Assembly (NCBI RefSeq): GCF_000025345.1 | Contig: NC_013757.1 | Coordinates: 1,302,001-1,366,000, forward strand | Direction: 5' to 3' | DNA: 64,000 bases | From: Geodermatophilus obscurus DSM 43160 | GTDB taxonomy: Bacteria; Actinomycetota; Actinomycetes; Mycobacteriales; Geodermatophilaceae | Shown here: positions 1 through 64,000 of the stretch, piece after piece | How the letters are laid out: the number at the start of each line of letters is the position of its first letter | Numbering within the stretch: the first letter of the stretch is position 1 | Position numbers and translations under genes: made by a program | The notes under the pieces: model-generated | Told to the model about the DNA's origin: nothing | The model's input: only the letters and a program-made list of their open reading frames with translations | The model's database searches: none

Positions 1-807
1 GCGGTGTGCACCGGCGACGGCGCGCTGGTCGGGGTCGCCGTGGTGGTGTCGATGCGCGGGGTGCGGGAGGACCACCGCGTGCTGCTGGAGGGGCGGGTGC
101 ACCCGGGCTGGCGCGGGCGCGGTGTCGGGCGAGCGCTGCTGGACTGGCAGCTGCGCCGCGGAGAGGAGGTCCACCGGCGCGACCACCCCGAGCTGCCCGC
201 CCGGCTGAGGGCCTCGGTGTACCCGGGCACGGGCGCGCTGGAGTCGCTGGTGCGCCGCGCGGGGTTCTCCGCGGAGCGCTGGTACTGCGACATGGAGCGC
301 CCGCTGACCGGGCTGCCCGAGGTCCCCGCAGTGCCGGGCGTCGAGCTGGTGCCCTTCGACCGGGACCGGGACGACGAGGTGCGGCGGGCGCACGACGCGG
401 CCTTCACCGACCACCACGGCGCGGCCGAGGGCGACGAGACCGTGTGGCGGGCCTGGTTCACCGGATCGCGCGCCTTCCGGCCCGACCTGTCGGTGCTCGC
501 CCTCGTCGACGGTGCGGTGGCCGGCTACGTGCTCAGCTACGTCTACGACGCCGACACCCGCGCGACCGGCGTGCGGCAGGCCCACCTGGGGCAGCTCGGG
601 GTCGTCCGGCCCGCCCGGGGGCGCGGCATCGCGTCGGCCGCGATCGTCGCGGCCCTGGCGGCCGCTGCCGCCGCCGGCTGCGCCACCGCGGGGCTGCAGG
701 TCGACACCGAGAACCCCACCGGCGCGTTCGGCCTGTACCGGCGGCTGGGCTTCACGCCGGTCCGCACCCGCGTCCAGTGGGCCTGCACCCTGCAGCCCGT
801 GCCATGA
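1..807 (+). CDS. Tandem GNAT N-acetyltransferase, 5' end cut off by window
   Basis: The reading frame is open to the window edge, so the true start lies upstream. Two GNAT (acetyl-CoA-dependent N-acyltransferase) halves are visible. The first has the pyrophosphate-binding motif HPGWRGRGVGRALL (residues 33-46 counted from position 4); the second has VVRPARGRGIASAAI (about 200-214), followed by the usual C-terminal ENPTGAFGLYRRLGF. Tandem GNATs of this size are common in actinobacteria and include mycothiol synthase, but nothing here identifies the substrate. The stop overlaps the start of the next gene (ATGA), so the two are probably cotranscribed. Family confidence is high; the specific reaction is unknown. 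Confidence 0.9.
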   Translation, partial: AVCTGDGALVGVAVVVSMRGVREDHRVLLEGRVHPGWRGRGVGRALLDWQLRRGEEVHRRDHPELPARLRASVYPGTGALESLVRRAGFSAERWYCDMERPLTGLPEVPAVPGVELVPFDRDRDDEVRRAHDAAFTDHHGAAEGDETVWRAWFTGSRAFRPDLSVLALVDGAVAGYVLSYVYDADTRATGVRQAHLGQLGVVRPARGRGIASAAIVAALAAAAAAGCATAGLQVDTENPTGAFGLYRRLGFTPVRTRVQWACTLQPVP

Positions 808-1235
808 GCTGGGCCGACGACACCGGGCTGGTCGAGCTGCCTAGCGGCGTCCGGGTCCGCGGCCGCCGGCTGGGCGCTCCGGCGTCCCCGGCCGACCGGG
901 CGGTGGTCCTCGGCAGCGGCCCGCTGCCGCCGTGGCCGGCGCGCCGGGTGCGCTGGCCGGACTTCGGGGTGCCGTCGGACCCCGCGGACGTCCTCGCCGC
1001 ACTGATCGAGGCGCTCGACCGGGCGCGGGCGGGGGAGCGGGTGGAGGTGGCCTGCCGCGGCGGGGTCGGCCGCACCGGCACCGCGCTGGCCGCGCTCGCC
1101 GTCCTCGACGGGGTGCCGGCCGACGACGCCGTCCGGTGGATCCGCGAGCGGTACTCCCCGCGCGCGGTGGAGACGCCCTGGCAGCGCCGCTGGCTGCGCA
1201 CGCTCGGGCCGGCGGACCGGCGCCACACCGGGTAG
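804..1235 (+). CDS. Small protein-tyrosine/dual-specificity-like phosphatase
   Basis: This 143-residue protein carries the cysteine-phosphatase P-loop CRGGVGRTG (Cys84, Arg90; CX5R followed by Thr). An upstream Asp in WPDFGVP (about residue 53) sits where the general acid usually lies. The catalytic mechanism would be thiol-phosphate transfer; the substrate (phosphotyrosine, phosphoserine or a non-protein phosphate) cannot be read from sequence. The ATG at 804 overlaps the TGA of the preceding acetyltransferase, indicating translational coupling. It is followed by a copy of the dispersed palindrome family at about 1236-1289, which may act as the transcript end. Confidence 0.85.
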   Translation: MSWADDTGLVELPSGVRVRGRRLGAPASPADRAVVLGSGPLPPWPARRVRWPDFGVPSDPADVLAALIEALDRARAGERVEVACRGGVGRTGTALAALAVLDGVPADDAVRWIRERYSPRAVETPWQRRWLRTLGPADRRHTG

Positions 1236-1289
1236 GCCCCGTCCAGAGGCTCGCCGCGACCTCGGGAGCGGTGAGGGGGACGGGGTCCT
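1236..1289. repeat. Dispersed palindromic element, copy A (reverse orientation)
   Basis: The outer arms GGCCCCGTCC and GACGGGGTCC are complementary, with a GAGGCTCGC core. It shares arms and core with copies at 6507, 27981, 30065, 30196, 32434 and 57285, and lies directly after a stop codon. Confidence 0.6.
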
Positions 1290-1332
1290 CTCGGAGTGGT
1301 GGGTGCAGAGGGGTCCTCCTAGGGTCCGGCGC

Positions 1333-2202
1333 ATGGTCAGCGTCGATCAGCCCACCCCGGACACCGCCCGCGCGCACCGCGCCGTGGAGCCGCTGCACAA
1401 CCACGTCTACTTCTCGCCCGAGCAGGACGAGTACCTCACCGCGGTCGGCCTGCGCCCCGGCCGGATGTGCTACTTCGCCGGCCGGGCGGCCGCCATGGGC
1501 GCCGGCGGGCCCGGCACCGTCGTCGCCACCTTCTCGAACTTCGCCCCGGCGCTGGTGGCCCGGCACGTGCCGCGCGCGTGGACCCTCGCCTCCCCGGAGC
1601 AGGTGCTCGCCGCCCGGCTCGACGGGGCCCGCGCCTCGCTGACCCGGCTGCTCGGCGGGCCGGAGGCCGCGGCCGCGCCGGAGGTGGCCGAGCTGGCCGG
1701 CCTGCTGCGCGAGGCCTGCACCGCGCTCACCCCGGAGGGCCGCCCGCTCTACGCGGCGCACGCCGACCAGCCGTGGCCCGACGAGCCGGTGCTGTCGCTG
1801 TGGCACGGGGCCACGCTGCTGCGCGAGCACCGCGGCGACGGGCACGTCGCCTGCCTGCTGCGGTCGGGGATGTCCGGGCTGGAGGCGCTGGTCACGCACA
1901 CGTGGACCGGCCGCGGCTTCACCGAGGCCGCCGCCCGGGCGACGCGGGGGTGGAGCGAGGAGGAGTGGGACGCGGCCTGCGAGCGGCTCACCGCACGGGG
2001 CCTGCTCACCGACGGCGGGTTGACCGACGAGGGCCGCCGGCTGCGCGCCGAGGTCGAGGCCGGCACCGACGAGCTCTCCGCGGCGCCCTGGGTGCACCTC
2101 GGTGCCGAGCGGACCGCCCGCGTCGTCGAGCTGGGCCGCGCGCTGTCGAGCCGGCTGGTGGCGAACGGCGCATACCCGGCCGGCGTCTTCTCCGCCCGGT
2201 GA
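1333..2202 (+). CDS. SCO6745 family protein
   Basis: This 289-residue protein matches the actinobacterial SCO6745 family by its overall pattern: an N-terminal LHNHVYFSPE segment, then GRMCYFAGRAA, FSNFAPALVARHVPRAW and a C-terminal winged-helix-like stretch (WDAACERLTARGLLTDGGLT). Family members have no established function. The ATG at 1333 is preferred over the upstream in-frame start at 1303 because the family usually begins just before this region. The gene ends in GGTGA, sharing bases with the GTG start of the next gene, so the two form a translationally coupled pair. Any regulatory role for the helical C-terminus is inference. Confidence 0.8.
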   Translation: MVSVDQPTPDTARAHRAVEPLHNHVYFSPEQDEYLTAVGLRPGRMCYFAGRAAAMGAGGPGTVVATFSNFAPALVARHVPRAWTLASPEQVLAARLDGARASLTRLLGGPEAAAAPEVAELAGLLREACTALTPEGRPLYAAHADQPWPDEPVLSLWHGATLLREHRGDGHVACLLRSGMSGLEALVTHTWTGRGFTEAAARATRGWSEEEWDAACERLTARGLLTDGGLTDEGRRLRAEVEAGTDELSAAPWVHLGAERTARVVELGRALSSRLVANGAYPAGVFSAR

Positions 2203-2735
2203 GCGGGCCCCGCGTCCCGGAGGCGGCCGAGGAGGGGCCGACGGCGGAGCTGCTGCGCGTCCGCCGCGGCGGGCAGCTGTCCGCGCTGGACCGCCTGCTG
2301 CTGCACAGCCCGCCAGTAGCCGAGGGCTGGAACGCCCTGCTCGGCGCGCTGCGCGGGGCGACGACGCTGTCGGCCGACCTGCGCGAGCTGGTCGTGCTGC
2401 GGGTGGCCGTGCTCAACGACGCCGACTTCGAGTGGGTCTCGCACGAGCCGATCGCCCGCCGCGCCGGGCTGGCCGAGTCGCAGCTGGAGGTGCTGCGCCG
2501 TCCCGGTGCCGCCGCCGAGCCGGTGTGGACGCCGGTGCAGGCCGCCGTCCTCGCGTTCACCGACGCCTCCACGCGCGACGTCGCCGTCCCGGACGGGGTG
2601 TTCGCCGGCGTCCGGGCCCACCTCGACGACCGGCAGGTCGTGGAGCTGGCCGTGCTGGTCGGCGGCTACGCGATGGTGTCGCGCTTCCTCGTCGCGCTGC
2701 AGGTCCCGCCGCCGTCGGGAGAGGTTCCCGGCTGA
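2199..2735 (+). CDS. Carboxymuconolactone decarboxylase-like (AhpD fold) protein
   Basis: The 178-residue product shows the AhpD/CMD helical signature LRELVVLRVAVLNDADFEWVSH followed by EPIARRAGL and ending LVGGYAMVSRFLVAL; the first segment is broken here as LRELVVLRVAV and DFEWVSHEP. The redox CXXC of alkylhydroperoxidase D is absent, so it belongs with the non-AhpD CMD branch, whose substrates are mostly unknown. The GTG start at 2199 overlaps the TGA of the SCO6745-family gene by two bases, which fixes the start and implies coupling. There is no pca or cat gene nearby, so a role in protocatechuate breakdown is not supported here. Confidence 0.85.
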   Translation: MSGPRVPEAAEEGPTAELLRVRRGGQLSALDRLLLHSPPVAEGWNALLGALRGATTLSADLRELVVLRVAVLNDADFEWVSHEPIARRAGLAESQLEVLRRPGAAAEPVWTPVQAAVLAFTDASTRDVAVPDGVFAGVRAHLDDRQVVELAVLVGGYAMVSRFLVALQVPPPSGEVPG

Positions 2736-2780
2736 CCCGAGCCTCCCTATGGTCGGGATCCCACTCCCAGGGAGGGCGTC

Positions 2781-4397
2781 ATGACCGCGACCGAACGGCA
2801 GCAGGGGTCCGGACGGCGGACCGACGTCGACGCCGCGTTCCGCGGCTCGGCCACCTACCGCAGCCTGGGCGAGCAGCAGCTGAGTCCGGCGGAGGAGCGC
2901 TTCGAGAAGGGACGCCGCACGGTCGGGCTCTTCCTCGCCCCGATCGTGGCCATCGTCTTCGCTCTCCTGCCGCTGGACCTGCCGAACCAGCAGCAGCTGC
3001 TGGCGGCGATCCTGCTCGGCGTCATCATCCTGTGGATCACCGAGCCGGTGCCCATCCCGATCGGCGGGCTGATCGGCGTCGGCGCCATCGTCGTCCTCGG
3101 GGTGGTACCCGCCGACGACGCGGTGGCCCCGTTCGGCTCGACGACGGTGTTCACCTTCATCGGCGCCTTCATCCTGGCCGCCGCGATGCTCAAGCACGGT
3201 GTCGCCCGGCGCTTCGCGATGACGATCCTGTCGCTGAAGTGGGTCGGCGGCTCGACCGCGCGCGTCATCATCGCGTTCGGGCTGATCACCGCGCTCCTGT
3301 CGGCGTTCGTCTCCAACACCGCCACGGTGGCGATGCTGCTGCCCACGGCGATCGGCATCCTCTCGGTGATCGCCAAGCTGCTGCAGGACAAGGAGCTGGT
3401 CGCGCCGGACTTCGACCCGCTGCGGCTGCGGGTGGGCGTCGCGCTGATGCTGATGCTGGCCTACGGGGCCAGCGTCGGCGGGCTGATCACCCCGGTGGGG
3501 ACCCCGCCGAACCTGATCGGCCGCGGGCTGATCGAGGAGGCGACGGGGGAGCGGATCGGGTTCCTCAGCTGGATGCTCATGGCGCTGCCGATCTGCGCGC
3601 TGATGTTCGTGGCGCTGGCCGGCGTCCTGCTGCTGCTCAACCGGCCGGAGATCAAGCGCATCGAGGGCGTGCACGAGTACGTGCAGCAGGAGCGCGCCGA
3701 GCTCGGACCGGTCACGCGGGCGGAGAAGAACACGCTGGTCGCCTTCGGCGTCACCGTGGCGCTGTGGATCTTCCCCGGCATCATCGCGCTGACCGCCGGC
3801 ACCGACTCGGCGCTCTACGAGACGGTCGGCGACCGGGTCAACGAGGGCATCGTCGCCGTCCTCGGGGCCTCGCTGCTGTTCCTGCTGCCCACGGACTGGA
3901 AGCGACGCGAGTTCACCCTGAACTGGTCGGACGCCGCGAAGATCGACTAGGGCACGATCCTGCTGTTCGGCACCGGCATCATCTTCGGCTCGCTGCTGGC
4001 CGAGACCGGCCTGGCCGAGACGATCGGCAACGGGTCGGCCGACCTGCTCGGCCTGACGAACACCTTCGCGATCACGATCTTCGCGGTGATCCTCGCGATC
4101 ATCATCTCCGAGACGACGAGCAACACCGCGTCGGCGGCCGTCGTGGTGCCGATCATCATCCCGGTGGCCGTGGCGGCGGGGATCAACCCGTTCGTGCCCG
4201 CGCTGGCGGCGACCTTCGCGGCGTCCTTCGGCTTCATGCTGCCGGTGTCGACGCCGCAGAACGCGATCGTCTACGGCTCCGGGGTCGTGCCGATCACCAA
4301 GATGATCCGGTCGGGCATCTCCTTCGACGTCCTCGGCGCGCTCCTCATCGTGGTGATGCTGCCGGTGCTCATCGACCTCGTCCTGAACGTCGGCTGA
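2781..4397 (+). pseudogene. DASS/SLC13 family anion transporter interrupted by in-frame TAG
   Basis: A divalent anion:Na+ symporter-type membrane protein. It starts at an ATG with Shine-Dalgarno GGGAGGG. Visible family segments are the N-terminal SNTATVAMLLPTAIG, VGGLITPVGTPPNLIG and the C-terminal SETTSNTASAAVVVPI with SFGFMLPVSTPQNAIVYGSG. Codon 390 (3948-3950) is TAG, and the same frame continues uninterrupted for 148 more codons, from GTILLFGTGI onward. Related transporters read WGTILLFG at this place, so TGG to TAG is the simplest explanation. The full length (538) fits the family. It is either a nonsense pseudogene or a base-call error; a truncated 389-residue product would lack half of the duplicated fold. 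Confidence 0.9.
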
Positions 4398-4451
4398 CAG
4401 CCGCGGGAGCATCCCAGCGAGCGAGGAGCGGACCGCGGCGCGGAAGCCGAC

Positions 4452-5045
4452 TCATGGACGACGTCTGACCTCGGTCCTGGCCCGGGACAGGATCGCGGCG
4501 ACCACCGCCGACTTCGCGTCGGCGTAGTGGTCCATGTCCGGCCACTCGCGCCCGGCCAGCGCCCGCTTCGTCGCGGCGTACAGGGCTCGGTCCTCGCGCG
4601 ACCTACGGAGTCGGTCCCGCAGGTCGAGGAGGTCGGTGACCGCCGGGTCGTCGGGCTGGTGGACGTGCACGTGCACGTCCTTCTCGGGTGACCGGAACAT
4701 GCGGTGTCCGGGCTCACGGACGCGCAGCACGAGTCCCGCGCTCTCGAGGGCCGGTGCGTAGGCGCCCTCGTCCTCGACGTCCGCGACGGTCAGCAGGACG
4801 TCGACGATCGGCTTGGCGGCGAGACCGGGGACGGCCGTGCTGCCGACGTGCTCGATGTCGAGCGCGCGACCGCCGAGCCTCGCCTCCAGCAGGTCCCGCA
4901 CGGCCGAGAAGCGGACCGGCCACTCGGGGTCGGGGTCCTGCACCACGACGGTCACCGGCTCGCGCCCACCGATGAGCACCGAGTCCAGGTGCGCATCGCG
5001 CTCCTCGTCGGTCACGTCGCTCGACGTTGCCCCGTTCCCGGCCAC
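4452..5045 (-). CDS. GrpB family nucleotidyltransferase-like protein
   Basis: The 197-residue protein carries the GrpB (UPF0157) hallmark HVGSTAVPGLAAKPIVDVLL (about residues 66-85), a nucleotidyltransferase-fold motif, followed by the HVHVHQ segment and the C-terminal YADAKSAVVAAIL. Function in the family is not settled. Translation may begin at GTG 5045 or GTG 5015, as neither has a strong ribosome-binding site. The gene is convergent with the broken transporter upstream and divergent from corA; the roughly 290 bp between it and corA contains one dispersed palindrome and no other gene. Confidence 0.85.
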   Translation of the reverse strand: MAGNGATSSDVTDEERDAHLDSVLIGGREPVTVVVQDPDPEWPVRFSAVRDLLEARLGGRALDIEHVGSTAVPGLAAKPIVDVLLTVADVEDEGAYAPALESAGLVLRVREPGHRMFRSPEKDVHVHVHQPDDPAVTDLLDLRDRLRRSREDRALYAATKRALAGREWPDMDHYADAKSAVVAAILSRARTEVRRRP

Positions 5046-5220
5046 CGGGCAACGGGGGTCCGTCGGCCGCCGTTCACCCGTCCGGGGGAGGCGGGTGGAC
5101 AGCGCGTGTCACGATGGACGACGGCCCGGTGAGCGGGCCGGCCCACGGACGACGGGAGGTGCTGCGCGCGTGCCCAGTGAACCGCCCAGTACCGGCACCG
5201 GGGGCCGCACCGCCTGGTGA

Positions 5221-5277
5221 AGGACCCCGCTGCCCCCGCCGCTCGCGAGCTCGCGGCGGGACACTGCAGCGGGGCCA
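5221..5277. repeat. Dispersed palindromic element, variant copy B
   Basis: The arms GGACCCCGCTG and CAGCGGGGCC are complementary around a CGCTCGCGAGCTCGCGGCG core. Unlike most copies, this one lies upstream of a gene (corA). Confidence 0.5.
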
Positions 5278-5334
5278 CCAGGTCTGCGGACCTCCGACGA
5301 GTCCACCCGCTCCAGCGTCTCCCGGGAGTCCGCC

Positions 5335-6477
5335 GTGGTCGACCGCCGTCGTGCGTCCCTCACCGCCCTGTCCACCCTCGCCCGCCGCCCGCGGCCCGAG
5401 CTCACGCTCGCGCCCCCACCGGCTGCCGCCCCGGCCTCCGCGGCGCCGGACCGGCCCGCGCTCATCGTCGACAACGCCGTCTACTCGTCGGGACGACGGG
5501 TGGCGACCCCGGACAGCGTCGCCGAGAGCCACGAGTGGTTGGTCGAGGACCCCGAGCGCCTGGTGTGGCTGGGCCTCTACCGGCCCGAGCCCGCCGAGCT
5601 CGGTGAGCTGGCCGAGCAGTACGACCTGCCCGAGCTGGCGGTCGAGGACGCGATCAAGGCCCACCAGCGGCCGAAGTTCGAGCGCTACGGCAGCACGCTG
5701 TTCGTCGTCCTCAAGGCCGCGCGCTACCTCGACGCGGCCGAGGAGGTGGAGTTCGGCGAGCTGCACCTGTTCCTCGGCCGGAACTTCGCCATCACCGTGC
5801 GGCACAGCGAGTCCCCGGACCTCTCCCGGGTGCGACGCCGGCTGGAGAGCGAGCCGGCGCTGCTGGAGAAGGGCAGCGAGGCGGTGCTGTACGCGATCCT
5901 CGACGCCGTCGTCGACGGGTACTCGCCGGTGGTCGCGGGCCTGGCCAACGACATCGAGCAGATCGAGACCGAGGTCTTCCGCGGCGACCCCGGCGTCTCG
6001 CGGCGCATCTACGAGCTGTCGCAGGAGGTGCTGGAGTTCCAGCGCGCCGCCCGGCCGCTGACCGGCATCCTCGCCGCGATCACCGCGGGGTTCGACAAGT
6101 ACGGCGTCGACGAGGAGCTGCGCAGCTACCTGCGGGACGTCGCCGACCACGTCGTCCAGGTCATCGAGCGGGTCGAGGGGTTCCGGCTGCAGCTGCGCGA
6201 CATCCTCACCGTGAACTCGACCCTGGTCGCGCAGCGGCAGAACGAGGAGATCCGCGAGCTCACCGAGGCCTCGATCGCGCAGGGCGAGGAGGTCAAGAAG
6301 ATCTCCGCCTGGGCGGCCATCCTGTTCGCGCCGACGCTGGTCGGCACCGTGTACGGGATGAACTTCGAGGACATGCCGGAGCTGTCGTGGCAGCTGGGCT
6401 ACCCGTTCGCGCTGGTGCTGATGGTGGGGGTCAGCCTGGCGCTGTACGCCGTCTTCAAGCGCCGCGGCTGGATCTGA
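5335..6477 (+). CDS. corA: CorA family Mg2+/Co2+ transporter
   Basis: The 380-residue protein ends with the CorA signature: the GMN motif in VYGMNF (about residue 340) between two C-terminal transmembrane helices (WAAILFAPTLVGTVYGMN, then FALVLMVGVSLALYAVF). The long N-terminal cytoplasmic funnel contains the typical LPELAVEDAIKAHQRPK stretch. It would act as a pentameric divalent-cation channel in the plasma membrane. The GTG start is preceded by GGGAG at suitable distance. A Pro-rich N-terminal extension precedes the domain. No operon partner is present; a dispersed palindrome (6507-6560) and then tmRNA follow. Confidence 0.93.
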   Translation: MVDRRRASLTALSTLARRPRPELTLAPPPAAAPASAAPDRPALIVDNAVYSSGRRVATPDSVAESHEWLVEDPERLVWLGLYRPEPAELGELAEQYDLPELAVEDAIKAHQRPKFERYGSTLFVVLKAARYLDAAEEVEFGELHLFLGRNFAITVRHSESPDLSRVRRRLESEPALLEKGSEAVLYAILDAVVDGYSPVVAGLANDIEQIETEVFRGDPGVSRRIYELSQEVLEFQRAARPLTGILAAITAGFDKYGVDEELRSYLRDVADHVVQVIERVEGFRLQLRDILTVNSTLVAQRQNEEIRELTEASIAQGEEVKKISAWAAILFAPTLVGTVYGMNFEDMPELSWQLGYPFALVLMVGVSLALYAVFKRRGWI

Positions 6478-6506
6478 GGGAGGACCCCCTCGCCCCCACC
6501 GTGGAA

Positions 6507-6560
6507 GGACCCCGTCCTCCTCACCCCTCGCACGTTCGGGGCGAGCCTCGGGACGGGGCC
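6507..6560. repeat. Dispersed palindromic element, copy C
   Basis: GGACCCCGTCC and GGACGGGGCC bracket a CTCGCACGTTCGGGGCGAGC core. It is nearly identical to the copy at 30196-30247 and lies between corA and tmRNA. Confidence 0.65.
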
Positions 6561-6644
6561 AGCGGCGGGAAGCCGCAGCCGGGCCGGGGTGGCGCGGGAA
6601 CAACCCGTCGGCGGGTGCCGTTAGGCTGTCTGCACAACTACACA

Positions 6645-7018
6645 GGGGGTGAATGGTCTCGACTGCGGTCGGATGACCAGGGGAAGCGAGCCGAGGAAGC
6701 CGACGATGAGCTCGTTAACCACGCGTCGGAAACAACACAAGCGCCGACTCCAGTCAGCGCGAGTTCGCCCTCGCTGCCTAAGTAGCGAGGCGACTCTGTC
6801 AGCCCGGGTTCGTCATCGGCCCGGATCCTGGCATCAGCTAGATGACTGACCGTGCGTGCCGGTCGCGGGCGCGCGCGGGACACCAAACAGCGACTGGGCC
6901 CGTCACACCGACTCGTTCGTGGGATCGGTGGGGTCGAGCAGAGACGGAGCGGACTGCGCTCGGAGAAGCCCTGGTGATGCGTCGTAGGACGCGGGTTCGA
7001 TTCCCGCCACCTCCACCC
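6645..7018 (+). ncRNA. ssrA: tmRNA (transfer-messenger RNA)
   Basis: The tRNA-like ends are clear: 5' GGGGGTG (6645-6651) pairs with CACCTCC (7008-7014) to form the acceptor stem, with discriminator A at 7015. The T-arm is GCGGG-TTCGATT-CCCGC (6991-7007). The mRNA-like part encodes a tag starting at GCC 6743 and ending at TAA 6779-6781, giving ADSSQREFALAA, close to the mycobacterial ADSHQRDYALAA. tmRNA with SmpB rescues stalled ribosomes and tags the nascent chain for proteolysis. CCA is not fully encoded. smpB is not adjacent, unlike the layout in many bacteria. Confidence 0.97.
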
Positions 7019-7057
7019 TGGGTCTCGGCGGAGAGCCGGGACCCTGGTTGGCGAGAG

Positions 7058-7090
7058 CTGGCGCCCGCCGCTGTCTGCGGCGGGCGCCAG
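7058..7090 (+). terminator. Hairpin downstream of tmRNA
   Basis: Perfect 14-bp inverted repeat (CTGGCGCCCGCCGC, five-base loop, GCGGCGGGCGCCAG) 40 bp after the tmRNA 3' end. There is no long T-run, as is usual for GC-rich actinobacterial terminators. Confidence 0.75.
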
Positions 7091-7505
7091 CGTGTGTTCT
7101 GGCGACGGTTCCTGGTCCGGGGTCCAGGCGATGTCGCCTCGAGACACCGCTGCGGCGACCAGGCGACTCCACCTCGACGTCTCCGTGCGGGTGGTCGGGT
7201 GCTGCACGGCCGGGTGCAGCTTCGACGGCGACCGAGCCATGGCGATCTCCAGTGACCCAACAGAGGGCCGGGCCCGGGCGGACATGCGCATCCGTGGCTA
7301 GGACGCTCCAGTGAGGAGCTCCTGACCCTGCGGGTCTGTCACGAGCGACGCATGGGGCTGAGCGTTGCTGTCGCCGCACGGCCGGCTCGTGGACCAGGAG
7401 TGTCTACGACGCGTGGACGTTCCCGATGGCAACCATCGATGTGCTGCCCCACCATGCAGGGGAGCAGGTGCTGTCTCCGTGTCGCGACCCCGCTGTGGAG
7501 GCCCC
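7091..7505. other. Intergenic stretch with no gene recognised
   Basis: About 415 bp between the tmRNA hairpin and the MatC-like gene. The short open frames here look like chance frames in GC-rich DNA. No tRNA, repeat copy or clear promoter was recognised. Confidence 0.5.
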
Positions 7506-8912
7506 GTGTCGTTGTCGATCCTCGCCTTCCTCGTCTTGATCGCCGCCTTCGTGTGGGGCTCGGTCACGGCCGTCAATGCGGGGTTGATCGCGATCGTGGC
7601 GGCGTTCGTGGTGGGCACGCTGGTTGCCGGGTTGCCCGTGGAGGAAGTGATCGATCAGTTCCCGGCCAGCCTCTTCTTCATCCTCGCAGGGGCAACACTC
7701 CTGTTTGCGATGGTCAAGGCGACCGGCACGATCGACTTGCTGGCCCACTGGGCCGAACTGCTCGCTCGGGAGCGACGCCCCCTGATCCCGGTGGTCATGT
7801 TCCTGCTCACCGCGATCCTCGCGACAGCGGGGGCCTTCACGCCTGCAGCTGTGGCGATCGTCGCTCCGGTCGCCCTGAACCTGGGGGCGCGCTACGGCTT
7901 CAGCCGGCTGGCGATGGGCCTCGTGATCGTGCAGGGCGCGAATGCCGGCGCGTTCTCGCCCGTGAACCCGTTCGGCGTCGTCGCCAACCTCATGCTCCGT
8001 GAAGCAGGGGAGCCCGGCGGCTCACTCCACCTCTACCTCAACTGTCTGGTCTTCAACGCTGTGCTCGGGGCGCTGGCGTTCGTCGTCGTCCAGTCGCTGG
8101 CCGGCCGGCGCATCCCTCGGCCTGTGTCTGCTGGCAGCGGTACGCCTGGCGAGGAGCACGTCCATCCTGGTGACGATCCGACCGCTGCTGACGCTCGGTC
8201 CGGCGGCGGTGCCGGGCCGACGCAGACCACAGCGGTCGGTGGAGTCCCGAGTGGAGTGGCGAGTGTGAGCACGCAGAGCTCGGACGGGACGGCTGAGAGG
8301 GGGGACGTCGAGAAGGGTCGGCTCACCCCCATCCGGGCTCTGACCCTGGCGGCCCTCGCCGGACTCCTCGTGCTCACGCTCGGCTTCGACGTGGACGTCG
8401 GTGTCGCGGCCCTGGTCGTGTCCCTCCTGCTGCTCGCAGTGAAGCCCAGCCTGCAGAAGCCCGCCATCGACTCGATGCCCTGGTCGGCGATCCTCCTGGT
8501 GACCGGGATCGTCACCTACGTCGGGATGCTGGACGCGATCGGGGCCATCGATGACCTGCAGCAGGCCATCGAAGGCCTGGGTAGCGGGTCCGTCGCCGCG
8601 TTGGTCACCGGCTACGTCGTGGGGCTGGTGTCGGCCTTCGCCTCGACGACCGGGACCCTCGGTGCGATCACTCCCATCGTCGTCCCGCTCGCCGGGGATC
8701 CCACTCTCACCGCGGTCGGCGTCGTCACGGCGATTGGCATCTCCAGCTCCGTGGTGGATTCGAGCCCATTGTCGACCACGGGGGCCCTCCTCATGGCCAA
8801 CGCCGAGGGCACGGAAGAGCGGGCGTTCTTCCGCGCTCTGCTCCTCTGGGCGATCCTCATGATCGCGGTCGTCCCGGCAGTGGCGTGGCTCGTGTTCGTG
8901 GTGCTCCTCTGA
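7506..8912 (+). CDS. MatC-like SLC13/dicarboxylate permease
   Basis: Polytopic membrane protein (468 residues from GTG 7506, chosen because GGAGG lies four bases upstream). The N-terminal half matches the MatC N-terminal type (SLSILAFLVLIAAFVWGS, GANAGAFSPVNPFGVVANLM) and the C-terminal half the matching permease half (FASTTGTLGAITPIVVPLAG, SSSVVDSSPLSTTGALLM). The halves are joined by an unusually long, hydrophilic Gly/Ser/Asp/His-rich linker of roughly 75 residues. MatC-type proteins carry malonate or related dicarboxylates. The next gene, 64 bp downstream on the same strand, is a maleate isomerase-like enzyme, which suggests uptake of maleate or a related diacid. GC content looks a little lower than in neighbouring genes. 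Confidence 0.85.
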   Translation: MSLSILAFLVLIAAFVWGSVTAVNAGLIAIVAAFVVGTLVAGLPVEEVIDQFPASLFFILAGATLLFAMVKATGTIDLLAHWAELLARERRPLIPVVMFLLTAILATAGAFTPAAVAIVAPVALNLGARYGFSRLAMGLVIVQGANAGAFSPVNPFGVVANLMLREAGEPGGSLHLYLNCLVFNAVLGALAFVVVQSLAGRRIPRPVSAGSGTPGEEHVHPGDDPTAADARSGGGAGPTQTTAVGGVPSGVASVSTQSSDGTAERGDVEKGRLTPIRALTLAALAGLLVLTLGFDVDVGVAALVVSLLLLAVKPSLQKPAIDSMPWSAILLVTGIVTYVGMLDAIGAIDDLQQAIEGLGSGSVAALVTGYVVGLVSAFASTTGTLGAITPIVVPLAGDPTLTAVGVVTAIGISSSVVDSSPLSTTGALLMANAEGTEERAFFRALLLWAILMIAVVPAVAWLVFVVLL

Positions 8913-8976
8913 CGGGAAGACCACAGCGACGGGTCCGTCGTGGACTCGGTCAGCAGCAGGGGAGTTGGGGGCAGAC

Positions 8977-9825
8977 GTGAGCGACTACCGGATCGGCATG
9001 ATCGTGCCGAGTTCGAACCTCACCATGGAAACGGAACTGCCGCGGATGCTGCGTGACCGCGAGCAAATCCTCCCGGGGGAGCGGTTCACCTTCCACTCCA
9101 GCCGGATGCGGATGAAGCACGTCACTCCCGAGGAGCTCGCTCGCATGAACGCGCAGACCGAGCGCGCCTCGGCGGAACTGGCGGACGCGCGTCCCGACGT
9201 CGTGGCGTCCGCGTGCCTCGTCGCGATCATGGCGCAAGGGCCGGGCTACCACTGTCACGCCGAGGCCCAGATCACCGGGGTCCTGCAGAACGAGGGACTG
9301 GACATCCCCGTCGTTTCCAGCGCCGGGGCGCTGCTCAGGGGGCTCGAGGCGATCGGTGCCCGGCGCATCGCCATGGTCACCCCGTACATGAAGCCTCTGA
9401 CCGCGCTCGTCGCGGAGTACATCGAGGACGCCGGCGTAGAGGTCTGTGACGCCTTGAGCCTGGAGGTCTCCGACAACCTCGAGGTCGCCCGGCTGGACCC
9501 TGCAGGGCTGCGAAAACACTGGCGCCGTGTCGACGTGAGCAACGCCGATGCACTCGTGTTGTCGGCGTGCGTCCAGATGCCTTCGCTGTCCGCGATCCAG
9601 CCGGTCGAGGACGCCGCGGGCCTGCCCGTCCTGTCGGCAGCCACCGCGACCGTCTTCACGATACTCAGTGAGCTCGAACTCGAGCCCCGGGTCCCCGGGG
9701 CCGGACGACTCCTCAGCGGCGAGGTGAACATGGCTCCGGCGCCTCGGCCGACGCCCGAGCCGACCACCGCGGACGGGCCTCTCGCCCCCGACCTGCCCGA
9801 GCCCTACCCCGCCGCCGCGCAGTAG
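8977..9825 (+). CDS. Maleate cis-trans isomerase / Asp-Glu racemase superfamily
   Basis: The 282-residue protein opens with RIGMIVPSSNLTMETELP, a start typical of maleate isomerases and arylmalonate decarboxylases. It carries the two cysteine segments of the superfamily, DVVASACLVAIM and ALVLSACVQMPS, whose cysteines act as the catalytic pair in maleate isomerase (maleate to fumarate). GTG 8977 is preferred over TTG 8965 because of the GGGGG element five bases upstream. The C-terminus ends in a Pro-rich tail. It pairs with the upstream diacid permease. Maleate is the end product of aerobic nicotinate degradation, but no other nic gene lies in the window. Maleate hydratase or a decarboxylase role cannot be excluded. 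Confidence 0.85.
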   Translation: MSDYRIGMIVPSSNLTMETELPRMLRDREQILPGERFTFHSSRMRMKHVTPEELARMNAQTERASAELADARPDVVASACLVAIMAQGPGYHCHAEAQITGVLQNEGLDIPVVSSAGALLRGLEAIGARRIAMVTPYMKPLTALVAEYIEDAGVEVCDALSLEVSDNLEVARLDPAGLRKHWRRVDVSNADALVLSACVQMPSLSAIQPVEDAAGLPVLSAATATVFTILSELELEPRVPGAGRLLSGEVNMAPAPRPTPEPTTADGPLAPDLPEPYPAAAQ

Positions 9826-10287
9826 CTGTTGGCTCGAGTGCGGGAGCGGCTGTCGCACGGCCTCGAAGGCTCTCCTGCCCAGATCGGCCCAATCCCCGGC
9901 TGCCGCCCGTGACGGCGGCCGGGAATGGCTACCGGGACGTCCCCCGCTGATGCCCTGCTGGACCGCGGTGACGAGCACGACGAGTACCCCCGGTCCGCCA
10001 CGGTGGGGACTCGGGCGCCCCTTCGGAAGGCTCCACCGGCATGCCCGCCCCCGATCGGCCGTTGGACTGGCGGGCCGACGCTGTCACCGCAGCCGGTAGG
10101 GACATGTGCTGCCTTGCGGTCGCGCGTGTGCGACTCCGCTGTGCCGCTTCCGTCATCCGTGGCCTGAGCTGGCCTTCTCCACTCGTCAGGATCCCCTCCC
10201 TGCCGGGAGTCCCGGTCAGCCGGCGGAGTGCTCCGCCGTCCGGAGGAGGGGGGAGACGGCGTCGGCCGGCGGACCGACGAGCTGGTG
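9826..10287. other. Intergenic region between convergent genes, with hairpins
   Basis: No credible gene in 462 bp. It contains an imperfect hairpin at about 9895-9924 (CCGGCTGCCGCC / GGCGGCCGG), suitable to end the maleate isomerase transcript, and the perfect hairpin at 10221-10238 listed separately. Confidence 0.55.
10221..10238. terminator. Short perfect hairpin between convergent transcripts
   Basis: CGGCGGAG-TG-CTCCGCCG, perfect 8-bp arms, 50 bp beyond the end of the lytic transglycosylase gene on the minus strand. Confidence 0.5.
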
Positions 10288-11928
10288 TCAGGGGGCGCAC
10301 ACCAGACGGGCGGCGTCCCCGGCCCCGATGACCACGGTGATCCGGTCGACGTCCCCGACCTCCGCGCCGCCGGTCACGCCCAGCGCGTCGGCGAGCGCCG
10401 TCGCCGCCGCGCTGGGGCCGTCCGGGTACAGGACGGCCGAGGTCGCGTCCTGGGTGGCGGTGACGACGCCGACCGTGCCACCTGCCTCCACCACCCGGGC
10501 TCCGACGGCGGCCCGCGCGACGGGGTCCGCCGAGCCGTCGCGGATGTCGACCGTGCCGAGCGCCGCGACCGCCGGGGTGGTGCACCCGGGCGTCGTGACG
10601 GGCGGGGTCGTCGTCGGTTGGGTCGTCACGGTCGGAGGAGTGGCGACCGGTGGCGTCGTGGTCGGTGGGGTCGTCGTCGGTGGGGTCGTCACGGTCGGAG
10701 GAGTGGCGACCGGTGGCGTCGTGGTCGGTGGCGTCGTGGTCGGTGTCGTCGTCGGTGGGGTCGTCGGTGGGGTCGTCGTGGTGGGGGGAGTGGTGACCGG
10801 TGGCGTCGTCGGGGGTGGGGTGGTCGGCGGCGGTGTGGTGGTTGGCGGTGTCGTCGACGGCGGTGTGGTGGTGTTCGGCGGGGACGTGGTGACCGTTGGC
10901 GGCGTGGTGACCGGCGAGGACGTCGACGGCGAGGACGTCGACGGCGAGGACTTCGACGGTGAGGCAGACGACGGCGCGGCGGGCGACGGCGGGCTCGCGG
11001 CCGGCTGCACAGCGGGCGGAGGTCCCGGGTTCGCCGGCGGCTCCGACGGCGGGGGCACCACGTCGGTCGGCACGGTCGGTGGCGGCGTCCCGGCGTACCG
11101 GGCGGCGAGGGTCAGGACCGTCGCCACATAGGCGTCGGAGTGGTTGTAGGCCAGGACGGCGCGCCGCTGCCCGGCCACGGCGGTGAGGTCCCCACCGGCG
11201 GCGCACAGGTACCGGGCCGTGGCGCGAGCGGCGTCGTGGATGTCGAAGGGGTCGCTGCTGCTGTCGCCGTCCCCGTCGCTGGCGTAGCGCGCCCAGGTGG
11301 ACGGGATGAACTGCATCGGACCGACGGCGCGGTCGTACGCCGGATCGCCGTCGAGGCGTCCGCCGTCGGTGTCGCGGATCACCGCGGTGCCGTTCCCGTT
11401 CAGCTGGATGCCGATGATCCGGGGCGCCGACCGCCCGTCGGTCTGCAGCACTGCCCCGGCGAAGCGGCCGTGGTCGGACTCGACCCGGCCGATGGCGGCG
11501 ACCAGCGACCAGTCGATGCCACAGCCGGCCGGCGCCGCCGCGGCGGCGGAGTCGTAGGCCGCCTTGGCGACCGACGGGATCCCGCCGGCCGCCAGGCCCG
11601 AGGCGGCAGCCGTCGCGCTCGACGCCGGCGACGCGTTCGTCCCGGGGGCCGTGGGCGGAGGAGCGGCGGATGTCGAGGAGGCGGACGTCGAGGAGGCAGG
11701 TCTGCCGGCCGGGTGGGAGAACGCCTGGAACGTGGTCGGCGACGGCTCCTGCGCGGTGATCCCGGCGCCGTCCACCGGCGAGGACCCCATCAGGGTGGCG
11801 GTGGCGACCACCACGGCCGCGCCGCGCCGCAGGACCGGCCCGTACCCCCGGGAAGGCGCCGGGACCAGCGAGGCGCGCGACCGCCGCCGGGAGCGCACCC
11901 GGACACCCGCTCCGGACTCCTCCGACAT
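10288..11928 (-). CDS. Secreted lytic transglycosylase with Thr/Pro tract and LytR_C-like C-terminus
   Basis: The 546-residue product starts at ATG 11928. An N-terminal basic segment and hydrophobic stretch (GAAVVVATATLMG) suggest export. The central domain is an MltB-like lytic transglycosylase: catalytic Glu150 in AAIGRVESDHGRF, then AVGPMQFIPSTWARYASDGD and DPFDIHDAARATARYLC. It would cleave peptidoglycan glycan strands. A long low-complexity Thr/Pro tract (TTPP repeats, DNA about 10600-10905) follows, likely a wall-spanning spacer, then a LytR C-terminal-like domain (GTVDIRDGS through ITVVIGAGDAARLV). The tract DNA contains a 48-bp direct repeat offset by 63 bp, so its length may vary between strains. 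Confidence 0.88.
   Translation of the reverse strand: MSEESGAGVRVRSRRRSRASLVPAPSRGYGPVLRRGAAVVVATATLMGSSPVDGAGITAQEPSPTTFQAFSHPAGRPASSTSASSTSAAPPPTAPGTNASPASSATAAASGLAAGGIPSVAKAAYDSAAAAAPAGCGIDWSLVAAIGRVESDHGRFAGAVLQTDGRSAPRIIGIQLNGNGTAVIRDTDGGRLDGDPAYDRAVGPMQFIPSTWARYASDGDGDSSSDPFDIHDAARATARYLCAAGGDLTAVAGQRRAVLAYNHSDAYVATVLTLAARYAGTPPPTVPTDVVPPPSEPPANPGPPPAVQPAASPPSPAAPSSASPSKSSPSTSSPSTSSPVTTPPTVTTSPPNTTTPPSTTPPTTTPPPTTPPPTTPPVTTPPTTTTPPTTPPTTTPTTTPPTTTPPVATPPTVTTPPTTTPPTTTPPVATPPTVTTQPTTTPPVTTPGCTTPAVAALGTVDIRDGSADPVARAAVGARVVEAGGTVGVVTATQDATSAVLYPDGPSAAATALADALGVTGGAEVGDVDRITVVIGAGDAARLVCAP
10621..10731 (-). repeat. Direct repeat inside the Thr/Pro coding tract
   Basis: A 48-bp segment at 10621-10668 recurs at 10684-10731 (offset 63 bp, in frame, 21 codons), embedded in shorter GGTGGCGTCGTGGTC-type units. 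It encodes TTP/TTPP repeats of the transglycosylase linker. Confidence 0.7.
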
Positions 11929-12048
11929 CGGCACCGTCCCCCCGACCCGTACGCACCGCTGCTGGCCGGACCGAGTCTCTCCCGGTCGGCCGTGCTCCGC
12001 GCCCGCCAATCCGGGGGGTCCGGTCAGCCAGATGTGGACCCCGGCGGA

Positions 12049-14316
12049 TCAGGTGTCCGGCAAGCCCGGCGGCGTGCGGTCCGATCCGGCCTCGGCCGGC
12101 CGCGGCCCGTGCTGGTCGTGCAGCCGGACGGCGACCACCGCCACGTCGTCCTCCGGCTGCGGCGGCAGCATGCGCTCCAGCAGCTGGTCGACCAGGTCGT
12201 CGAGCGACAGGTCGTCGGCGGCGAGGTCGGTCAGCGTCTCCTGCAGCCGCTGCAGGCCCTCCTCGATGGGCTGGTCGCGTGCCTCGATCAGCCCATCGGT
12301 GTAGAGCAGGACCGTCGTGCCGTACCCGAGCACGACCTCGTGCTCCTGCCTGGCGGTGTCCGGTACCACCCCCAGCAGCAGGTCCGCCTTCTCCCCGGCG
12401 AGGAGTTGCACGCTGCCGTCGGGAGCGACGACCGCGGCCGGCGGGTGCCCGGCGCTGGACCACCGCAGGCGGGTCAGCCCGCGCCGCCGGAGGTCCTCGT
12501 CCTGCTCGAGCCGCCCCGCCAGCGCAGTGGCGATGATCCCCGTCCGCAGGGTCTCCAGCACCTCGTCGGTCCGGCGCAGGACCTCGGCCGGGCCCTCGTG
12601 GTCGACGGCGGCGAGGCTGCGCAGCACCGTCCGGGCCTGCCCCATGGCCGCGGCGGCCTCGGTGTCGTGGCCGATGACGTCGCCGATGACGAGCACCGTG
12701 GCCCCGTCCGGCTGCATGAACGCGTCGTACCAGTCGCCGCCGACGTCGGCGGCCTCCGCCGCCGGGGTGTAGCGGACCACGATCTGCGCGTGGTCCGGTT
12801 GCACGGGCCTGGTCAGCAGCGAACGCTGCAGGCCGGCGGCCAGGTCGCGCTGCTGCCGGTACAGCCGGGAGTTGTCGAGGGCCAGGCCGGCGCGTCCGGC
12901 CACGTCCGTCGCGGTGTCCCGCTCGGCGGCGGTCATCGACGCGCGGGTGGAGCCGTTGAACAGGGTGAGCAGGCCGACGGTCCGCCCGCGCCCGCGCAGC
13001 GGCAGCACGACCATCGACTCCGGGGCGAGCTCGGCGATCAGGTCGCGCGCCTGACTGGGGGCCAGCACGCGCTGGACGGCTGCGGTGGCTCCCGAGTCGA
13101 CGGTGGTGCTCCGGCCGGTGACCAGTGCCCGGAGGAGGAAGGAGTCCTCCGTGAGGGCCGGGATGCGCCGTTCCGCGTAGGCGTCGAGGGTCGTCCGCAT
13201 CGCCTCGTCGGCGTGCCACCAGCCGATGTCGCGCAGGTTCCGCCGGCTGCCGGCCGGTCCCTCGTCGTCGACCAGGGTGACGATGCACCAGTCGGCCAGC
13301 GCCGGGACGACGAGCTGCGCCAGGTAGGCGACCGCGCGCTCGGCGTCCATCGTGCCGGTCAGCTGCTCGGTGACGGCCGCGAGCAGCGCGTGGCGCCGGG
13401 CCGCCTCGGCGGCCACCTCCTGCGCTCGGCGCCGGTCGGTGATGTCGAGGAAGTAGAGGGTGAGCCCGCCGTTCTCGGGCACCGCCTGCACCTCCACCCA
13501 GACGTCGGGCTCCCGGGGGTAGTGGGCCTCGAAGGTGACCGCCTCGCCGCTGCGCACCGCCTGGCGGTAGCGCTCCTCGAAGACGGTCCCGACGGTCGCG
13601 GGGAAGGCCTCCCACAGGCTGCGGCCGAGCAGCGCGTCGCGGGAGCGGCCGGTGAGGCGCTCGGCCCGGGCGTTCACGTACGTCATCCGCCAGTCGGCGC
13701 CCATGGCCAGGTAGCCGATCGCGAGGGACTCCAGGGCGGCGCGGATGCGCTCGCTGCTCTCCCGTTCGGCGGTCACGTCGTGGGTGGCGCCCACCAGGCG
13801 CAGCGGGTTGCCGGCCGCGTCGGTGATCATCTGCCCACGGGCGGAGAGGTGCCGGGTGCGGCCGTCGGGGAGCGGTACGCGGTACTCGGTGGTGTACGCA
13901 CCGGTGCTCGCCAGCGCGGCCTCCACGTCGGCGGCCACCCGCGGCACGTCGTCGGGGTGGATGTGCCGGTAGGCCTCGGCCAGCTCGCCGCTGAAGCCCT
14001 CGGGTGCCACGCCGAGCAGCTCGAACATCCGGCGGTTCCAGGTGAGCCGGCCGGTGGCGACGTCCACCTCGAACGTCCCGATCCCGGCGGCGTCCACCGA
14101 CAGGGCGAGCAGCGCCCGGCCGGCGTCGTCGCCGTCGGCCGCCGTCCCCGTGCCCGCCACGTCCACGCTCCTCCCGGCGGGCAGCCCGTCGCCGTCCACG
14201 CCCGCCGACCATTGTGGACGGGAGCGGGGGATCGGCTCCACCGCGCCCCTCGGGCGCTCGCCCGTCGCCCGCGACGGTGTGCCGTCCACCCCATCGGGGT
14301 GACGTCTGCGTTTCAC
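12049..14316 (-). CDS. PAS-PAS-GAF-SpoIIE (RsbU-type) serine phosphatase
   Basis: The 755-residue protein contains two PAS domains (about 65-185 with FEVDVATGRLTWNRRMFELLG, and 190-300 ending LYFLDITDRRRAQE), a GAF-like domain (about 315-485) and a PP2C/SpoIIE phosphatase (about 500-735). The phosphatase metal motifs are present: DVGGDWYDAF, VIGDVIGHD, LLYTDGLIEARD and EDDVAVVAV. Such proteins dephosphorylate anti-sigma-factor antagonists in general stress signalling, with PAS/GAF sensing a signal. No HATPase or STAS partner is adjacent. It is cytoplasmic, with no membrane segment. The start at 14316 gives a poorly conserved N-terminus of about 60 residues; a later start is possible. Confidence 0.92.
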   Translation of the reverse strand: MKRRRHPDGVDGTPSRATGERPRGAVEPIPRSRPQWSAGVDGDGLPAGRSVDVAGTGTAADGDDAGRALLALSVDAAGIGTFEVDVATGRLTWNRRMFELLGVAPEGFSGELAEAYRHIHPDDVPRVAADVEAALASTGAYTTEYRVPLPDGRTRHLSARGQMITDAAGNPLRLVGATHDVTAERESSERIRAALESLAIGYLAMGADWRMTYVNARAERLTGRSRDALLGRSLWEAFPATVGTVFEERYRQAVRSGEAVTFEAHYPREPDVWVEVQAVPENGGLTLYFLDITDRRRAQEVAAEAARRHALLAAVTEQLTGTMDAERAVAYLAQLVVPALADWCIVTLVDDEGPAGSRRNLRDIGWWHADEAMRTTLDAYAERRIPALTEDSFLLRALVTGRSTTVDSGATAAVQRVLAPSQARDLIAELAPESMVVLPLRGRGRTVGLLTLFNGSTRASMTAAERDTATDVAGRAGLALDNSRLYRQQRDLAAGLQRSLLTRPVQPDHAQIVVRYTPAAEAADVGGDWYDAFMQPDGATVLVIGDVIGHDTEAAAAMGQARTVLRSLAAVDHEGPAEVLRRTDEVLETLRTGIIATALAGRLEQDEDLRRRGLTRLRWSSAGHPPAAVVAPDGSVQLLAGEKADLLLGVVPDTARQEHEVVLGYGTTVLLYTDGLIEARDQPIEEGLQRLQETLTDLAADDLSLDDLVDQLLERMLPPQPEDDVAVVAVRLHDQHGPRPAEAGSDRTPPGLPDT

Positions 14317-14375
14317 GGCTGGATCCCGGGTCCGTCGGTGCCGACCGTCCAGGCAACCGATGGAAGGAGCTGGTC

Positions 14376-14540
14376 ATGCGGAACATGGGCTGCAGGGCCG
14401 TGGCCCAGGCCTCGCTGGTCGCGACGACGGCCTCGCTGGACGACGAGCAGCCGTGGCCGCTGCTGCTGGTGGCCGGCTGGCTGACCACCGCGGCGGACCT
14501 GGTGCAGCAGGCCGACGCCCTGGAGGCCGTCCTCGTCTGA
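14376..14540 (+). CDS. Small 54-residue protein of unknown function
   Basis: Short ORF divergent from the SpoIIE-type phosphatase gene. It has a near-ideal Shine-Dalgarno (GGAAGGAG, five to six bases before the ATG). The product begins MRNMGCRAVAQASLV and includes a hydrophobic middle (PWPLLLVAGWL), possibly one membrane-contacting helix, then an acidic-hydrophobic end (ADALEAVLV). I do not recognise the family. The ribosome-binding site is the main support; coding bias alone is not convincing at this length. It could be the head of a transcript leading into the cyclase remnant that follows. Confidence 0.45.
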   Translation: MRNMGCRAVAQASLVATTASLDDEQPWPLLLVAGWLTTAADLVQQADALEAVLV

Positions 14541-14576
14541 CGCCCCGGCTGCGGCGAGCCGCGTGCGCCTCGGTGA

Positions 14577-15103
14577 CCATGGGAGCCGTGCGCGACGTCC
14601 CGGCCCCGCATCCGGTCCACGAGGGACGTCCCGGCCGCGGCCCGCAGGCTCGACGCGGCGCTCGAGTGGGCGCCCACCGGCCGGCGCGCCGTGCCGGTCA
14701 CCGTGGTGCTGGTCGTCGTCGCCGACCTCGTCGGCGTCGGCATCGTGGCGCTGCTGCTCATCGGCCTCTCGGCCGGCGCGCACGACCCCGAGGGCGGCCG
14801 CGCCGTCATCGTGCTCACCGCGCTGGACCACCTCGCCGTCGCCCTGCCGCTCGGCGTCCTCGTCGGCCTCCGGCGGCAACGGCCGACCGCGGCCCGGCTG
14901 GAGTAGACGGTCATCGGCGACCCGGTGAACGAGGCCGCCCGCTTCACCGACCCGGCCGAGGACACGACCGGCCGGGTGGTGGCCAGCGAGGAGGCCGTGT
15001 GTGCCGCGCGCTCCGGTGAGGACGGCACTGGGCGCCCAACGCCGTCGCCGAGCTGCGCGGCCGGCACCGGCCCACGCGGACCTGGGTGCTGCACCCGGAG
15101 TGA
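14577..15103 (+). pseudogene. Decayed adenylate/guanylate cyclase remnant
   Basis: One frame encodes LDAALEWAPTGRRAV and a two-helix membrane segment (VTVVLVVVADLVGVG; LDHLAVALPLGVLVGL) and stops at TAG 14904-14906. Immediately after it, in the same frame, comes TVIGDPVNEAARFTDPAED, the very characteristic C-terminal part of class III cyclases (GDxVNxAARL). A frameshift then leads to HWAPNAVAELRGRHRPTRTW and a TGA at 15101-15103, matching the usual ELRGRxxPT tail. The central catalytic part with the metal-binding Asp residues is missing. I infer an internal deletion plus frameshift; an ATG in another frame at 14579 may be the old start. Confidence 0.65.
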
Positions 15104-15137
15104 CGCAGTGTCCGCCCGGCAACCCCGCGCCGCGCTG

Positions 15138-16169
15138 TCAGTGGACCGCGGCGACGTGCCCCCCCGGCGGGTGCGACCGGACGACGACGAGCACGTCCTC
15201 GGTCTCCAGCGTGCCGATCAGCGGGTCGTCGAAGCGCAGCGTGCGCCCGCCCCGGGTCACCGAAAGCACGACGTCGCGCAGCTGCCGCGGACCCAGGCCG
15301 ACCTCACCGGCCGTGACCCGCCGCTGGTGCAGGTCGAGGCCCTGGCCGCCGGTGACGAGGTCCTCCACCGTGGCCACGACCCGCGGCGCATCGGTGGACA
15401 GACCCAGCAGCCGGCCCGCGGTGGCCGACGTGGTGATGACGGTGTCGGCACCCGACTGGCGCAGCAGCTGGGCGTTCTCCTCCTCGCGCACGGAGGTGGT
15501 GATCGGCACGCTGGGGTTGAGCTGCCGGACCGTCAGCGTGATCAGCACCGACGCGTCGTCGCGGTTGGCGGCGACGATCACCGCGCGGGCGCGTTCGACG
15601 TGCGCTCGGCGGAGGACGTCGGTGCGGCTCGCGTCGCCGACGATCCCGTGCAGCCCCACCGAGTTGGCCTCTTCGATGGCCCGCGGCTCGGGGTCGACGA
15701 CGACGATCTGCTCCAGCGGGGTGCCGTTGGACTGCAGGGAGCGGATGGCGCTGCGGCCCTTGGTGCCGTAGCCGCACACGATGACGTGCTGGCGCACGCG
15801 GGACCTCCAACGACGGATGCGGAACTCCTCGCGGGTGCGCGCGGTCAGCGCCTCGAGGGTGGTTCCGATGAGGACGATCAGGAACAGGATGCGCAGGGGC
15901 GTGATGACCAGGATGTTGACGAGCCGGGCGCCGTCGGTCAGCGGCGTGATGTCGCCGTACCCGGTCGTCGACAGCGTGACCGTCGAGTAGTAGAAGGCGT
16001 CCAGCAGGTCGATGCCGACCTCGTCGCCGTCCCGGTAGGCGTCCCGGTCCAGCCACACGATGAACACCGTGGCCAGCAGCACGACCGCCGCGATCAGCAC
16101 GCGGCGCCCGACCTGGCGGAACGGGGAGAGCTCCTCGTGTGCGATCCGCACACCGGAGTGTTCGCTCAT
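15138..16169 (-). CDS. Voltage-independent K+ channel with RCK/TrkA-N domain
   Basis: 343-residue protein from ATG 16169 (GGGAG just upstream). Two transmembrane helices flank the pore loop STTGYGDITP, whose TTGYGD (68-73) is the potassium selectivity filter. A cytoplasmic Rossmann RCK domain follows (VIVCGYGTKGRSAIRSL, glycine motif 133-138; VVVDPEP acidic end of beta-2), and the C-terminal region resembles TrkA-C. It would conduct K+ under control of a nucleotide or Ca2+ bound to the RCK domain; which ligand is unknown. The gene stands alone, convergent with the cyclase remnant, leaving only 34 bp between them. Confidence 0.92.
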   Translation of the reverse strand: MSEHSGVRIAHEELSPFRQVGRRVLIAAVVLLATVFIVWLDRDAYRDGDEVGIDLLDAFYYSTVTLSTTGYGDITPLTDGARLVNILVITPLRILFLIVLIGTTLEALTARTREEFRIRRWRSRVRQHVIVCGYGTKGRSAIRSLQSNGTPLEQIVVVDPEPRAIEEANSVGLHGIVGDASRTDVLRRAHVERARAVIVAANRDDASVLITLTVRQLNPSVPITTSVREEENAQLLRQSGADTVITTSATAGRLLGLSTDAPRVVATVEDLVTGGQGLDLHQRRVTAGEVGLGPRQLRDVVLSVTRGGRTLRFDDPLIGTLETEDVLVVVRSHPPGGHVAAVH

Positions 16170-16279
16170 GTCTCCCGTGTCGCCGTCCACCCGCGGGACG
16201 ATAGTGAGCCGCCCGGCGGCGCGCGTGCACGCCGCACCCGTCCGGGTGAGCGGACGGGTGCGGCGACGGGGACGGGGCC

Positions 16280-18024
16280 TCAGCCCCCGGTGACGGCGGC
16301 CCGTTCCCGTGCGGTGAGCTCCCGCTTGAGCACCTTGCCCGCGGCCGACACCGGGATCGCGTCGATGAAGACGACGTCGCGCAGCCGCTTGTACGGCGTC
16401 ACCCGCTCGTTGACCGCCGCCATGACCGACTCGGCCGTCAGCGCGGCCCCGGCCTCGTCGGCCCTGCGGACGACGTAGGCCACCGGCAGCTCCCCGGCCT
16501 CCTCGTCGGGCCGGCCGACCACGGCCGCCCCGGCGACCCCGGGGACGCCGAACAGCACCTCCTCCAGCTCGCGCGGGAAGACGTTGTAGCCCTTGTAGAG
16601 CAGCATGTCCTTGGTGCGGTCGACGATCGCCAGGTAGCCGTCCTCGTCGAGGACGCCGACGTCGCCGGTGTGGAACCAGCCGTCGGCGTCGATCGCCTCG
16701 GCGGTCGCCTCCGGCCGGTGCGCGTAGCCGCGCATCACCTGCGGCCCGCGGATGCACACCTCGCCGCGCTCGCCGGCCGGCAGCGGCGCCCCACCGCCGA
16801 GTGGCTGGATGCTGATCGCGGTGTCGAAGACCGGCACGCCCACGGTGCCGGGCTTGCGCGTGCCCGAGCGGTACACCGGGTTACCGGTGGCCTGCATGGT
16901 GACCTCGGTCAGCCCGTACCCCTCGCCGATGACGGCGTCGGGCAGCAACGCCTGCAGCCGTTCGATGAGCGGGACCGGCAGGGGTGCCGCGCCGCTGGAG
17001 ACGCTGCGGACGTGCGAGCCCAGGCCGGCGTCCTCGATGCCGGGCACCTGCAGCAGGGCGACGAAGACCGGGGGGCCCCGCCGATGAGGGTGACCCGGTA
17101 CCGGACGGCGTCCTCGACGTAGCGCACCGCGTCGAAGCGCAGGTGGACGACCGTCATCGTGCCGGCCATGACCATGCTGTTGAGGTAGCCGATCACCCCC
17201 ATCGCGTGGAACCACGGCGTGAGGTTGACCAGCCGGGTCTCGCCGAGCCGCGTCGGGTACTCGTCGGGCCCGAGCACCTGCCGCAGGGTCACGTCGCCGG
17301 CCTCGTCCAGCTCGGGCAGCGACCCCGACGACCAGCAGGCCGACTGCAGCACGTTGGTGACGACCGCGCGGTGCGGCAGCTCGACACCCTTGCTGACCCC
17401 CGTCGTCCCGCCGGTGTAGGCCAGGTGCGCGAGGTCGGCGGCCGGGTCGAGGGCGGCGTCGAGGTGCCGGTCGGTGGGGTCGCCGGCGAGCAGGTCGGCG
17501 AGGTCGACCTCCCCGGCCTCCAGCTGCAACCGGGCGTCGAGGTCGAGGGTGTGCGCCTCCCCGGTGACCACCACGGTCTCCACGGGCGTGGCCGCCAGGG
17601 CCGACCGCACCAACGGCAGCACCTGGTCCCAGGTGACCAGCACGCGGGCGCCGGCGTCGGTGAGCTGCGCGGCGAGGTCGGCCGCCGGGAGCAGCGGGTT
17701 GGTGGGGGAGAAGGTCGCCCCGGCCAGCAGCACCCCGTAGTAGACCGCCGGGTACTGGCGGCAGTTCGGGATGTGCACCGCCACGACGTCGCCGCGCCCG
17801 ACGCCGGCGTCGGCGAGCCAGTTGGCGACGGCGTGCGCGCGGGCGCCGAGCTCGGTGTAGGTCAGCGGGACGTCGTGGTCGACGAACGCCGTCCGGTCGC
17901 CCCAGCGGCGCACCGCGGCCCGCAGGATCGAGCCGACCGGGACCGCGGGGTAGTCCAGGGACCGTGGCAGGCCCGGCGGCCAGCTGTGCGCGGTCGGCGT
18001 CGGTGCGTCCTGCGTGGCGGTCAT
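16280..18024 (-). pseudogene. Acyl-CoA synthetase (AMP-dependent ligase), single frameshift
   Basis: The N-terminal part (from ATG 18024, with GGAAGGA ribosome-binding site) reads through the AMP-binding motif YTGGTTGVSKGVELPH and HAMGVIGYLN. The C-terminal part, in another frame, continues with YGLTEVTMQATG, GWFHTGDVG, KDMLLYKGYNVFPREL and the catalytic-lysine region AAGKVLKREL. The frames switch at about 17070-17080, a run GGGGGGCCCC on the plus strand, where one added base would restore LIGGAPPVFVALLQ. Rejoined, it is a complete long- or medium-chain acyl-CoA ligase of about 580 residues. It may be truly inactivated or a homopolymer sequencing error. It is divergent from the patatin gene across 83 bp. 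Confidence 0.9.
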
Positions 18025-18107
18025 GCGGGTCCTTCCACTCCGGAGGCCGACAGCGTGGCGCACGTCACTACCCGTGTCGAGGTCGGACGGTGGGTGAGGA
18101 TGGCGGC

Positions 18108-18959
18108 ATGAACGGCCAGCGCACGGCCCTCGTCCTCGGCGGCGGCGGCATCACCGGCATCGCGTGGGAGGTCGGCGTGCTCGCCGGCCTGGCCGAGGCC
18201 GGTGTCGACCTCACCGGCGCCGATCTCGTGGTCGGTACCTCGGCCGGCTCGGTGGTCGGCGCGCAGCTCACCAGCGGCGCCGACCTCGAGATGCTGTTCG
18301 CCCGCCAGCTCGAGCCGCCCACCGGCGAGCAGGCGGCCCGGATGACCCGCGCCGCGCTGGCCCGCTACGCCTGGGCGGTGCTGCGCAGCCGCGGGGACGA
18401 CGTCGGGTTCCGCCGGCGGGTCGGGGCGCTGGCGATCGCCGCCGAGCAGGCCGGGCTGACCCCGACCGAGCAGGAGCGGCTCGACGTCATCAGCTCCCGC
18501 CTTGTCAGCCGCGAGTGGCCCGACCGCGACCTGCGCGTCACCGCCGTCGACGCGCAGAGCGGGGAGTTCCGCGTCCTCGACCGCACCTCCGGCGTCCCGC
18601 TGCTGCAGGCGGTCGCGGCCAGCTGTGCCGTCCCCGGCGTGTACCCGCCGGTGACCATCGACGGCCGCCGCTACGTCGACGGCGGCATGCGCTCCGCGGC
18701 CAACGCCGACCTCGCCGAGGGGTACGACCGGGTCGTCGTCCTCGCGCCCATCCCGCGCGGTGTCGGTCCGCTTGCCAGCGTCGACGCGCAGGTCACCGGG
18801 ATGGTGGCGCGGGTCGCCGTCGTCTCCCCGGACGAGGCCGCGCGCCGCGCGATCGGCCGCAACGTGCTCGACCCCGCCGCCCGCGCGGGTTCCGCACGCG
18901 CCGGCCGGGCGCAGGCGGCCGGCGTGGCCGCCGAGGTCGCCGAGGTCTGGCAGGGCTGA
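18108..18959 (+). CDS. Patatin-like phospholipase
   Basis: 283-residue protein with all patatin hallmarks: the oxyanion-hole glycine run LVLGGGGITGIAWEVGVL near the N-terminus, the nucleophile elbow GTSAGS (Ser about residue 47) and the catalytic Asp in YVDGGMRS. It would hydrolyse acyl esters of lipids. No signal peptide is seen, so action is cytoplasmic or at the inner membrane face. The start ATG 18108 is preceded by GTGAGGATGG. It is divergent from the acyl-CoA ligase; a lipase releasing fatty acids beside a fatty-acid-activating enzyme is a sensible pairing, but shared control is only inferred from the 83-bp intergenic region. Confidence 0.92.
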   Translation: MNGQRTALVLGGGGITGIAWEVGVLAGLAEAGVDLTGADLVVGTSAGSVVGAQLTSGADLEMLFARQLEPPTGEQAARMTRAALARYAWAVLRSRGDDVGFRRRVGALAIAAEQAGLTPTEQERLDVISSRLVSREWPDRDLRVTAVDAQSGEFRVLDRTSGVPLLQAVAASCAVPGVYPPVTIDGRRYVDGGMRSAANADLAEGYDRVVVLAPIPRGVGPLASVDAQVTGMVARVAVVSPDEAARRAIGRNVLDPAARAGSARAGRAQAAGVAAEVAEVWQG

Positions 18960-19096
18960 GCCGGGCTCCTCCGGGGGTCGCCGGGCCGGGGTTCACCGCG
19001 TGTTCGCGGAAGCGCTCACGTCGCGGCCACGTCGCCGGGCTGGGATCGTCCGGGCCGACGGCGAGGGTCGCCGTCCCAGCCCGGGGGAGAGAACCC

Positions 19097-20218
19097 ATGT
19101 CACGTGCGCACCGCCGGACCGCGCTGCTCACCGCGTCCGTCCTCGCCGTCCCGCTGCTGCTGACCGGGCCGGCCATCGCCGCGCCGCCGGAGCAGGAGAC
19201 CGGGGACGGCGTCGACGAGCTGCTCGTCATCGGGCACCGCGGCGCCTCGGGCTACCGGCCCGAGCACACCCTGGCCTCCTACGAGCTGGCCGCCCGCATG
19301 GGTGCTGACTACATCGAGCCCGACGTCGTCAGCACCTCCGACGGCGTGCTGGTCACCCGCCACGAGAACGAGATCTCCGGGACGACGGACGTCGCCGACC
19401 GGCCCGAGTTCGCCGACCGGCGCACCACCAAGGTGATCGACGGCACCGAGCTGACCGGCTGGTTCACCGAGGACTTCACGCTGGCCGAGCTGCGCACGCT
19501 GCGCGCGGTGGAGCGGCTGCCCGACGTCCGTGAGGAGAACACCCTCTACGACGGCCTCTACCAGGTGCCCACCCTCGACGAGGTGCTCGAGCTGCGCGAG
19601 GCGCTGTCCCGGGAGCTGCGCCGCGAGGTCGGCGTCTACATCGAGACCAAGCACCCCACCTACTTCGACTCCATCGAGCTCTCGCTCGAGGAGCCGCTGG
19701 TCGAGGACCTCGGCGAGGCCGGGCTCGACGACGAGGGCGACCCGGTGTTCCTGCAGTCGTTCGAGACGGCCAACCTGCGCGAGCTCGACGGGGTCGTCGA
19801 CGTCCCGCTGGTGCAGCTGCTGTCGGCGACCGGAGCACCGGCCGACCTGGTGGCCGCCGGTGACCCGCGCACCTACGCCGACCTGTCCACGGCCGAGGGG
19901 CTGGCGGGGATCGGGGAGTACGCCGACGGGGTGGGCCCGGAGAAGGCCCAGATCATCCCGCGGGAGGCCGACGGCACCCTCGCCGAGCCGACGTCCTTCG
20001 TGGCCGACGCGCATGCCGCGGACCTGCTCGTGCACCCGTACACCTTCCGCAACGAGAACGAGTTCCTCCCGGCCGAGCTGCGCGACCCCGGCGAGGAGCC
20101 CGGCGACTACGGCCGGGCGATCGAGGAGCAGCTGGTGTTCTGGGAGACGGGCATCGACGGGCTGTTCACCGACAACCCCGACACCGGCGTCGTCTCCCGG
20201 GAGCTGTTCACCGACTGA
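19097..20218 (+). CDS. glpQ: Secreted glycerophosphodiester phosphodiesterase (GlpQ-type)
   Basis: 373-residue protein with a clear signal peptide (MSRAHRRTALLTASVLAVPL, cleavage likely after AIA-APP). GDPD catalytic motifs are intact: IGHRGASGYRPEHTLASYE (catalytic His and Arg-Gly), YIEPDVV with metal-binding Glu/Asp, TRHE, YIETKHP, and the C-terminal GIDGLFTDNPD. It would hydrolyse deacylated phospholipids to glycerol-3-phosphate outside the membrane. The start ATG follows GGGGGAGAG. The length fits the GlpQ branch of periplasmic or secreted enzymes. It follows the patatin gene by 137 bp on the same strand, so phospholipid deacylation followed by headgroup cleavage could be linked. Confidence 0.92.
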   Translation: MSRAHRRTALLTASVLAVPLLLTGPAIAAPPEQETGDGVDELLVIGHRGASGYRPEHTLASYELAARMGADYIEPDVVSTSDGVLVTRHENEISGTTDVADRPEFADRRTTKVIDGTELTGWFTEDFTLAELRTLRAVERLPDVREENTLYDGLYQVPTLDEVLELREALSRELRREVGVYIETKHPTYFDSIELSLEEPLVEDLGEAGLDDEGDPVFLQSFETANLRELDGVVDVPLVQLLSATGAPADLVAAGDPRTYADLSTAEGLAGIGEYADGVGPEKAQIIPREADGTLAEPTSFVADAHAADLLVHPYTFRNENEFLPAELRDPGEEPGDYGRAIEEQLVFWETGIDGLFTDNPDTGVVSRELFTD

Positions 20219-20245
20219 GCCTCGGGGCGCGTCCGCAGGCCCGGT

Positions 20246-22948
20246 TCACGGCTGAGGATCCGGGCGGTCGGCAGCGGCGTCGTCACCGAGGAGCTGGTCG
20301 ATGCTGACGGCCTGCACCAGGTACTGCGCGATCGGGTGGTCGGGGGCGAGCACCCGGCGGCAGCGCTGCAGGGTGTCCGCGCCGAGGGCGCGGGCCGGCT
20401 CCACTTCGCCGAGCCGTACCAGGGCGTGGGTCAGCGCGCTCGCCGCCCACAGGACGATCAGGTGATCCGGGCCGAACACCCGGCGGCCACGCTGCAGCGT
20501 GTCCTCGCCCAGGGCGCGGGCCTGTTCCGCGTCGCCCAGCTGGGCGAGGGCGAGCGTCACGCCGGTCGCCGCCCACAGGGTGGTGGAGTGGTCCGGGGCG
20601 AGCGTCCGCCGGCAGCGCCGCAGCGCGTCCTCGCCCAGGCTGCGGGCCTGTGCCGCCTCGCCCAGCTGGACCAAGGCGCGGGCGAGCGCGGTCGCTGCCC
20701 ACAGGGTGATCAGGTGCTCGGGAGCCAGCGCCCGGTGACAGCGGTCCAGCGTGTCCTGACCCAGGGTGCGGGCCTGTTCCGCCTCGCCCATCTCGATTAG
20801 GGCGGCGGTCAGCGCGCCTGCCGCCGACAGGGTGGTGGCGTGGTCGGGGCCGAGCCGGCGGCGGCAGCGCTGCAGAGTGTCCTGGCCCAGGGTGCGGGCC
20901 TGTTTCGCCTCGCCCAGCTGGGCGAGGGCGAGCGTCACGCCGGTCGCCGCCCACAGACTCCTGGCGTGCTCCGGACCGAACACCCGGCGGCAGCGGTCCA
21001 GCGTGTCCTGGCCCAGGGTGCGGGCCTGTTCCGCCTCGCCCAGCTGGACCAGGGCGCGGGTCAGGGCGGCGGCCGCCGACAGGGTGCTGGGGTCGTCCGG
21101 GCCGAGCACGCGGCGGCAGCGGTGCAACGTGTCCTCGCCCAGGGCGCGGGCCGGCTCGGCCTTGCCGAGCGAGACCAGTGCACGGGTGCGGGTGCTGGCG
21201 GCGGTGAGGAGGTCGGGGTGGTCGGGGCCGAGGACCGCCCACCAGCGGTCGAGCAGCTGTTCGGCGACGGCCCGGCTGGCGTGGCTGTCGCCGTGCGCCT
21301 GCAGGTTGTTGGTGGTGTCCAGGATCAGGTGCCGGTGGGCGGGAGAACGATCCCCCCGCGGGGCGATGGCGAGTACGTGCGGGGCGAGGGCGGCGTAGGC
21401 GGCCCAGCCGGTCGGATCGTCCGGATCGCTGGGATGAGCGGCGACCAACAGCCCGACGACCCGCTCGGCGGTGGCCTGCTGCCGGTCGAGGGGTAGCCGG
21501 TGGCTGATGACGGTCTGCACCAGCCGGTGGACCTGAAAGGCGCCGGGGGAGCGGCGGGCCAGGGAGTAGGCGACGAGCGCGCCGACGGTGTCGGCCAGCG
21601 CGTCAGGGTCGGCGGCGGTGCTGCGCAGCGGCTCCTCCAGCAACGCGGCGTGCTCGGTGAACAGGCGGAGTGGAATGGGCTCAGAGGCGAGGAAGGCGGC
21701 CAGCTCCAGCAGCTGCACCGCGGCCGGGTCCTCGCACCTGAGTCGCTCCAGGGACAGCGCCCAGGCGGTGTCCAGCCGCCCGGAGTAGCCGACCACGTCA
21801 CCACGATTCAGCAGGCCGGCCCGGCGAGTGCGGAACCGGCGCAGGTAGTCGGCGGGCGGCAGGTCGGTCTGCTCCAGGTAGCCGGCGGCCTGCGCGGCGG
21901 CCAGGGGTAGGTCGCCCAGCTCGGCGGCGAGCTTGTCGGCCAGCTCCTCGCCCAGGCCCGGGATCCGGGCCCGCAGCAGCGTGATCGTCTCCGCCCGGGT
22001 CAGCACGTCGACCTCCAGCCGGCCGCCGAGGGCGCCCCAGCCGGGGTTGCGGGAGGTGATCAGCAAATGTCCCGGCCCGCCGGGCTGATAGGCGGCGACG
22101 TCGGCCGGCCGCTCGGCGTTGTCGAGAACGAGCAGCCAGCGGTCCCGGTGGCGCAGCTCGGCGAGCAGCCGGTCGACGGTGGCGGCCACCGTCGCTCCGG
22201 CAGCGAGGTCCAGGCTCCCGGCGAGCCGCGCGAGCTGGTCGGGGATGAGCACCGGCTGCTCGGCGTCGATCCACCACACCAGGTCGTAGTCGGCGGCGAA
22301 GCGGTGCGCGTACTCCAGCGCCAGCTGGGTCTTGCCCACCCCGCCGAGGCCGTACAGGGCCTGCACCGCCGGCGTGCCCTCCCCGGCGTGCAGCCATCGG
22401 CGCAGCTCGGTGAGCAGGCTGTCCCGGCCGGTGAACCGGGGATTGCGCGGCGGCACCTTCCACACTGCCGGCAGGGTGCCGGCGAACCCCGGCTTGGCCG
22501 GCGATGCGGGCCCCGCTCGGGGGAACGGCGGCGCGCTGGTGGGGCGGGTCCTCGCCAGCCGGGTCCGCAGCCGGGTTGCGGCCGCGGCCTCGTCCAGGCC
22601 GGTCAGGTCCAGGTGGACCAGCGGCGCGTAGAGCCGGGGCAGGGTCACCGGTTCGACCAGCACGGGCACGATCCGACCCTGCGCCGCCGCGGACTGCGCG
22701 AACGCCGCGCGCAGCTCCGCGCCGCCGAACACGGAGGAGAAGTAGGCCTCGGTGCACACCGCCAGCAGCCGGTCCGCGCGCTCCAGCGCCGCCTCCATCC
22801 GGGTCACGAAGTCCTCACCCAGCGCCCAGTCCCACACGTCCAGCTCGACGGTGTAGCCGGCCTCCTGCAGCCGCCAGGCCAGCCACTCGGCCCAGCCGGT
22901 GTCCCGGCCGGCGTGACTGATGAAGAAATCGGTCCCCCGACCGCTCAC
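20246..22948 (-). CDS. TIR-NB-ARC-TPR protein (STAND NTPase, NLR-like)
   Basis: The 900-residue protein starts with a TIR domain (1 to about 135; [19 protein letters not shown], with Glu78 in GGAELRAAF at the position of the NADase catalytic glutamate). An NB-ARC NTPase follows (about 165-430): FTGRDSLL, P-loop GLGGVGKT (200-207), Walker B WLLVLDNA (about 271-278), sensor ITSRNPGW and [15 protein letters not shown]. The C-terminus holds at least seven 42-residue tetratricopeptide repeats of the form LGPDHxTTLWAATxLT...[21 protein letters not shown]. The FxSxx-COOH peptide systems use similar TIR-NB-ARC-TPR proteins, but none of their other genes are nearby. Anti-phage abortive signalling by NAD+ hydrolysis is a reasonable inference, not shown. 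Confidence 0.92.
20290..21250 (-). repeat. Tandem 126-bp repeats encoding 42-residue TPR units
   Basis: Seven full units and a partial eighth. Units 2/5, 3/6 and 4/7 resemble each other more than their neighbours (unit 3 and 6 share [10 protein letters not shown]; 2 and 5 share LVQLGEA), indicating duplication of a three-unit block. Confidence 0.8.
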
Positions 22949-23055
22949 GCACCAGTGCTACACCCATCACCCGCCGTGTGCGATACCCGGCGACCTGCGA
23001 CCTGCGACCGCCGACCCGGGAAGAGCCGAGCATTCCGCCGGCGTTGAGGGCGGGC

Positions 23056-23763
23056 GTGAAGGTCGAGATCTGGTCCGACGTCGTCTGTCCCTGGTGCCAC
23101 ATCGGCAAGCGCCGCTTCGAGGCCGCCCTGCAGCGGTTCGCGCACCGGGACGCCGTCGAGGTGGAGTGGAGGTCCTTCGAGCTCGACCCGGGTGCGCTCT
23201 CGGCCGCCGCGGGGAACGAGGTCTCGCCGACCGAGTACGCCGAGCGGCTGGCGAGGAAGTACGGCACCTCGGTGCCGAGCGCGCAGCAGATGACAGACAC
23301 CATGACGCAGCAGGCGGCCGCCGAGGGGCTGGACTTCCGGTTCGACAAGGCCGTGCGCGCCAACACCTTCGACGCCCACCAGGTGATCCACCTGGCCGGT
23401 GACCGCGGGGTGCAGGACGCGGTGAAGGAGCGGCTGCTGACCGCCTACTTCAGCGAGGGCGAGGCGGTCGGCGACCGCGAGACCCTCGTCCGGCTCGCCG
23501 CCGAGGCGGGGCTGGACGCCGACGAGGGGCGCGCGGCGCTGGAGGACCAGCGCTACGCCGGCGCGGTCCGGGCCGACGAGGCCGAGGCGCAGGCGCTGGG
23601 CATCAGCGGCGTGCCGTTCTTCGTCGTCGACCGCAAGTACGGCGTCAACGGCGCCCAGCCGGCCGACGCGCTGCTGCAGGTGCTCGAGCGGGCCTGGGCG
23701 GAGCGCACGCCGCTCATCCCGGTGATCACCGGCGGCGAGGTCTGCGGCCCCGACGGCTGTTAG
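23056..23763 (+). CDS. DsbA family oxidoreductase (FrnE-like)
   Basis: 235-residue thioredoxin-fold protein. The redox motif is CPWC in WSDVVCPWCHIGKRRFE near the N-terminus; the cis-Pro loop is GISGVPFFVVD near the end. There is no signal peptide, consistent with cytosolic FrnE-type (polyketide isomerase-like) DsbA proteins rather than an exported disulfide catalyst. GTG 23056 is chosen because the domain begins there and TGAGGG lies just upstream; the earlier in-frame starts would add a low-complexity segment made of repeated CGACCTG units. It ends tail-to-tail against the broken vapC gene, overlapping its extended frame by four bases. Confidence 0.92.
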   Translation: MKVEIWSDVVCPWCHIGKRRFEAALQRFAHRDAVEVEWRSFELDPGALSAAAGNEVSPTEYAERLARKYGTSVPSAQQMTDTMTQQAAAEGLDFRFDKAVRANTFDAHQVIHLAGDRGVQDAVKERLLTAYFSEGEAVGDRETLVRLAAEAGLDADEGRAALEDQRYAGAVRADEAEAQALGISGVPFFVVDRKYGVNGAQPADALLQVLERAWAERTPLIPVITGGEVCGPDGC

Positions 23764-24291
23764 CAGGGCCCCCGCCTCGCGGGCTGGGGGGAGGCCGAGG
23801 AGGGGGGTCGCGCCGACCACGGACCGCGGCCCTGATCACCGCACCCAGCGCACGTGGCGCCGCTCGCACCGCGGCCCCGGGCGGTGGCCAGTCCACGGTC
23901 GCCGGTGACCAGCGCGCAGTCCAGTGTCTCGGCGAGGGCGGCATGGGTGGCGTCGTAGGCGCACAGGTCGGCGCGCAAGTGCCAGATGCGCGGCAGCAGG
24001 AGGGGTGTGCGGACAGCGGTCCACCCCGAGGACGCCGAGGTCGGCCAGGGCCTCGGCCGCCCGGCTGCCGCTGACGGACCCGGCCGCGGCGAGCCGGCCC
24101 AGTCCGGACGCGACCTCCACGTCCACCAGTGCAGGCGCGTGCAGGTCCTCCGTCGCCACCAGGGGCCGGAGATCGTCATCCGCGCCGGTCCACAGCAGCA
24201 GCCGGAGCACGACCGAGGCGTCGACGACGATCGACACGCCAGCGCGTGCGCGCTCGGCGTGGACGGTGGCCGCGATCTCCTCGGTGCTCAC
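23760..24291 (-). pseudogene. vapC: VapC-type PIN-domain toxin, frameshifted
   Basis: The first frame gives SIVVDASVVLRLLLWTG (first catalytic Asp), LHAPALVDVEVASGLGRLA (conserved Glu) and stops making sense after RCPHTP. The next frame continues WHLRADLCAYDATHAALAE and DCALVTGDRGLATARG, which hold the remaining PIN acidic residues. One missing base at about 24001-24006 (CCCC run) joins them. VapC proteins are ribonuclease toxins. The likely start is GTG 24237; the upstream STEEIAATVHAERARAG (from 24291) resembles the tail of a VapB antitoxin, so the antitoxin may be truncated. Only 60 bp separate it from marR, leaving no room for a whole antitoxin. Confidence 0.72.
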
Positions 24292-24351
24292 GGTACGTCG
24301 TCCCGCTGGCCGGCCCCGCCCGACGGCGTTCCGGCGCCGTAGGGGTCCTCG

Positions 24352-24861
24352 TCAGCGGGTGCCGAGGTGGCGCAGCAGCGTCTCGCCGAGGTCGCGCATC
24401 GCCGCGACCTGCTGGGGGGAGAGCTGGTCGAACAGGTGCGTGCGCACGCTCTCTACGTGCACCGGTGCGGCGGCCTCGAGCGCGGCGAACCCGTCGTCGG
24501 TGAGGACGGCGAGCTGGCCGCGGCCGTCGTCCGGACAGACCTGCCGGCGCACCCAGCCCCGCTCCTCCAGCCGGGAGACGGCGTGCGAGAGCCGGCTGCG
24601 CGAGGAAAGGCACCGGTCGGCGAGCTCGCTCATCCGCATCATCCGGCCCTCGGTCTCCGACAGGGCGACGAGGATCTCGTAGTAGGCGTGCGAGATGCCG
24701 GTGGCGTGCGTGAGTTCCCGGTCGAGCCGGTCGAGCAGCAGCTGGGCGCTGTAGAGCCAGGCCCGCCAGGCCTGCTGCTCCTCGGCGTCGAGCCAGCGGG
24801 GCTCGCCGGCGTCGGAGCCGGGGTCTCCAGCGGCGAGCGACACGTCGGCGGTCATGCCCAT
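24352..24861 (-). CDS. MarR family transcriptional regulator
   Basis: 169-residue winged-helix regulator with the usual order: an N-terminal dimerisation helix (QQAWRAWLYSAQLLLDRLDR), the HTH (MRMSELADRCLSSRSRLSHAVSRL, in pieces RMSELADRCLSSRSRL and HAVSRLEERGWV), wing VCPDDGRGQLAVLTDDG and a C-terminal helix. It is divergent from the yceI gene with an 83-bp gap. A promoter with -35 TTGAAG and -10 TACCCT (18-bp spacer) would place the transcript start almost at the second ATG (24855), so translation may be leaderless from there. It probably represses itself and yceI through the AACT-N2-AGTT site overlapping the -35. Confidence 0.9.
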   Translation of the reverse strand: MGMTADVSLAAGDPGSDAGEPRWLDAEEQQAWRAWLYSAQLLLDRLDRELTHATGISHAYYEILVALSETEGRMMRMSELADRCLSSRSRLSHAVSRLEERGWVRRQVCPDDGRGQLAVLTDDGFAALEAAAPVHVESVRTHLFDQLSPQQVAAMRDLGETLLRHLGTR

Positions 24862-24862
24862 G

Positions 24863-24900
24863 AGGGTACTGGCGGAATAGATGAGCCTTCAACTACAGTT
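24863..24900. promoter_or_regulatory. marR promoter and candidate operator between marR and yceI
   Basis: On the minus strand TTGAAG (24887-24892) and TACCCT (24863-24868) are spaced by 18 bp. AACTACAGTT (24891-24900) is an inverted repeat overlapping the -35. Confidence 0.45.
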
Positions 24901-24944
24901 CTGCCCAGCAGGATGGTCCAACGCTCAACCACTTGGAGGCTCCC

Positions 24945-25502
24945 ATGACCACCGCCATCCAGATCCCCGGGTACGTCGTCGGCACCTGGGACATCGACGC
25001 CAGCCACTCGACGGTCGGCTTCTCCGTCCGCCACATGATGGTCAGCAAGGTCCGCGGCTACTTCACCAAGTTCTCCGGTGAGGTCGTCACCGCCGAGAAC
25101 CCGGAGCAGTCCACCGTCACCGCCGCGATCGACATGGACTCGATCGACACCCGGCAGGAGCAGCGCGACGCGCACATCCGCTCCGCCGACTTCTTCGACG
25201 TGGGCAACCACACCGAGATGACCTTCCGCTCGACCGAGGTCCGCACCGACGGTGCCGACTGGACGGTCATCGGCGACCTGACCATCAAGGGCATCACCAA
25301 GCCCGTCGAGCTGGCCCTCGAGGTCAACGGCTTCGGCCCCGACGCCTACGGCGGCACCCGCGCCGGCTTCAGCGCCCGGACCGAGATCTCCCGCAAGGAG
25401 TTCGGCGTGGACATCGACATGCCGATGGACGGCGGCGGCGTCGTCGTCGGCGACAAGATCAGCATCGAGCTCGAGATCGAGGCCGTGCTCCGCACCGCCT
25501 GA
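24945..25502 (+). CDS. YceI family lipid-binding protein
   Basis: 185-residue YceI-domain protein: GTWDIDASHSTVGFSVRHMM at the start, then VRGYFTKFSGEV, SADFFDVGNHTEMTFRST, LTIKGITKPVELALEV and GFSARTEISRKEFGV. The fold is a lipocalin-like barrel that binds isoprenoid or polyprenyl chains in characterised members. No signal peptide is present, unlike the periplasmic E. coli protein, so it is likely cytoplasmic, as in many actinobacterial homologues. ATG 24945 follows GGAGG at four bases. Pairing with a divergent marR gene is common in actinobacteria and suggests MarR control. A strong hairpin at 25635-25672 lies downstream. Confidence 0.93.
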   Translation: MTTAIQIPGYVVGTWDIDASHSTVGFSVRHMMVSKVRGYFTKFSGEVVTAENPEQSTVTAAIDMDSIDTRQEQRDAHIRSADFFDVGNHTEMTFRSTEVRTDGADWTVIGDLTIKGITKPVELALEVNGFGPDAYGGTRAGFSARTEISRKEFGVDIDMPMDGGGVVVGDKISIELEIEAVLRTA

Positions 25503-25503
25503 G

Positions 25504-25560
25504 CAGGGACCCCCTGCCCCCGCCCAGTCGCAGGCTCGCAGCGGGACCCTGCAGGGGGCC
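25504..25560. repeat. Dispersed palindromic element, variant copy H
   Basis: Arms GGGACCCCCTGC and GCAGGGGGCC around a GTCGCAGGCTCGCAGC core, starting directly after the yceI stop codon. Confidence 0.55.
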
Positions 25561-25634
25561 GGCGCCGGGATCACCGGCGGACGGCTGTGCGCCCCGGCGT
25601 GCCGACCGACCACCTGCCGATGATCACGGCCGTA

Positions 25635-25672
25635 CGAGGGCCCCGGACGCCGAGTCGCGTCCGGGGCCCTCG
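25635..25672. terminator. Perfect 16-bp hairpin downstream of yceI
   Basis: CGAGGGCCCCGGACGC, six-base loop, GCGTCCGGGGCCCTCG. It lies 133 bp after yceI and 114 bp before the FAD monooxygenase. Confidence 0.75.
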
Positions 25673-25785
25673 ACGCGTTCCGGCACCGGGCGGGTCGTGG
25701 GAACCCCGCAGCTCTCTGCGGCGTCTGCCAGTTCACACCGTGCGGCGCGGCGGTCCACCCGCGTTCCGCGCGGGGGAGAGGGGGC

Positions 25786-26976
25786 GTGGCCGTGCGGGTC
25801 CTCGTCGTCGGAGCCGGCATCGCCGGGCTGTCGGCTGCACTGCGGCTGCGCCAGCTCGGCGGGTCCCCGACGGTGGTGGAGGCTGCGCCCGGGCCCCGGG
25901 GTGGCGGCTACATGATCGACTTCTTCGGTCCCGGCATCGACGCTGCCGACCGGCTGGGGCTGGGGCCCGGGCTGGAGCGCATCCAGGCCCCGATCGAGCG
26001 CCTGGTGTTCGTCGACGGGTCCGGTCGACCGCGGGTCGCCGTCGGCTACCCGGCGCTGCGCCGCCGCGTGTTCGGTGGGCGGCACCACAACTTCCTGCGC
26101 GGGGACCTGGAGGCCGAGCTGTACGCCGCGGCACGGAGCGCCGGGGTGGCGCCGTCCCACGGCCGCAAGGTGATCGGCGTGGAGCAGGCCGCGGCGGCCG
26201 GGGACCCGGTCGTCGTGCACTACGCCGACGGGGCCGAGGAGGAGTGGGACGTCGTCCTCGGCGCCGACGGGATCCACTCGCGGGTGCGCAACGACGTGCT
26301 GGAGCCGGACGAGTGGAGCACCCGCGACCTCGGTCACGCCGTGTGGACCTGGATCGTGGACGGCAGCCTGCCAGGGGTGCGTCGCGAGGACTTCGTCACG
26401 CTCACGGCACCCGGACGCATGGTGGCGGCCTATCCCGTGGACGAGAGGCGCACCGCCGCGTTCTTCGTGCACCGGTCGCCCGACGGTGGGGGTGAGCCCG
26501 GTGCCGACCTCCCCGAGGCGCTGCACCGCCGCTTCGGCGACCTCGGCTGGCTCGTCCCCGAGCTGCTCGCGACGCTCCCATCGGCCGTGGACCAATACAC
26601 CGACCGGACCGTGCAGGTCCGCTCACGGGTGTGGCACCGCGGCCGGGTCGCTCTGCTCGGTGACGCGTGCTGGTGCGTCTCCCTGCTGGCCGGCCAGGGG
26701 GCGTCGCTCGCCCTCGCCGGCGGGGTGGCGGTGGCCGAGGAGCTGGCGACGGCGTCGACGGTCGCCGACGTCCCCGCCGCGCTGGACCGGGCCCGCGACC
26801 GGCTCGGGCCCGTCGTGACCCGGCTCGCCGACGCGGGCGCCCGCACGGCGTCCTGGTTCGTGCCCGAGGAGCGGTGGCGGATGGCCGTGCGGGACACGTC
26901 GCTGCGGGCATCGGCCTGGCCGGTCGTCGGCCCGGTGCTCGGCCGACGGTTCGGCTTCATCCGTCCGGCCGCGTAG
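25786..26976 (+). CDS. FAD-dependent aromatic-type monooxygenase
   Basis: 396-residue flavoprotein of the UbiH/TetX-like group. The dinucleotide-binding motif VLVVGAGIAGLSAALRL is at the N-terminus, the second FAD motif region is VVLGADGIHSRVRN (DG motif), and VALLGDACWCVSLLAGQGASLALAGG contains the GD FAD-ribose motif. Such enzymes hydroxylate or otherwise oxidise small aromatics or antibiotics using NAD(P)H and O2; the substrate is not evident. The GTG start at 25786 follows a GGGGGAGAGGGGG stretch. No regulator or pathway partner is adjacent. In related actinobacteria such genes are often annotated as tetracycline-destructase-like, which sequence alone cannot establish. Confidence 0.88.
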   Translation: MAVRVLVVGAGIAGLSAALRLRQLGGSPTVVEAAPGPRGGGYMIDFFGPGIDAADRLGLGPGLERIQAPIERLVFVDGSGRPRVAVGYPALRRRVFGGRHHNFLRGDLEAELYAAARSAGVAPSHGRKVIGVEQAAAAGDPVVVHYADGAEEEWDVVLGADGIHSRVRNDVLEPDEWSTRDLGHAVWTWIVDGSLPGVRREDFVTLTAPGRMVAAYPVDERRTAAFFVHRSPDGGGEPGADLPEALHRRFGDLGWLVPELLATLPSAVDQYTDRTVQVRSRVWHRGRVALLGDACWCVSLLAGQGASLALAGGVAVAEELATASTVADVPAALDRARDRLGPVVTRLADAGARTASWFVPEERWRMAVRDTSLRASAWPVVGPVLGRRFGFIRPAA

Positions 26977-27021
26977 CCCCGCACCGGGTGCAGCCCCACG
27001 GGGCCGGGGAGACTGGACGGC

Positions 27022-27354
27022 ATGACGAGCTCGACCCTGACCCGCATGCGCACCCGCATCCCCTCCGCCCTCCTCGTGGCCGTCGGCCTGGCGGCCGGCT
27101 TCGGCGTCGCGCAGGGCACCGGGATCCGCGCCCTCGGCGGTGCGGTCTTCGCCCTCGGCGGGCTCGGCGCAGCCTGGCTGTGGGTCGAGCGCCGCGGCTG
27201 GGCGGTCGCCCTGGGACTGGGTGCGCTCTACATCGGCGCCTTCGTGCTCGCGCACGTCCTCGCGCTGGGCGTCGGGATGGCGTCCTGGCTGGCGGTGGCC
27301 CTGGTGACGCTGACTGCTGCCGGCACCACCTACGCGGTGGCCGACCGCGGCTGA
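27022..27354 (+). CDS. Small membrane protein of unknown function
   Basis: 110-residue protein with three to four predicted transmembrane helices (SALLVAVGLAAGFGVAQG, ALGGAVFALGGLGAAWLW, WAVALGLGALYIGAFVLAHV, MASWLAVALVTLTAAGTTY). A short basic N-terminus (TLTRMRTRI) fits inside-positive topology. I do not recognise a named family, though small helical proteins of this kind are common in actinobacteria. The next gene on the same strand starts 15 bp after its stop and also encodes a membrane protein, so they are probably cotranscribed. No function is proposed. Confidence 0.75.
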   Translation: MTSSTLTRMRTRIPSALLVAVGLAAGFGVAQGTGIRALGGAVFALGGLGAAWLWVERRGWAVALGLGALYIGAFVLAHVLALGVGMASWLAVALVTLTAAGTTYAVADRG

Positions 27355-27369
27355 CACCCCCGCGGGGGG

Positions 27370-27933
27370 ATGGTGCGCCGGGCGGTCATCGGCCAGGCTG
27401 ACGGCGTGCCGACGCCCGGGGACCGCAGCTGGACGCCGGGGGACCTGTGGTCGGCCGCCTTCGGCGGTGCCTTCTTCGGCCCGGGGATGCAGGCGGCCGA
27501 CGTCCTCGTGGCCGGCGAGGCGTGGAGCTGGGCCGAGGCCGCCCTGCGCAGCGCCTTCTTCGGCATCTGCATGGCCCTGGCCGCGATGGCGTACCTGCGC
27601 TTCTCGGCCCGCGTCCGGGAGCGGGCGGCCGTGGAGCGGGCCGTGTCGGCGGGCGCGCTCCCATGGGATGCCGGTGCGGAGTGGGTCGGCCGGTTGGCGG
27701 CCGAGCGACGGCGGCTGCGCTCGGACCTCGTCGGCGCGCCGCTGGTCTCCGCCGGCGTGGCAGTGCTGGTCGCGGCGGCAGCCCTGCAGCCGGAGGGGCC
27801 CGGCGGGTGGGGCTGGCTCTACGCCGTCGGCCTGGTGCTGACCGGCGGCCTCCTGGCGGTGCGAGGGCGCCGCCGGCTGCAGACCGCCGACCGGCTCCTG
27901 GCCGGGCTCGAGGAGCGCCCCGCCCACGCGTGA
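27370..27933 (+). CDS. Membrane protein of unknown function
   Basis: 187-residue protein. The N-terminal part (DLWSAAFGGAFFGPGMQAAD, AALRSAFFGICMALAAMAYLRF) and a second pair of hydrophobic segments (LVGAPLVSAGVAVLVAAAAL, GWLYAVGLVLTGGLLAV) predict about four helices, separated by an Arg/Glu-rich amphipathic stretch (FSARVRERAAVERAVSAG through AAERRRLRSDL) that probably lies in the cytoplasm. No named family recognised. It starts 15 bp after the previous membrane gene; GTG 27406 is an alternative start. A dispersed palindrome follows (27981-28033). Confidence 0.7.
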   Translation: MVRRAVIGQADGVPTPGDRSWTPGDLWSAAFGGAFFGPGMQAADVLVAGEAWSWAEAALRSAFFGICMALAAMAYLRFSARVRERAAVERAVSAGALPWDAGAEWVGRLAAERRRLRSDLVGAPLVSAGVAVLVAAAALQPEGPGGWGWLYAVGLVLTGGLLAVRGRRRLQTADRLLAGLEERPAHA

Positions 27934-27980
27934 GCCTGCTCACGGATCACCGGCCGGCCCCCGGCAGGGTCCCGCCGCAG

Positions 27981-28033
27981 GCCCGTCCCGAGGCTCGCCC
28001 CGAGCGCGCGAGGGGTGAGGAGGACGGGGTCCT
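27981..28033. repeat. Dispersed palindromic element, copy D (reverse orientation)
   Basis: GCCCGTCCCGAGGCTCGCCC to GAGGAGGACGGGGTCC; the reverse complement closely matches copies C and F. It lies between the membrane gene pair and typA. Confidence 0.65.
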
Positions 28034-28170
28034 TCACCGGAGGGGGCAGGGGGTCCTTCTACTACCATGGGAAGGTCGCCGGGCCGGCGGCTGTTGACCC
28101 TGGTGTCTGGGCGCTCCGCAACAGAGACGGACGCGCCGACCCCCTGATCTCCCCCGAGGTGCCCTCCCGC

Positions 28171-30060
<1,890 letters not shown>

Positions 30061-30064
30061 AAGT

Positions 30065-30118
30065 GGACCCCGTCCTCCCCACCGCTCGCACGCTCGCGGC
30101 GGTGCCCTGGACGGGGCC
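30065..30118. repeat. Dispersed palindromic element, copy E
   Basis: Arms GGACCCCGTCC and GGACGGGGCC around a CGCTCGCACGCTCGCGGCG core, directly after the typA stop. Confidence 0.65.
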
Positions 30119-30139
30119 GGGGAGCGTCGCAGCGAGCGC

Positions 30140-30175
30140 TGCGAGCGGGGAGCGGACCGCGGCGCGGAGCCGGGC
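30140..30175. repeat. Second short repeat type (GCGGACCGCGGCGCGGA)
   Basis: GAGCGGACCGCGGCGCGGA here also occurs near 4428-4447, after the broken DASS transporter, each time preceded by a GCGAGCG-rich stretch. Confidence 0.5.
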
Positions 30176-30195
30176 CGGGAGCGAGGCCTGGGAGA

Positions 30196-30247
30196 GGAAC
30201 CCCGTCCTCACCCCTCGCAGGCTCGGGGCGAGCCTCGGGACGGGGCC
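30196..30247. repeat. Dispersed palindromic element, copy F
   Basis: Nearly identical to copy C, with CTCACCCCTCGCAGGCTCGG in the centre. It is the second copy in the typA-epimerase gap; no gene was recognised in 30061-30495. Confidence 0.65.
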
Positions 30248-30495
30248 AGCGGTGGGCCCCTGCAGCGGCACCGCTCGGGAGGCCTCGTCCGGTGTGTCCG
30301 GGCGGGGCCTCTCGCGTGTCGTGAGGCAGGGTGCGCGGGTCCGTTGACACCGTTTGCCGGGCCTCCCTAGCGTCTGGCGGCGTTCTGGGGTCGCACCACG
30401 GGGAGCCGAGCGCACGCCGTCCCAGGGGCGGGCTCGGCAGCGGTCCTGCCGCCGAGCGACCACGCCGGTGGCCCGCCACGGACACCGGAGTACCC

Positions 30496-31740
30496 ATGCC
30501 CGGACACCCGCAGCCCGCTCCGCTCCCTCCCTCCACGAGGCGGTCGCGCCGGCGCCGCCGCTCGCTGGTTGCCGTCCTCGGCGCCGGCCTGCTGACCGGT
30601 GGCCTCGCCGCACCGGCGGGCGCGGCCGACGACCGGGACAGGGACGGCGGTGGTCCGAGCACGAGCGTCGAGCCCTTCGGTGCCACCCCCGACGGCACCG
30701 CGGTCGAGCGCTGGACCCTCAGCAACGGCGACACGACGATGCGCGTGCTGACCTTCGGCGGCGTTATCCAGACCCTGGAGGTGCCCGACGCCGAGGGGGA
30801 GGTCGAGAACGTCGTGCTGGGCTTCGCGGACCTCGAGGGGTACGTGTCCGAGGACGACCCCTACTTCGGCTCGCTCATCGGCCGCTACGGCAACCGCATC
30901 GCCGAGGGCCGCTTCACCCTCGACGGCGCGACCTACCAGCTGCCGCTCAACGACGGTCCCAACACCCTGCACGGCGGGACCGTGGGCTTCTCCGAGCGCA
31001 TCTGGACCGCCACCGACGTCAGCGACGACGACGTCGCCGCCCTGCAGCTGCGGCTGGTCAGCGAGGACGGCGACCAGGGCTTCCCCGGCACGCTCACCAC
31101 GACGGTCACCTACCGGCTGGACGCCGGGTCGCGGCTGACCGTGCACTACCAGGCCACGACCGACGCGCCTACCGTGGTCAACCTGACCCAGCACACCTAC
31201 TGGAACCTGGCCGGCGAGGGTTCCGGGGACGTCTACGACCACGAGCTGCAGCTCAACGCCGGCGGCTTCACCCCGGTCGACGAGACGCTCATCCCGACCG
31301 GCGAGGTCGCCCCGGTGGAGGACACGCCGTTCGACTTCCGCGAGCCCACGCCGATCGGCGCGCGCATCCGCGTGGCCGACCAGCAGCTGCTCTACGGGCA
31401 GGGCTACGACCACAACTGGGCGCTGGACCGCGAGGACGACGGCGCGCGGGAGGGCTCGGACAGCGAGGACGCCCTGGAGGAGGCGGCCGTGCTGCACGAC
31501 CCGGACAGCGGCCGGACGCTGACCATCTCCACGACCGAACCGGGCATCCAGTTCTACTCGGGCAACTTCCTCGACGGCACGCTCGTGGGCACCGGCGGCG
31601 GGGTCTACCGGCAGGGCGACGGGCTGGCGCTGGAGACCCAGCACTTCCCGGACTCGCCGAACCAGCCGGAGTTCCCCTCGACGGTGCTGCGCCCGGGCGA
31701 GGTGTACGACAGCACGACGGTGTTCGAGCTGACCTCCTGA
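30496..31740 (+). CDS. Secreted aldose 1-epimerase (mutarotase)
   Basis: 414-residue protein with an Arg-rich N-terminus and hydrophobic signal segment (SLVAVLGAGLLTGGLAAPAG; cleavage near AGA-ADD). The domain is complete: RYGNRIAEGRF, LNDGPNTLHGG, the catalytic His in NLTQHTYWNLAG, GYDHNWAL, and the catalytic Glu in LALETQHFPDSPNQP followed by LRPGEVY. It would interconvert alpha and beta anomers of aldoses outside the membrane. An acidic insertion (REDDGAREGSDSEDALEE) is unusual. ATG 30496 has CCGGAG upstream. No sugar-utilisation gene is adjacent. Confidence 0.93.
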   Translation: MPGHPQPAPLPPSTRRSRRRRRSLVAVLGAGLLTGGLAAPAGAADDRDRDGGGPSTSVEPFGATPDGTAVERWTLSNGDTTMRVLTFGGVIQTLEVPDAEGEVENVVLGFADLEGYVSEDDPYFGSLIGRYGNRIAEGRFTLDGATYQLPLNDGPNTLHGGTVGFSERIWTATDVSDDDVAALQLRLVSEDGDQGFPGTLTTTVTYRLDAGSRLTVHYQATTDAPTVVNLTQHTYWNLAGEGSGDVYDHELQLNAGGFTPVDETLIPTGEVAPVEDTPFDFREPTPIGARIRVADQQLLYGQGYDHNWALDREDDGAREGSDSEDALEEAAVLHDPDSGRTLTISTTEPGIQFYSGNFLDGTLVGTGGGVYRQGDGLALETQHFPDSPNQPEFPSTVLRPGEVYDSTTVFELTS

Positions 31741-31746
31741 GGCTCC

Positions 31747-31783
31747 CGGCGCCCCCGCGGACGCGAGGTACGTGGGGGCGCCG
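31747..31783 (+). terminator. Hairpin after aldose epimerase
   Basis: CGGCGCCCCC (31747-31756) pairs with GGGGGCGCCG (31774-31783), a 10-bp GC-only stem six bases after the stop codon. Confidence 0.6.
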
Positions 31784-31928
31784 TCACCGGTCCATGACCC
31801 GAAGTGACGGCGGGCCGGGGGGCGCCGACCCGCCCGCGACGCGCTCACCGGGACCCGCCCCCTCGGCTGCCTACGTTCTCCTCGGGGCCGTGTAGGCGGG
31901 CCCGGGGATCGACGAGGAGGCGACGCTG

Positions 31929-32429
31929 ATGAGGACCACCCGGCACACGCTGGCGGCCGAGGGACACCGCGGCGGGATCGACGTCCGGGTGAGCCTGCGC
32001 AGCGACGCGGGGTCCGGCGAACAGGCGTTCGACGGTGCCTGGTTCCCGCGCAGCCGCGACCTCGCCGTCGAGCTGCCCGAGCTGGTCGCCGCGCTGGACA
32101 AGCGGGGCCTGCGCATCGAGCGCTTCACCTATCCGCTCGACGCCTGGTCCCCCGCGCCGCGCAAGGTCGTCGTCGGCGGGCGGGTGGTGCGCACCGGCGG
32201 ATTCCGCAGCATGGACGACGGCGTGGTGTGCCTGACCTGGGCGGGCGGCACGCGGCGCGCCGACCTGCTCGTCGTCCCTCCGGAGACTGACGTCATCACC
32301 GGCGCCCGGGCGCTGCGGCTGTGCACCCGCCGCGGCCTGCCGCGCTCGCCGCAGATGGTGCTGGCCGCCGCCCGCTCCACCCCGCTGCCGCAGGTCCCGG
32401 TCGGGTCGCCCTACGACCGGGCGGTCTGA
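31929..32429 (+). CDS. DUF5994 family protein
   Basis: 166-residue soluble protein matching the actinobacterial DUF5994 pattern: FDGAWFPRSRDLAVELPELV, then IERFTYPLDAWSPAPRKVVV, GGRVVRTGGFR, LLVVPPETD and a C-terminal helix. Function of the family is unknown. The start ATG follows GAGGAGG at eight bases. It stands alone between the secreted epimerase and a repeat copy. No catalytic motif is apparent. Confidence 0.8.
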   Translation: MRTTRHTLAAEGHRGGIDVRVSLRSDAGSGEQAFDGAWFPRSRDLAVELPELVAALDKRGLRIERFTYPLDAWSPAPRKVVVGGRVVRTGGFRSMDDGVVCLTWAGGTRRADLLVVPPETDVITGARALRLCTRRGLPRSPQMVLAAARSTPLPQVPVGSPYDRAV

Positions 32430-32433
32430 GAAA

Positions 32434-32487
32434 GGACCCCGTCCTCCTCATCCCTCGCAGGCTCGCGACGAGCCTCTGGACGGGGCC
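32434..32487. repeat. Dispersed palindromic element, copy G
   Basis: Arms GGACCCCGTCC and GGACGGGGCC around CTCGCAGGCTCGCGACGAGC, five bases after the DUF5994 stop. Confidence 0.65.
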
Positions 32488-32585
32488 GGCCCGGCGCGGG
32501 GCCCTGCAGGGTGGCCGTTCCGGTCTGCCGCCGCCGACAGCGAAGAGGCTGGACGGCGGGGAGCGGCTGGGCTGGGCTGACGGGC

Positions 32586-33569
32586 ATGCGACTGCTCGTC
32601 CTCGGTGGCACCCACTTCCTCGGCCGGCACGTGGTGGCGGCGGCCCTCGACCGCGGCCACGACGTGGCGACCTTCACCCGGGGCGTCTCCGGGGAGCCGC
32701 CCGCCGGCGTGCGCGCGTTGCACGGCGACCGGGACGACCCCGCCGCGCTGCCGGCCGCGCTCCACGGCTGGATGCCCGAGATCGTCGTCGACACGTCCTG
32801 CCAGACCCGGGTGGCCGCCCGCAACGCCGCGGCCGTGCTGAGCGGCGTCCGCGGGTACGCCTTCGTCAGCAGCCTCAACGCCTACGCGAACTGGCCGCCT
32901 GGCCCGATCGGCCCCGAGGACGGCGAGCCGACCTGGGAGACCGACGAGGACGAGTACGGGCCGGTCAAGGCCTACGCCGAGCGCGAGATCCGGGCCGTGG
33001 TGCCGGGCCGCTTCCTCACCGCGCGGGCGGGGCTGATCGTCGGTCCGGACGACCGGGTGGACCGGCTGGGCTGGTGGCTGCGGCGGGTGGCACGCGGCGG
33101 GCGGGTCGTCGTCCCGGCGGAGGGGTGGGACCAGCCGATCGCCGCCGTCGACGTCCGCGACCTCGCCGGGTGGCTGGTGGCGATGGCCGAGCAGGGCGTG
33201 TCCGGCGCGGTGAACGCCACCGGCCCGACCGGCATGACCACCCTCGGTGGCCTGCTCGACCTCTGCCGCGAGGTCACCGGCGGCGACGCGGAGTGGGCAC
33301 CGGTGCCGGAGGCCGACCTGCTGGCGGCCGGGGTCGAGCCGTGGCTGCACCTGCCGCTGTGGCTGCCGGCCGAGGTGGCCCGCACCGCCTGGGACGTCGA
33401 CACCACCCGGGCGCGCGAGCTCGGGCTGCCCAGCCGGCCGCTGGGGCGAACCGTCGCCGACACCTGGGCCTGGCTGCAAGGCGTCGACGAGCTGCCGCCC
33501 CCGCCGCACGGCCTGTCCCGTCCCGGACTGCCCGCCGACCTCGAGGCCGCGGTCCTGACGCGAGGCTGA
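32586..33569 (+). CDS. NAD-dependent epimerase/dehydratase (extended SDR)
   Basis: 327-residue Rossmann protein. The nucleotide motif is LVLGGTHFLGRHVV at the N-terminus; FVSSLNAYANW and YGPVKAYAER provide the Ser and the YxxxK region of extended or atypical SDRs. Other parts are IVVDTSCQTRVAARN, ARAGLIVGPDD and IAAVDVRDLAGWLV. In actinobacteria such proteins are annotated as reductases or epimerases of unknown substrate. It starts at an ATG after a repeat copy and ends at an exceptionally strong bidirectional hairpin (33574-33613). It is convergent with the TauE gene. Confidence 0.88.
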   Translation: MRLLVLGGTHFLGRHVVAAALDRGHDVATFTRGVSGEPPAGVRALHGDRDDPAALPAALHGWMPEIVVDTSCQTRVAARNAAAVLSGVRGYAFVSSLNAYANWPPGPIGPEDGEPTWETDEDEYGPVKAYAEREIRAVVPGRFLTARAGLIVGPDDRVDRLGWWLRRVARGGRVVVPAEGWDQPIAAVDVRDLAGWLVAMAEQGVSGAVNATGPTGMTTLGGLLDLCREVTGGDAEWAPVPEADLLAAGVEPWLHLPLWLPAEVARTAWDVDTTRARELGLPSRPLGRTVADTWAWLQGVDELPPPPHGLSRPGLPADLEAAVLTRG

Positions 33570-33573
33570 ACGG

Positions 33574-33613
33574 CGAGGGGCCCCGCCCGGCAGCAGCCGG
33601 GCGGGGCCCCTCG
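33574..33613. terminator. 18-bp perfect hairpin, bidirectional terminator
   Basis: CGAGGGGCCCCGCCCGGC (33574-33591), loop AGCA, GCCGGGCGGGGCCCCTCG (33596-33613), exactly between two convergent genes. Confidence 0.85.
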
Positions 33614-33630
33614 TCAGCGCCTGCCGGCGC

Positions 33631-34632
33631 TCAATCCCGCGGGTCGATGGGCCGGCCTGCCGTGACGTCGCGCCGCAGGTCGGCGGCGTCCGCGCCGTCG
33701 GCCGGGAGCGTGATCTCGTCGTGCGTCCGCGCCGCCTCGGCCGCCAGGGCGTCGGCGGACTCCAGCGCGCGGTCCTTGCGGTACTCGCGGAACGAGTGGA
33801 CGACGGCCGCGGCCCAGACGGCGTAGATGACGGCGTAGACGGCGTAGCGGACCGGGTCGGAGGCGTCGATCCAGTCGCTGCGCAGCAGGGTGCGGGTGTT
33901 GGTCAGCACGATCATGCCGCCGACCAGCGAGCCGAGCATGCGGGGCGGGACGTGCCGCACGAGCCACGCGGCGAGCGGTGCGGCGACGAGCCCGCCGGCG
34001 AGCAGCCCGAGCGCCCAGGTGGCGTCGACGCCCTGGGAGCCCAGCGCGACGAGGAAGCCGAGGCTCGCGGCCACGGCGATGAGGAACTCGGAGGTGTCGA
34101 TCGAGCCGATGACCTTGCGCGGTTCCATCCGCCCGCTGGCCAGCAGGGCCGGGGTGCCCACCGGGCCCCAGCCACCGCCACCGGTCGCGTCGACGAAGCC
34201 GGCCACGAGGCCGAGCGGGCCGAGGAAGCGCTTGCGGACCGGCTTGCCCAGGTGCCGGCGGTCGATCCCCCGGAGGGTGAAGCGCACGAGCAGGTAGATG
34301 CCGAGAGAGACCAGGATCAGCGACATGACCGGGGCGGCGACCTCGGTCGAGAGGTTGGAGAGCACGTTCGCACCGATGAAGGCGCCGACCGCACCGGGGA
34401 CGCCGACCTTGGCGACGACCTTCCAGTCGACGTTGCCGAACTTCCAGTGCGCGAGGCCGGACATCAGGCTGGTGCCGATCTCGGCGAAGTGCACGGTGGC
34501 CGACGCGGCGGCCGGGTTGGTGCCGATGGCGAGCAGCAGGGTGGTCGACGTGACGCCGTAGGCCATGCCGAGGCTGCCGTCCACGAGCTGCGCTCCGAGG
34601 CCCACGAGGGCGAGCAGGACGAGGGTCTTCAC
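33631..34632 (-). CDS. TauE/SafE family sulfite/anion exporter
   Basis: 333-residue membrane protein with about eight hydrophobic helices. The TauE signature segments are present: LVDGSLGMAYGVTSTTLLL near the start, TVHFAEIGTSLMSGLAHWKFG, GAFIGANVLS, GLVAGFVDATGGGGWGPVG and KVIGSIDTSEFL. It would export sulfite, sulfoacetate or a related organosulfur anion. A short hydrophilic tail follows the last helix. Just upstream on the same strand is a 27-residue Cys-rich leader peptide (34728-34811), of the type found ahead of sulfur-metabolism genes in actinobacteria, which suggests cysteine- or sulfur-responsive attenuation. Confidence 0.92.
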   Translation of the reverse strand: MKTLVLLALVGLGAQLVDGSLGMAYGVTSTTLLLAIGTNPAAASATVHFAEIGTSLMSGLAHWKFGNVDWKVVAKVGVPGAVGAFIGANVLSNLSTEVAAPVMSLILVSLGIYLLVRFTLRGIDRRHLGKPVRKRFLGPLGLVAGFVDATGGGGWGPVGTPALLASGRMEPRKVIGSIDTSEFLIAVAASLGFLVALGSQGVDATWALGLLAGGLVAAPLAAWLVRHVPPRMLGSLVGGMIVLTNTRTLLRSDWIDASDPVRYAVYAVIYAVWAAAVVHSFREYRKDRALESADALAAEAARTHDEITLPADGADAADLRRDVTAGRPIDPRD

Positions 34633-34727
34633 GGGCTGGTCTCCGGATCCGGGGAGGGCCGCGGGCGCGCCGAGAGGCGCAGCGCAGCGCGGTAGGAGGT
34701 GCGAGGGGGTGCGCGGAGCGCGGGAGG

Positions 34728-34811
34728 TCAGCAGCCCGGACAGCAGGCGGTGCAGACGCGCAGCAGGTCGACGTGGATCCGCCCCACGAGGAGCACCGTC
34801 GTCGCCGCCAC
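34728..34811 (-). CDS. Cys-rich sulfur leader peptide upstream of tauE-like gene
   Basis: 27-residue ORF from GTG 34811 ending in GRIHVDLLRVCTACCPGC (four cysteines in the last nine residues). The RxHVDLxRVxxAxC pattern is that of short actinobacterial putative leader peptides located before sulfur and cysteine genes. A promoter (-35 TTGGGC, 18-bp spacer, -10 TAGACA) would start transcription at or beside the GTG, so it is probably leaderless; there is no Shine-Dalgarno. Ribosome pausing at the Cys cluster would report cysteine supply to the exporter gene 95 bp downstream. Family match is from memory; the mechanism is inference. Confidence 0.7.
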   Translation of the reverse strand: MAATTVLLVGRIHVDLLRVCTACCPGC

Positions 34812-34818
34812 GTCGGAA

Positions 34819-34848
34819 TGTCTACCAGATCGATGGACATATGCCCAA
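34819..34848 (-). promoter_or_regulatory. Promoter of the leader peptide-tauE transcript
   Basis: Minus strand TTGGGC (34843-34848), 18 bp, TAGACA (34819-34824), seven bases before GTG 34811. Confidence 0.5.
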
Positions 34849-34873
34849 AGCGCGTCCCGGCCCGTGGGACTGC

Positions 34874-34931
34874 CGGCCCCCTTGCCGGGTCCCGTCACGA
34901 GCTTGCGAGTGGCGGGGGGCAAGGGGGCCCC
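34874..34931. repeat. Dispersed palindromic element, divergent copy J
   Basis: Arms GGCCCCCTTGCC and GGGCAAGGGGGCC with a CACGAGCTTGCGAGTG core, just past the stop codon of the minus-strand sigma factor gene. Confidence 0.5.
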
Positions 34932-34934
34932 TTC

Positions 34935-35492
34935 TCAGGCGCGCGCGACCGTCGCGTCGTCCTCGCCCAGGGCCTCCACCAGGTCGGCCCGGGCCCGCGC
35001 CACCCGGGACCGGATGGTGCCCACCGGGCAGCCGGCGACCTCCGCGGCCTCCGCGTAGGGCAGCCCCAGCAGCTGGGTGAGCACGAAGGCCTCGCGGCGG
35101 TCGGGCGAGAGCCGGGCCAGCAGGTCGGCGACCGCGGCGCCCTCGCCCACCCGGTCCCCGTCGTTCCCGGCGCCGAGGGCCTCGAGGTCGGCGTCCTCCC
35201 GCACGAGGGTGAGCCGGCGGCGCCGGCGGGACCGGACGGCGTCGGCGCACACCCGCCGGGCGATCGACAGCAGCCAGGTGCGCAGCGAGGAGCGGCCCTC
35301 GAAGCGGTGCAGGGACCCGAAGGCGCGCAGGTAGGTCTCCTGCGTGAGGTCGTCGGCGGACTGCCGGTCCCCGAGGGCCGCGCACAGCCGCCAGACGTCG
35401 GACTGGGTGGCGCGCACGAGGGCCGCCGCGGCGAGGGGGTCCCCGTCGACGGCGGCAGCCGCCAGCCGCTCCAGGTCGTCCACGTGTCCCAT
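34935..35492 (-). CDS. ECF sigma factor
   Basis: 185-residue RNA polymerase sigma factor of the extracytoplasmic-function type. Region 2 is visible as DVWRLCAALGDRQSADDLTQETYLRAFGSLHRF (DLTQETYLRAF core, then RSSLRTWLLSIARRVCAD), a short linker, and region 4 as LSPDRREAFVLTQLLGL, YAEAAEVAGCPVGTIRSRVARARADL. It is divergent from a zinc-finger anti-sigma gene that heads the copper operon, a typical sigma/anti-sigma layout, although here the pair is divergent rather than cotranscribed. It probably directs transcription from the GGAACC-N16-CGAC promoter in the 77-bp gap. Confidence 0.93.
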   Translation of the reverse strand: MGHVDDLERLAAAAVDGDPLAAAALVRATQSDVWRLCAALGDRQSADDLTQETYLRAFGSLHRFEGRSSLRTWLLSIARRVCADAVRSRRRRRLTLVREDADLEALGAGNDGDRVGEGAAVADLLARLSPDRREAFVLTQLLGLPYAEAAEVAGCPVGTIRSRVARARADLVEALGEDDATVARA

Positions 35493-35534
35493 CCTCCCCG
35501 CTGGACCGTCCCGGGGGCGTCACCCGAAACGAGG

Positions 35535-35560
35535 GGAACCAACCGGCCCCGGAGGACGAC
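35535..35560 (+). promoter_or_regulatory. ECF-type promoter for the copper operon
   Basis: GGAACC (35535-35540), 16-bp spacer, CGAC (35557-35560), nine bases before the anti-sigma ATG. It resembles GGAAC/CGTC ECF promoters. Autoregulation is inferred. Confidence 0.45.
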
Positions 35561-35569
35561 CACCCCATC

Positions 35570-36217
35570 ATGCAGTGCACCCCGTACCGCGAGGCGGTCT
35601 CCGCCCGGCTCGACGGCGAGTCGCCCGGCCTGCCCGCCGGCGAGCTCGACGCGCACCTGGACGCGTGTCCTGCCTGCGCTGCCTGGGCCCGCCAGGCCGA
35701 GCTGGTCACCCGCCGCGCCCGGCTCGCCCCCGCGCCTGCTGTGCCGGATCTCACCGCGACGGTCCTGGCCGCGCTGCCCCGCGAGCTACCGGGCACGGCG
35801 GCGGCCGCCCGCGCCCGGCTGGCCACCGCCGCGCTGCGGCTGGCCCTGCTCGCCGCAGGCGTCGCGCAGGCGGCGCTCGCCTGGCCGTCGCTCGTCGCCG
35901 GCACCGGCGCCATGAGCGCGCCGGTGCACATGGCCCACGAGAGCGGCGTCTGGAACCTGGGCACCGCCGCGGCCTTCCTCGCCGTGGCGGCCGCCCCCCG
36001 GCTGGCCGCCGGTGCGCTGCCCTTCCTCGGCACGGTGGCCGTGCTGCTCGCCGTCCTCACCGTCGCCGACCTGCGGGCCGGGCACGTGGCCGCCGACCGT
36101 GCAGCCGCCCACCTGCTGCTGCTCGCCGGGGTCGCGCTGGTGGCCACCGTCGCCTGGCGGGGACGCCAGCGTCGCTCCGCCCTGCCCGCGGTCCGCCGTG
36201 AGCGGGTGCCGGCGTGA
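35570..36217 (+). CDS. Membrane anti-sigma factor with zinc-finger (zf-HC2) N-terminus
   Basis: 215-residue protein. The N-terminus has the ZAS zinc-binding pattern in HLDACPACAAWARQAELV (His-x3-Cys-x2-Cys), after CTPYREAVSARLDGE. The rest contains four hydrophobic segments (ALRLALLAAGVAQAALAW, NLGTAAAFLAVAAAPRLAAG, LPFLGTVAVLLAVLTVADL, AAHLLLLAGVALVATVAW). It would bind the divergently encoded ECF sigma factor at the membrane and release it on a signal, possibly copper or redox, judging from the operon it heads. Its TGA overlaps the GTG of the CopC-CopD gene, so the whole operon is translationally coupled from here. Confidence 0.88.
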   Translation: MQCTPYREAVSARLDGESPGLPAGELDAHLDACPACAAWARQAELVTRRARLAPAPAVPDLTATVLAALPRELPGTAAAARARLATAALRLALLAAGVAQAALAWPSLVAGTGAMSAPVHMAHESGVWNLGTAAAFLAVAAAPRLAAGALPFLGTVAVLLAVLTVADLRAGHVAADRAAAHLLLLAGVALVATVAWRGRQRRSALPAVRRERVPA

Positions 36218-38079
36218 CCGAGCTCCCGGGGTCACGAGATGACGCAGCAGCCCGGGCTCGCGTGGACGACGAGCGCCAGCGGGGAGGACACCTGAGCCGC
36301 CGCGCTCCCGGGGCGGTGCTGCTCCTGCTGGCCCTGCTCGGCCTGTGGCTCGGAGCAGGGGTGGCGACCGCGCCGCCCGCCGCCGCGCACGCCGAGCTGG
36401 TGTCGACCGACCCGGGCGAGGGGGCCCGGCTCGAGGAGCCCCCCACCCAGGTCACGCTGACCTTCACCGAGGGCGTCTCGCTCGGCGCCGGCCACACCCG
36501 CGTGCTCGACGCCTCGGGGGAGCGGGTCGACACCGGGTCGGCCACGGTCGAGGGCGACCGCGTCGTCGTCCCGCTGCGCGGCGACCTGCCCGACGACGGC
36601 TACCTCGTCACCTACCGGGTGGTATCGGCCGACTCGCACCCCGTCTCCGGCGCCTTCTCCTTCGTCGTGGGCGACGGCGAGCTGGTGCCCACGGACGCCG
36701 CCGCCGGCGCGGGCGACACCGACCCCGTGGTGGGAGCGGCGCTGCCGGCCGCCCGCTGGCTGGGCTTCGCCGGGCTGTCCCTCGCGATCGGCGTGCCGGT
36801 GCTGCTGCTGGCCGCCTGGCCGGCGGGCTGGGCCTCGGCGCGGCTGCGCCGCATGGTCACCGGCGGGCTGGCCGCCGTCGCCGCGGGCGCCGCCCTGACC
36901 TTCCTGCTGCAGGGCCCCTACGCCGCCGGCAGCGGGCTGGGCTCGGTCGCCGACCCTGCGCTGCTGGCCGCCACCGCCGACTCGGCCAACGGGGTCGCCC
37001 ACCTGCTGCGGATCGTCCTGGTGGCCGCACTGGCGGTCGTGCTGCACGCGGTGTGGCGGCGGGGGAACCCGTCGGTGGTGGACGTGGTCGCCGGGAGCGT
37101 CCTCGCCGCCGCCCTCGTCGGCACGGTCGCCGCCGTCGGCCACCCGGTCGCCGGGCCGCTGCCGGCCCTGGCGGTGACCGCGGCCGCGGTGCACGTCGCT
37201 GCGATGGTCGTCTGGCTGGGTGGGCTCGCCGGTCTGCTCGGCGGGGTCCTGCGCGAGGAGGCCCCCGCGGACGACCTGGCCCGGGCGCTCCCGCCGTTCT
37301 CCCGGCTGGCCGCCGGCTCGGTCACCGCGCTGGTGGTCACCGGTGTCGTCCAGTCGGTGCGCGAGGTCGGCTCGCCGGCCGCCCTGGTGACGACCACGTA
37401 CGGCTGGGTGCTGCTGGCCAAGCTGGCCCTCGTCCTCCTGCTGCTCGCCGCGGCCGGCGTCTCCCGGGTGTGGGTGCAGCAGCACCTCGGCGTCCGGCGG
37501 TCCCGGCCCGCGCCGCGCCGCCGGGTCACCGCGCACGCGTTCGCCGCGGCCGAGGAGCCCGAGCCCGATCCGGCTGTCGCCTCGGCCGCCGGGGCCCGCG
37601 CCGAGGTGCAGGCCGCCGCGGCGGCGGCCGAGCGGCCCGCACTGCGCCGCTCGGTGCTGGTCGAGCTCGCCGTCGGGCTCGTCGTCCTCGCACTGTCGGC
37701 CGTGCTCGTCGGCACCCCGCCGGCGCGCGCGGAGGTCGCGCAGCCGGTGGACGTGACGCTGCCGGTGCAGACCGCTGCGGGGGAGGACGGCAGCGTGCAG
37801 GTGTCGGTGGACCCGGCCGCCGCCGGCCCGAACACCCTGCACGTCTACCTGCTCGACGCGCAGGGCCAGTTCACCCAGCCCGTCGACATCCGGGTGACCC
37901 TCACCGAGCCGGCGCAGGAGATCGGCCCGATCGACGTCGCCCTGGAGCCCGCCGGGCCCGGCCACTACGTCGGGGACGGCATGGCGGTCCCCGGCGCCGG
38001 GACCTGGACCCTCGCCGTCACCGTCCGGCTCGACGAGTTCACCGCCGGCACCGCCAGCACCACCTTCCCGGTGCGCTGA
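36214..38079 (+). CDS. CopC-CopD fusion copper protein with C-terminal YtkA-like domain
   Basis: 621-residue protein. After a signal sequence ending AAAHAELVSTDPGEG, the CopC domain begins with the copper-binding His and contains VSADSHPVSGAFSFVVGDG with further ligands. Then follow about eight transmembrane helices of the CopD type (ARWLGFAGLSLAIGVPVLLL, AAMVVWLGGLAGLLGGVLRE, LAKLALVLLLLAAAGVSRVW) with a cytoplasmic Arg-rich loop. The C-terminal extracytoplasmic domain (VDVTLPVQTAAGEDGSVQV through HYVGDGMAVPGAGTW) looks YtkA-like. It handles copper at or across the membrane. GTG 36214 overlaps the previous stop (GTGA). Confidence 0.9.
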   Translation: MTELPGSRDDAAARARVDDERQRGGHLSRRAPGAVLLLLALLGLWLGAGVATAPPAAAHAELVSTDPGEGARLEEPPTQVTLTFTEGVSLGAGHTRVLDASGERVDTGSATVEGDRVVVPLRGDLPDDGYLVTYRVVSADSHPVSGAFSFVVGDGELVPTDAAAGAGDTDPVVGAALPAARWLGFAGLSLAIGVPVLLLAAWPAGWASARLRRMVTGGLAAVAAGAALTFLLQGPYAAGSGLGSVADPALLAATADSANGVAHLLRIVLVAALAVVLHAVWRRGNPSVVDVVAGSVLAAALVGTVAAVGHPVAGPLPALAVTAAAVHVAAMVVWLGGLAGLLGGVLREEAPADDLARALPPFSRLAAGSVTALVVTGVVQSVREVGSPAALVTTTYGWVLLAKLALVLLLLAAAGVSRVWVQQHLGVRRSRPAPRRRVTAHAFAAAEEPEPDPAVASAAGARAEVQAAAAAAERPALRRSVLVELAVGLVVLALSAVLVGTPPARAEVAQPVDVTLPVQTAAGEDGSVQVSVDPAAAGPNTLHVYLLDAQGQFTQPVDIRVTLTEPAQEIGPIDVALEPAGPGHYVGDGMAVPGAGTWTLAVTVRLDEFTAGTASTTFPVR

Positions 38080-38119
38080 CCCCCTGAGCACCCGCTCCAC
38101 CCGATCCGACAGGAGAACC

Positions 38120-38863
38120 GTGTCCTCATCCCTGCCCCGACCGCTCGCGCGACTCGGCGTCATCGCCGTCGCCCTGCTGACGGCGCTGGCCGCCGCGCTC
38201 GCCGGAGCGGGCGCCGCGTCGGCGCACGTCAGCGTCTCCTCGGCCGACGCCGTCGCCGGCGGCTTCGGCAAACTGACCTTCCGCGTGCCCAACGAGAGCG
38301 ACACCGCCAGCACCGTGGCGCTGCGCGTCTCGATCCCGGAGGAGTCCGCGATGGCCTCGCTGCGGGTGCAGCCGGTGCCCGGCTGGACGGTCACCACGAC
38401 CAGCGCGAACCTGCAGTCGCCGCTGGAGAGCCACGGCGAGCAGGTGGGCAGCTACGTGTCGGTCGTCGAGTTCCGCGCGGCGGACGGCGCCGGCATCCGG
38501 CCCGGCGAGTTCCAGGAGTTCGCGCTCTCCGGCGGGCCGTTCCCCGACAGCGACCAGCTGTCCTTCCCGGCGGTGCAGAGCTACAGCGACGGCACCGAGG
38601 CGGCGTGGATCGAGCCGACCGTCGCGGGCCAGGCCGAGCCCGAGCGCCCCGCGCCGGTGCTGACGCTGACCGCTCCCGCCGACGTCGCCCACGGCGCGGC
38701 CGCCACGACCGCGGCGACCGACACGGCGGCGGCGAACAGCACCGACCACAGCGAGGCGGGCCCCGGCGCGCTGGCGCTCTTCGTGGCGATCCTCGCGCTG
38801 CTGACCGGTCTGGCCGGCGTCGTCCTGGGATGGCGCGCAGGCCGTCGTACCGTGTCCTCGTGA
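38120..38863 (+). CDS. YcnI family copper-associated protein (DUF1775)
   Basis: 247-residue exported protein: a signal peptide, then the mature N-terminus AHVSVSSADAVAGGFGKLTF, whose His is the conserved first copper ligand of YcnI, and the conserved Trp in VQPVPGWTVTT. A C-terminal transmembrane anchor (LALFVAILALLTGLAGVVLGW) ends in a short basic tail. YcnI binds Cu(II) outside the membrane and pairs genetically with CopC/CopD, as here. GTG start at 38120 with ACAGGAGAA upstream. The TGA overlaps the GTG of the SCO1 gene. Confidence 0.93.
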   Translation: MSSSLPRPLARLGVIAVALLTALAAALAGAGAASAHVSVSSADAVAGGFGKLTFRVPNESDTASTVALRVSIPEESAMASLRVQPVPGWTVTTTSANLQSPLESHGEQVGSYVSVVEFRAADGAGIRPGEFQEFALSGGPFPDSDQLSFPAVQSYSDGTEAAWIEPTVAGQAEPERPAPVLTLTAPADVAHGAAATTAATDTAAANSTDHSEAGPGALALFVAILALLTGLAGVVLGWRAGRRTVSS

Positions 38864-39522
38864 GTCTGTTCCGTCGCAGCCGGCTGGCCGTCCTCACCGT
38901 CTCGGCCGGGCTCGTGCTGGCCGGCTGCGGTGGCGGGGCCGCCGACGAGGACACCGCCGCCGGGGGCCACGACGGCCACGGCGCCGTCGCGCAGGTCGAG
39001 GGCCCCGAGGACCGCTACGCCGGGCTGGACCTGCCCGACCCGTACCAGCGGCCGTCGTTCACCCTCACCGGCCCCGGCGGCCAGCCCTACGACTTCGCCG
39101 CCGAGACCGGTGGGAAGCCGACGCTGCTGTTCTTCGGCTTCACCAACTGCCCGGACGTCTGCCCGGCCACGATGGCCGACGTCGCCGTCGCGCTGCGCGG
39201 GGTCGACCCGGCGCTGGCCGAGCAGGTGCAGGTGGTCTTCGTCACCACCGACCCGGCGTTCGACACCGCCGAGGTGCTCGCCGAGTACCTCGGTCGCTTC
39301 GACGCAGACCTGCCCACCCGCTTCGTCGGGCTGACCGGCGACCAGGCCGCGATCGACCAGGCGCAGCTCGCCGCCGGGGTGCCGCAGGCCGAGGACAACG
39401 GCCGGCTGCACTCCTCGCTGCTGCTGCTGTACGGCGCGGACGACCTCGCCCACGTGGCCTTCGACGCGGGCAACACCAGCCGCGACATCGCCGGGGACCT
39501 CGGCCTGGTGGCCGGGGCGTGA
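38860..39522 (+). CDS. SCO1/SenC copper chaperone lipoprotein
   Basis: 220-residue protein with a lipoprotein signal (AVLTVSAGLVLAGCGGG, lipobox LAGC). A His-rich stretch (GGHDGHGAV) precedes the thioredoxin-like SCO domain with copper-binding CxxxC in FGFTNCPDVCPATMADV, the VVFVTTDPAFDT segment, and a distal His in DNGRLHSSLLLLYG. SCO1 delivers copper to the CuA site of cytochrome oxidase. The GTG at 38860 overlaps the YcnI stop codon. Placement between YcnI and a His-containing membrane protein supports a role in extracytoplasmic copper supply. Confidence 0.93.
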   Translation: MSLFRRSRLAVLTVSAGLVLAGCGGGAADEDTAAGGHDGHGAVAQVEGPEDRYAGLDLPDPYQRPSFTLTGPGGQPYDFAAETGGKPTLLFFGFTNCPDVCPATMADVAVALRGVDPALAEQVQVVFVTTDPAFDTAEVLAEYLGRFDADLPTRFVGLTGDQAAIDQAQLAAGVPQAEDNGRLHSSLLLLYGADDLAHVAFDAGNTSRDIAGDLGLVAGA

Positions 39523-40625
39523 GTCGCGCGGCGGCCCGCCTGCTGGTCGTCGTCCTCGGGGCCCTGGCCGGCCTGCTGCTCGCCGGTCCCGCGCAGGCGC
39601 ACGTCGGCGGCGGGGCGGCCGGCAGCGACTTCGACGCGCGCGTGCTCGCGGTCGACCCGGCGCTGCGCGGGGTCGCGGTGCGGGTGCTGTCCTTCGGCGA
39701 CGAGTTCGAGGTGGTCAACCCGACCGCGACCGAGGTCGAGGTGCCCGGCTACTCCGACGAGCCCTACCTGCGCATCGGCCCGGACGGCGTGTGGCGCAAC
39801 GCGAACAGCCCGGCCACCTACATCAACCTCGACCGGTTCGGCCGCACGACGCTGCCGCCGCACGCCGACCCCGACGCCGAGCCGGACTGGGTCCGGGTCT
39901 CGACCGAGCCGGGCTACGTCTGGCACGACCACCGGACGCACTGGATGAGCGAGGGCGTGCTGCCGCCCGCGGTGGCCGCCGACCCGACCCGCGAGCACCT
40001 GGTGTCGGCGTGGGTGGTGCCGCTGGCCCACGGCGGCACCGAGGTGCAGGTGCGCGGGGAGCTGACCTGGCGCCCGCCGCCCCCGGCCTGGGGGGTGTGG
40101 CCGGTCTACGTCGTCCTGGCGCTGGCCCCGGTCGCCGCTTCGCTGGTCGCGTCGGGCCCCCGGCTGCTGGGGGCGCTGCTGCTCGTCGGCGGAGGTGCCG
40201 CCGTGTACCACGCGGCGACCACGCCGGAACCCGCGGCGAGCGTCTCGTTGCACGCGGCCGCGCTCGTCTCGGCGCTGCTGCCCGGGCTGGTCGCCCTCGC
40301 CGTCGCGGTCGCCGGTCTGGTCGCCGCGGTGCGCGGCCGCGGCGGGCTGACCGCGCTGCTGGGCGTCGTCCTCGGGTGGCTGCTGCTGGTGCAGGGGCTG
40401 CCCGACGTCGACGTGCTCTGGACGGCGAACGTGCTGGCCGAGGGGCCGGTGCTGCTGACCCGTGCGGCCGTGGCGGTGCTCGTGGCCCTCGGCGCCGGCT
40501 GCGTCGTGGGCGGGCTGGTCGCTACCCGCCGCTTCCGTGAGCGGCCGGACCGGCCGGCCGACGAGTTCCTGCTGCGCAGGTGGGACTCGCCGGCCGGCCC
40601 GGGTGCTACGCCGAGTCGCCGGTGA
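39519..40625 (+). CDS. Uncharacterised membrane protein of the copper operon
   Basis: 368-residue protein: a signal peptide (mature start AHVGGGAAGSDFDAR, again a His directly after the cleavage site, as in CopC and YcnI), an extracytoplasmic domain of about 170 residues containing the His-rich YVWHDHRTHWMSEG, then five or six transmembrane helices and a cytoplasmic Arg-rich tail. I do not recognise a named family, but the N-terminal His and His cluster suggest metal binding. The GTG at 39519 overlaps the SCO1 stop, so it is part of the same coupled operon. Its last 20 bases overlap tail-to-tail with the nucleotidyltransferase gene. Confidence 0.8.
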   Translation: MSRAAARLLVVVLGALAGLLLAGPAQAHVGGGAAGSDFDARVLAVDPALRGVAVRVLSFGDEFEVVNPTATEVEVPGYSDEPYLRIGPDGVWRNANSPATYINLDRFGRTTLPPHADPDAEPDWVRVSTEPGYVWHDHRTHWMSEGVLPPAVAADPTREHLVSAWVVPLAHGGTEVQVRGELTWRPPPPAWGVWPVYVVLALAPVAASLVASGPRLLGALLLVGGGAAVYHAATTPEPAASVSLHAAALVSALLPGLVALAVAVAGLVAAVRGRGGLTALLGVVLGWLLLVQGLPDVDVLWTANVLAEGPVLLTRAAVAVLVALGAGCVVGGLVATRRFRERPDRPADEFLLRRWDSPAGPGATPSRR

Positions 40626-41406
40626 CCGGCTGCAGGTGGCTGCGCTCGGCGAACATCGCGTTCGCCCGCTCCAGGTCGGCCTCGAAGTCCACCTCGACGG
40701 CCGCGTGCTGCGAGATGTCCAGCGGCCGGACGCGCAGCCCGGCCGAGGCGATCGCGGTCTCGATGCCGCGCTCGAAGTAGTCCTGCTCCGCGCAGGTCGC
40801 CAGGTGCTCGATCAGCACCGGCTTGTCGGCGGCGCAGACGTGGTTGATGCCGACCGCCTCGCCGAGGCCCCCGACCACCGTCTTGGACAGCTCGTCGATC
40901 CAGCCCTCGGCGTCGACGGTGTACTTGACCTCCTCGTCGGCGACGGTGGAGGTGTCGACGCACACGAAGCTCTCCTCGGCCCGCAGCGCCGGCAGGGCGG
41001 TCTCGATCACCGCCGGGTCGAAGACGACGTCGCCGTTGAGCCACAGCACGCCGCCGTCGCGGGTGTTCCGCAGCGCGCGCAGCAGGCTCTGCGAGGTGTT
41101 GGTGACCCGGTAGTCGGGGTTGTAGGCGAAGCGCACGTCGGGGACCGCCCGCATGACGCGCTCGGCCTCGAACCCGACGACCACGGTGATGTCGACCGAG
41201 GGGCCGAGCACCGAGCGCAGCCCGTCGAGCTGGCGCTGCAGGATGCTGCGCCCGTCGTGCAGGGGGGTCAGCGGCTTGGGCCAGGGCCGGCCCAGCCGGG
41301 TGCCCATCCCGGCGGCCAGGATGACGACCTGGACGGGGACGTCCAGGCCCGGGGCGGCAGGGGCCGGCCCGGTCAATTCGGCGGTGGTGGCGCGGTCAGC
41401 GAGCAC
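40606..41406 (-). CDS. Nucleotidyltransferase (sugar/choline/polyol-phosphate cytidylyltransferase type)
   Basis: 266-residue NTP-transferase. The signature VVILAAGMGTRLGRPWPKPL holds the nucleotide-binding loop and catalytic Lys; metal-binding Asp occurs in VLWLNGDVVFD and late AAVEVDFEADLERA. The layout resembles LicC-like phosphocholine or polyol-phosphate cytidylyltransferases (VTNTSQSLLRAL; VCVDTSTVADEEVKY). It is last in a four-gene minus-strand operon and overlaps the upstream transferase gene by 11 bases. It likely makes the CDP-activated unit used by that transferase; the substrate is inferred from context. Confidence 0.85.
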   Translation of the reverse strand: MLADRATTAELTGPAPAAPGLDVPVQVVILAAGMGTRLGRPWPKPLTPLHDGRSILQRQLDGLRSVLGPSVDITVVVGFEAERVMRAVPDVRFAYNPDYRVTNTSQSLLRALRNTRDGGVLWLNGDVVFDPAVIETALPALRAEESFVCVDTSTVADEEVKYTVDAEGWIDELSKTVVGGLGEAVGINHVCAADKPVLIEHLATCAEQDYFERGIETAIASAGLRVRPLDISQHAAVEVDFEADLERANAMFAERSHLQPVTGDSA

Positions 41407-42514
41407 GGTCGTCCCCTCCTCGGGTGGTGGTCCCGCCGGCCGGTGCCGGCGGGAAGAGCAGGTCGAGGACGCGCTCGGTGGCGTGCCCGTCCTCCAGGTG
41501 GCAGAAGGTCTGCCGGAACTCGGCGTAGCGGGTGGCGTAGCGCTCCCGCACCCCGTCGAGGTCGGCGATGGCGTCGATCAGCTCCGCGCTGGTGGACAGC
41601 ATCGGCCCGGGGGCGACGTCCTCCAGGTCGAAGTAGAACCCACGCAGCTCGTCGCGGAAGTAGGCCAGGTCGTAGGCGAAGAACAGCATCGGCCGGCCGG
41701 TGATGGCGAAGTCGAACATCGTCGAGGAGTAGTCGGTGACCATGGCGTCGGCGGCCAGGTACAGGTCCCGGATGTCGGGGTGGCTGCAGACGTCGTGCAC
41801 CGGAGAGCCGGCCACGACCTCCAGCCGGTCCATGACCATGTTGTGCAGCCGCAGCAGCAGCACGTGGTCCTTCCCGAGCCGGGCGGTGAACTCCTCGAGG
41901 TCGACGGGGAACTCGAAGTCCTGCGGCCCGGTCCTGTTGAACACCAGGTCGTCGCGCCAGGTGGGCGTGTAGAGGACGACGGTCTGGTCGTCGGGGATGC
42001 CGAGGTCGGCGCGGACGGCGGCCCGGACGGCGTCCCGCTGGGGGCTGCTGAGCAGGTCGTTGCGCGGGTAGCCGGTCTCGTGGATCTCCCCGCGGTAGCC
42101 GAAGGCGTTGCGCAGCCGGGGGGTGCTGGCCGCGTTCGGGGACAGCAGCAGGTTCCACTTGGCGATGTCGTGCTCCAGGTAGGCCAGCCGGCCCTCCGGC
42201 GCCCAGCGGACGTCGTTGTGGATCCGCTTGAGCGGGGTGCCGTGCCAGGTCTGCAGGTAGCGGGCGCCGGGCTTCTTCTCCCAGTCCAGCGGGATGTGGT
42301 CGTTCGAGACGACCACGTCCGCGCCCTCCAGCGCCGCGATCGACTCGGGGCTGCCGAAGGTCACCGTGGCGACGTCGTCGGGGAAGGTCGCCTGGGTGTG
42401 CGGGGCCGAGAGCCAGGTGTGGGTCGCCTCGACGCCGCGCTGGAGCAGTCCTTCGTACAGCGCACGGGGGCTGTCGGAGAAGTGGCCGCGGAAGGCCACG
42501 TAGACGATGTTCAC
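41396..42514 (-). CDS. CDP-glycerol glycerophosphotransferase family (TagB/TagF-like)
   Basis: 372-residue GT-B-like polyol-phosphate transferase. Diagnostic segments are TWHGTPLKRIHND, NVVVSNDHIPLDWE-like entry (DVVVSNDHIPLDWEKKPG), LYTPTWRDDLVFN and DAMVTDYSSTMFDFAITG followed by RPMLFFAYDL. Such enzymes add glycerol-phosphate or ribitol-phosphate units from CDP donors during wall teichoic-acid or capsule synthesis at the inner membrane face. GTG 42514 follows GGGAGGAG and overlaps the stop of the HAD gene. Together with a polyol dehydrogenase and a nucleotidyltransferase it suggests a surface polyol-phosphate polymer. Confidence 0.9.
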   Translation of the reverse strand: MNIVYVAFRGHFSDSPRALYEGLLQRGVEATHTWLSAPHTQATFPDDVATVTFGSPESIAALEGADVVVSNDHIPLDWEKKPGARYLQTWHGTPLKRIHNDVRWAPEGRLAYLEHDIAKWNLLLSPNAASTPRLRNAFGYRGEIHETGYPRNDLLSSPQRDAVRAAVRADLGIPDDQTVVLYTPTWRDDLVFNRTGPQDFEFPVDLEEFTARLGKDHVLLLRLHNMVMDRLEVVAGSPVHDVCSHPDIRDLYLAADAMVTDYSSTMFDFAITGRPMLFFAYDLAYFRDELRGFYFDLEDVAPGPMLSTSAELIDAIADLDGVRERYATRYAEFRQTFCHLEDGHATERVLDLLFPPAPAGGTTTRGGDDRAR

Positions 42515-43326
42515 CCATCTCCTCCCGTGGGGATCAGGTCGCCGGCGGCCCGGCGGGTGAGCACCGGGAGCAGCAGGTCGGCCAGCTGCTGCCAGGAGTC
42601 GACCACGGTGAGCACCCCGGCGTCGAACAGCGCCGCTGCGCGCTCGGCGCGCTCGGCCTCCGGGACGAAGAGCAGGTTGCCGACGGTCGGGCAGCCCGCC
42701 CGCACCGCCGACAGGGCGCCGGGAACGGAGTCCTCGACCGCCAGCCCGGCCTCCGGCGCGATGCCCAGCTGCTCGCAGGCGTGCAGGTAGACGGCCGGGT
42801 CGGGCTTGCTGGTCGGCACCGGCAGCGAGTCCTCGGCGCTGAAGCGCACGGCGGGCGGGATGAGCCCGTCGAGGCCGGTGGCGGTGAAGCAGGCGGCCAG
42901 CCGGGTCAGCGCGCTGGAGCTCACGGCGGCCGAGCGCAGGTACCCCGACAGGGCGGTGAGCGCGGCCGTCGTCGGCTCGTGCGGGGTGAGGGTCGCGCCC
43001 AGGTGCGCGGTCACGGCCCGCTTCTCCTCGGCGACCCACTGCTCGACGTCGAGGTCGGGGTGCCCGGCCTCGGCGGCCAGCCGGCGCGACGTCGTCCGGA
43101 AGTTCATGCCCGTGGTGGCCAGCCGCAGCTCCTCCGGGGTGAACCGGCGGTCCACGCCGAGGTCGGCGAGGAGGCGGTTGGTCACGTCGGCGGAGGCGAC
43201 GAAGGCCGGTTCCTCGGAGGGGAACAGGTTGCCGTCGGCGTCGCAGAGGAGGACCTCGAGCCCCGCGACGAGCGGCTCGGGGAGGGCGGGCACCGGAGCG
43301 GTGCCTCCGGAGGGGGCTGTGGTCAT
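42511..43326 (-). CDS. HAD superfamily phosphatase/phosphomutase-like
   Basis: 271-residue haloacid dehalogenase-fold protein. Motif I is VLLCDADGNLFPSEEPAF (nucleophile Asp29, DxDGxL form), motif II includes AAVSSSALTRLAACF, motif III TSKPDPAVYLHACEQLG with the Lys, and motif IV GLAVEDSVPGALSAVRAGC. The cap is alpha-helical, as in beta-phosphoglucomutase-like enzymes. ATG 43326 has AGGAG at five bases; ATG 43341, overlapping the previous stop, is an alternative start. Within the operon it could dephosphorylate or isomerise the sugar or polyol phosphate handled by the neighbouring dehydrogenase. Confidence 0.87.
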   Translation of the reverse strand: MTTAPSGGTAPVPALPEPLVAGLEVLLCDADGNLFPSEEPAFVASADVTNRLLADLGVDRRFTPEELRLATTGMNFRTTSRRLAAEAGHPDLDVEQWVAEEKRAVTAHLGATLTPHEPTTAALTALSGYLRSAAVSSSALTRLAACFTATGLDGLIPPAVRFSAEDSLPVPTSKPDPAVYLHACEQLGIAPEAGLAVEDSVPGALSAVRAGCPTVGNLLFVPEAERAERAAALFDAGVLTVVDSWQQLADLLLPVLTRRAAGDLIPTGGDG

Positions 43327-43337
43327 GGGGCTCCTGG

Positions 43338-44924
43338 TCATCGGGTCAGGGGGAGGGCCGGGACGTCGAGGGCGGCGGCGACCGCCGCGCGGGCGCCCAG
43401 CCGGTCGATCGTCTCGATCGCGCCGGTCAGCGCGGCGACGACGACCGGGTCGTCGCCGAGGTCGCCGAAGACCGCGCGGACGCCGAGCAGCGGCCGCGGG
43501 TCGCCGCCGCCCGCCAGCGCCAGGGCGCGGAGCTCGTCGGCGCGCGGGTCCTCGAGCGGCAGCGGGCGGCCGTCGTCGTCGGTGCCGCGCAGGTACCGGC
43601 ACCAGCCGGCGACGGCGAGGAGGAGCAGGGGAGCCGGCCGGCCCTCGACGAGCGACTGGCGCAGCGAGGGCAGCAGGTGCTGGGGCAGCTTGGCCGAGCC
43701 CCGCCGGCACAGCCGGGACAGGCGGTCGGCGATGGCCGGGTTGGCGAAGCGCTGCAGCAGGGTGCGCTTGTAGTCCGCGAGGTCGACGCCGTCGGGCTGG
43801 GGGAGCAGCGGGGTGACCTCGTCGTCCATGAGCCGCTCGACGTACGTGGCGAACACGGGGTCGCCCATCAACTCGTCCATGCGGTCGTACCCGGCCAGGG
43901 AGCCGAGGTGGCCCAGTGCCGAGTGGCTCGCGTTGAGCAGGCGGGTCTTCATCAGCTCGTAGTCGCCGACGTCGGGGACGAAGCGGACCCCGACCTCGTC
44001 CAGCGGCGGGCGGCCGTGGCTGAAGGTGTCCTCGACGAACCACTGGGAGAACGGCTCGGTGACGACCGGCCAGCGGTCGTCGACGCCGTAGCGGGCGGCG
44101 AGGGCGGCCCGCTCCTCGGGCGGGGTCTGCGGGGTGATCCGGTCGACCATGCTGCTGGGGAAGGCCACCCCGTCGGTGATCCAGCGGGCGAGCACCTCGT
44201 CGCGCAGCCGGGCGAGGCCGACGACGGAGGCGCGGGCGGCCTCGCCGTTGCGGTGCAGGTTGTCGCAGGAGACGACGGTGAACGGCGCCAGGCCCGCCTT
44301 CCGACGCCGGTCGAGGGCCTCGACCAGGTAGCCGAAGACGGTGGCCGGGGCGTGCGGCTCGGCCAGGTCGCGGAGGACGTCGGGGTGGTCGGCGGTGAAC
44401 GCGCGGGTCTGCGGGTCGAGCAGGTAGCCGTCGGGGGTGATGGTGAGGGTGACGAGACGGGTGCGCGGGTCGCTCAGCCGGTCGAGGACGGCCGCGGGGT
44501 CGTCGGGGGCGTAGAGGTAGTCGACCATCACGCCGACGACGCGGGCGCGCTCACCGTCGGGACTGCGCTCGACGACGGTGTAGAGGTGGTCCTGCGGGGC
44601 GAGTGCGTCCTGCAGGTGCCGCTGCCGCAGGCCGACGCCGACGACGCCCCACCCGGTGGAGATGCGCCGCTCGGCGAGCTCGTCGAAGTAGATGAGCTGG
44701 TGGGCGCGGGAGAAGCCGCCCACGCTGAGGTGGACGACGGACGGGGTGAGGGCGGCGCGGTCGTAGGTGGGGACGGCGATCCGGGCGCCGTGGCTGTACA
44801 GCGTCGCCTGGGTCAGCGGACGGACCTGCAGCGCCTCCGGCCCGGGGGCCGTCGGGAGGAGCGTGGCCGAAACCGGGGTGCGGGCCGGCGCCCGGGGCCC
44901 CGTGATGGGCTCTGCCGTGGTCAT
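43338..44924 (-). CDS. Mannitol/arabinitol dehydrogenase family protein
   Basis: 528-residue member of the long-chain polyol dehydrogenases. The NAD-binding region is VVHLSVGGFSRAHQLIYFDEL; further family segments are LVTLTITPDGYLLD, FTVVSCDNLHRNGEAARA, MVDRITPQTPPEE, WVVTEPFSQWFVED-like (PVVTEPFSQWFVEDTF) and the catalytic KTRLLNASHSALGHLG. It oxidises or reduces polyol/ketose pairs such as mannitol/fructose or arabinitol/xylulose. It is the first gene of the operon leading to the HAD, transferase and nucleotidyltransferase genes. A role supplying a polyol for wall polymer rather than catabolism is inferred from these partners; no sugar transporter is present. Confidence 0.9.
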   Translation of the reverse strand: MTTAEPITGPRAPARTPVSATLLPTAPGPEALQVRPLTQATLYSHGARIAVPTYDRAALTPSVVHLSVGGFSRAHQLIYFDELAERRISTGWGVVGVGLRQRHLQDALAPQDHLYTVVERSPDGERARVVGVMVDYLYAPDDPAAVLDRLSDPRTRLVTLTITPDGYLLDPQTRAFTADHPDVLRDLAEPHAPATVFGYLVEALDRRRKAGLAPFTVVSCDNLHRNGEAARASVVGLARLRDEVLARWITDGVAFPSSMVDRITPQTPPEERAALAARYGVDDRWPVVTEPFSQWFVEDTFSHGRPPLDEVGVRFVPDVGDYELMKTRLLNASHSALGHLGSLAGYDRMDELMGDPVFATYVERLMDDEVTPLLPQPDGVDLADYKRTLLQRFANPAIADRLSRLCRRGSAKLPQHLLPSLRQSLVEGRPAPLLLLAVAGWCRYLRGTDDDGRPLPLEDPRADELRALALAGGGDPRPLLGVRAVFGDLGDDPVVVAALTGAIETIDRLGARAAVAAALDVPALPLTR

Positions 44925-45088
44925 GCGGCGTCGGTCCTCCCTCGTGCAGGTCGTGCGGTGACGTCCCCCCTCGCGGCGGTCCTTGAGCGGCCCCGGTGTC
45001 GTCGGGGGCCGCGCGCGGTGCGGCGATGATCATGACTACACGTGGCAACGCGGTCCGGCCAGTCCGGGGCCGTCCCTCGGTGGCGTGA

Positions 45089-45125
45089 GCCGCGATGGGC
45101 GCTGGGCGTCGCGGCGCGGTTTTTT
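45089..45125 (+). terminator. Intrinsic terminator-like hairpin with T6 tract
   Basis: GCCGCGA (45089-45095) pairs with TCGCGGC (45109-45115), followed by GCGG and six T (45120-45125), rare in this GC-rich window. No plus-strand gene ends here, so it may end a small RNA or act as an attenuator before the M23 gene. Confidence 0.5.
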
Positions 45126-45218
45126 CACGCCGGAGCGCGAACGTAGCCGCAGGGGACCCCTTCCAAACAGGATCGCCGTCACGCCCTCTGTGACGTCGGG
45201 GACGTGGGGGACATCACT

Positions 45219-45246
45219 CACGGCGTGTCTCCGATGACACGCCGTG
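45219..45246. promoter_or_regulatory. Perfect 11-bp inverted repeat upstream of M23 peptidase
   Basis: CACGGCGTGTC, loop TCCGAT, GACACGCCGTG, 93 bp before the ATG. A palindrome ACGGATCCGT follows at about 45258-45267. It could be an operator or a leader hairpin. Confidence 0.5.
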
Positions 45247-45339
45247 CAATGGGTCACGGATCCGTCACGGAGTGTTTGGATCACCGGCGAGCCCCTCGAG
45301 CCCGGCAACGGGCGATCTTCCCCACGAACGGGTAGGTGC

Positions 45340-46095
45340 ATGGCCGGTCGGCGTCGCGCTCAGCGCTCCGGGGATCCCCGGGTCCCCGCTCCCTCGCGTG
45401 CCCAGCGGCCGGCCCCGGGCCCGCGCCGCGGCCCGCTGCTGCTGACGGCCCTGGTCGTGGGCGGGCTGGTCGCGGGGGTCACCGGCGTCTCGAGCGCCTC
45501 CGACACCCCCACCGGGTCGACCTCGGTGCTCGCCGCCCAGATGGAGCTGGCCACCGTGGGGGACGACGTCGAGACGCTGCCCATGGCCTCGATCACCGTC
45601 GCGGAGGCCGAGGCCCGGCTGGCGGAGGTCGCCGCGTCCCGCGCCGAGCGCGCCGCCGCCGAGGCGGCCGCCGCGGAGGCGGCTCGGGAGGCCGCTCGGC
45701 CCAAGGCGGTGCTGCCGGTCGACGGCGCCCGGTTCACCAGCGGCTACGGGGGCCGGTGGGGCACCTTCCACTACGGCATCGACCTGGCGGCCCCCATGCG
45801 GACGCCGGAGTACGCGGCCATGGACGGCGTCGTCCTCCGGGCCGGCTCGGCCAGCGGTTTCGGGCTGGCCGTCTACGTCCTCCACGAGAACGGCGACGTG
45901 ACCGTCTACGGCCACATGGACTCGATCCTCGTCGAGCCGGGCCAGTACGTGGAGGCCGGCGAGACGATCGCGCTGCTGGGCAACCGCGGCCAGTCCACCG
46001 GACCGCACCTGCACTTCGAGGTGCACCAGGGCGGGATGAACGGCAAGCGGATCGACCCCGTCCCGTGGCTGGCCGCCCGGGGCGTCGAGGTCTGA
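45340..46095 (+). CDS. Exported M23 family metalloendopeptidase
   Basis: 251-residue protein. An N-terminal basic, Pro-rich segment and a transmembrane or signal helix (PLLLTALVVGGLVAGVTGV) are followed by an Ala/Glu-rich coiled coil (TVAEAEARLAEVAASRAERA region) and an LytM/M23 domain. Zinc ligands are visible in HYGIDLAAP (HxxxD) and HLHFEVH. It would cut peptide cross-links in peptidoglycan outside the membrane. ATG 45340 has GGTAGG upstream. Its 415-bp upstream region contains a T-tailed hairpin and a perfect inverted repeat, so expression may be controlled by RNA structure or a repressor. Confidence 0.92.
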   Translation: MAGRRRAQRSGDPRVPAPSRAQRPAPGPRRGPLLLTALVVGGLVAGVTGVSSASDTPTGSTSVLAAQMELATVGDDVETLPMASITVAEAEARLAEVAASRAERAAAEAAAAEAAREAARPKAVLPVDGARFTSGYGGRWGTFHYGIDLAAPMRTPEYAAMDGVVLRAGSASGFGLAVYVLHENGDVTVYGHMDSILVEPGQYVEAGETIALLGNRGQSTGPHLHFEVHQGGMNGKRIDPVPWLAARGVEV

Positions 46096-46182
46096 CGCGG
46101 CGACCCGACCCCCTGCACCGGAAGGCGGCCGGGGCCCTGTAGAGTCGTCCCCGGCTCGGACACGACGAACCGGGCCGGATAC

Positions 46183-46255
46183 GGGGCTGTGGCGCAGCTG
46201 GTAGCGCACCACACTGGCAGTGTGGGGGTCAGGGGTTCGAGTCCCCTCAGCTCCA
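46183..46255 (+). tRNA. tRNA-Ala (anticodon GGC)
   Basis: The acceptor stem is GGGGCTG (46183-46189) with CAGCTCC (46248-46254), discriminator A. The anticodon stem-loop CCACA-CTGGCAG-TGTGG gives GGC. The T-arm is GGGG-TTCGAGT-CCCC. CCA is not encoded. It is the likely integration site of the remnant element that follows. Confidence 0.96.
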
Positions 46256-46259
46256 CCCC

Positions 46260-46305
46260 GACGACCAGGCCGTTCCCCTCCGGGGGGACGGCCTGAGTCG
46301 TCTTT
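46260..46305 (+). terminator. Terminator of tRNA-Ala
   Basis: A long stem: GACGAC with GTCGTC outside, and AGGCCGTTCCCC with GGGGGACGGCCT inside, four-base loop TCCG, followed by TTT. Confidence 0.8.
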
Positions 46306-46560
46306 GGGTGCAGTTGTGGTTGCAGTTCGCCTCTTTCCACCTGGCAGCAGCAGGCTTCCCATGCGGTCGGCTGCCTCGCGAGCCAGTGCAGGCATGACGT
46401 GGCTGTAGATGTCCATCGTCGTGCGCATCTGGCTGTGGCCGAGCAGCTCCATGACGACGCGCGGGTGGACGTTCTCGCTGAGCAGCAGGGTGGCGGCGGC
46501 GTGCCGGCCGTCGTGCAGGCGGACGTGGCGGACACCGGCCGCCTTCAGCAGTCGGGTCCA
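46262..46560 (-). pseudogene. Tyrosine recombinase (integrase) C-terminal fragment
   Basis: The fragment reads WTRLLKAAGVRHVRLHDGRH, ATLLLSENVHPRVVMELLGH, then SQMRTTMDIYSHVMPALARE, retaining the C-terminal catalytic His-Arg (HDGR), His (LGHS) and Tyr (DIYSH) of phage or ICE integrases. Everything N-terminal of this point is lost: at 46560/46561 the frame runs directly into an IS5-type transposase fragment. The frame has no stop before the tRNA and reads on across it. An integrase pointing at a tRNA 3' end marks the old attachment site of an integrated element, now decayed. Confidence 0.82.
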
Positions 46561-47006
46561 GTGGTAGTTGCTGCCGGCCTTGCCGCGGTCGGTGGGGTTC
46601 AACCCGGTCAGCTCACCCGCCTCTTTGCGCGGACGCTGACCGAGTCCAGGCTGGCCCGCGACCAGTCCAGCCGGCCCTGCTCGCCCAGCCGATGGAGCAC
46701 CGCCTGGTGCAACTGGTCGAAGACGCCGGCCGGCTGCCATTCGTGCATCCGGCGCCAGCAGTCCAGCCCGACCCGTAACCAGCTCGGCCGGGAGCTTGGT
46801 TCAGCCGATGCCGGTGGACGGTACGAAGGCGATGCCCTCGGGCACGTCCCGGTTGAAGGCCCGGGCCGGCCGGTGCGTCCGTGCACCGCCGGCGGCTGCG
46901 GCGGGACTAACGGCTCGACCAGCGCCCACATCTCGGCGCTGATCAGCCGCGGCGGCGGGTAAGACGCAGGCAACGACACGCCCGTCAGCCTGCGCCGAGC
47001 CGTCAC
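46561..47006 (-). mobile_element. IS5-family transposase remnant with several frameshifts
   Basis: The start reads LISAEMWALVEPLVPP and GRTGRP as in IS5-type (DUF4096) transposases. The frame then shifts to AFNRDVPEGIAFV with a stop where a Trp is expected, shifts again to GLDCWRRMHEWQPAGVFDQL and LDWSRASLDSVSVRAK, and again to AGELTGLNPTDRGKAGSNYH. It then ends abruptly at the integrase fragment. The DDE catalytic C-terminal half is missing. No terminal inverted repeats were found. Confidence 0.75.
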
Positions 47007-47027
47007 ATCGGAACAGAGCCCGGCAAC

Positions 47028-47400
47028 CTACTTCTGCAACGTCCTTTCAGCGCTCACGCTGCCAGGACGCTCGTAGCTTGCCGTGGAAATGGGTCCCTCT
47101 TCGCTGGCCGAGTGCACAAGCCAGGCGTCCAGGACCTCGTGGACCCACCGCGTGTAGCCATGTTGTCCGCGGGCCACAACCTCTTGCAAGCTGGCCTCGG
47201 TGACAATGAAGTCGAATTGCGCCCGCTCGTTGACGCTGAAGATCAGCCGGCGTGCTTCGAGCTCCTCGGCGAAGCCGACGACCTTCGCTTCCCTGCCCGT
47301 GGGAATGAACTGCTCGGACTCCCAGATCACGTTGCCGTAGTCGTACAGCGTCTGCATAGGCCGGTGTCCAGGTAGATCCGTCGCGGGAGGGACAACCACG
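47028..47400 (-). pseudogene. Possible PIN-like nuclease remnant
   Basis: An ORF with LYDYGNVIWESEQFIPTGRE and FIVTEASLQEVVARGQHGY is preceded, one frame off, by RRIYLDTG, so that a single base change near 47359-47365 would give IYLDTG-PMQTLYDYGN, similar to the first acidic motif of PIN-domain proteins. The C-terminal end runs toward the IS remnant and looks artificial. Base composition is clearly less GC-rich than the flanking chromosome. The PIN assignment is tentative; a structure-based search would decide. Confidence 0.4.
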
Positions 47401-47417
47401 CCCGCGCTGTGCTCCAC

Positions 47418-48002
47418 TCATTGATTGACGGACCAGTCGGTTCGCTCCAGCAAGCCCGCACCCCGGGTCCAACCCTGATTCCAGGTGTCACCGAAGCGAA
47501 CCTCGACGTGCGATGGATTTTCGAGGACCTGCTTCGACCTCTCTTTGTCAGGGGCCACGGGGCGCTGGTGTTTGAGTACCTCCTTTGAAAGCAACGTGCC
47601 ATGCGACACCAAGAAGGAGCCCAGATCCGGCGCGAGATTGTGCCACGCCAGGGACACGTTGTCGATAGGATAATCGCCGCCATTCACTACGCGATATTCT
47701 GTGTAGTATCCGCCTCCTTAGTCGTCGGCGTAAGTCGAAATCTTCAGTGCAACTGCCCGAGCTTGCGCCTCGCGCCGCTCGCGTTCATCGTCCTCTCGAC
47801 GGGCGGCCTCGTCTGCGCGCGCCTTTGAAGCGTGCTTGATCTGCAGTGCCGCAAAGATCAAGCCGCCGGAAGCTGCGAGTCCGCTCACCCACTCGCCAAC
47901 ATCGCCCACCGGATCTCCAGCGGACGCAAGTCCCACATCCGTCCAGCCGCGCACACGACGCAGGCGATCAGCAAGAGCCAGCGCGTCGCCAACTGTCGCC
48001 AC
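47418..48002 (-). pseudogene. Hypothetical membrane-associated protein split by in-frame TAA
   Basis: The first part (from 48002) has a short hydrophobic segment (VSGLAASGGLIFAALQI) and a charged coiled coil (RADEAARREDDERERREAQA) leading to ALKISTYADD. TAA follows at 47718-47720, and the same frame continues GGGYYTEYRVVNGGDYPIDN, VSLAWHN to a stop at 47418. Membrane helix, coiled coil, then a beta-rich YRVVNGGDYPIxNVSL domain is a layout I recall in actinobacterial hypothetical proteins of about 190 residues. It appears to be one gene with a nonsense mutation. Function unknown. Confidence 0.55.
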
Positions 48003-48272
48003 CCCGCGGCTAGGAAGGAAGTCCGATCTCCGCCTTGCCGGTCGTCCGCGCTGCTAGCTCGTTCCAGCGTCACCGCGCACCACCCTCGTGACTAGAGGAT
48101 ACGAGAGCTACGTGGCCTCCTCGGGAGTGATGCCTTGCCGCCGTCAGGTCCATCGCCGACCGCCGAAGTTGAGTCGTGACGAGGCGGCGGAAACCTCTTC
48201 CCAGTCGGACGTGCTTACGGCTAGGTTCCCGCGCACCAAGCACGCACGGTGAATGATCATCTGGGGGATGGC

Positions 48273-48518
48273 GTGAGCGTTCGACGGTGTTTTGCAGGTG
48301 CGCTACTCGGCCTGGGGCTGGTGGTTTTCACCCCAGCCGCCGCCAGCGCAGACCCTCCGCACACGACACCCGGACAGAGCGGCGAGCAGGGCTGTCGAGA
48401 GAACGGACAAGCCATCTCGGGTGCGGCCGGGGAGAACCGCCCATTCGGCCAGGTCGTCCGTCAGAACGCCCCGATTGCTGACAACAACGCGCAGTTCTTC
48501 GGCGAGTTGTGCGACTGA
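48273..48518 (+). CDS. Small secreted protein of unknown function
   Basis: 81-residue product from GTG 48273 (GGGGGATGG just upstream; the ATG at 48249 lacks a ribosome-binding site). It has a clear signal peptide, VSVRRCFAGALLGLGLVVF, with cleavage likely at ASA-DPP. The mature part is about 50 residues, Gly/Gln/Asn-rich, with cysteines in EQGCRENGQ and GELCD that could form a disulfide. No family recognised. It lies in the AT-richer region beside the integrase remnant, 33 bp before a membrane pentapeptide-repeat gene, and may be cotranscribed with it. Confidence 0.6.
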   Translation: MSVRRCFAGALLGLGLVVFTPAAASADPPHTTPGQSGEQGCRENGQAISGAAGENRPFGQVVRQNAPIADNNAQFFGELCD

Positions 48519-48551
48519 CCTGAAACCGCGCCAAGTATTCCGGGCGACACG

Positions 48552-49508
48552 ATGGCTATGGATCCCGACGAGAGGGCCTTCCGCAGGGAAGAGTTATCGC
48601 TGACGCGGAAGCACAATAGAGCAACGGTTGTCACCGCATTGATCATCGCCGTCGTATCGAACGCGGTGGTCGTGGGCGTGGCTCTCATGACCTTGCGTAC
48701 AACCGCGACACAGTTTGAGTTGAGCAGCAGGGCCAGCGAGTACAACGATATAATCCAGGGACTCAGTAGCTCAGTCGGCGCGGTCGAGATAAACTCGATA
48801 CGGCGACTCGGAACGTTCATTGAAGACAGGGACAACTTCGCGGACACAGAACGTCAACATGCCGAAGCGACAAACGCCGTCCAGACCCTTGCCGCCTACG
48901 TCAAGGAGAAGGGGTCCTTCACCGATGGGGGCTTGGCAGATTACGGAAGCTCACATCCTCCCGTGGTGCCGCCCGCAATCTCCCGGTTGAGCATACTGGC
49001 GAGCAACCCGAGCCTCGGCGACAACTCGGTGGATCTGGCACGCGTCGATATGCATGGCCTCAGGAACCTCCAAGAGTTCCGCCCCAGCGGGGCAGACGCG
49101 TACCTGCCTAGCGTTGATCTCCGGGGCGCCTTTCTGTGGAAGATGGACCTGACCGGTGTCGACCATTCAACCTTGCGGCGGAGTTTTCTCACGTGTGCCG
49201 ACCTGAGGGAGTCGAAGTTGGGAAGAACTCTCCTCGAGTTCGCCGATCTGAGTGGCGCAAACCTGAGCGATGCTGACCTTAGTCAAGTCCGGGAATTGAC
49301 TTCCGAGCAACTCACTGGGGTAACCACCAACGAAGGAACCCGCCTGCCCGAGGGTGTTGAGGTGCCAGCCGGATCATCGTGGAGTGGCGATGAATGCCGG
49401 CAGCGCATCAACGACATGACTGGATTCACCCCTGGTACTGGCTACCACCCCGACATCCCATGCCCAGCAGGACGGGAGGTCTGTTCGGCTCGGTTACCCA
49501 TGCCGTAG
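48552..49508 (+). CDS. Membrane-anchored pentapeptide-repeat protein
   Basis: 318-residue protein: a charged cytoplasmic N-terminus, one transmembrane helix (TVVTALIIAVVSNAVVVGVA), a helical region, then pentapeptide repeats A(D/N)LxX (CADLRESKLGRTLLEFADLS, GANLSDADLSQV) and a C-terminal Cys-containing tail (CRQRINDMTG, PCPAGREVC). Pentapeptide repeats form a right-handed beta helix used in protein interaction or DNA mimicry; function here is unknown. Codon usage is visibly less GC-biased than in the chromosome around it, supporting horizontal acquisition with the neighbouring mobile remnants. Confidence 0.78.
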   Translation: MAMDPDERAFRREELSLTRKHNRATVVTALIIAVVSNAVVVGVALMTLRTTATQFELSSRASEYNDIIQGLSSSVGAVEINSIRRLGTFIEDRDNFADTERQHAEATNAVQTLAAYVKEKGSFTDGGLADYGSSHPPVVPPAISRLSILASNPSLGDNSVDLARVDMHGLRNLQEFRPSGADAYLPSVDLRGAFLWKMDLTGVDHSTLRRSFLTCADLRESKLGRTLLEFADLSGANLSDADLSQVRELTSEQLTGVTTNEGTRLPEGVEVPAGSSWSGDECRQRINDMTGFTPGTGYHPDIPCPAGREVCSARLPMP

Positions 49509-49818
49509 AAATCCAGGCTCTGCCGTGCGCGGAACTGCCGCAGTCCCACGGTCGGCGCGACGGGCCACCGGGCGGAGTTGCGGTGGGTCCGAGCGGCCGC
49601 GATCACCTGTCCCTCCCGTAGCGCTGAGGGGGGAGCTCTCACCTCCTCCATCGGGGCGTTGGTGGCTTCGTGGGCCGTTGCTGACGCCGCGCCGCTCGCC
49701 GGGCGTTCAGCAGGCCAGCGGCTCGTCGGTCCACTCCAGCCGTCGGGGTGCGAGGACGAGTGTTGCCTGCGTCACACCAGCCCTCGTACGGTCGGCCCCC
49801 GGCGTCCTGAGGAGCACC
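49509..49818. other. Intergenic stretch at the right edge of the AT-richer region
   Basis: About 310 bp with no credible gene. GC content returns to chromosomal level here. A clear duplicate of the tRNA 3' end (attR) was not found. Confidence 0.5.
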
Positions 49819-51015
49819 ATGCGTTCCGACCTGTTCTCGGCCCACACCGCCCTGTCCCGCCGCTCCGCACTCGGGCTTGCCGGCGCTGCCGCTCTCGGCG
49901 TCGCTGGTCTGACCGGCGCGTCGCCGGCCGCTGCGGCCGGACCCAGCGAGGCCATGGGCGGCGCGGGCGACGACGATGCGATGTTCGACGTGGCTCTCGC
50001 CGAGGGCGGCGGCTGGGCGCCGTCCCGCTACGGCCCGACTGACCAGCGCGGCACGTTCAACGAGGTGACGGCCGCCAAGACCGCCTCCGCCCTGCGGCTG
50101 CTGGCCGACGGCCATCCGGTGAAGACGTACAACCTGGGCGACCTGATGACCAACGGTTTCCCGGCTTACCGGACCACGCCGCCGCGCGTCTACGAGCAGC
50201 GGCTCACCGTCCTCGGGTACCAGCCTCCCGCCGGCTTCACCGAGGGCGGCGGGATCCTGCAGAGCACGGACCCGCTGGGTGCCAACCGGGTCAGCGTGCA
50301 CGAGGAGCGCTTCCCCCAGGGTCACACCTACCAGATCGTCACCCAGCTCGACGGGCTGAACCACATCGGCGTCGGGCCGACCTTCTACAACGGCTTCCAG
50401 GGCCCGGACATCGCGACGCCCAGCGGGACGAGCAGGCTCGGCAACGAGCACATGGGGCCGGTCGTCACCCGCGGCATCCTGCTCGACGTGCTGGGCCTGA
50501 AGCTCGCCGAAGGAGCGAGCGAGGCGCTGTCGCGCAGCAGGGACGGCGATCCGGTGCTGCGCGACAACTACCGGATCACGATCTCGGACCTGAGGGCCGC
50601 GGCGACTCGGGGCGGCATCCGACACATCCATCCCGGCGACGTCGTGCTGCTGCGGACCGGCTGGAACAAGATCGCCCGGAGCGAGCCGGAGCGCTATGTG
50701 GCCCAGGAGCCAGGCATCTACCTGGCCGAGGCGCGTTTCCTGGCTGACCGGCGCCCCGCCATCATCGGCTCGGACTCCTGGGCGCTCGAGGTGCTGGGCA
50801 ACCCGGTGGTGCAGGCCGTGTTCCCCGTGCACCAGGAACTGCTCGTCAAGAACGGCATCCGGATCGGCGAGGGCATCATCACCGACGAGCTCGCGGCGGA
50901 CGGCGTCTACGAGTTCGTCTACCTGACGACGCCGCAGTACGCGAAGGGCGCAACCGCGGGCAACGCGCCGCCGGCCGCGCTCGGACAGCCGGGGCGCGGC
51001 CGCGGCCAGGGATGA
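49819..51015 (+). CDS. Tat-exported cyclase family (KynB-like fold) protein
   Basis: 398-residue protein with a twin-arginine-type signal (LSRRSALGLAGAAALGVAGL). The mature part is a PF04199-type cyclase/kynurenine formamidase-like domain: KTYNLGDLMTNGFPAY, QLDGLNHIGVGPTFYNGF (metal His in the DGxxHxG-like site), THGILLDV-like (VVTRGILLDVLGL), HIHPGDVVLLRTGW and VFPVHQELLVKNGIRIGEG. Such enzymes hydrolyse amides or cyclic substrates using a divalent metal; the substrate is unknown. ATG 49819 follows AGGAG. It is convergent with the frameshifted FAD monooxygenase. Confidence 0.87.
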   Translation: MRSDLFSAHTALSRRSALGLAGAAALGVAGLTGASPAAAAGPSEAMGGAGDDDAMFDVALAEGGGWAPSRYGPTDQRGTFNEVTAAKTASALRLLADGHPVKTYNLGDLMTNGFPAYRTTPPRVYEQRLTVLGYQPPAGFTEGGGILQSTDPLGANRVSVHEERFPQGHTYQIVTQLDGLNHIGVGPTFYNGFQGPDIATPSGTSRLGNEHMGPVVTRGILLDVLGLKLAEGASEALSRSRDGDPVLRDNYRITISDLRAAATRGGIRHIHPGDVVLLRTGWNKIARSEPERYVAQEPGIYLAEARFLADRRPAIIGSDSWALEVLGNPVVQAVFPVHQELLVKNGIRIGEGIITDELAADGVYEFVYLTTPQYAKGATAGNAPPAALGQPGRGRGQG

Positions 51016-51207
51016 CGGGACAGCGCGGCGCGGGCTGACTCCGCCCGCGTCTCTGGTCGCAGTCCTGCCACCCTCTCCCGGCAGCAACAGGGCGCCCGTG
51101 CGGTCGGCCGCCCGAGGCTTCCCTTCCTCTGGCCGGGAGTCCGTCCGGAGGGCTGCGCCCGTCTCGGCGCCGTGACGGTGTCGGGCCGGCGCTGCGACCG
51201 CGGGTGG

Positions 51208-52444
51208 TCACGGTAGGGCCACGTGCTCGTTGCGGATCCCGATCGCCATGAACCGCGAGAACAGCCGCAGCAGCAGTGGAACCCGGGACATGAGGCGCAG
51301 GGGGAGCGGGACCCCGGCGGGTCGATCGGGAGCACCCGTTGCTCTGATCATCTGTCGTTGGACCGCTCGCTGGACGAGCTGCGTGACCCGGGTGGGGAAG
51401 GCGCGGCGGCGCTGCACCCGGCGGAGGTCGCGTTCCCCCACGGTGCCGCGCCGCAGGGGCGCGACGAGCGCATTGGCTGCCGCCACCGCGTCCTGGATGG
51501 CGAGGTTGATGCCGACTCCCGCGACCGGGGACATGGCGTGGGCGGCGTCCCCGACGAACAGCAGGCCCGGCCGGTACCAGCGGCGCAGCCTGTTGACGCG
51601 GACCTCGAGGAAGCCGGTGTCCTCCCAGCTGCGCAGTGCCGTGTCGAGCCGGGAGCTCAGGAAGGGCATCGCCTTCCTGATGTCCGACCGCAGCGCCTCG
51701 ATGCCCGCCGCCCTCAGCGAAGCCACCGTGCCCTTCGGCATGGTGTAGGCGCCCTGCCAGTAACTGCCCCGGTCGATCATGGGGAGCAACCGACCGGGAA
51801 CCAACCGCGCGAAGGACCCGGCCGGATCCCCGGGCGCCTTGGGGAGGCGGTACCAGAGCACGTCCAGCGGGGCGCCGAACTCGACCACGGACATCCCGGC
51901 TGCCCGCCGGACCGCGGAGTTGCGCCCATCAGCGCCGACGGTGAGCAGGGCCCGTAGCTCGGTCTCCGCCTGCGTGCCGTCGCCGTCCGTCCGCCGGTAG
52001 CGGACTCCGACCACTGTGCCGTTCTCCTCGACCAACCCCACCACCTCCACCTGCCGGTAGAGGGCGAACGAGGGGGGCCCGCTCGGCTTCAGCGGTGAGG
52101 AAGTCCAGGAACTCCCACTGCGGCACCATCGAGAGGCGCTGGAATCGGCCCGGTAGCCGGGTGAAGTCACCCAGCGGGACCATCCCGCTGTCGGTCATCA
52201 GCGTGATGGTGCTGGTGGGTTGCTGTGGCAGCTCCTCGAAGCCGTCCAGCAGGTCGAGTTCTGCGAGGACCTGCAGCGTGGAGGCGTGGACCGTGTCGCC
52301 ACGGAAGTCGCGCAGGAAGTCCGCGTGCTTCTCCAGGACGACGACGTCGATGCCGGCGCGAGCCAGCAGCAGGCCCAGCATGGCGCCGGCTGGTCCACAG
52401 CCGGCGATGCAGACGGTCGTGACCGTGGGAGGGGTCTGGGTCAT
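51208..52444 (-). pseudogene. FAD-dependent monooxygenase, single frameshift
   Basis: The N-terminal frame (from ATG 52444, with GGAGAGG upstream) has the FAD-binding VCIAGCGPAGAMLGLLLARA, the FRGDTVHASTLQVL motif typical of PheA/TfdB-like hydroxylases, and VPQWEFLDFLTAEAE. The remaining protein lies in the next frame: LLTVGADGRNSAVRRAAG (DG motif), LLFVGDAAHAMSPVAGVGIN (GD motif) and a C-terminal helical tail. The switch is at a run of six G (52072-52077). Rejoined, it is a full-length enzyme of about 412 residues with an unknown aromatic or polyketide substrate. Frameshift may be genuine or a base-call error. Confidence 0.9.
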
Positions 52445-52924
52445 GGCGGTTGTCCTCTCCGGCGAGATGGGCGGGCGGGGTCTTGGTGTCCTGGGTGTGA
52501 GGTCGGCGGGGGTCCGGAGCGGTCGGCCCCCCGGTGCGGTGGGTGCGGGCGCGACGGGCGGCCGGGAGCGCCCTGTCGGCCGTGGTGCTGCAGGGGCCCG
52601 TCAGGGACCGGTGCAGCGTCGTCCCGGCCCGGGAGAGCCGGCGTAGCAGGGGGCACTGGGAGGAACGACTGCCTGGACCCCTGGGAGCCCGGGACCGGGC
52701 CAGCAGCAGCGTGACGCCGGGGCGCATCGGCCCTCCCGAGGGAGCGGGCCCCGGTGTTCCGGTGGAACGCCCGTGCCTTCGAGGAGGACTGGGCCGGCCG
52801 CGATGAGCGAGCCCGCACCGGCCCCCGCGACCACCGTCGACGCGCGGGAACAGCCCGGCGGCGAGGCCGCGTGCGTCAGGTGTGGGGCCACGGTCGTCTG
52901 CGACGATGCGGTGCGCGAGGACGG
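52445..52924. other. Intergenic stretch, no gene recognised
   Basis: About 480 bp between the FAD monooxygenase start and the ridA stop. The open frames look like GC-driven shadows without motif or ribosome-binding support. Confidence 0.45.
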
Positions 52925-53287
52925 TCACGCCCTCGCCGCTGTCACCATGACCTCCACCAGCAGGCCGGGCTGCCACAGCTCGGATTGCACGCAGGCCCGC
53001 ACGGGCGGGTTGTCCTGGTCGACCCATTCGTTCCAGGCAGCGTTGTGTTGTCCGAACAGCGCCATGTCGCGCAGCCACACCTGCGCGGTCAGCAGACGCG
53101 ACCGGTCGGTCCCCGCTCGTGACAGCAGCTCGTCCACCCGCTCGAGGACCTGGCGGGTCTGGGCGGTGATGTCGCCGGATGGATCGGGGGTCACGCCGCA
53201 GAGGTGGACGGTGTCGCCGTGCACGACGACCTGACTGATGACGGGGAGTCCGTGGAGACCCCTGGTGTTGCCGTATCTCTCGATCAC
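52925..53287 (-). CDS. RidA family enamine/imine deaminase
   Basis: 120-residue protein with the RidA core: ISQVVVHGDTVHLCGVTPDP near the start, DITAQTRQVLERVDELL, LLTAQVWLRDMALFGQHNAA and the C-terminal QSELWQPGLLVEVMVTAAR. The arginine that contacts substrate in many RidA proteins lies in PPVRACVQSELW. Such proteins hydrolyse reactive enamines/imines or serve in degradation pathways. GTG 53287 follows GGGGAGCAGG. It is divergent from the HxlR gene, and the twin palindromes at 53313-53360 probably control it. Confidence 0.88.
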   Translation of the reverse strand: MIERYGNTRGLHGLPVISQVVVHGDTVHLCGVTPDPSGDITAQTRQVLERVDELLSRAGTDRSRLLTAQVWLRDMALFGQHNAAWNEWVDQDNPPVRACVQSELWQPGLLVEVMVTAARA

Positions 53288-53307
53288 GTCCTGCTCCCCT
53301 CGTCCGC

Positions 53308-53313
53308 TAGAAT
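53308..53313 (+). promoter_or_regulatory. -10 element of the hxlR-type gene
   Basis: TAGAAT, which would place the transcript start near 53320, at the GTG 53321 and inside the first palindrome. No convincing -35. Confidence 0.4.
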
Positions 53314-53331
53314 GCTTCGAGTGTCGAAGCA
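53313..53331. promoter_or_regulatory. Palindromic operator 1 (TGCTTCGA-N3-TCGAAGCA)
   Basis: Perfect 8-bp arms with a three-base spacer, overlapping the likely transcript start of the HxlR gene. It shares the half-site TGCTTCG with operator 2. Confidence 0.7.
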
Positions 53332-53716
53332 GAACGGTAGTGCTTCGGAAAACGAAGCACAAGGGCCGCGGCCGGGCCGCGCCGCGCGGGGTACACGGAC
53401 GGGCAAGCCGCTGCTGGTGGCCTTCGACCTGCTCGGCCGTCGCTGGGCGCTGCGCGTCGTGTGGGAGCTGCGCGAGGAGCAGCTGGGCTTCCGCGCACTG
53501 CAGGAACGCTGTGAGGGGATGTCCTCCAGCGTGCTCCGTGACCGCTTGGCCGAACTCGTCGGCGCCCGTCTGATCGAGGCCGACGACGACCGTCGGTATC
53601 GCCTCTCCGCGCACGGCGCCGGCCTGCTGGACGCCCTGCGGCCGCTCTCTGCCTGGGCCGACGAATGGGGTGGACACACCTACCGCTCACCCCTGTCGGG
53701 TCGCCCCGGCGGCTGA
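53321..53716 (+). CDS. HxlR family transcriptional regulator
   Basis: 131-residue (from GTG 53321) winged-helix regulator: LLVAFDLLGRRWALRVVWEL, LGFRALQERCEGMSSSVLRD, RLAELVGARLIEADDDRRYRL in pieces, and ALRPLSAWADEWG, all standard HxlR features. An ATG at 53312 is an alternative, but the -10 TAGAAT (53308-53313) places the transcript start near 53320, so a leaderless GTG start is more likely. Two perfect palindromes with the same TGCTTCG half-site overlap its 5' end, indicating autoregulation and shared control of the divergent ridA gene. HxlR proteins often answer to electrophiles or redox signals. Confidence 0.88.
   Translation: MSKQNGSASENEAQGPRPGRAARGTRTGKPLLVAFDLLGRRWALRVVWELREEQLGFRALQERCEGMSSSVLRDRLAELVGARLIEADDDRRYRLSAHGAGLLDALRPLSAWADEWGGHTYRSPLSGRPGG
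53340..53360. promoter_or_regulatory. Palindromic operator 2 (GTGCTTCG-N5-CGAAGCAC)
   Basis: Perfect 8-bp arms with a five-base A-rich spacer, centred 28 bp from operator 1 and inside the coding start of the HxlR gene. Confidence 0.6.
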
Positions 53717-54025
53717 ACCGCACGTGCGGCGGTCCTGCACGAACGTCAGGGGGTCGGCACCTCGGCCGCCGGAGAGCCGTGTCGGGGGAACGGACAGCGT
53801 CCGTGAGCCCGGCACGCCGACGGCTCGGACCGAGGACCCTGCGAGCAGCTGCGGGGACATCGCACAACCACCGTCACGGCGAAGCGGACCTCGACGTCGC
53901 CGCCGGTCGTGGTGGCCGGCGACCGAGTGGTCCCGATCGACTCCAGGGTGTGTCCCGGCGTTCGACGAGCCGGAGTCGTCTCCGGAGCCGAGCTCCACGA
54001 GTGACCGGTCGGCCGGTGTCCCCGG

Positions 54026-54148
54026 TCAGTCCGACCAGGGCAGCGCGCGGCGCTCCCCGCCGGTCAACCACTTGAGGACCGCGATGCCGTCGTCCTGCAG
54101 CTGGTCGGCCTGGTGGGTGAGGACGTGCCGCATCACGCGGCGGACCAT
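54026..54148 (-). CDS. Possible 40-residue small protein or gene fragment
   Basis: A minus-strand frame in the 600-bp gap between hxlR and the MFS gene. The product starts MVRRVMRHVLTHQADQLQDD and ends LKWLTGGERRALPWSD. Its composition (Trp, Gln, His, Asp, few Ala/Arg runs) looks more protein-like than the shadow frames around it, and it could equally be the C-terminal end of a decayed gene, since a TAG lies eight codons upstream. There is no good ribosome-binding site. I do not recognise a family. The rest of 53717-54256 shows nothing supportable. Confidence 0.3.
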   Translation of the reverse strand: MVRRVMRHVLTHQADQLQDDGIAVLKWLTGGERRALPWSD

Positions 54149-54256
54149 CTCGGGCGCCGGTTGCGCCTCCTACGGCGTCGTCCGGGCGCAACGACGCGTG
54201 CAAGCCCTCGCCGACCTCACCACCCCTGCCGCCGCGGGGACGGCATGGGAAGTGCT

Positions 54257-54289
54257 CGCCCCGGACGCCGGGATCCGGCGTCCGGGGCG
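54257..54289 (-). terminator. Hairpin ending the cat/MFS operon
   Basis: CGCCCCGGACGCCGG, loop GAT, CCGGCGTCCGGGGCG: a perfect 15-bp stem about 30 bp beyond the MFS stop codon. Confidence 0.75.
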
Positions 54290-54320
54290 GGCCTGTCCTG
54301 TGTCCGTGGCTGCCGACCCG

Positions 54321-55720
54321 CTACCGCGCCCGGCGGGCGAGCAGGTCGCCCGGCTCCAGGGCCAGCGCGACGGGCGCCGTCCGGCGGGCCGCCTGCGCGT
54401 GCCGGGCATCCGCCGTCGGCACGACCAGCGTGAGCAGGGCGCCGACGACGGCCAGTGCGGTGAGCACGTAGAAGATCGTGTTCAGTGCGATGCCCGAAGC
54501 GACGAGCAGGCCGCCGATGAGCGGACCGCCGATGCCACCGAGGCGGCCGAACCCGGCGCACCAGGCGACACCAGCGCTGCGCACGTTCGTGCGGTAGTAG
54601 GTCGCGACGAAGCCGTAGATGAGGATCTGCGTCCCGCTCGTGCCCAGGCCGACGACGGCGACGAAGGCCAGGAGCACGCCGAGCGGGAGGCTGACCGTCA
54701 GCAGCGCGAGCGCCACGGCGCCGAACAGGAACGAGGCGGCCACCACGCGCTTGGGGCCGAACCGGTCGGCGAACCGGGAGGCGGCCAGCGCGCCCAGGAC
54801 GGCGCCGCCGTTGAGGACCAGCAGGAAGGCCAGTGACCCGTTGGTGGAGAAGCCGGCGCGGCCCATCAGCTCGGGCAGCCAGGTGTTCAGGGCGTAGACG
54901 AGCAGCAGGCCGGTGGCGCTGAGCAGGCCCAGCAGGAAGGTCGGCAGCAGGTACGTGCGGCCGGTCAGCCCGGCGAAGCCGGCACGTCCCTCGGCGACCG
55001 GGGCGACGACCTCCGGGCCCTCGGTGCGGGGCTCGGCGAGGGTGACCCCGGTCCGCGCCGAGACCGCCTGCGCCTCGTCCAGGCGGCCGCGCGACGCCAG
55101 CCAGGCCGGCGACTCGGGCATCTTGAGGAAGGCGAGGGGGAACAGCGTCACCAGCGGTAGGGCGCCGATCCAGAACATGCCCCGCCAGCCGATGACGTCC
55201 AGCAGCAGGATGGCCAGCAGGGCGGCGAGCAGGCTGCCCAGCGGCACCCCGGAGTAGGTGATCGCGTTGGCCAGGTTCTTCTTCCCTGCGGGTGCGAACT
55301 CGGCCACGAGCGCTCCGGTGGTGGCGACCAGCGCGCCGACCCCGATGCCGGTGACGAAGCGGAGCAGGCCGAAGGTCGTCGTGCTCGCCGCCAGCGCGGT
55401 CAGTGCCATGCCGACGGAGAACCACGCGTAGGCGGTGAGCATGACCTTCCGCCGGCCGATGACGTCGGCGACGCTGCCGGCCAGCAGGGCCCCGACCAGC
55501 ACGCCGATCAGCGCGTAGCTGCCCAGCGCCCCGGCCAGGGCCGGCGTCACCTCGCCGATCTGGCCGGGGTCGCGCAGGAAGAGGGGGACGACGGTCCCGT
55601 AGACGACCAGGTCGTAGCCTCGACCACCAGGCCGACCGTGGCCAGCGAGACGATCCAGGTGACCGACCTGCGACGGAGCACGTCCTGCCGGACGGCTCCG
55701 TCCTGCGTGGGGAATGCCAC
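54321..55720 (-). pseudogene. MFS aromatic-acid (benzoate) transporter, single frameshift
   Basis: A 12-helix major facilitator of the aromatic acid:H+ symporter type. The first frame (GTG 55720, AGGAG eight bases upstream) gives SVTWIVSLATVGLVVEA; the next frame continues as GYDLVVYGTVVPLFLRDPGQ, the AAHS first-helix signature, then GSVADVIGRRKVMLTAYAWF, DRFGPKR and SGTQILIYGFVATYYRTNVR. One G missing near 55617-55621 (GAGGCTAC where GAGGGCTAC is expected) explains the shift. Position at the end of the lysR-catB-catA-catC run makes benzoate its likely substrate (BenK/PcaK-like). It may be functional if the frameshift is a sequencing error. Confidence 0.88.
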
Positions 55721-55870
55721 TGCTGTTCTCCTCGGGACGGGCCCTGGCGCGGGACGGCCGGGTGGCCGTGGCAGGGCAGGGGACACCCGGCGACCGACGT
55801 CGCCACGGGTGGGGGAGGGGGGATGCGCCGGGCGGAGGTGTCGACGCCGGGCGGCCTGGTGGTGCAGCGG

Positions 55871-55920
55871 TGCGGGTCGTGCGGTGGTGCGGGTCGTGCG
55901 GTGCTGCGGGTCGTGCGGGG
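55871..55920. repeat. 17-bp tandem repeat, three copies
   Basis: TGCGGGTCGTGCGGTGG, TGCGGGTCGTGCGGTGC and TGCGGGTCGTGCGGGG in the gap between the MFS gene and catC. Confidence 0.7.
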
Positions 55921-55961
55921 TCAGCCGGACGATGCGTTGGCTGTCGGGTCCTGCGCGGTGC

Positions 55962-56303
55962 CTACTGCGCCGCGTCGTCCTGCGCCGGGGTCTGCGCGGT
56001 GCTCTTGTGCGCCGGGTCCTGCGCGATGTCCGACGGGTGCGCGGCCAGCGGCGTGACCGTGATGCTCATGTGGGGGAACAGCGGCAGGCCCCACAGGATC
56101 TGGTGCAGCTGCTCGTTGCTGTCGACGGCGAAGACGCTGAGGTTGGCGTACTGCCCGACGCACCGCCAGATGTGCGGCCAGTGGCCGGAGCGCTGCCACT
56201 GCTGGGAGTACGCCTTCTCCCGGGCGAGGAGGTCGTCGCGTGCCGCCGGGTCCATGTCCGGCGGCAGCGCGACGTCCATCCGCACCGCGTACAGCTCGGT
56301 CAC
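55962..56303 (-). CDS. catC: Muconolactone delta-isomerase
   Basis: 113-residue protein with the compact muconolactone isomerase pattern: LYAVRMDVALPPDMDPAARD, DLLAREKAYSQQWQRSGHW, WRCVGQYANLSVFAVDSNEQ, LHQILWGLPLFPHMSITVTP, LAAHPSDI. It converts muconolactone to 3-oxoadipate enol-lactone in the catechol ortho-cleavage pathway. A Gln/Asp/Ala-rich tail after the usual end (about 20 residues) is an extension relative to typical 92-96-residue enzymes. GTG 56303 follows GAGGAGAAACC. It lies downstream of catA in the same direction. Confidence 0.94.
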   Translation of the reverse strand: MTELYAVRMDVALPPDMDPAARDDLLAREKAYSQQWQRSGHWPHIWRCVGQYANLSVFAVDSNEQLHQILWGLPLFPHMSITVTPLAAHPSDIAQDPAHKSTAQTPAQDDAAQ

Positions 56304-56373
56304 GGTTTCTCCTCGCTGGCGCTCGTCGGCCCGTGCCCGGGTGCTCCGTTCGTGCGTGACCTCGCGAGCTCGG

Positions 56374-58468
<2,095 letters not shown>

Positions 58469-58472
<4 letters not shown>

Positions 58473-59407
58473 CGGGTTCCTCCCAGGGGGACGTCGAGGT
58501 CTGCGGACGGGAGGTCCACGTCGGGGGTGGTGAAGCCGTTGGCCTCCAGGGCGCGGAGCAACCGGGCCAGAGCGGGGGAGGGGTCCTCTCGGCGCCACGC
58601 GATCGCCAGGTCGATGGACACCTCGTCGGCGACCGGGATCAGCTGTACGCCCTGGACGCGCAGGGCCAGCGCGGCCTCCGGCAGCACCGCCACGCCGAGG
58701 CCGGCTGCCACGAGCGTGAGCAGGATCGAGGTCTGGGCCGCCGCGTGCACGCGGCGGGGGAGGAAGCCGGCGCTGAGGCAGGCCTGGGTCACGGCCCCGT
58801 CCACGACGGAGTCCGGGACCCCGTAGACGACGAAGTCCTCGTCCCGCAGCTCGGCGAGCCTCACCGGCTCGTCCCCGGCGAGACGGTGGCTCTGCGGAAC
58901 CGCCACCACCAGGCGCTCGCGGGCCACCAGACGCGACGCCAGGCCGGCGCGGCGCAGGGGGGGACGGAGGACGGCCAGGTCGATCCGGTCCTCCTCCAGC
59001 GCCTGTTCCTGCGCGGGGGTGAGGAGGTCCGGCTCGAACCTCAGCTGCAGGCCGGGCAGCTCGCGAGTGGCGATCCGGGCCAGCTGGGGGAGCTGGCGGT
59101 AGGCGGCCAGTCCGGTCGCACCCACCCGGAGCAGCCCGGTCCTGCCGGCACCGACCAGCCGCACCCGGGTCTGCGCGGCCTCGATCGACCCGAGGATGCG
59201 TTCGGCGTCGAGCAGCAGGGCCTCGCCGGCCGGCGTGAGCTCGACCCGGCGCGTCGTCCGGTCGAACAACGTGGCGCCGAGCTGGGCCTCCAGTTGCCGG
59301 ATCGCCTGGGACAGCGGGGACTGGGCCATGTGCAGCCGTTCGGCCGCCCGTCCGAAGTGCCGGGTCTGCGCCACGGCGACGAAGTACTGCAGCTGCCTGA
59401 TCTCCAC
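58469..59407 (-). CDS. LysR family regulator of the cat/ben cluster
   Basis: 312-residue regulator. The N-terminal HTH reads IRQLQYFVAVAQTRHFGRAA, ERLHMAQSPLSQAIRQLEAQ; the effector domain includes RVGATGLAAYRQLPQLARIA, FEPDLLTPAQEQALEEDRID and VAAGLGVAVLPEAAL. This resembles CatR/CatM/BenM-type regulators that respond to muconate or benzoate. GTG 59407 (GGAGGGG upstream) fits the family start. It is divergent from benA with a 240-bp gap that contains GCAA-N8-TTGC at 59498-59513, a plausible LysR-type box. Confidence 0.92.
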
Positions 59408-59497
59408 GTCCCCTCCTCTCGCGGTCCGGCCCGCGCTGACCGAGCGCTGGGTGCGTCGCTGTGATGCACCCAACGTAGGACCGGTGCCCGTGTAGCC

Positions 59498-59513
59498 GCA
59501 AAGACTGAATTGC
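59498..59513. promoter_or_regulatory. Candidate LysR-type operator GCAA-N8-TTGC
   Basis: An inverted repeat with 4-bp arms, containing a T-N11-A-like core, 91 bp from the LysR start and 135 bp from benA. Confidence 0.4.
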
Positions 59514-59590
59514 ACCACATCGAGACGCTCAGCGTCTGGGTCGACCCTGGGTCAGGACTGGGCAGAGTGCTGGCGCGGACGTGACCCGCA

Positions 59591-59603
59591 CCACTGACAG
59601 TGG
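59591..59603. promoter_or_regulatory. Palindrome CCACTG-A-CAGTGG upstream of benA
   Basis: Perfect 6-bp arms 45 bp before the benA start. Possible binding site for the LysR protein or another regulator. Confidence 0.35.
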
Positions 59604-59647
59604 AGGGAGCGCACTCGACCCACTGCCCACTGGACCGGAGGTCCGCC

Positions 59648-61024
59648 ATGACAGTCGATGCCACCCAGCTGCACGACGTCCTCACCGATGCCGTGATCGA
59701 CGACCCCGAGGCCGGGGTCTACCGCGCCAACCGTCGGATCTTCACCGACGAGGAGGTCTTCGAGCTGGAGATGACCCACATCTTCGAGGGGAACTGGGTC
59801 TACCTCGCGCACGAGAGCCAGGTCCCGGACCCCGGGGACTACTTCACCACCTACATCGGCCGCCAGCCCGTCGTCATCACCCGCGACAAGCACGGCGAGC
59901 TGCACTGCCTGATCAACGCCTGCGCACACCGCGGGGCGATGCTCTGCCGCCGCAAGACGGACAACCGCATGACGCTGACCTGCCCGTTCCACGGCTGGAC
60001 GTTCCGCAACGACGGTGCCCTGCTGAAGGTCAAGGACCCCGACGGCGCCGGCTACCCGGGCAGTTTCAACAAGGACGGTTCGCACGACCTGGTCAAGGTG
60101 GCGCGGTTCGACAGCTACCGCGGGTTCCTCTTCGGCAGCGTCAACCCGGACGTGAGCACGCTCGCCGAGCACCTCGGTGACACCACCAAGGTCATCGACA
60201 TGCTCGTCGACCAGTCGCCGGAGGGGCTGGAGGTGCTGCGCGGCTCCTCGACCTACACCTACGACGGCAACTGGAAGGTCCAGGCGGAGAACGGCGCCGA
60301 CGGCTACCACGTCAGCGCGACCCACTGGAACTACGCGGCCACGACCTCGCGGCGCAGCACGGGCGAGTCGAAGAACACGACCAAGGCCCTGGACGCCGGC
60401 GGCTGGGGCAAGTCCGGTGGCGGCTACTGGTCCTACCCCAACGGGCACCTGTGCCTGTGGACCTGGGCGGCCAACCCGGAGGACCGCCCGCTGTGGGACC
60501 GCATGGACGAGCTCAAGGCGCAGTTCGGCGAGGCCAAGGGCGAGTTCATGATCAAGGGCTCCCGCAACCTGTGCCTCTACCCGAACGTCTACCTGATGGA
60601 CCAGTTCAGCACCCAGATCCGGCACTTCCGGCCGATCTCGCCCGAGCAGACCGAGGTCACCATCTACTGCATCGCCCCCAAGGGCGAGAGCGCCGAGGCC
60701 CGCGAGCACCGGATCCGCCAGTACGAGGACTTCTTCAACGCCTCGGGCATGGCCACGCCGGACGACCTGGAGGAGTTCCGCTCCTGCCAGCTCACCTTCC
60801 GGGCGACCGCCGCGCCCTGGAACGACATGAGCCGCGGTGCCGAGCACTGGCTGAACGGGCCGGACCCGGTCGCCGAGGCCCTCGGCATGGACGGCGTCAT
60901 CTCCGCGGGGCAGCGCAACGAGGACGAGGGGCTGTACCCGATCCAGCACGGCTACTGGCTGCAGACCATGCGCGCCGCACTCGAGAAGCGGTCCGGCGTG
61001 GCCACCGCGACTCCGGAGGGCTGA
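59648..61024 (+). CDS. benA: Benzoate 1,2-dioxygenase large (alpha) subunit
   Basis: 458-residue ring-hydroxylating oxygenase alpha subunit. The Rieske cluster motif is CAHRGAMLC (CxH) with CPFHGW (CxxH) 17 residues on. The mononuclear-iron region follows ([20 protein letters not shown], with the 2-His ligands). The [20 protein letters not shown] and the C-terminal segment match the benzoate/toluate subfamily. With BenB and the reductase it oxidises benzoate to the cis-diol carboxylate. ATG 59648 follows GGAGG at seven bases. First gene of the plus-strand ben operon. Confidence 0.95.
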
Positions 61025-61029
61025 CCGTC

Positions 61030-61578
61030 ATGACCGCCACGCAGAACCCCCAGCACGCCCCGGTCGAGGCAGCGCCCGCGGGCGGGAAGCTCATCACCCA
61101 GAACGCGATCGAGCAGTTCCTCTACCGCGAGGCCCGCTACCTCGACGACCGCGAGTTCGAGAAGTGGCTGGAGTGCTACGCCGACGACGTCGTCTTCTGG
61201 ATGCCGTCGTGGGCCGACGACGACCGGCTCACCGAGGACCCGCACCGGGAGATGTCCCTCATCTACTACTCGAACAAGGGGGGCCTGGAGGACCGCGTCT
61301 TCCGCATCCGCACCGAGCGCTCCAGCGCGACGTCGCTGCCCGAGCCGCGCACGAGTCACAACATCTCCAACGTCGAGGTCATCGAGCGCCGCGGCGACCT
61401 GGTCGACATCCGGTTCAACTGGCACACGATGTACTTCCGGTACAAGACCGTGGACCCCTACTACGGGACGTCGTTCTACACGATCGACTTCTCCGGGCCC
61501 GCGCCCCTCATCCGTCGCAAGACCGTGGTGCTCAAGAACGACTACATCCACCACGTCGTCGACGTCTACCACCTCTGA
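61030..61578 (+). CDS. benB: Benzoate 1,2-dioxygenase small (beta) subunit
   Basis: 182-residue beta subunit of a ring-hydroxylating dioxygenase: NAIEQFLYREARYLDDREFE, WLECYADDVVFWMPSWADDD, EMSLIYYSNKGGLEDRVFRI, SHNISNVEVIERRGD and YGTSFYTIDFSGPAPLIRRK. It has a structural role in the alpha3beta3 hexamer and contains no metal site. It begins five bases after the benA stop, with GGAGGG overlapping that stop, so the two subunits are tightly coupled. The reductase gene follows 18 bp later. Confidence 0.95.
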   Translation: MTATQNPQHAPVEAAPAGGKLITQNAIEQFLYREARYLDDREFEKWLECYADDVVFWMPSWADDDRLTEDPHREMSLIYYSNKGGLEDRVFRIRTERSSATSLPEPRTSHNISNVEVIERRGDLVDIRFNWHTMYFRYKTVDPYYGTSFYTIDFSGPAPLIRRKTVVLKNDYIHHVVDVYHL

Positions 61579-61596
61579 GCTGGGGAGCGACCTCCC

Positions 61597-64000
61597 ATGG
61601 ACCATCGCGTTGCACTCGCGTTCGAGGACGGGGTCACCCGGTTCATCACCTGCCGCGAGGACCAGACCGTCGCCGACGCCTCCTACCGGGCGCGGATCAA
61701 CATCCCGCTGGACTGCCGTGACGGCGCCTGCGGGACCTGCAAGTCGCTCTGCGAGTCCGGCGAGTTCGACGGGGGCGCCTACCTCGAGGACGCGCTCTCG
61801 GCCGACGAGGCGGCCACCGGGTACGTGCTGCCCTGCAGCATGAAGCCGCGTTCGGACCTGGTGCTGCAGATCCCGACGACCTCGGCCGTGGCCAAGACCA
61901 GCGCCGCCACGCACCGCGGTCGCATCACCGTGCTGGACCGGCTCTCCCCGACCACCGTCGGCCTCACCGTCGAGATCGACGACCGGGACGCCCTGGCGTT
62001 CCTCCCTGGGCAGTACGTCAACATCGCCGTCCCCGGCACCGAGGAGTCCCGCTCGTACTCCTTCAGCAGCGCCCCGCAGGACGAGGCACTGACCTTCCTC
62101 GTGAAGCTGACACCCGGCGGCGTCATGTCCACGTACCTGGCAGAGCGCGCCGAGGTCGGGGACGAGATCACCTTCACCGGACCCCACGGCAGCTTCTTCC
62201 TCCGCGACTCCGACGCCCCGTTGCTGCTCCTGGCCGGCGGCACCGGGCTGGCGCCGGTCCTGTCCATCCTGCGGACCCTGGCGGGCAACCGCAGCGACCG
62301 CGGGATGCACCTCGTCTACGGCGTCACGACCGACGACGACCTCGTCGAGATGGACACCCTGGAGCAGCTCGCGGGCGCCATCGACGGACTCACCTGGGAC
62401 TACTGCGTCGCCGACCCCGCGACGACGGCACCCAACCAGGGCTACGTCACCGGCCTCTACGGGCCCGAGCACCTGCACGACGGGGATGCCGCGGTGTACC
62501 TCTGCGGCCCGCCGGCCATGGTCGAGGCGGTCCGCGGGCACGTCGCCGCGCTGGGGGTGGCCCCCTCGGGTTTCTACTACGAGAAGTTCGCGCTGGCCGC
62601 GGTCCCGACCGAGGCCGCCGGGGAGGTCGCCGGACCCGAGCCCGGGGCGGTCGTGCCGGAGCCCGAGGAGGTCGCTCCCGAGCCGCCGCCGGTGCCGGTG
62701 GTCGTGCCGGACACGGTCGCCGAGCTGCTGGCCCTGGACGGCCGGGAGGGCCGGACGTCGGCCGGGCAGGCCCTGTTCCCGCCGGTCGAGCTGTTCCCCC
62801 TCGGCGCCGACGCGGCGCGGCCGCGTGTTGAGTCGCCGGAGCAGATGTGGCGCGTGGCGGGACAGCGGATCGGGGAGCCGTTCCCCACCGGTGACGTCCT
62901 GCCCGTGGACGACGCCGACGACCTCGTGCCCGCCGTCGGCGCCCGCGCCGTCGCCGGTCAGGAGATGCTGCCCGAGGTGGCGCTGGAGCAGCTCACCCCA
63001 CCGACACCCGAGGCGCCGGCGGGTCAGGCGGACGCGGATCAGGCGGACGGAGATCAGGCGGACGCGGAGATCGAACCGGCGTTGACCGCCGAGGGCTACA
63101 CGATCACGGGCGACGGGTACGAGATCGGTGAGGAACACCCGTCCGTGCACGAGTCCGACGCCATCTTCGACGCCCGGCGGGCGCTGGAGCTGGGCGCGCT
63201 CGAGCTCACCATCGGTCGCCTGACGCACCAGCAGCTCGTCGGCTACCGGGTGCTGGCCGAGGCCACCGTGCCCTACGTCGAGGGCGACCGGTTCGTCGAC
63301 GCGGCGGCCTACACCGAGACCAACGCCGCCTTCCACGACTACCTGTTCACCCTCACCGGCAACGAGCACCTGCTGCGCGCCTACCAGGCGCTCGGCGTCA
63401 AGGGGCACATGGAGGAGTCGCTGCGCTCGGCCACCTGGGTGCACCCGCGGTGCGCGCAGGACCACCTCGACATCGTCGAGGCGTTCCGGAACGGCCACCG
63501 CGAGCGGGCACGGATCCTCGTCACCGAGCACGCGGAGCGGTCGAAGGAGACCACCCGACGGGCCATGCACGACCTCGCCGCGGGACGCCGTCCCCGGTTC
63601 GTCACGCCGGGCCGGTTCGCCGGCCAGGTGGTCCTGGTCACCGGTGCCGGCCAGGGGATCGGCCAGCGCACGGCCCGGCGAATCAGCGCGGAGGGCGGGA
63701 CCCTGGTGCTGGCCGACCGGGCGGAGCTCGTGCGCGACCTGGCCGGCGAGCTGACCCGTCCGGGCGCCGAGGCGGTCCCGGTGGTCGCCGACCTGGAGAC
63801 CTGGGAGGGCGCGTCCGCGGTCGTGGACGCCGCGCTGGCGCGGTTCGGCCGCATCGACGTCGCCGTCCACACCGTGGGCGGGACGATCTGGGCCAAGCCG
63901 TTCGAGCACTATCCGGCCGACCAGGTCCAGGCGGAGATCAGCCGTTCCCTGTGGCCGACGCTGTGGTGCTGCCGCGCCGTCGTCCCGCACATGGTCGAGC
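61597..64000 (+). CDS. BenC reductase-FCD domain-BenD dehydrogenase fusion, 3' end beyond window
   Basis: A single unbroken frame of 801 codons to the window edge. Residues 1-335 are a complete BenC: 2Fe-2S ferredoxin ligands Cys40, Cys45, Cys48, Cys80 (DCRDGACGTC), FAD motif RSYS (152-155), NAD motif GGTGLAP (214-220) and CGPPAM (303-308). Residues about 336-510 are a Pro/Glu/Asp/Val linker with QADADQAD repeats. Residues about 515-660 form an FCD domain (RRALELGALELTIGRL, NAAFHDYLFTLTGNEHLLRA, DHLDIVEAFRNGHRERARIL), normally the ligand-binding half of GntR regulators, but no winged helix precedes it. From 673 a short-chain dehydrogenase starts (RFAGQVVLVTGAGQGIG), as expected for BenD. The start ATG follows GGGGAG; no internal start with a ribosome-binding site was found. 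Confidence 0.92.
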   Translation, partial: MDHRVALAFEDGVTRFITCREDQTVADASYRARINIPLDCRDGACGTCKSLCESGEFDGGAYLEDALSADEAATGYVLPCSMKPRSDLVLQIPTTSAVAKTSAATHRGRITVLDRLSPTTVGLTVEIDDRDALAFLPGQYVNIAVPGTEESRSYSFSSAPQDEALTFLVKLTPGGVMSTYLAERAEVGDEITFTGPHGSFFLRDSDAPLLLLAGGTGLAPVLSILRTLAGNRSDRGMHLVYGVTTDDDLVEMDTLEQLAGAIDGLTWDYCVADPATTAPNQGYVTGLYGPEHLHDGDAAVYLCGPPAMVEAVRGHVAALGVAPSGFYYEKFALAAVPTEAAGEVAGPEPGAVVPEPEEVAPEPPPVPVVVPDTVAELLALDGREGRTSAGQALFPPVELFPLGADAARPRVESPEQMWRVAGQRIGEPFPTGDVLPVDDADDLVPAVGARAVAGQEMLPEVALEQLTPPTPEAPAGQADADQADGDQADAEIEPALTAEGYTITGDGYEIGEEHPSVHESDAIFDARRALELGALELTIGRLTHQQLVGYRVLAEATVPYVEGDRFVDAAAYTETNAAFHDYLFTLTGNEHLLRAYQALGVKGHMEESLRSATWVHPRCAQDHLDIVEAFRNGHRERARILVTEHAERSKETTRRAMHDLAAGRRPRFVTPGRFAGQVVLVTGAGQGIGQRTARRISAEGGTLVLADRAELVRDLAGELTRPGAEAVPVVADLETWEGASAVVDAALARFGRIDVAVHTVGGTIWAKPFEHYPADQVQAEISRSLWPTLWCCRAVVPHMVE

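What the first reader, a model, noticed from the sequence alone, without database searches (positions are those of the whole stretch)
61597..64000. BenC-FCD-BenD three-part fusion in the benzoate operon
One frame with no stop encodes the electron-transfer reductase of benzoate dioxygenase, a long acidic/Pro linker, an FCD domain lacking its DNA-binding partner, and the start of the diol dehydrogenase. In known ben operons benC and benD are separate, and FCD domains belong to GntR regulators that bind small carboxylates through a metal. A linked reductase and dehydrogenase could recycle NAD(H) locally: BenC uses NADH and BenD makes it. The FCD part may sense or hold benzoate, the diol or muconate. 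The codon-by-codon reading was checked to position 64000.
Basis: partly seen in the sequence, partly recalled or inferred. Interest (0 to 1): 0.87.

Follow-up and report, generated by a model that had tools for sequence, protein, structure and literature searches.

The report
Benzoate reductase-sensor-dehydrogenase fusion protein
In this soil actinobacterium two enzymes of benzoate breakdown are made as one protein with a small-molecule-sensing domain borrowed from gene regulators between them; the same three-part protein occurs across many actinobacteria, and the sensor part also occurs in other enzyme fusions, so a regulator's sensor seems to have become a working part of an enzyme.

Summary
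Confirmed and extended. One uninterrupted 928-codon frame (window 61597 to 383 nt past the window end) encodes BenC, a ~180-residue linker predicted disordered, an FCD domain without wHTH, and a complete BenD. BenC and BenD pass curated equivalog cut-offs; catalytic motifs are intact. It is no artefact: full-length orthologues occur in 10 of 60 relatives and over 100 database clusters, and a BenC tree places the three-part form in one branch. In a class sample, 11 of 13 genomes with BenC over the cut-off carry it. The FCD fold is supported by a confident model and Foldseek. It is as conserved as the enzymes and keeps an Asn-His-His-His set like the zinc site of VanR Atu1419, plus the helix-1 Arg. 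The same FCD also occurs as BenC-FCD without BenD and as BenC-FCD-cytochrome P450 in proteobacteria, so it is more than a BenC-BenD spacer. Most likely it is a metal-assisted binding site for a ring carboxylate (benzoate or its cis-diol) that gates electron delivery or holds the intermediate. That function is inferred, not tested. Recalled precedent: BopZ of Rhodococcus 19070. My paper searches found no account of the FCD identity.

The parts
61597..64000 (+). benC-FCD-benD fused gene (aa 1-801 of 928; runs 383 nt past the window end to a TGA)
61603..62592 (+). BenC reductase (2Fe-2S, FAD, NAD domains), aa 3-332
   Evidence: NCBIfam NF040810 470 bits over cut-off 430; Pfam Fer2, FAD_binding_6, NAD_binding_1
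62599..63141 (+). Ala/Pro/Glu/Gly-rich linker, aa 335-515, predicted disordered
   Evidence: pLDDT about 34 over most of residues 335-504 in the model of the 95%-identical P0001; median identity 29% over 45 fused loci
62752..62769 (+). Linker motif copy RTSAGQ, aa 386-391
   Evidence: motif found 210 times in 94 of 122 three-part linkers, shuffled mean 0.29; position from the column list
62944..62961 (+). Linker motif copy RAVAGQ, aa 450-455
63163..63537 (+). FCD domain (GntR effector-domain fold, no wHTH), aa 523-647
   Evidence: Pfam PF07729; AF2 pLDDT 88.9; Foldseek and VIA-align
63322..63531 (+). Predicted metal site N576, H580, H623, H645
   Evidence: conservation; same residue types and spacings as Zn ligands of Atu1419 and NanR
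63607..64000 (+). BenD diol dehydrogenase (SDR), aa 671-801 inside the window, complete to aa 928 beyond it
   Evidence: NCBIfam NF040811 418 bits over cut-off 380
61030..61578 (+). benB, 18 nt upstream
   Evidence: TIGR03232 268 bits over cut-off 225.6
59600..61024 (+). benA (longest frame; the true start may lie a little downstream)
   Evidence: TIGR03229 803 bits over cut-off 781

Best explanation
A BenC-type oxygenase reductase acquired the effector-binding half of a GntR-family regulator (BenC-FCD); in actinobacteria BenD was later joined to it, most likely once. SHOWN by sequence and model: BenC and BenD with intact motifs, an FCD fold with the residues of a metal site and the helix-1 Arg, a tether predicted disordered, constraint on the FCD as strong as on the enzymes. 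INFERRED: the FCD binds a metal and, through metal and Arg, a ring carboxylate of the pathway (benzoate, or the cis-diol, itself an alpha-hydroxy carboxylate). Occupancy then gates electron delivery by BenC to BenAB, or retains the diol for the tethered BenD. One chain also carries both halves of the NADH cycle: BenC spends NADH, BenD returns it.
For: N576/H580/H623/H645 match in type and in spacing (4 and 22) the Zn ligands of Atu1419 (Asn137, His141, His192, His214) and, with Asp for Asn, of NanR (Asp172, His176, His222, His244); NanR's Zn contacts the ligand's carboxyl and hydroxyl. N576 is Asn in 216 of 219 proteins, the three His hold in 219 of 219, 220 of 220 and 220 of 220, R527 in 218 of 218, across four architectures (gaps left out; proteins chosen by similarity). 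FCD identity and dN/dS are like those of the enzymes while the linker drifts. The FCD occurs with BenC without BenD, and between BenC and a P450. BenA and BenB lie upstream in 47 of 47 fused loci with room. Fold.
Against: No ligand or metal was tested. The conserved metal residues could be structural: the Atu1419 triple-His mutant melts at 34 instead of 52.6 degrees C. The two GntR proteins found with the nearest FCD have Asn in place of the last His (P0321, P0324), so pocket chemistry varies. Genome G401 has BenC and BenD apart with no FCD; five Arthrobacter loci and the class-sample genome G276 (BenC-like, 378 bits, under the cut-off) have none; so the FCD is dispensable in some lineages. 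P. youngii BenC-P450 has no FCD match, only, by my reading, a shrunken remnant. Equivalence of R527 with NanR Arg128 rests on motif position, not on a direct alignment. R610, H591 and C619 are (nearly) invariant only in the three-part form, so the ligand may differ between architectures. The sequence match to NanR is weak (E 0.0077; 6.4e-5 with a broader profile).
Confidence: 0.5

Rival explanations
1. The FCD is only an oligomerisation or scaffold module: it dimerises the chain as FCDs do in regulators; the metal is structural and no ligand matters.
For: In Atu1419 the zinc holds helices of the tetramer interface and stabilises the fold (passages). Such a module could sit next to BenD or a P450 alike.
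Against: R527, a ligand-side Arg in FCDs by motif position, is invariant. A median identity of 74% over 45 fused loci, above that of BenC and BenD, is more than I would expect of a scaffold. Neither point excludes it; which conserved residues lie on the surface was not examined.
Confidence: 0.27
2. The fusion exists mainly to couple NADH use (BenC) and NADH making (BenD), or to hand the unstable diol to BenD; the FCD is a leftover spacer.
For: Reaction stoichiometry from established pathway knowledge; both enzymes keep their motifs; the three-part form sits in one branch and is broadly kept.
Against: BenC-FCD without BenD exists outside the three-part branch, the FCD occurs with a P450 instead of BenD and is conserved like the enzymes. 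The linker is long and predicted disordered, pTM 0.40, so no fixed channel is predicted.
Confidence: 0.15
3. BenD is also made separately from an internal start (ATG at aa 657), so the fusion is partly nominal.
For: The residue equivalent to Met657 is ATG in 47 of 48 fused loci; the window copy has AGGAGA upstream, 5/6 match.
Against: Spacing is 14 nt in the window copy; 0 of 48 loci have a start with SD match of 5/6 at spacing 4-11 at the junction. The gene's own start scores only 4/6 at 13 nt, so a weak SD is not decisive.
Confidence: 0.05
4. The FCD still acts in transcription, for example by pairing with a wHTH protein to report pathway flux.
For: FCDs are regulator domains; a match to the neighbouring LAL-type regulator is present in 44 of 45 fused loci with room.
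Against: No wHTH in the chain; the same FCD occurs in the P450 fusion, beside an AraC-type gene instead.
Confidence: 0.03

Closest known systems
BenC / BenD of benzoate 1,2-dioxygenase operons (Pseudomonas type; solved BenC-type reductase 1krh)
   Same: Equivalog-level BenC and BenD with intact motifs; benA-benB upstream. 1krh was found with the Paraburkholderia chain P0121 as query, not with the window's
   Different: One chain instead of two, with an added linker and FCD
BopZ of Rhodococcus sp. 19070 (Haddad, Eby and Neidle 2001; content recalled, paper not held; only its entry in a reference list seen)
   Same: Recalled: a BenC-type reductase about 201 residues longer than BenC, active as reductase, C-terminus then unlike known proteins; fits BenC-FCD
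   Different: Recalled: its diol dehydrogenase BopL was a separate gene; BopZ itself was not compared here
FCD effector domains of GntR regulators: Atu1419 (VanR), NanR, LldR, DhdR, TM0439
   Same: Fold; metal-ligand residues as told for Atu1419, NanR, LldR and TM0439 in passages
   Different: No wHTH; joined to redox enzymes. Identity to the listed solved ones 10-22%
GntR proteins P0321 and P0324
   Same: The only 2 of 101 listed proteins whose Pfam list includes GntR; P0321 is 42% identical to the fused FCD over 122 residues
   Different: Carry the wHTH; last metal His is Asn
BenC-FCD-P450 proteins of Paraburkholderia and others
   Same: Same BenC (54%) and FCD (41% identity; one pair)
   Different: A cytochrome P450 in place of BenD; BenC-FCD linker of 0-14 residues
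Self-sufficient P450s (CYP116B, BM3; recalled)
   Same: Reductase covalently joined to a partner enzyme
   Different: Here the partner is the next pathway enzyme, not the oxygenase; a 2025 review states that no self-sufficient Rieske oxygenase has been identified yet (passages of PMC12445004)

Membership tests
BenC (benzoate dioxygenase reductase) | Score over the curated NCBIfam cut-off, Fer2 + FAD + NAD domains | tested here: met
   470 bits vs 430; Pfam domains
BenD (diol dehydrogenase) | Score over the curated cut-off; TGxxxGIG and YxxxK motifs | tested here: met
   418 bits vs 380; motifs
FCD domain | Pfam FCD over gathering score and FCD fold | tested here: met
Metal-binding FCD subgroup | Three His plus Asn/Asp at the ligand positions | tested here: met
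   N576, H580, H623, H645; definition from passages of PMC7797058; sequence only, no coordinates examined
Metal-binding FCD subgroup | Bound metal and effector | not testable with these tools
   needs purified protein
GntR transcription regulators | N-terminal wHTH DNA-binding domain | tested here: not met
   no GntR match up to E 0.01
BopZ-type BenC-FCD reductase | BenC followed by FCD, BenD separate | tested here: not met
   BenD is in the same frame; related BenC-FCD forms
Self-sufficient oxygenase | Oxygenase and reductase in one chain | tested here: not met
   BenA and BenB are separate genes

The most novel reading that the evidence does not exclude
BenC-FCD is a general ligand-gated electron-delivery module: a transcription-factor sensor domain re-used inside enzymes, where a bound ring carboxylate (with metal) switches electron flow to a Rieske oxygenase in trans or to a fused P450, and in actinobacteria holds the diol for tethered BenD. 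It would be a class of allosteric oxygenase reductases.
Probability: 0.3. Interest if true: 0.82.

Novelty: new variant of a known kind. Interest (0 to 1): 0.62.

Why it matters
FCD domains are known as effector halves of GntR regulators. Here one is kept, with its metal-site residues, inside a catabolic redox enzyme in two bacterial phyla and next to two different partner enzymes. If it binds substrate or product, it gives a ready test of ligand-gated electron transfer in Rieske oxygenase reductases, where O2 uncoupling is a recognised problem, and a natural part for engineered oxygenases and P450s. It also bears on annotation: the named records listed call the chain after BenC or the reductase, after the diol dehydrogenase, or plain oxidoreductase, none by both enzymes in the text shown.

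Tried and rejected
Assembly artefact or frameshift: rejected, full-length frame in 10 of 60 relatives and in many public clusters. Separate genes as the norm in this class: not borne out by the class sample. BenC-SDR without FCD as an extra architecture (P0221): set aside, it reads as a frameshifted copy; P0217 (BenB-BenC-FCD) likewise. P0217, P0045, P0187 and P0208 look frameshifted or truncated but were left among the 21 BenC-FCD rows, so about 17 of them are sound. Of the 8 FCD-P450 rows, P0190 and P0191 look like fragments. FCD tree to find the donor regulator: not resolved, GntR branches too long. The GntR of this genome whose FCD scored best against the fused FCDs lies, by my unverified reading of its open frames, beside transport and sugar-acid-like genes, not aromatic genes (L154). 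A cyclohexanecarboxylate role for the P450 fusion: neighbours in 2 of 5 loci resemble ChcB2/ChcC families but below the cut-offs; the names that do pass are generic (SDR subfamily 'glucose 1-dehydrogenase', FAD-dependent oxidoreductase PRK06134), and the neighbours are missing within reach in the other 3; kept as a lead only. Literature: ten answered searches (one search returned nothing); the seven that bear on FCD, BenC, BenD or their fusions listed no title or abstract start describing an FCD in BenC or a BenC-BenD fusion. I looked inside four papers, by passages only. Most subscription papers are not held. Model of the whole chain: pTM 0.40, so domain placement is not interpreted.

Full report
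OBSERVATION. The frame begins at ATG 61597, 18 nt after benB, and is open to the window end. The genome is one 5.3 Mb contig in which the window is C1:1302001-1366000. The frame continues 383 nt beyond the window and stops after 928 codons. A frame with LuxR-type HTH and AAA domain matches follows.

DOMAINS. NCBIfam calls aa 3-332 BenC (470 bits, cut-off 430) and aa 673-928 BenD (418 bits, cut-off 380); Pfam calls aa 523-647 FCD (53 bits, cut-off 24.3) and lists no GntR DNA-binding domain up to E 0.01. The catalytic motifs are in place, including YAAAK at 823.

NOT AN ARTEFACT. Among 60 sampled relatives, 10 (9 of the same genus, 1 of another genus of the family) carry the whole 928-residue match in one stop-free frame. 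In the family sample, 13 of 112 genomes (own included) have BenC over the cut-off, all in frames of 915-1128 codons (domains beyond BenC not re-checked there). In the class sample of 394 genomes, 27 have a match at E 1e-60 and 13 have one over the BenC cut-off; reading those 13 loci gives 11 three-part fusions (own included), 1 BenC-FCD with separate BenD (L124) and 1 BenC without FCD beside a separate BenD (L133). The 14 genomes with only matches below the cut-off were not counted as BenC; none of their loci that I read shows the FCD, and one of them, G276, is the closest to the cut-off (378 bits). A database search returned 978 proteins; of the 120 listed nearly all are three-part by their Pfam lists, from Geodermatophilus, Blastococcus, Pseudonocardia, Nocardioides, Kribbella, Amycolatopsis, Saccharopolyspora, Prauserella, Knoellia and others.

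HISTORY. On a tree of 138 BenC domains the 61 three-part rows fall in one branch of 63 rows (SH-aLRT 100). The two exceptions inside are L133, which lacks the FCD, and P0045, whose BenD part is out of frame. BenC-FCD forms lie outside that branch in the actinobacterial group, as do the five FCD-less Arthrobacter (quick method, midpoint root for drawing). The simplest reading is BenC-FCD first, BenD joined once. How the FCD came to BenC is less clear: the FCD-less Pseudomonas-type BenC lie between the P450 group and the actinobacterial group, so one gain with losses, and transfer or repeated gain, are all open. In G401 the BenC frame ends in a copy of the linker motif and the BenD domain starts about 20 nt further in another frame: it looks like a natural deletion of the FCD.

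THE FCD TRAVELS WITH BENC. Of 238 proteins (those listed by two searches plus the second query), my classification gives 122 BenC-FCD-BenD, 69 BenC-FCD-P450, 21 BenC-FCD, 16 BenC-P450 with no FCD match, 8 FCD-P450, 1 P450 only and 1 BenC only (doubtful rows named under Tried and rejected). The P450 group comes from Paraburkholderia, Burkholderia, Caballeronia, Cupriavidus, Sphingomonas, Rhodovulum and Pseudocitrobacter by the names given. In Paraburkholderia sp. FT54 the 929-residue chain passes the BenC cut-off (503 bits), then FCD, then P450. Its FCD is 41% identical to ours and its BenC 54%. P0192, a BenC-P450 form, has no FCD match, though I read a shortened FCD-like stretch in it. Kluyvera and Pseudocitrobacter have FCD-P450 chains; whether BenC is encoded next to them was not checked.

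CONSTRAINT. Against 45 fused loci (L044 on) the median identity to the window's copy is BenC 71%, FCD 74%, BenD 67%, linker 29%; median dN/dS 0.30, 0.29, 0.34 and 0.56. Among near relatives the FCD is the most conserved part by identity (96%), while by dN/dS BenD is lowest (0.155 against 0.181 for FCD and 0.205 for BenC; 12 rows, two of them repeats of the same genomes). An idle spacer would not look like this.

LINKER. In the full-length model of P0001, residues 335-504 are mostly below pLDDT 50 and pTM is 0.40, so the domains are best read as beads on a flexible tether. The linker carries a repeated short motif R-x-(V/I/S)-A-G-Q-x-(L/M/V)-(L/F)-P, whose R-x-x-A-G-Q core has 210 copies in 94 of 122 three-part linkers against a shuffled mean of 0.29; 28 of 122 have none. 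It is absent from 20 of 21 BenC-FCD and all 69 BenC-FCD-P450 linkers. Relatedness inflates the total, but two or more copies per linker in 89 of 122 shows real repetition. Its partner is unknown, and whether it occurs elsewhere in the genome was not established.

CONTEXT. BenA and BenB lie upstream in 47 of 47 fused loci with room, a match to the LAL-type regulator in 44 of 45, and to the LysR gene in 39 of 48.

MECHANISM. Shown: architecture, intact motifs, fold, metal-ligand residues, constraint, pairing with BenD and with P450. Inferred: metal binding; ligand binding; gating or retention. Benzoate's cis-diol is an alpha-hydroxy carboxylate (established chemistry), and NanR's zinc grips its ligand by carboxyl and hydroxyl; this favours the diol. 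The pairing with a P450, whose product need not be such a compound, favours the substrate carboxylate. I cannot decide between them. Against a ligand role: the metal may be structural, since the Atu1419 triple-His mutant melts at 34 instead of 52.6 degrees C, and lineages without the FCD exist.

INTERNAL START. An in-frame ATG at the place of aa 657 is present in 47 of 48 fused loci, but none of the 48 has a start with a near-complete SD at normal spacing at the junction. Separate BenD synthesis is not supported but not excluded.

KNOWN OR NEW. I recall that Haddad et al. 2001 reported a Rhodococcus reductase, BopZ, 201 residues longer than BenC with an unrecognised C-terminus and a separate dehydrogenase gene; that fits BenC-FCD. 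The paper is not held; only its reference was seen. Of ten answered paper searches, the seven on this subject listed no account of an FCD in BenC or of a BenC-BenD fusion; I judged by titles and abstract starts. Public databases already mark the Pfam domains, so the parts are visible, but the module and its second life with a P450 seem undescribed in what I could search. I rate it a new variant of a known kind.

Noticed in passing
L152:4999-7788 (Paraburkholderia sp. FT54); also L160-L163: BenC-FCD-cytochrome P450 chain, an apparently self-sufficient P450 with a BenC reductase in front; an AraC-type gene (HpaA-like, below cut-off) is adjacent in 5 of 5 loci.
   Followed up: partly
L152:8871-11469 and L162:1029-10705: SDR and FAD dehydrogenases near the P450 fusion in 2 of 5 loci resemble ChcB2 and ChcC families of cyclohexanecarboxylate breakdown, below curated cut-offs; generic families score higher.
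   Followed up: partly
L135-L138, L148: A BenC-like reductase with a further ~450 residues in frames of 843-921 codons in 5 genomes of the same order. In L148, the one scanned, the extra part has only weak, below-cut-off matches to FAD oxidoreductases.
   Followed up: partly
window 62752-62769 and 62944-62961; other linkers: Repeated A-G-Q-centred short motif in the linker, nearly confined to the three-part form; a possible docking motif with no known partner.
   Followed up: partly
P0229, P0231 linkers: BenC-FCD proteins with long linkers carrying a different repeat (ARPxGYxxPxPG-like).
   Followed up: no
L155:2751-4720 (G401): Apparent natural loss of the FCD, with BenC and BenD in separate frames and the BenD domain starting about 20 nt after the BenC stop: a ready comparison for function.
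   Followed up: partly
L010:9586-10545, about 6.6 kb past the window end: Collagen-like GXX-repeat protein frame of 319 codons.
   Followed up: no
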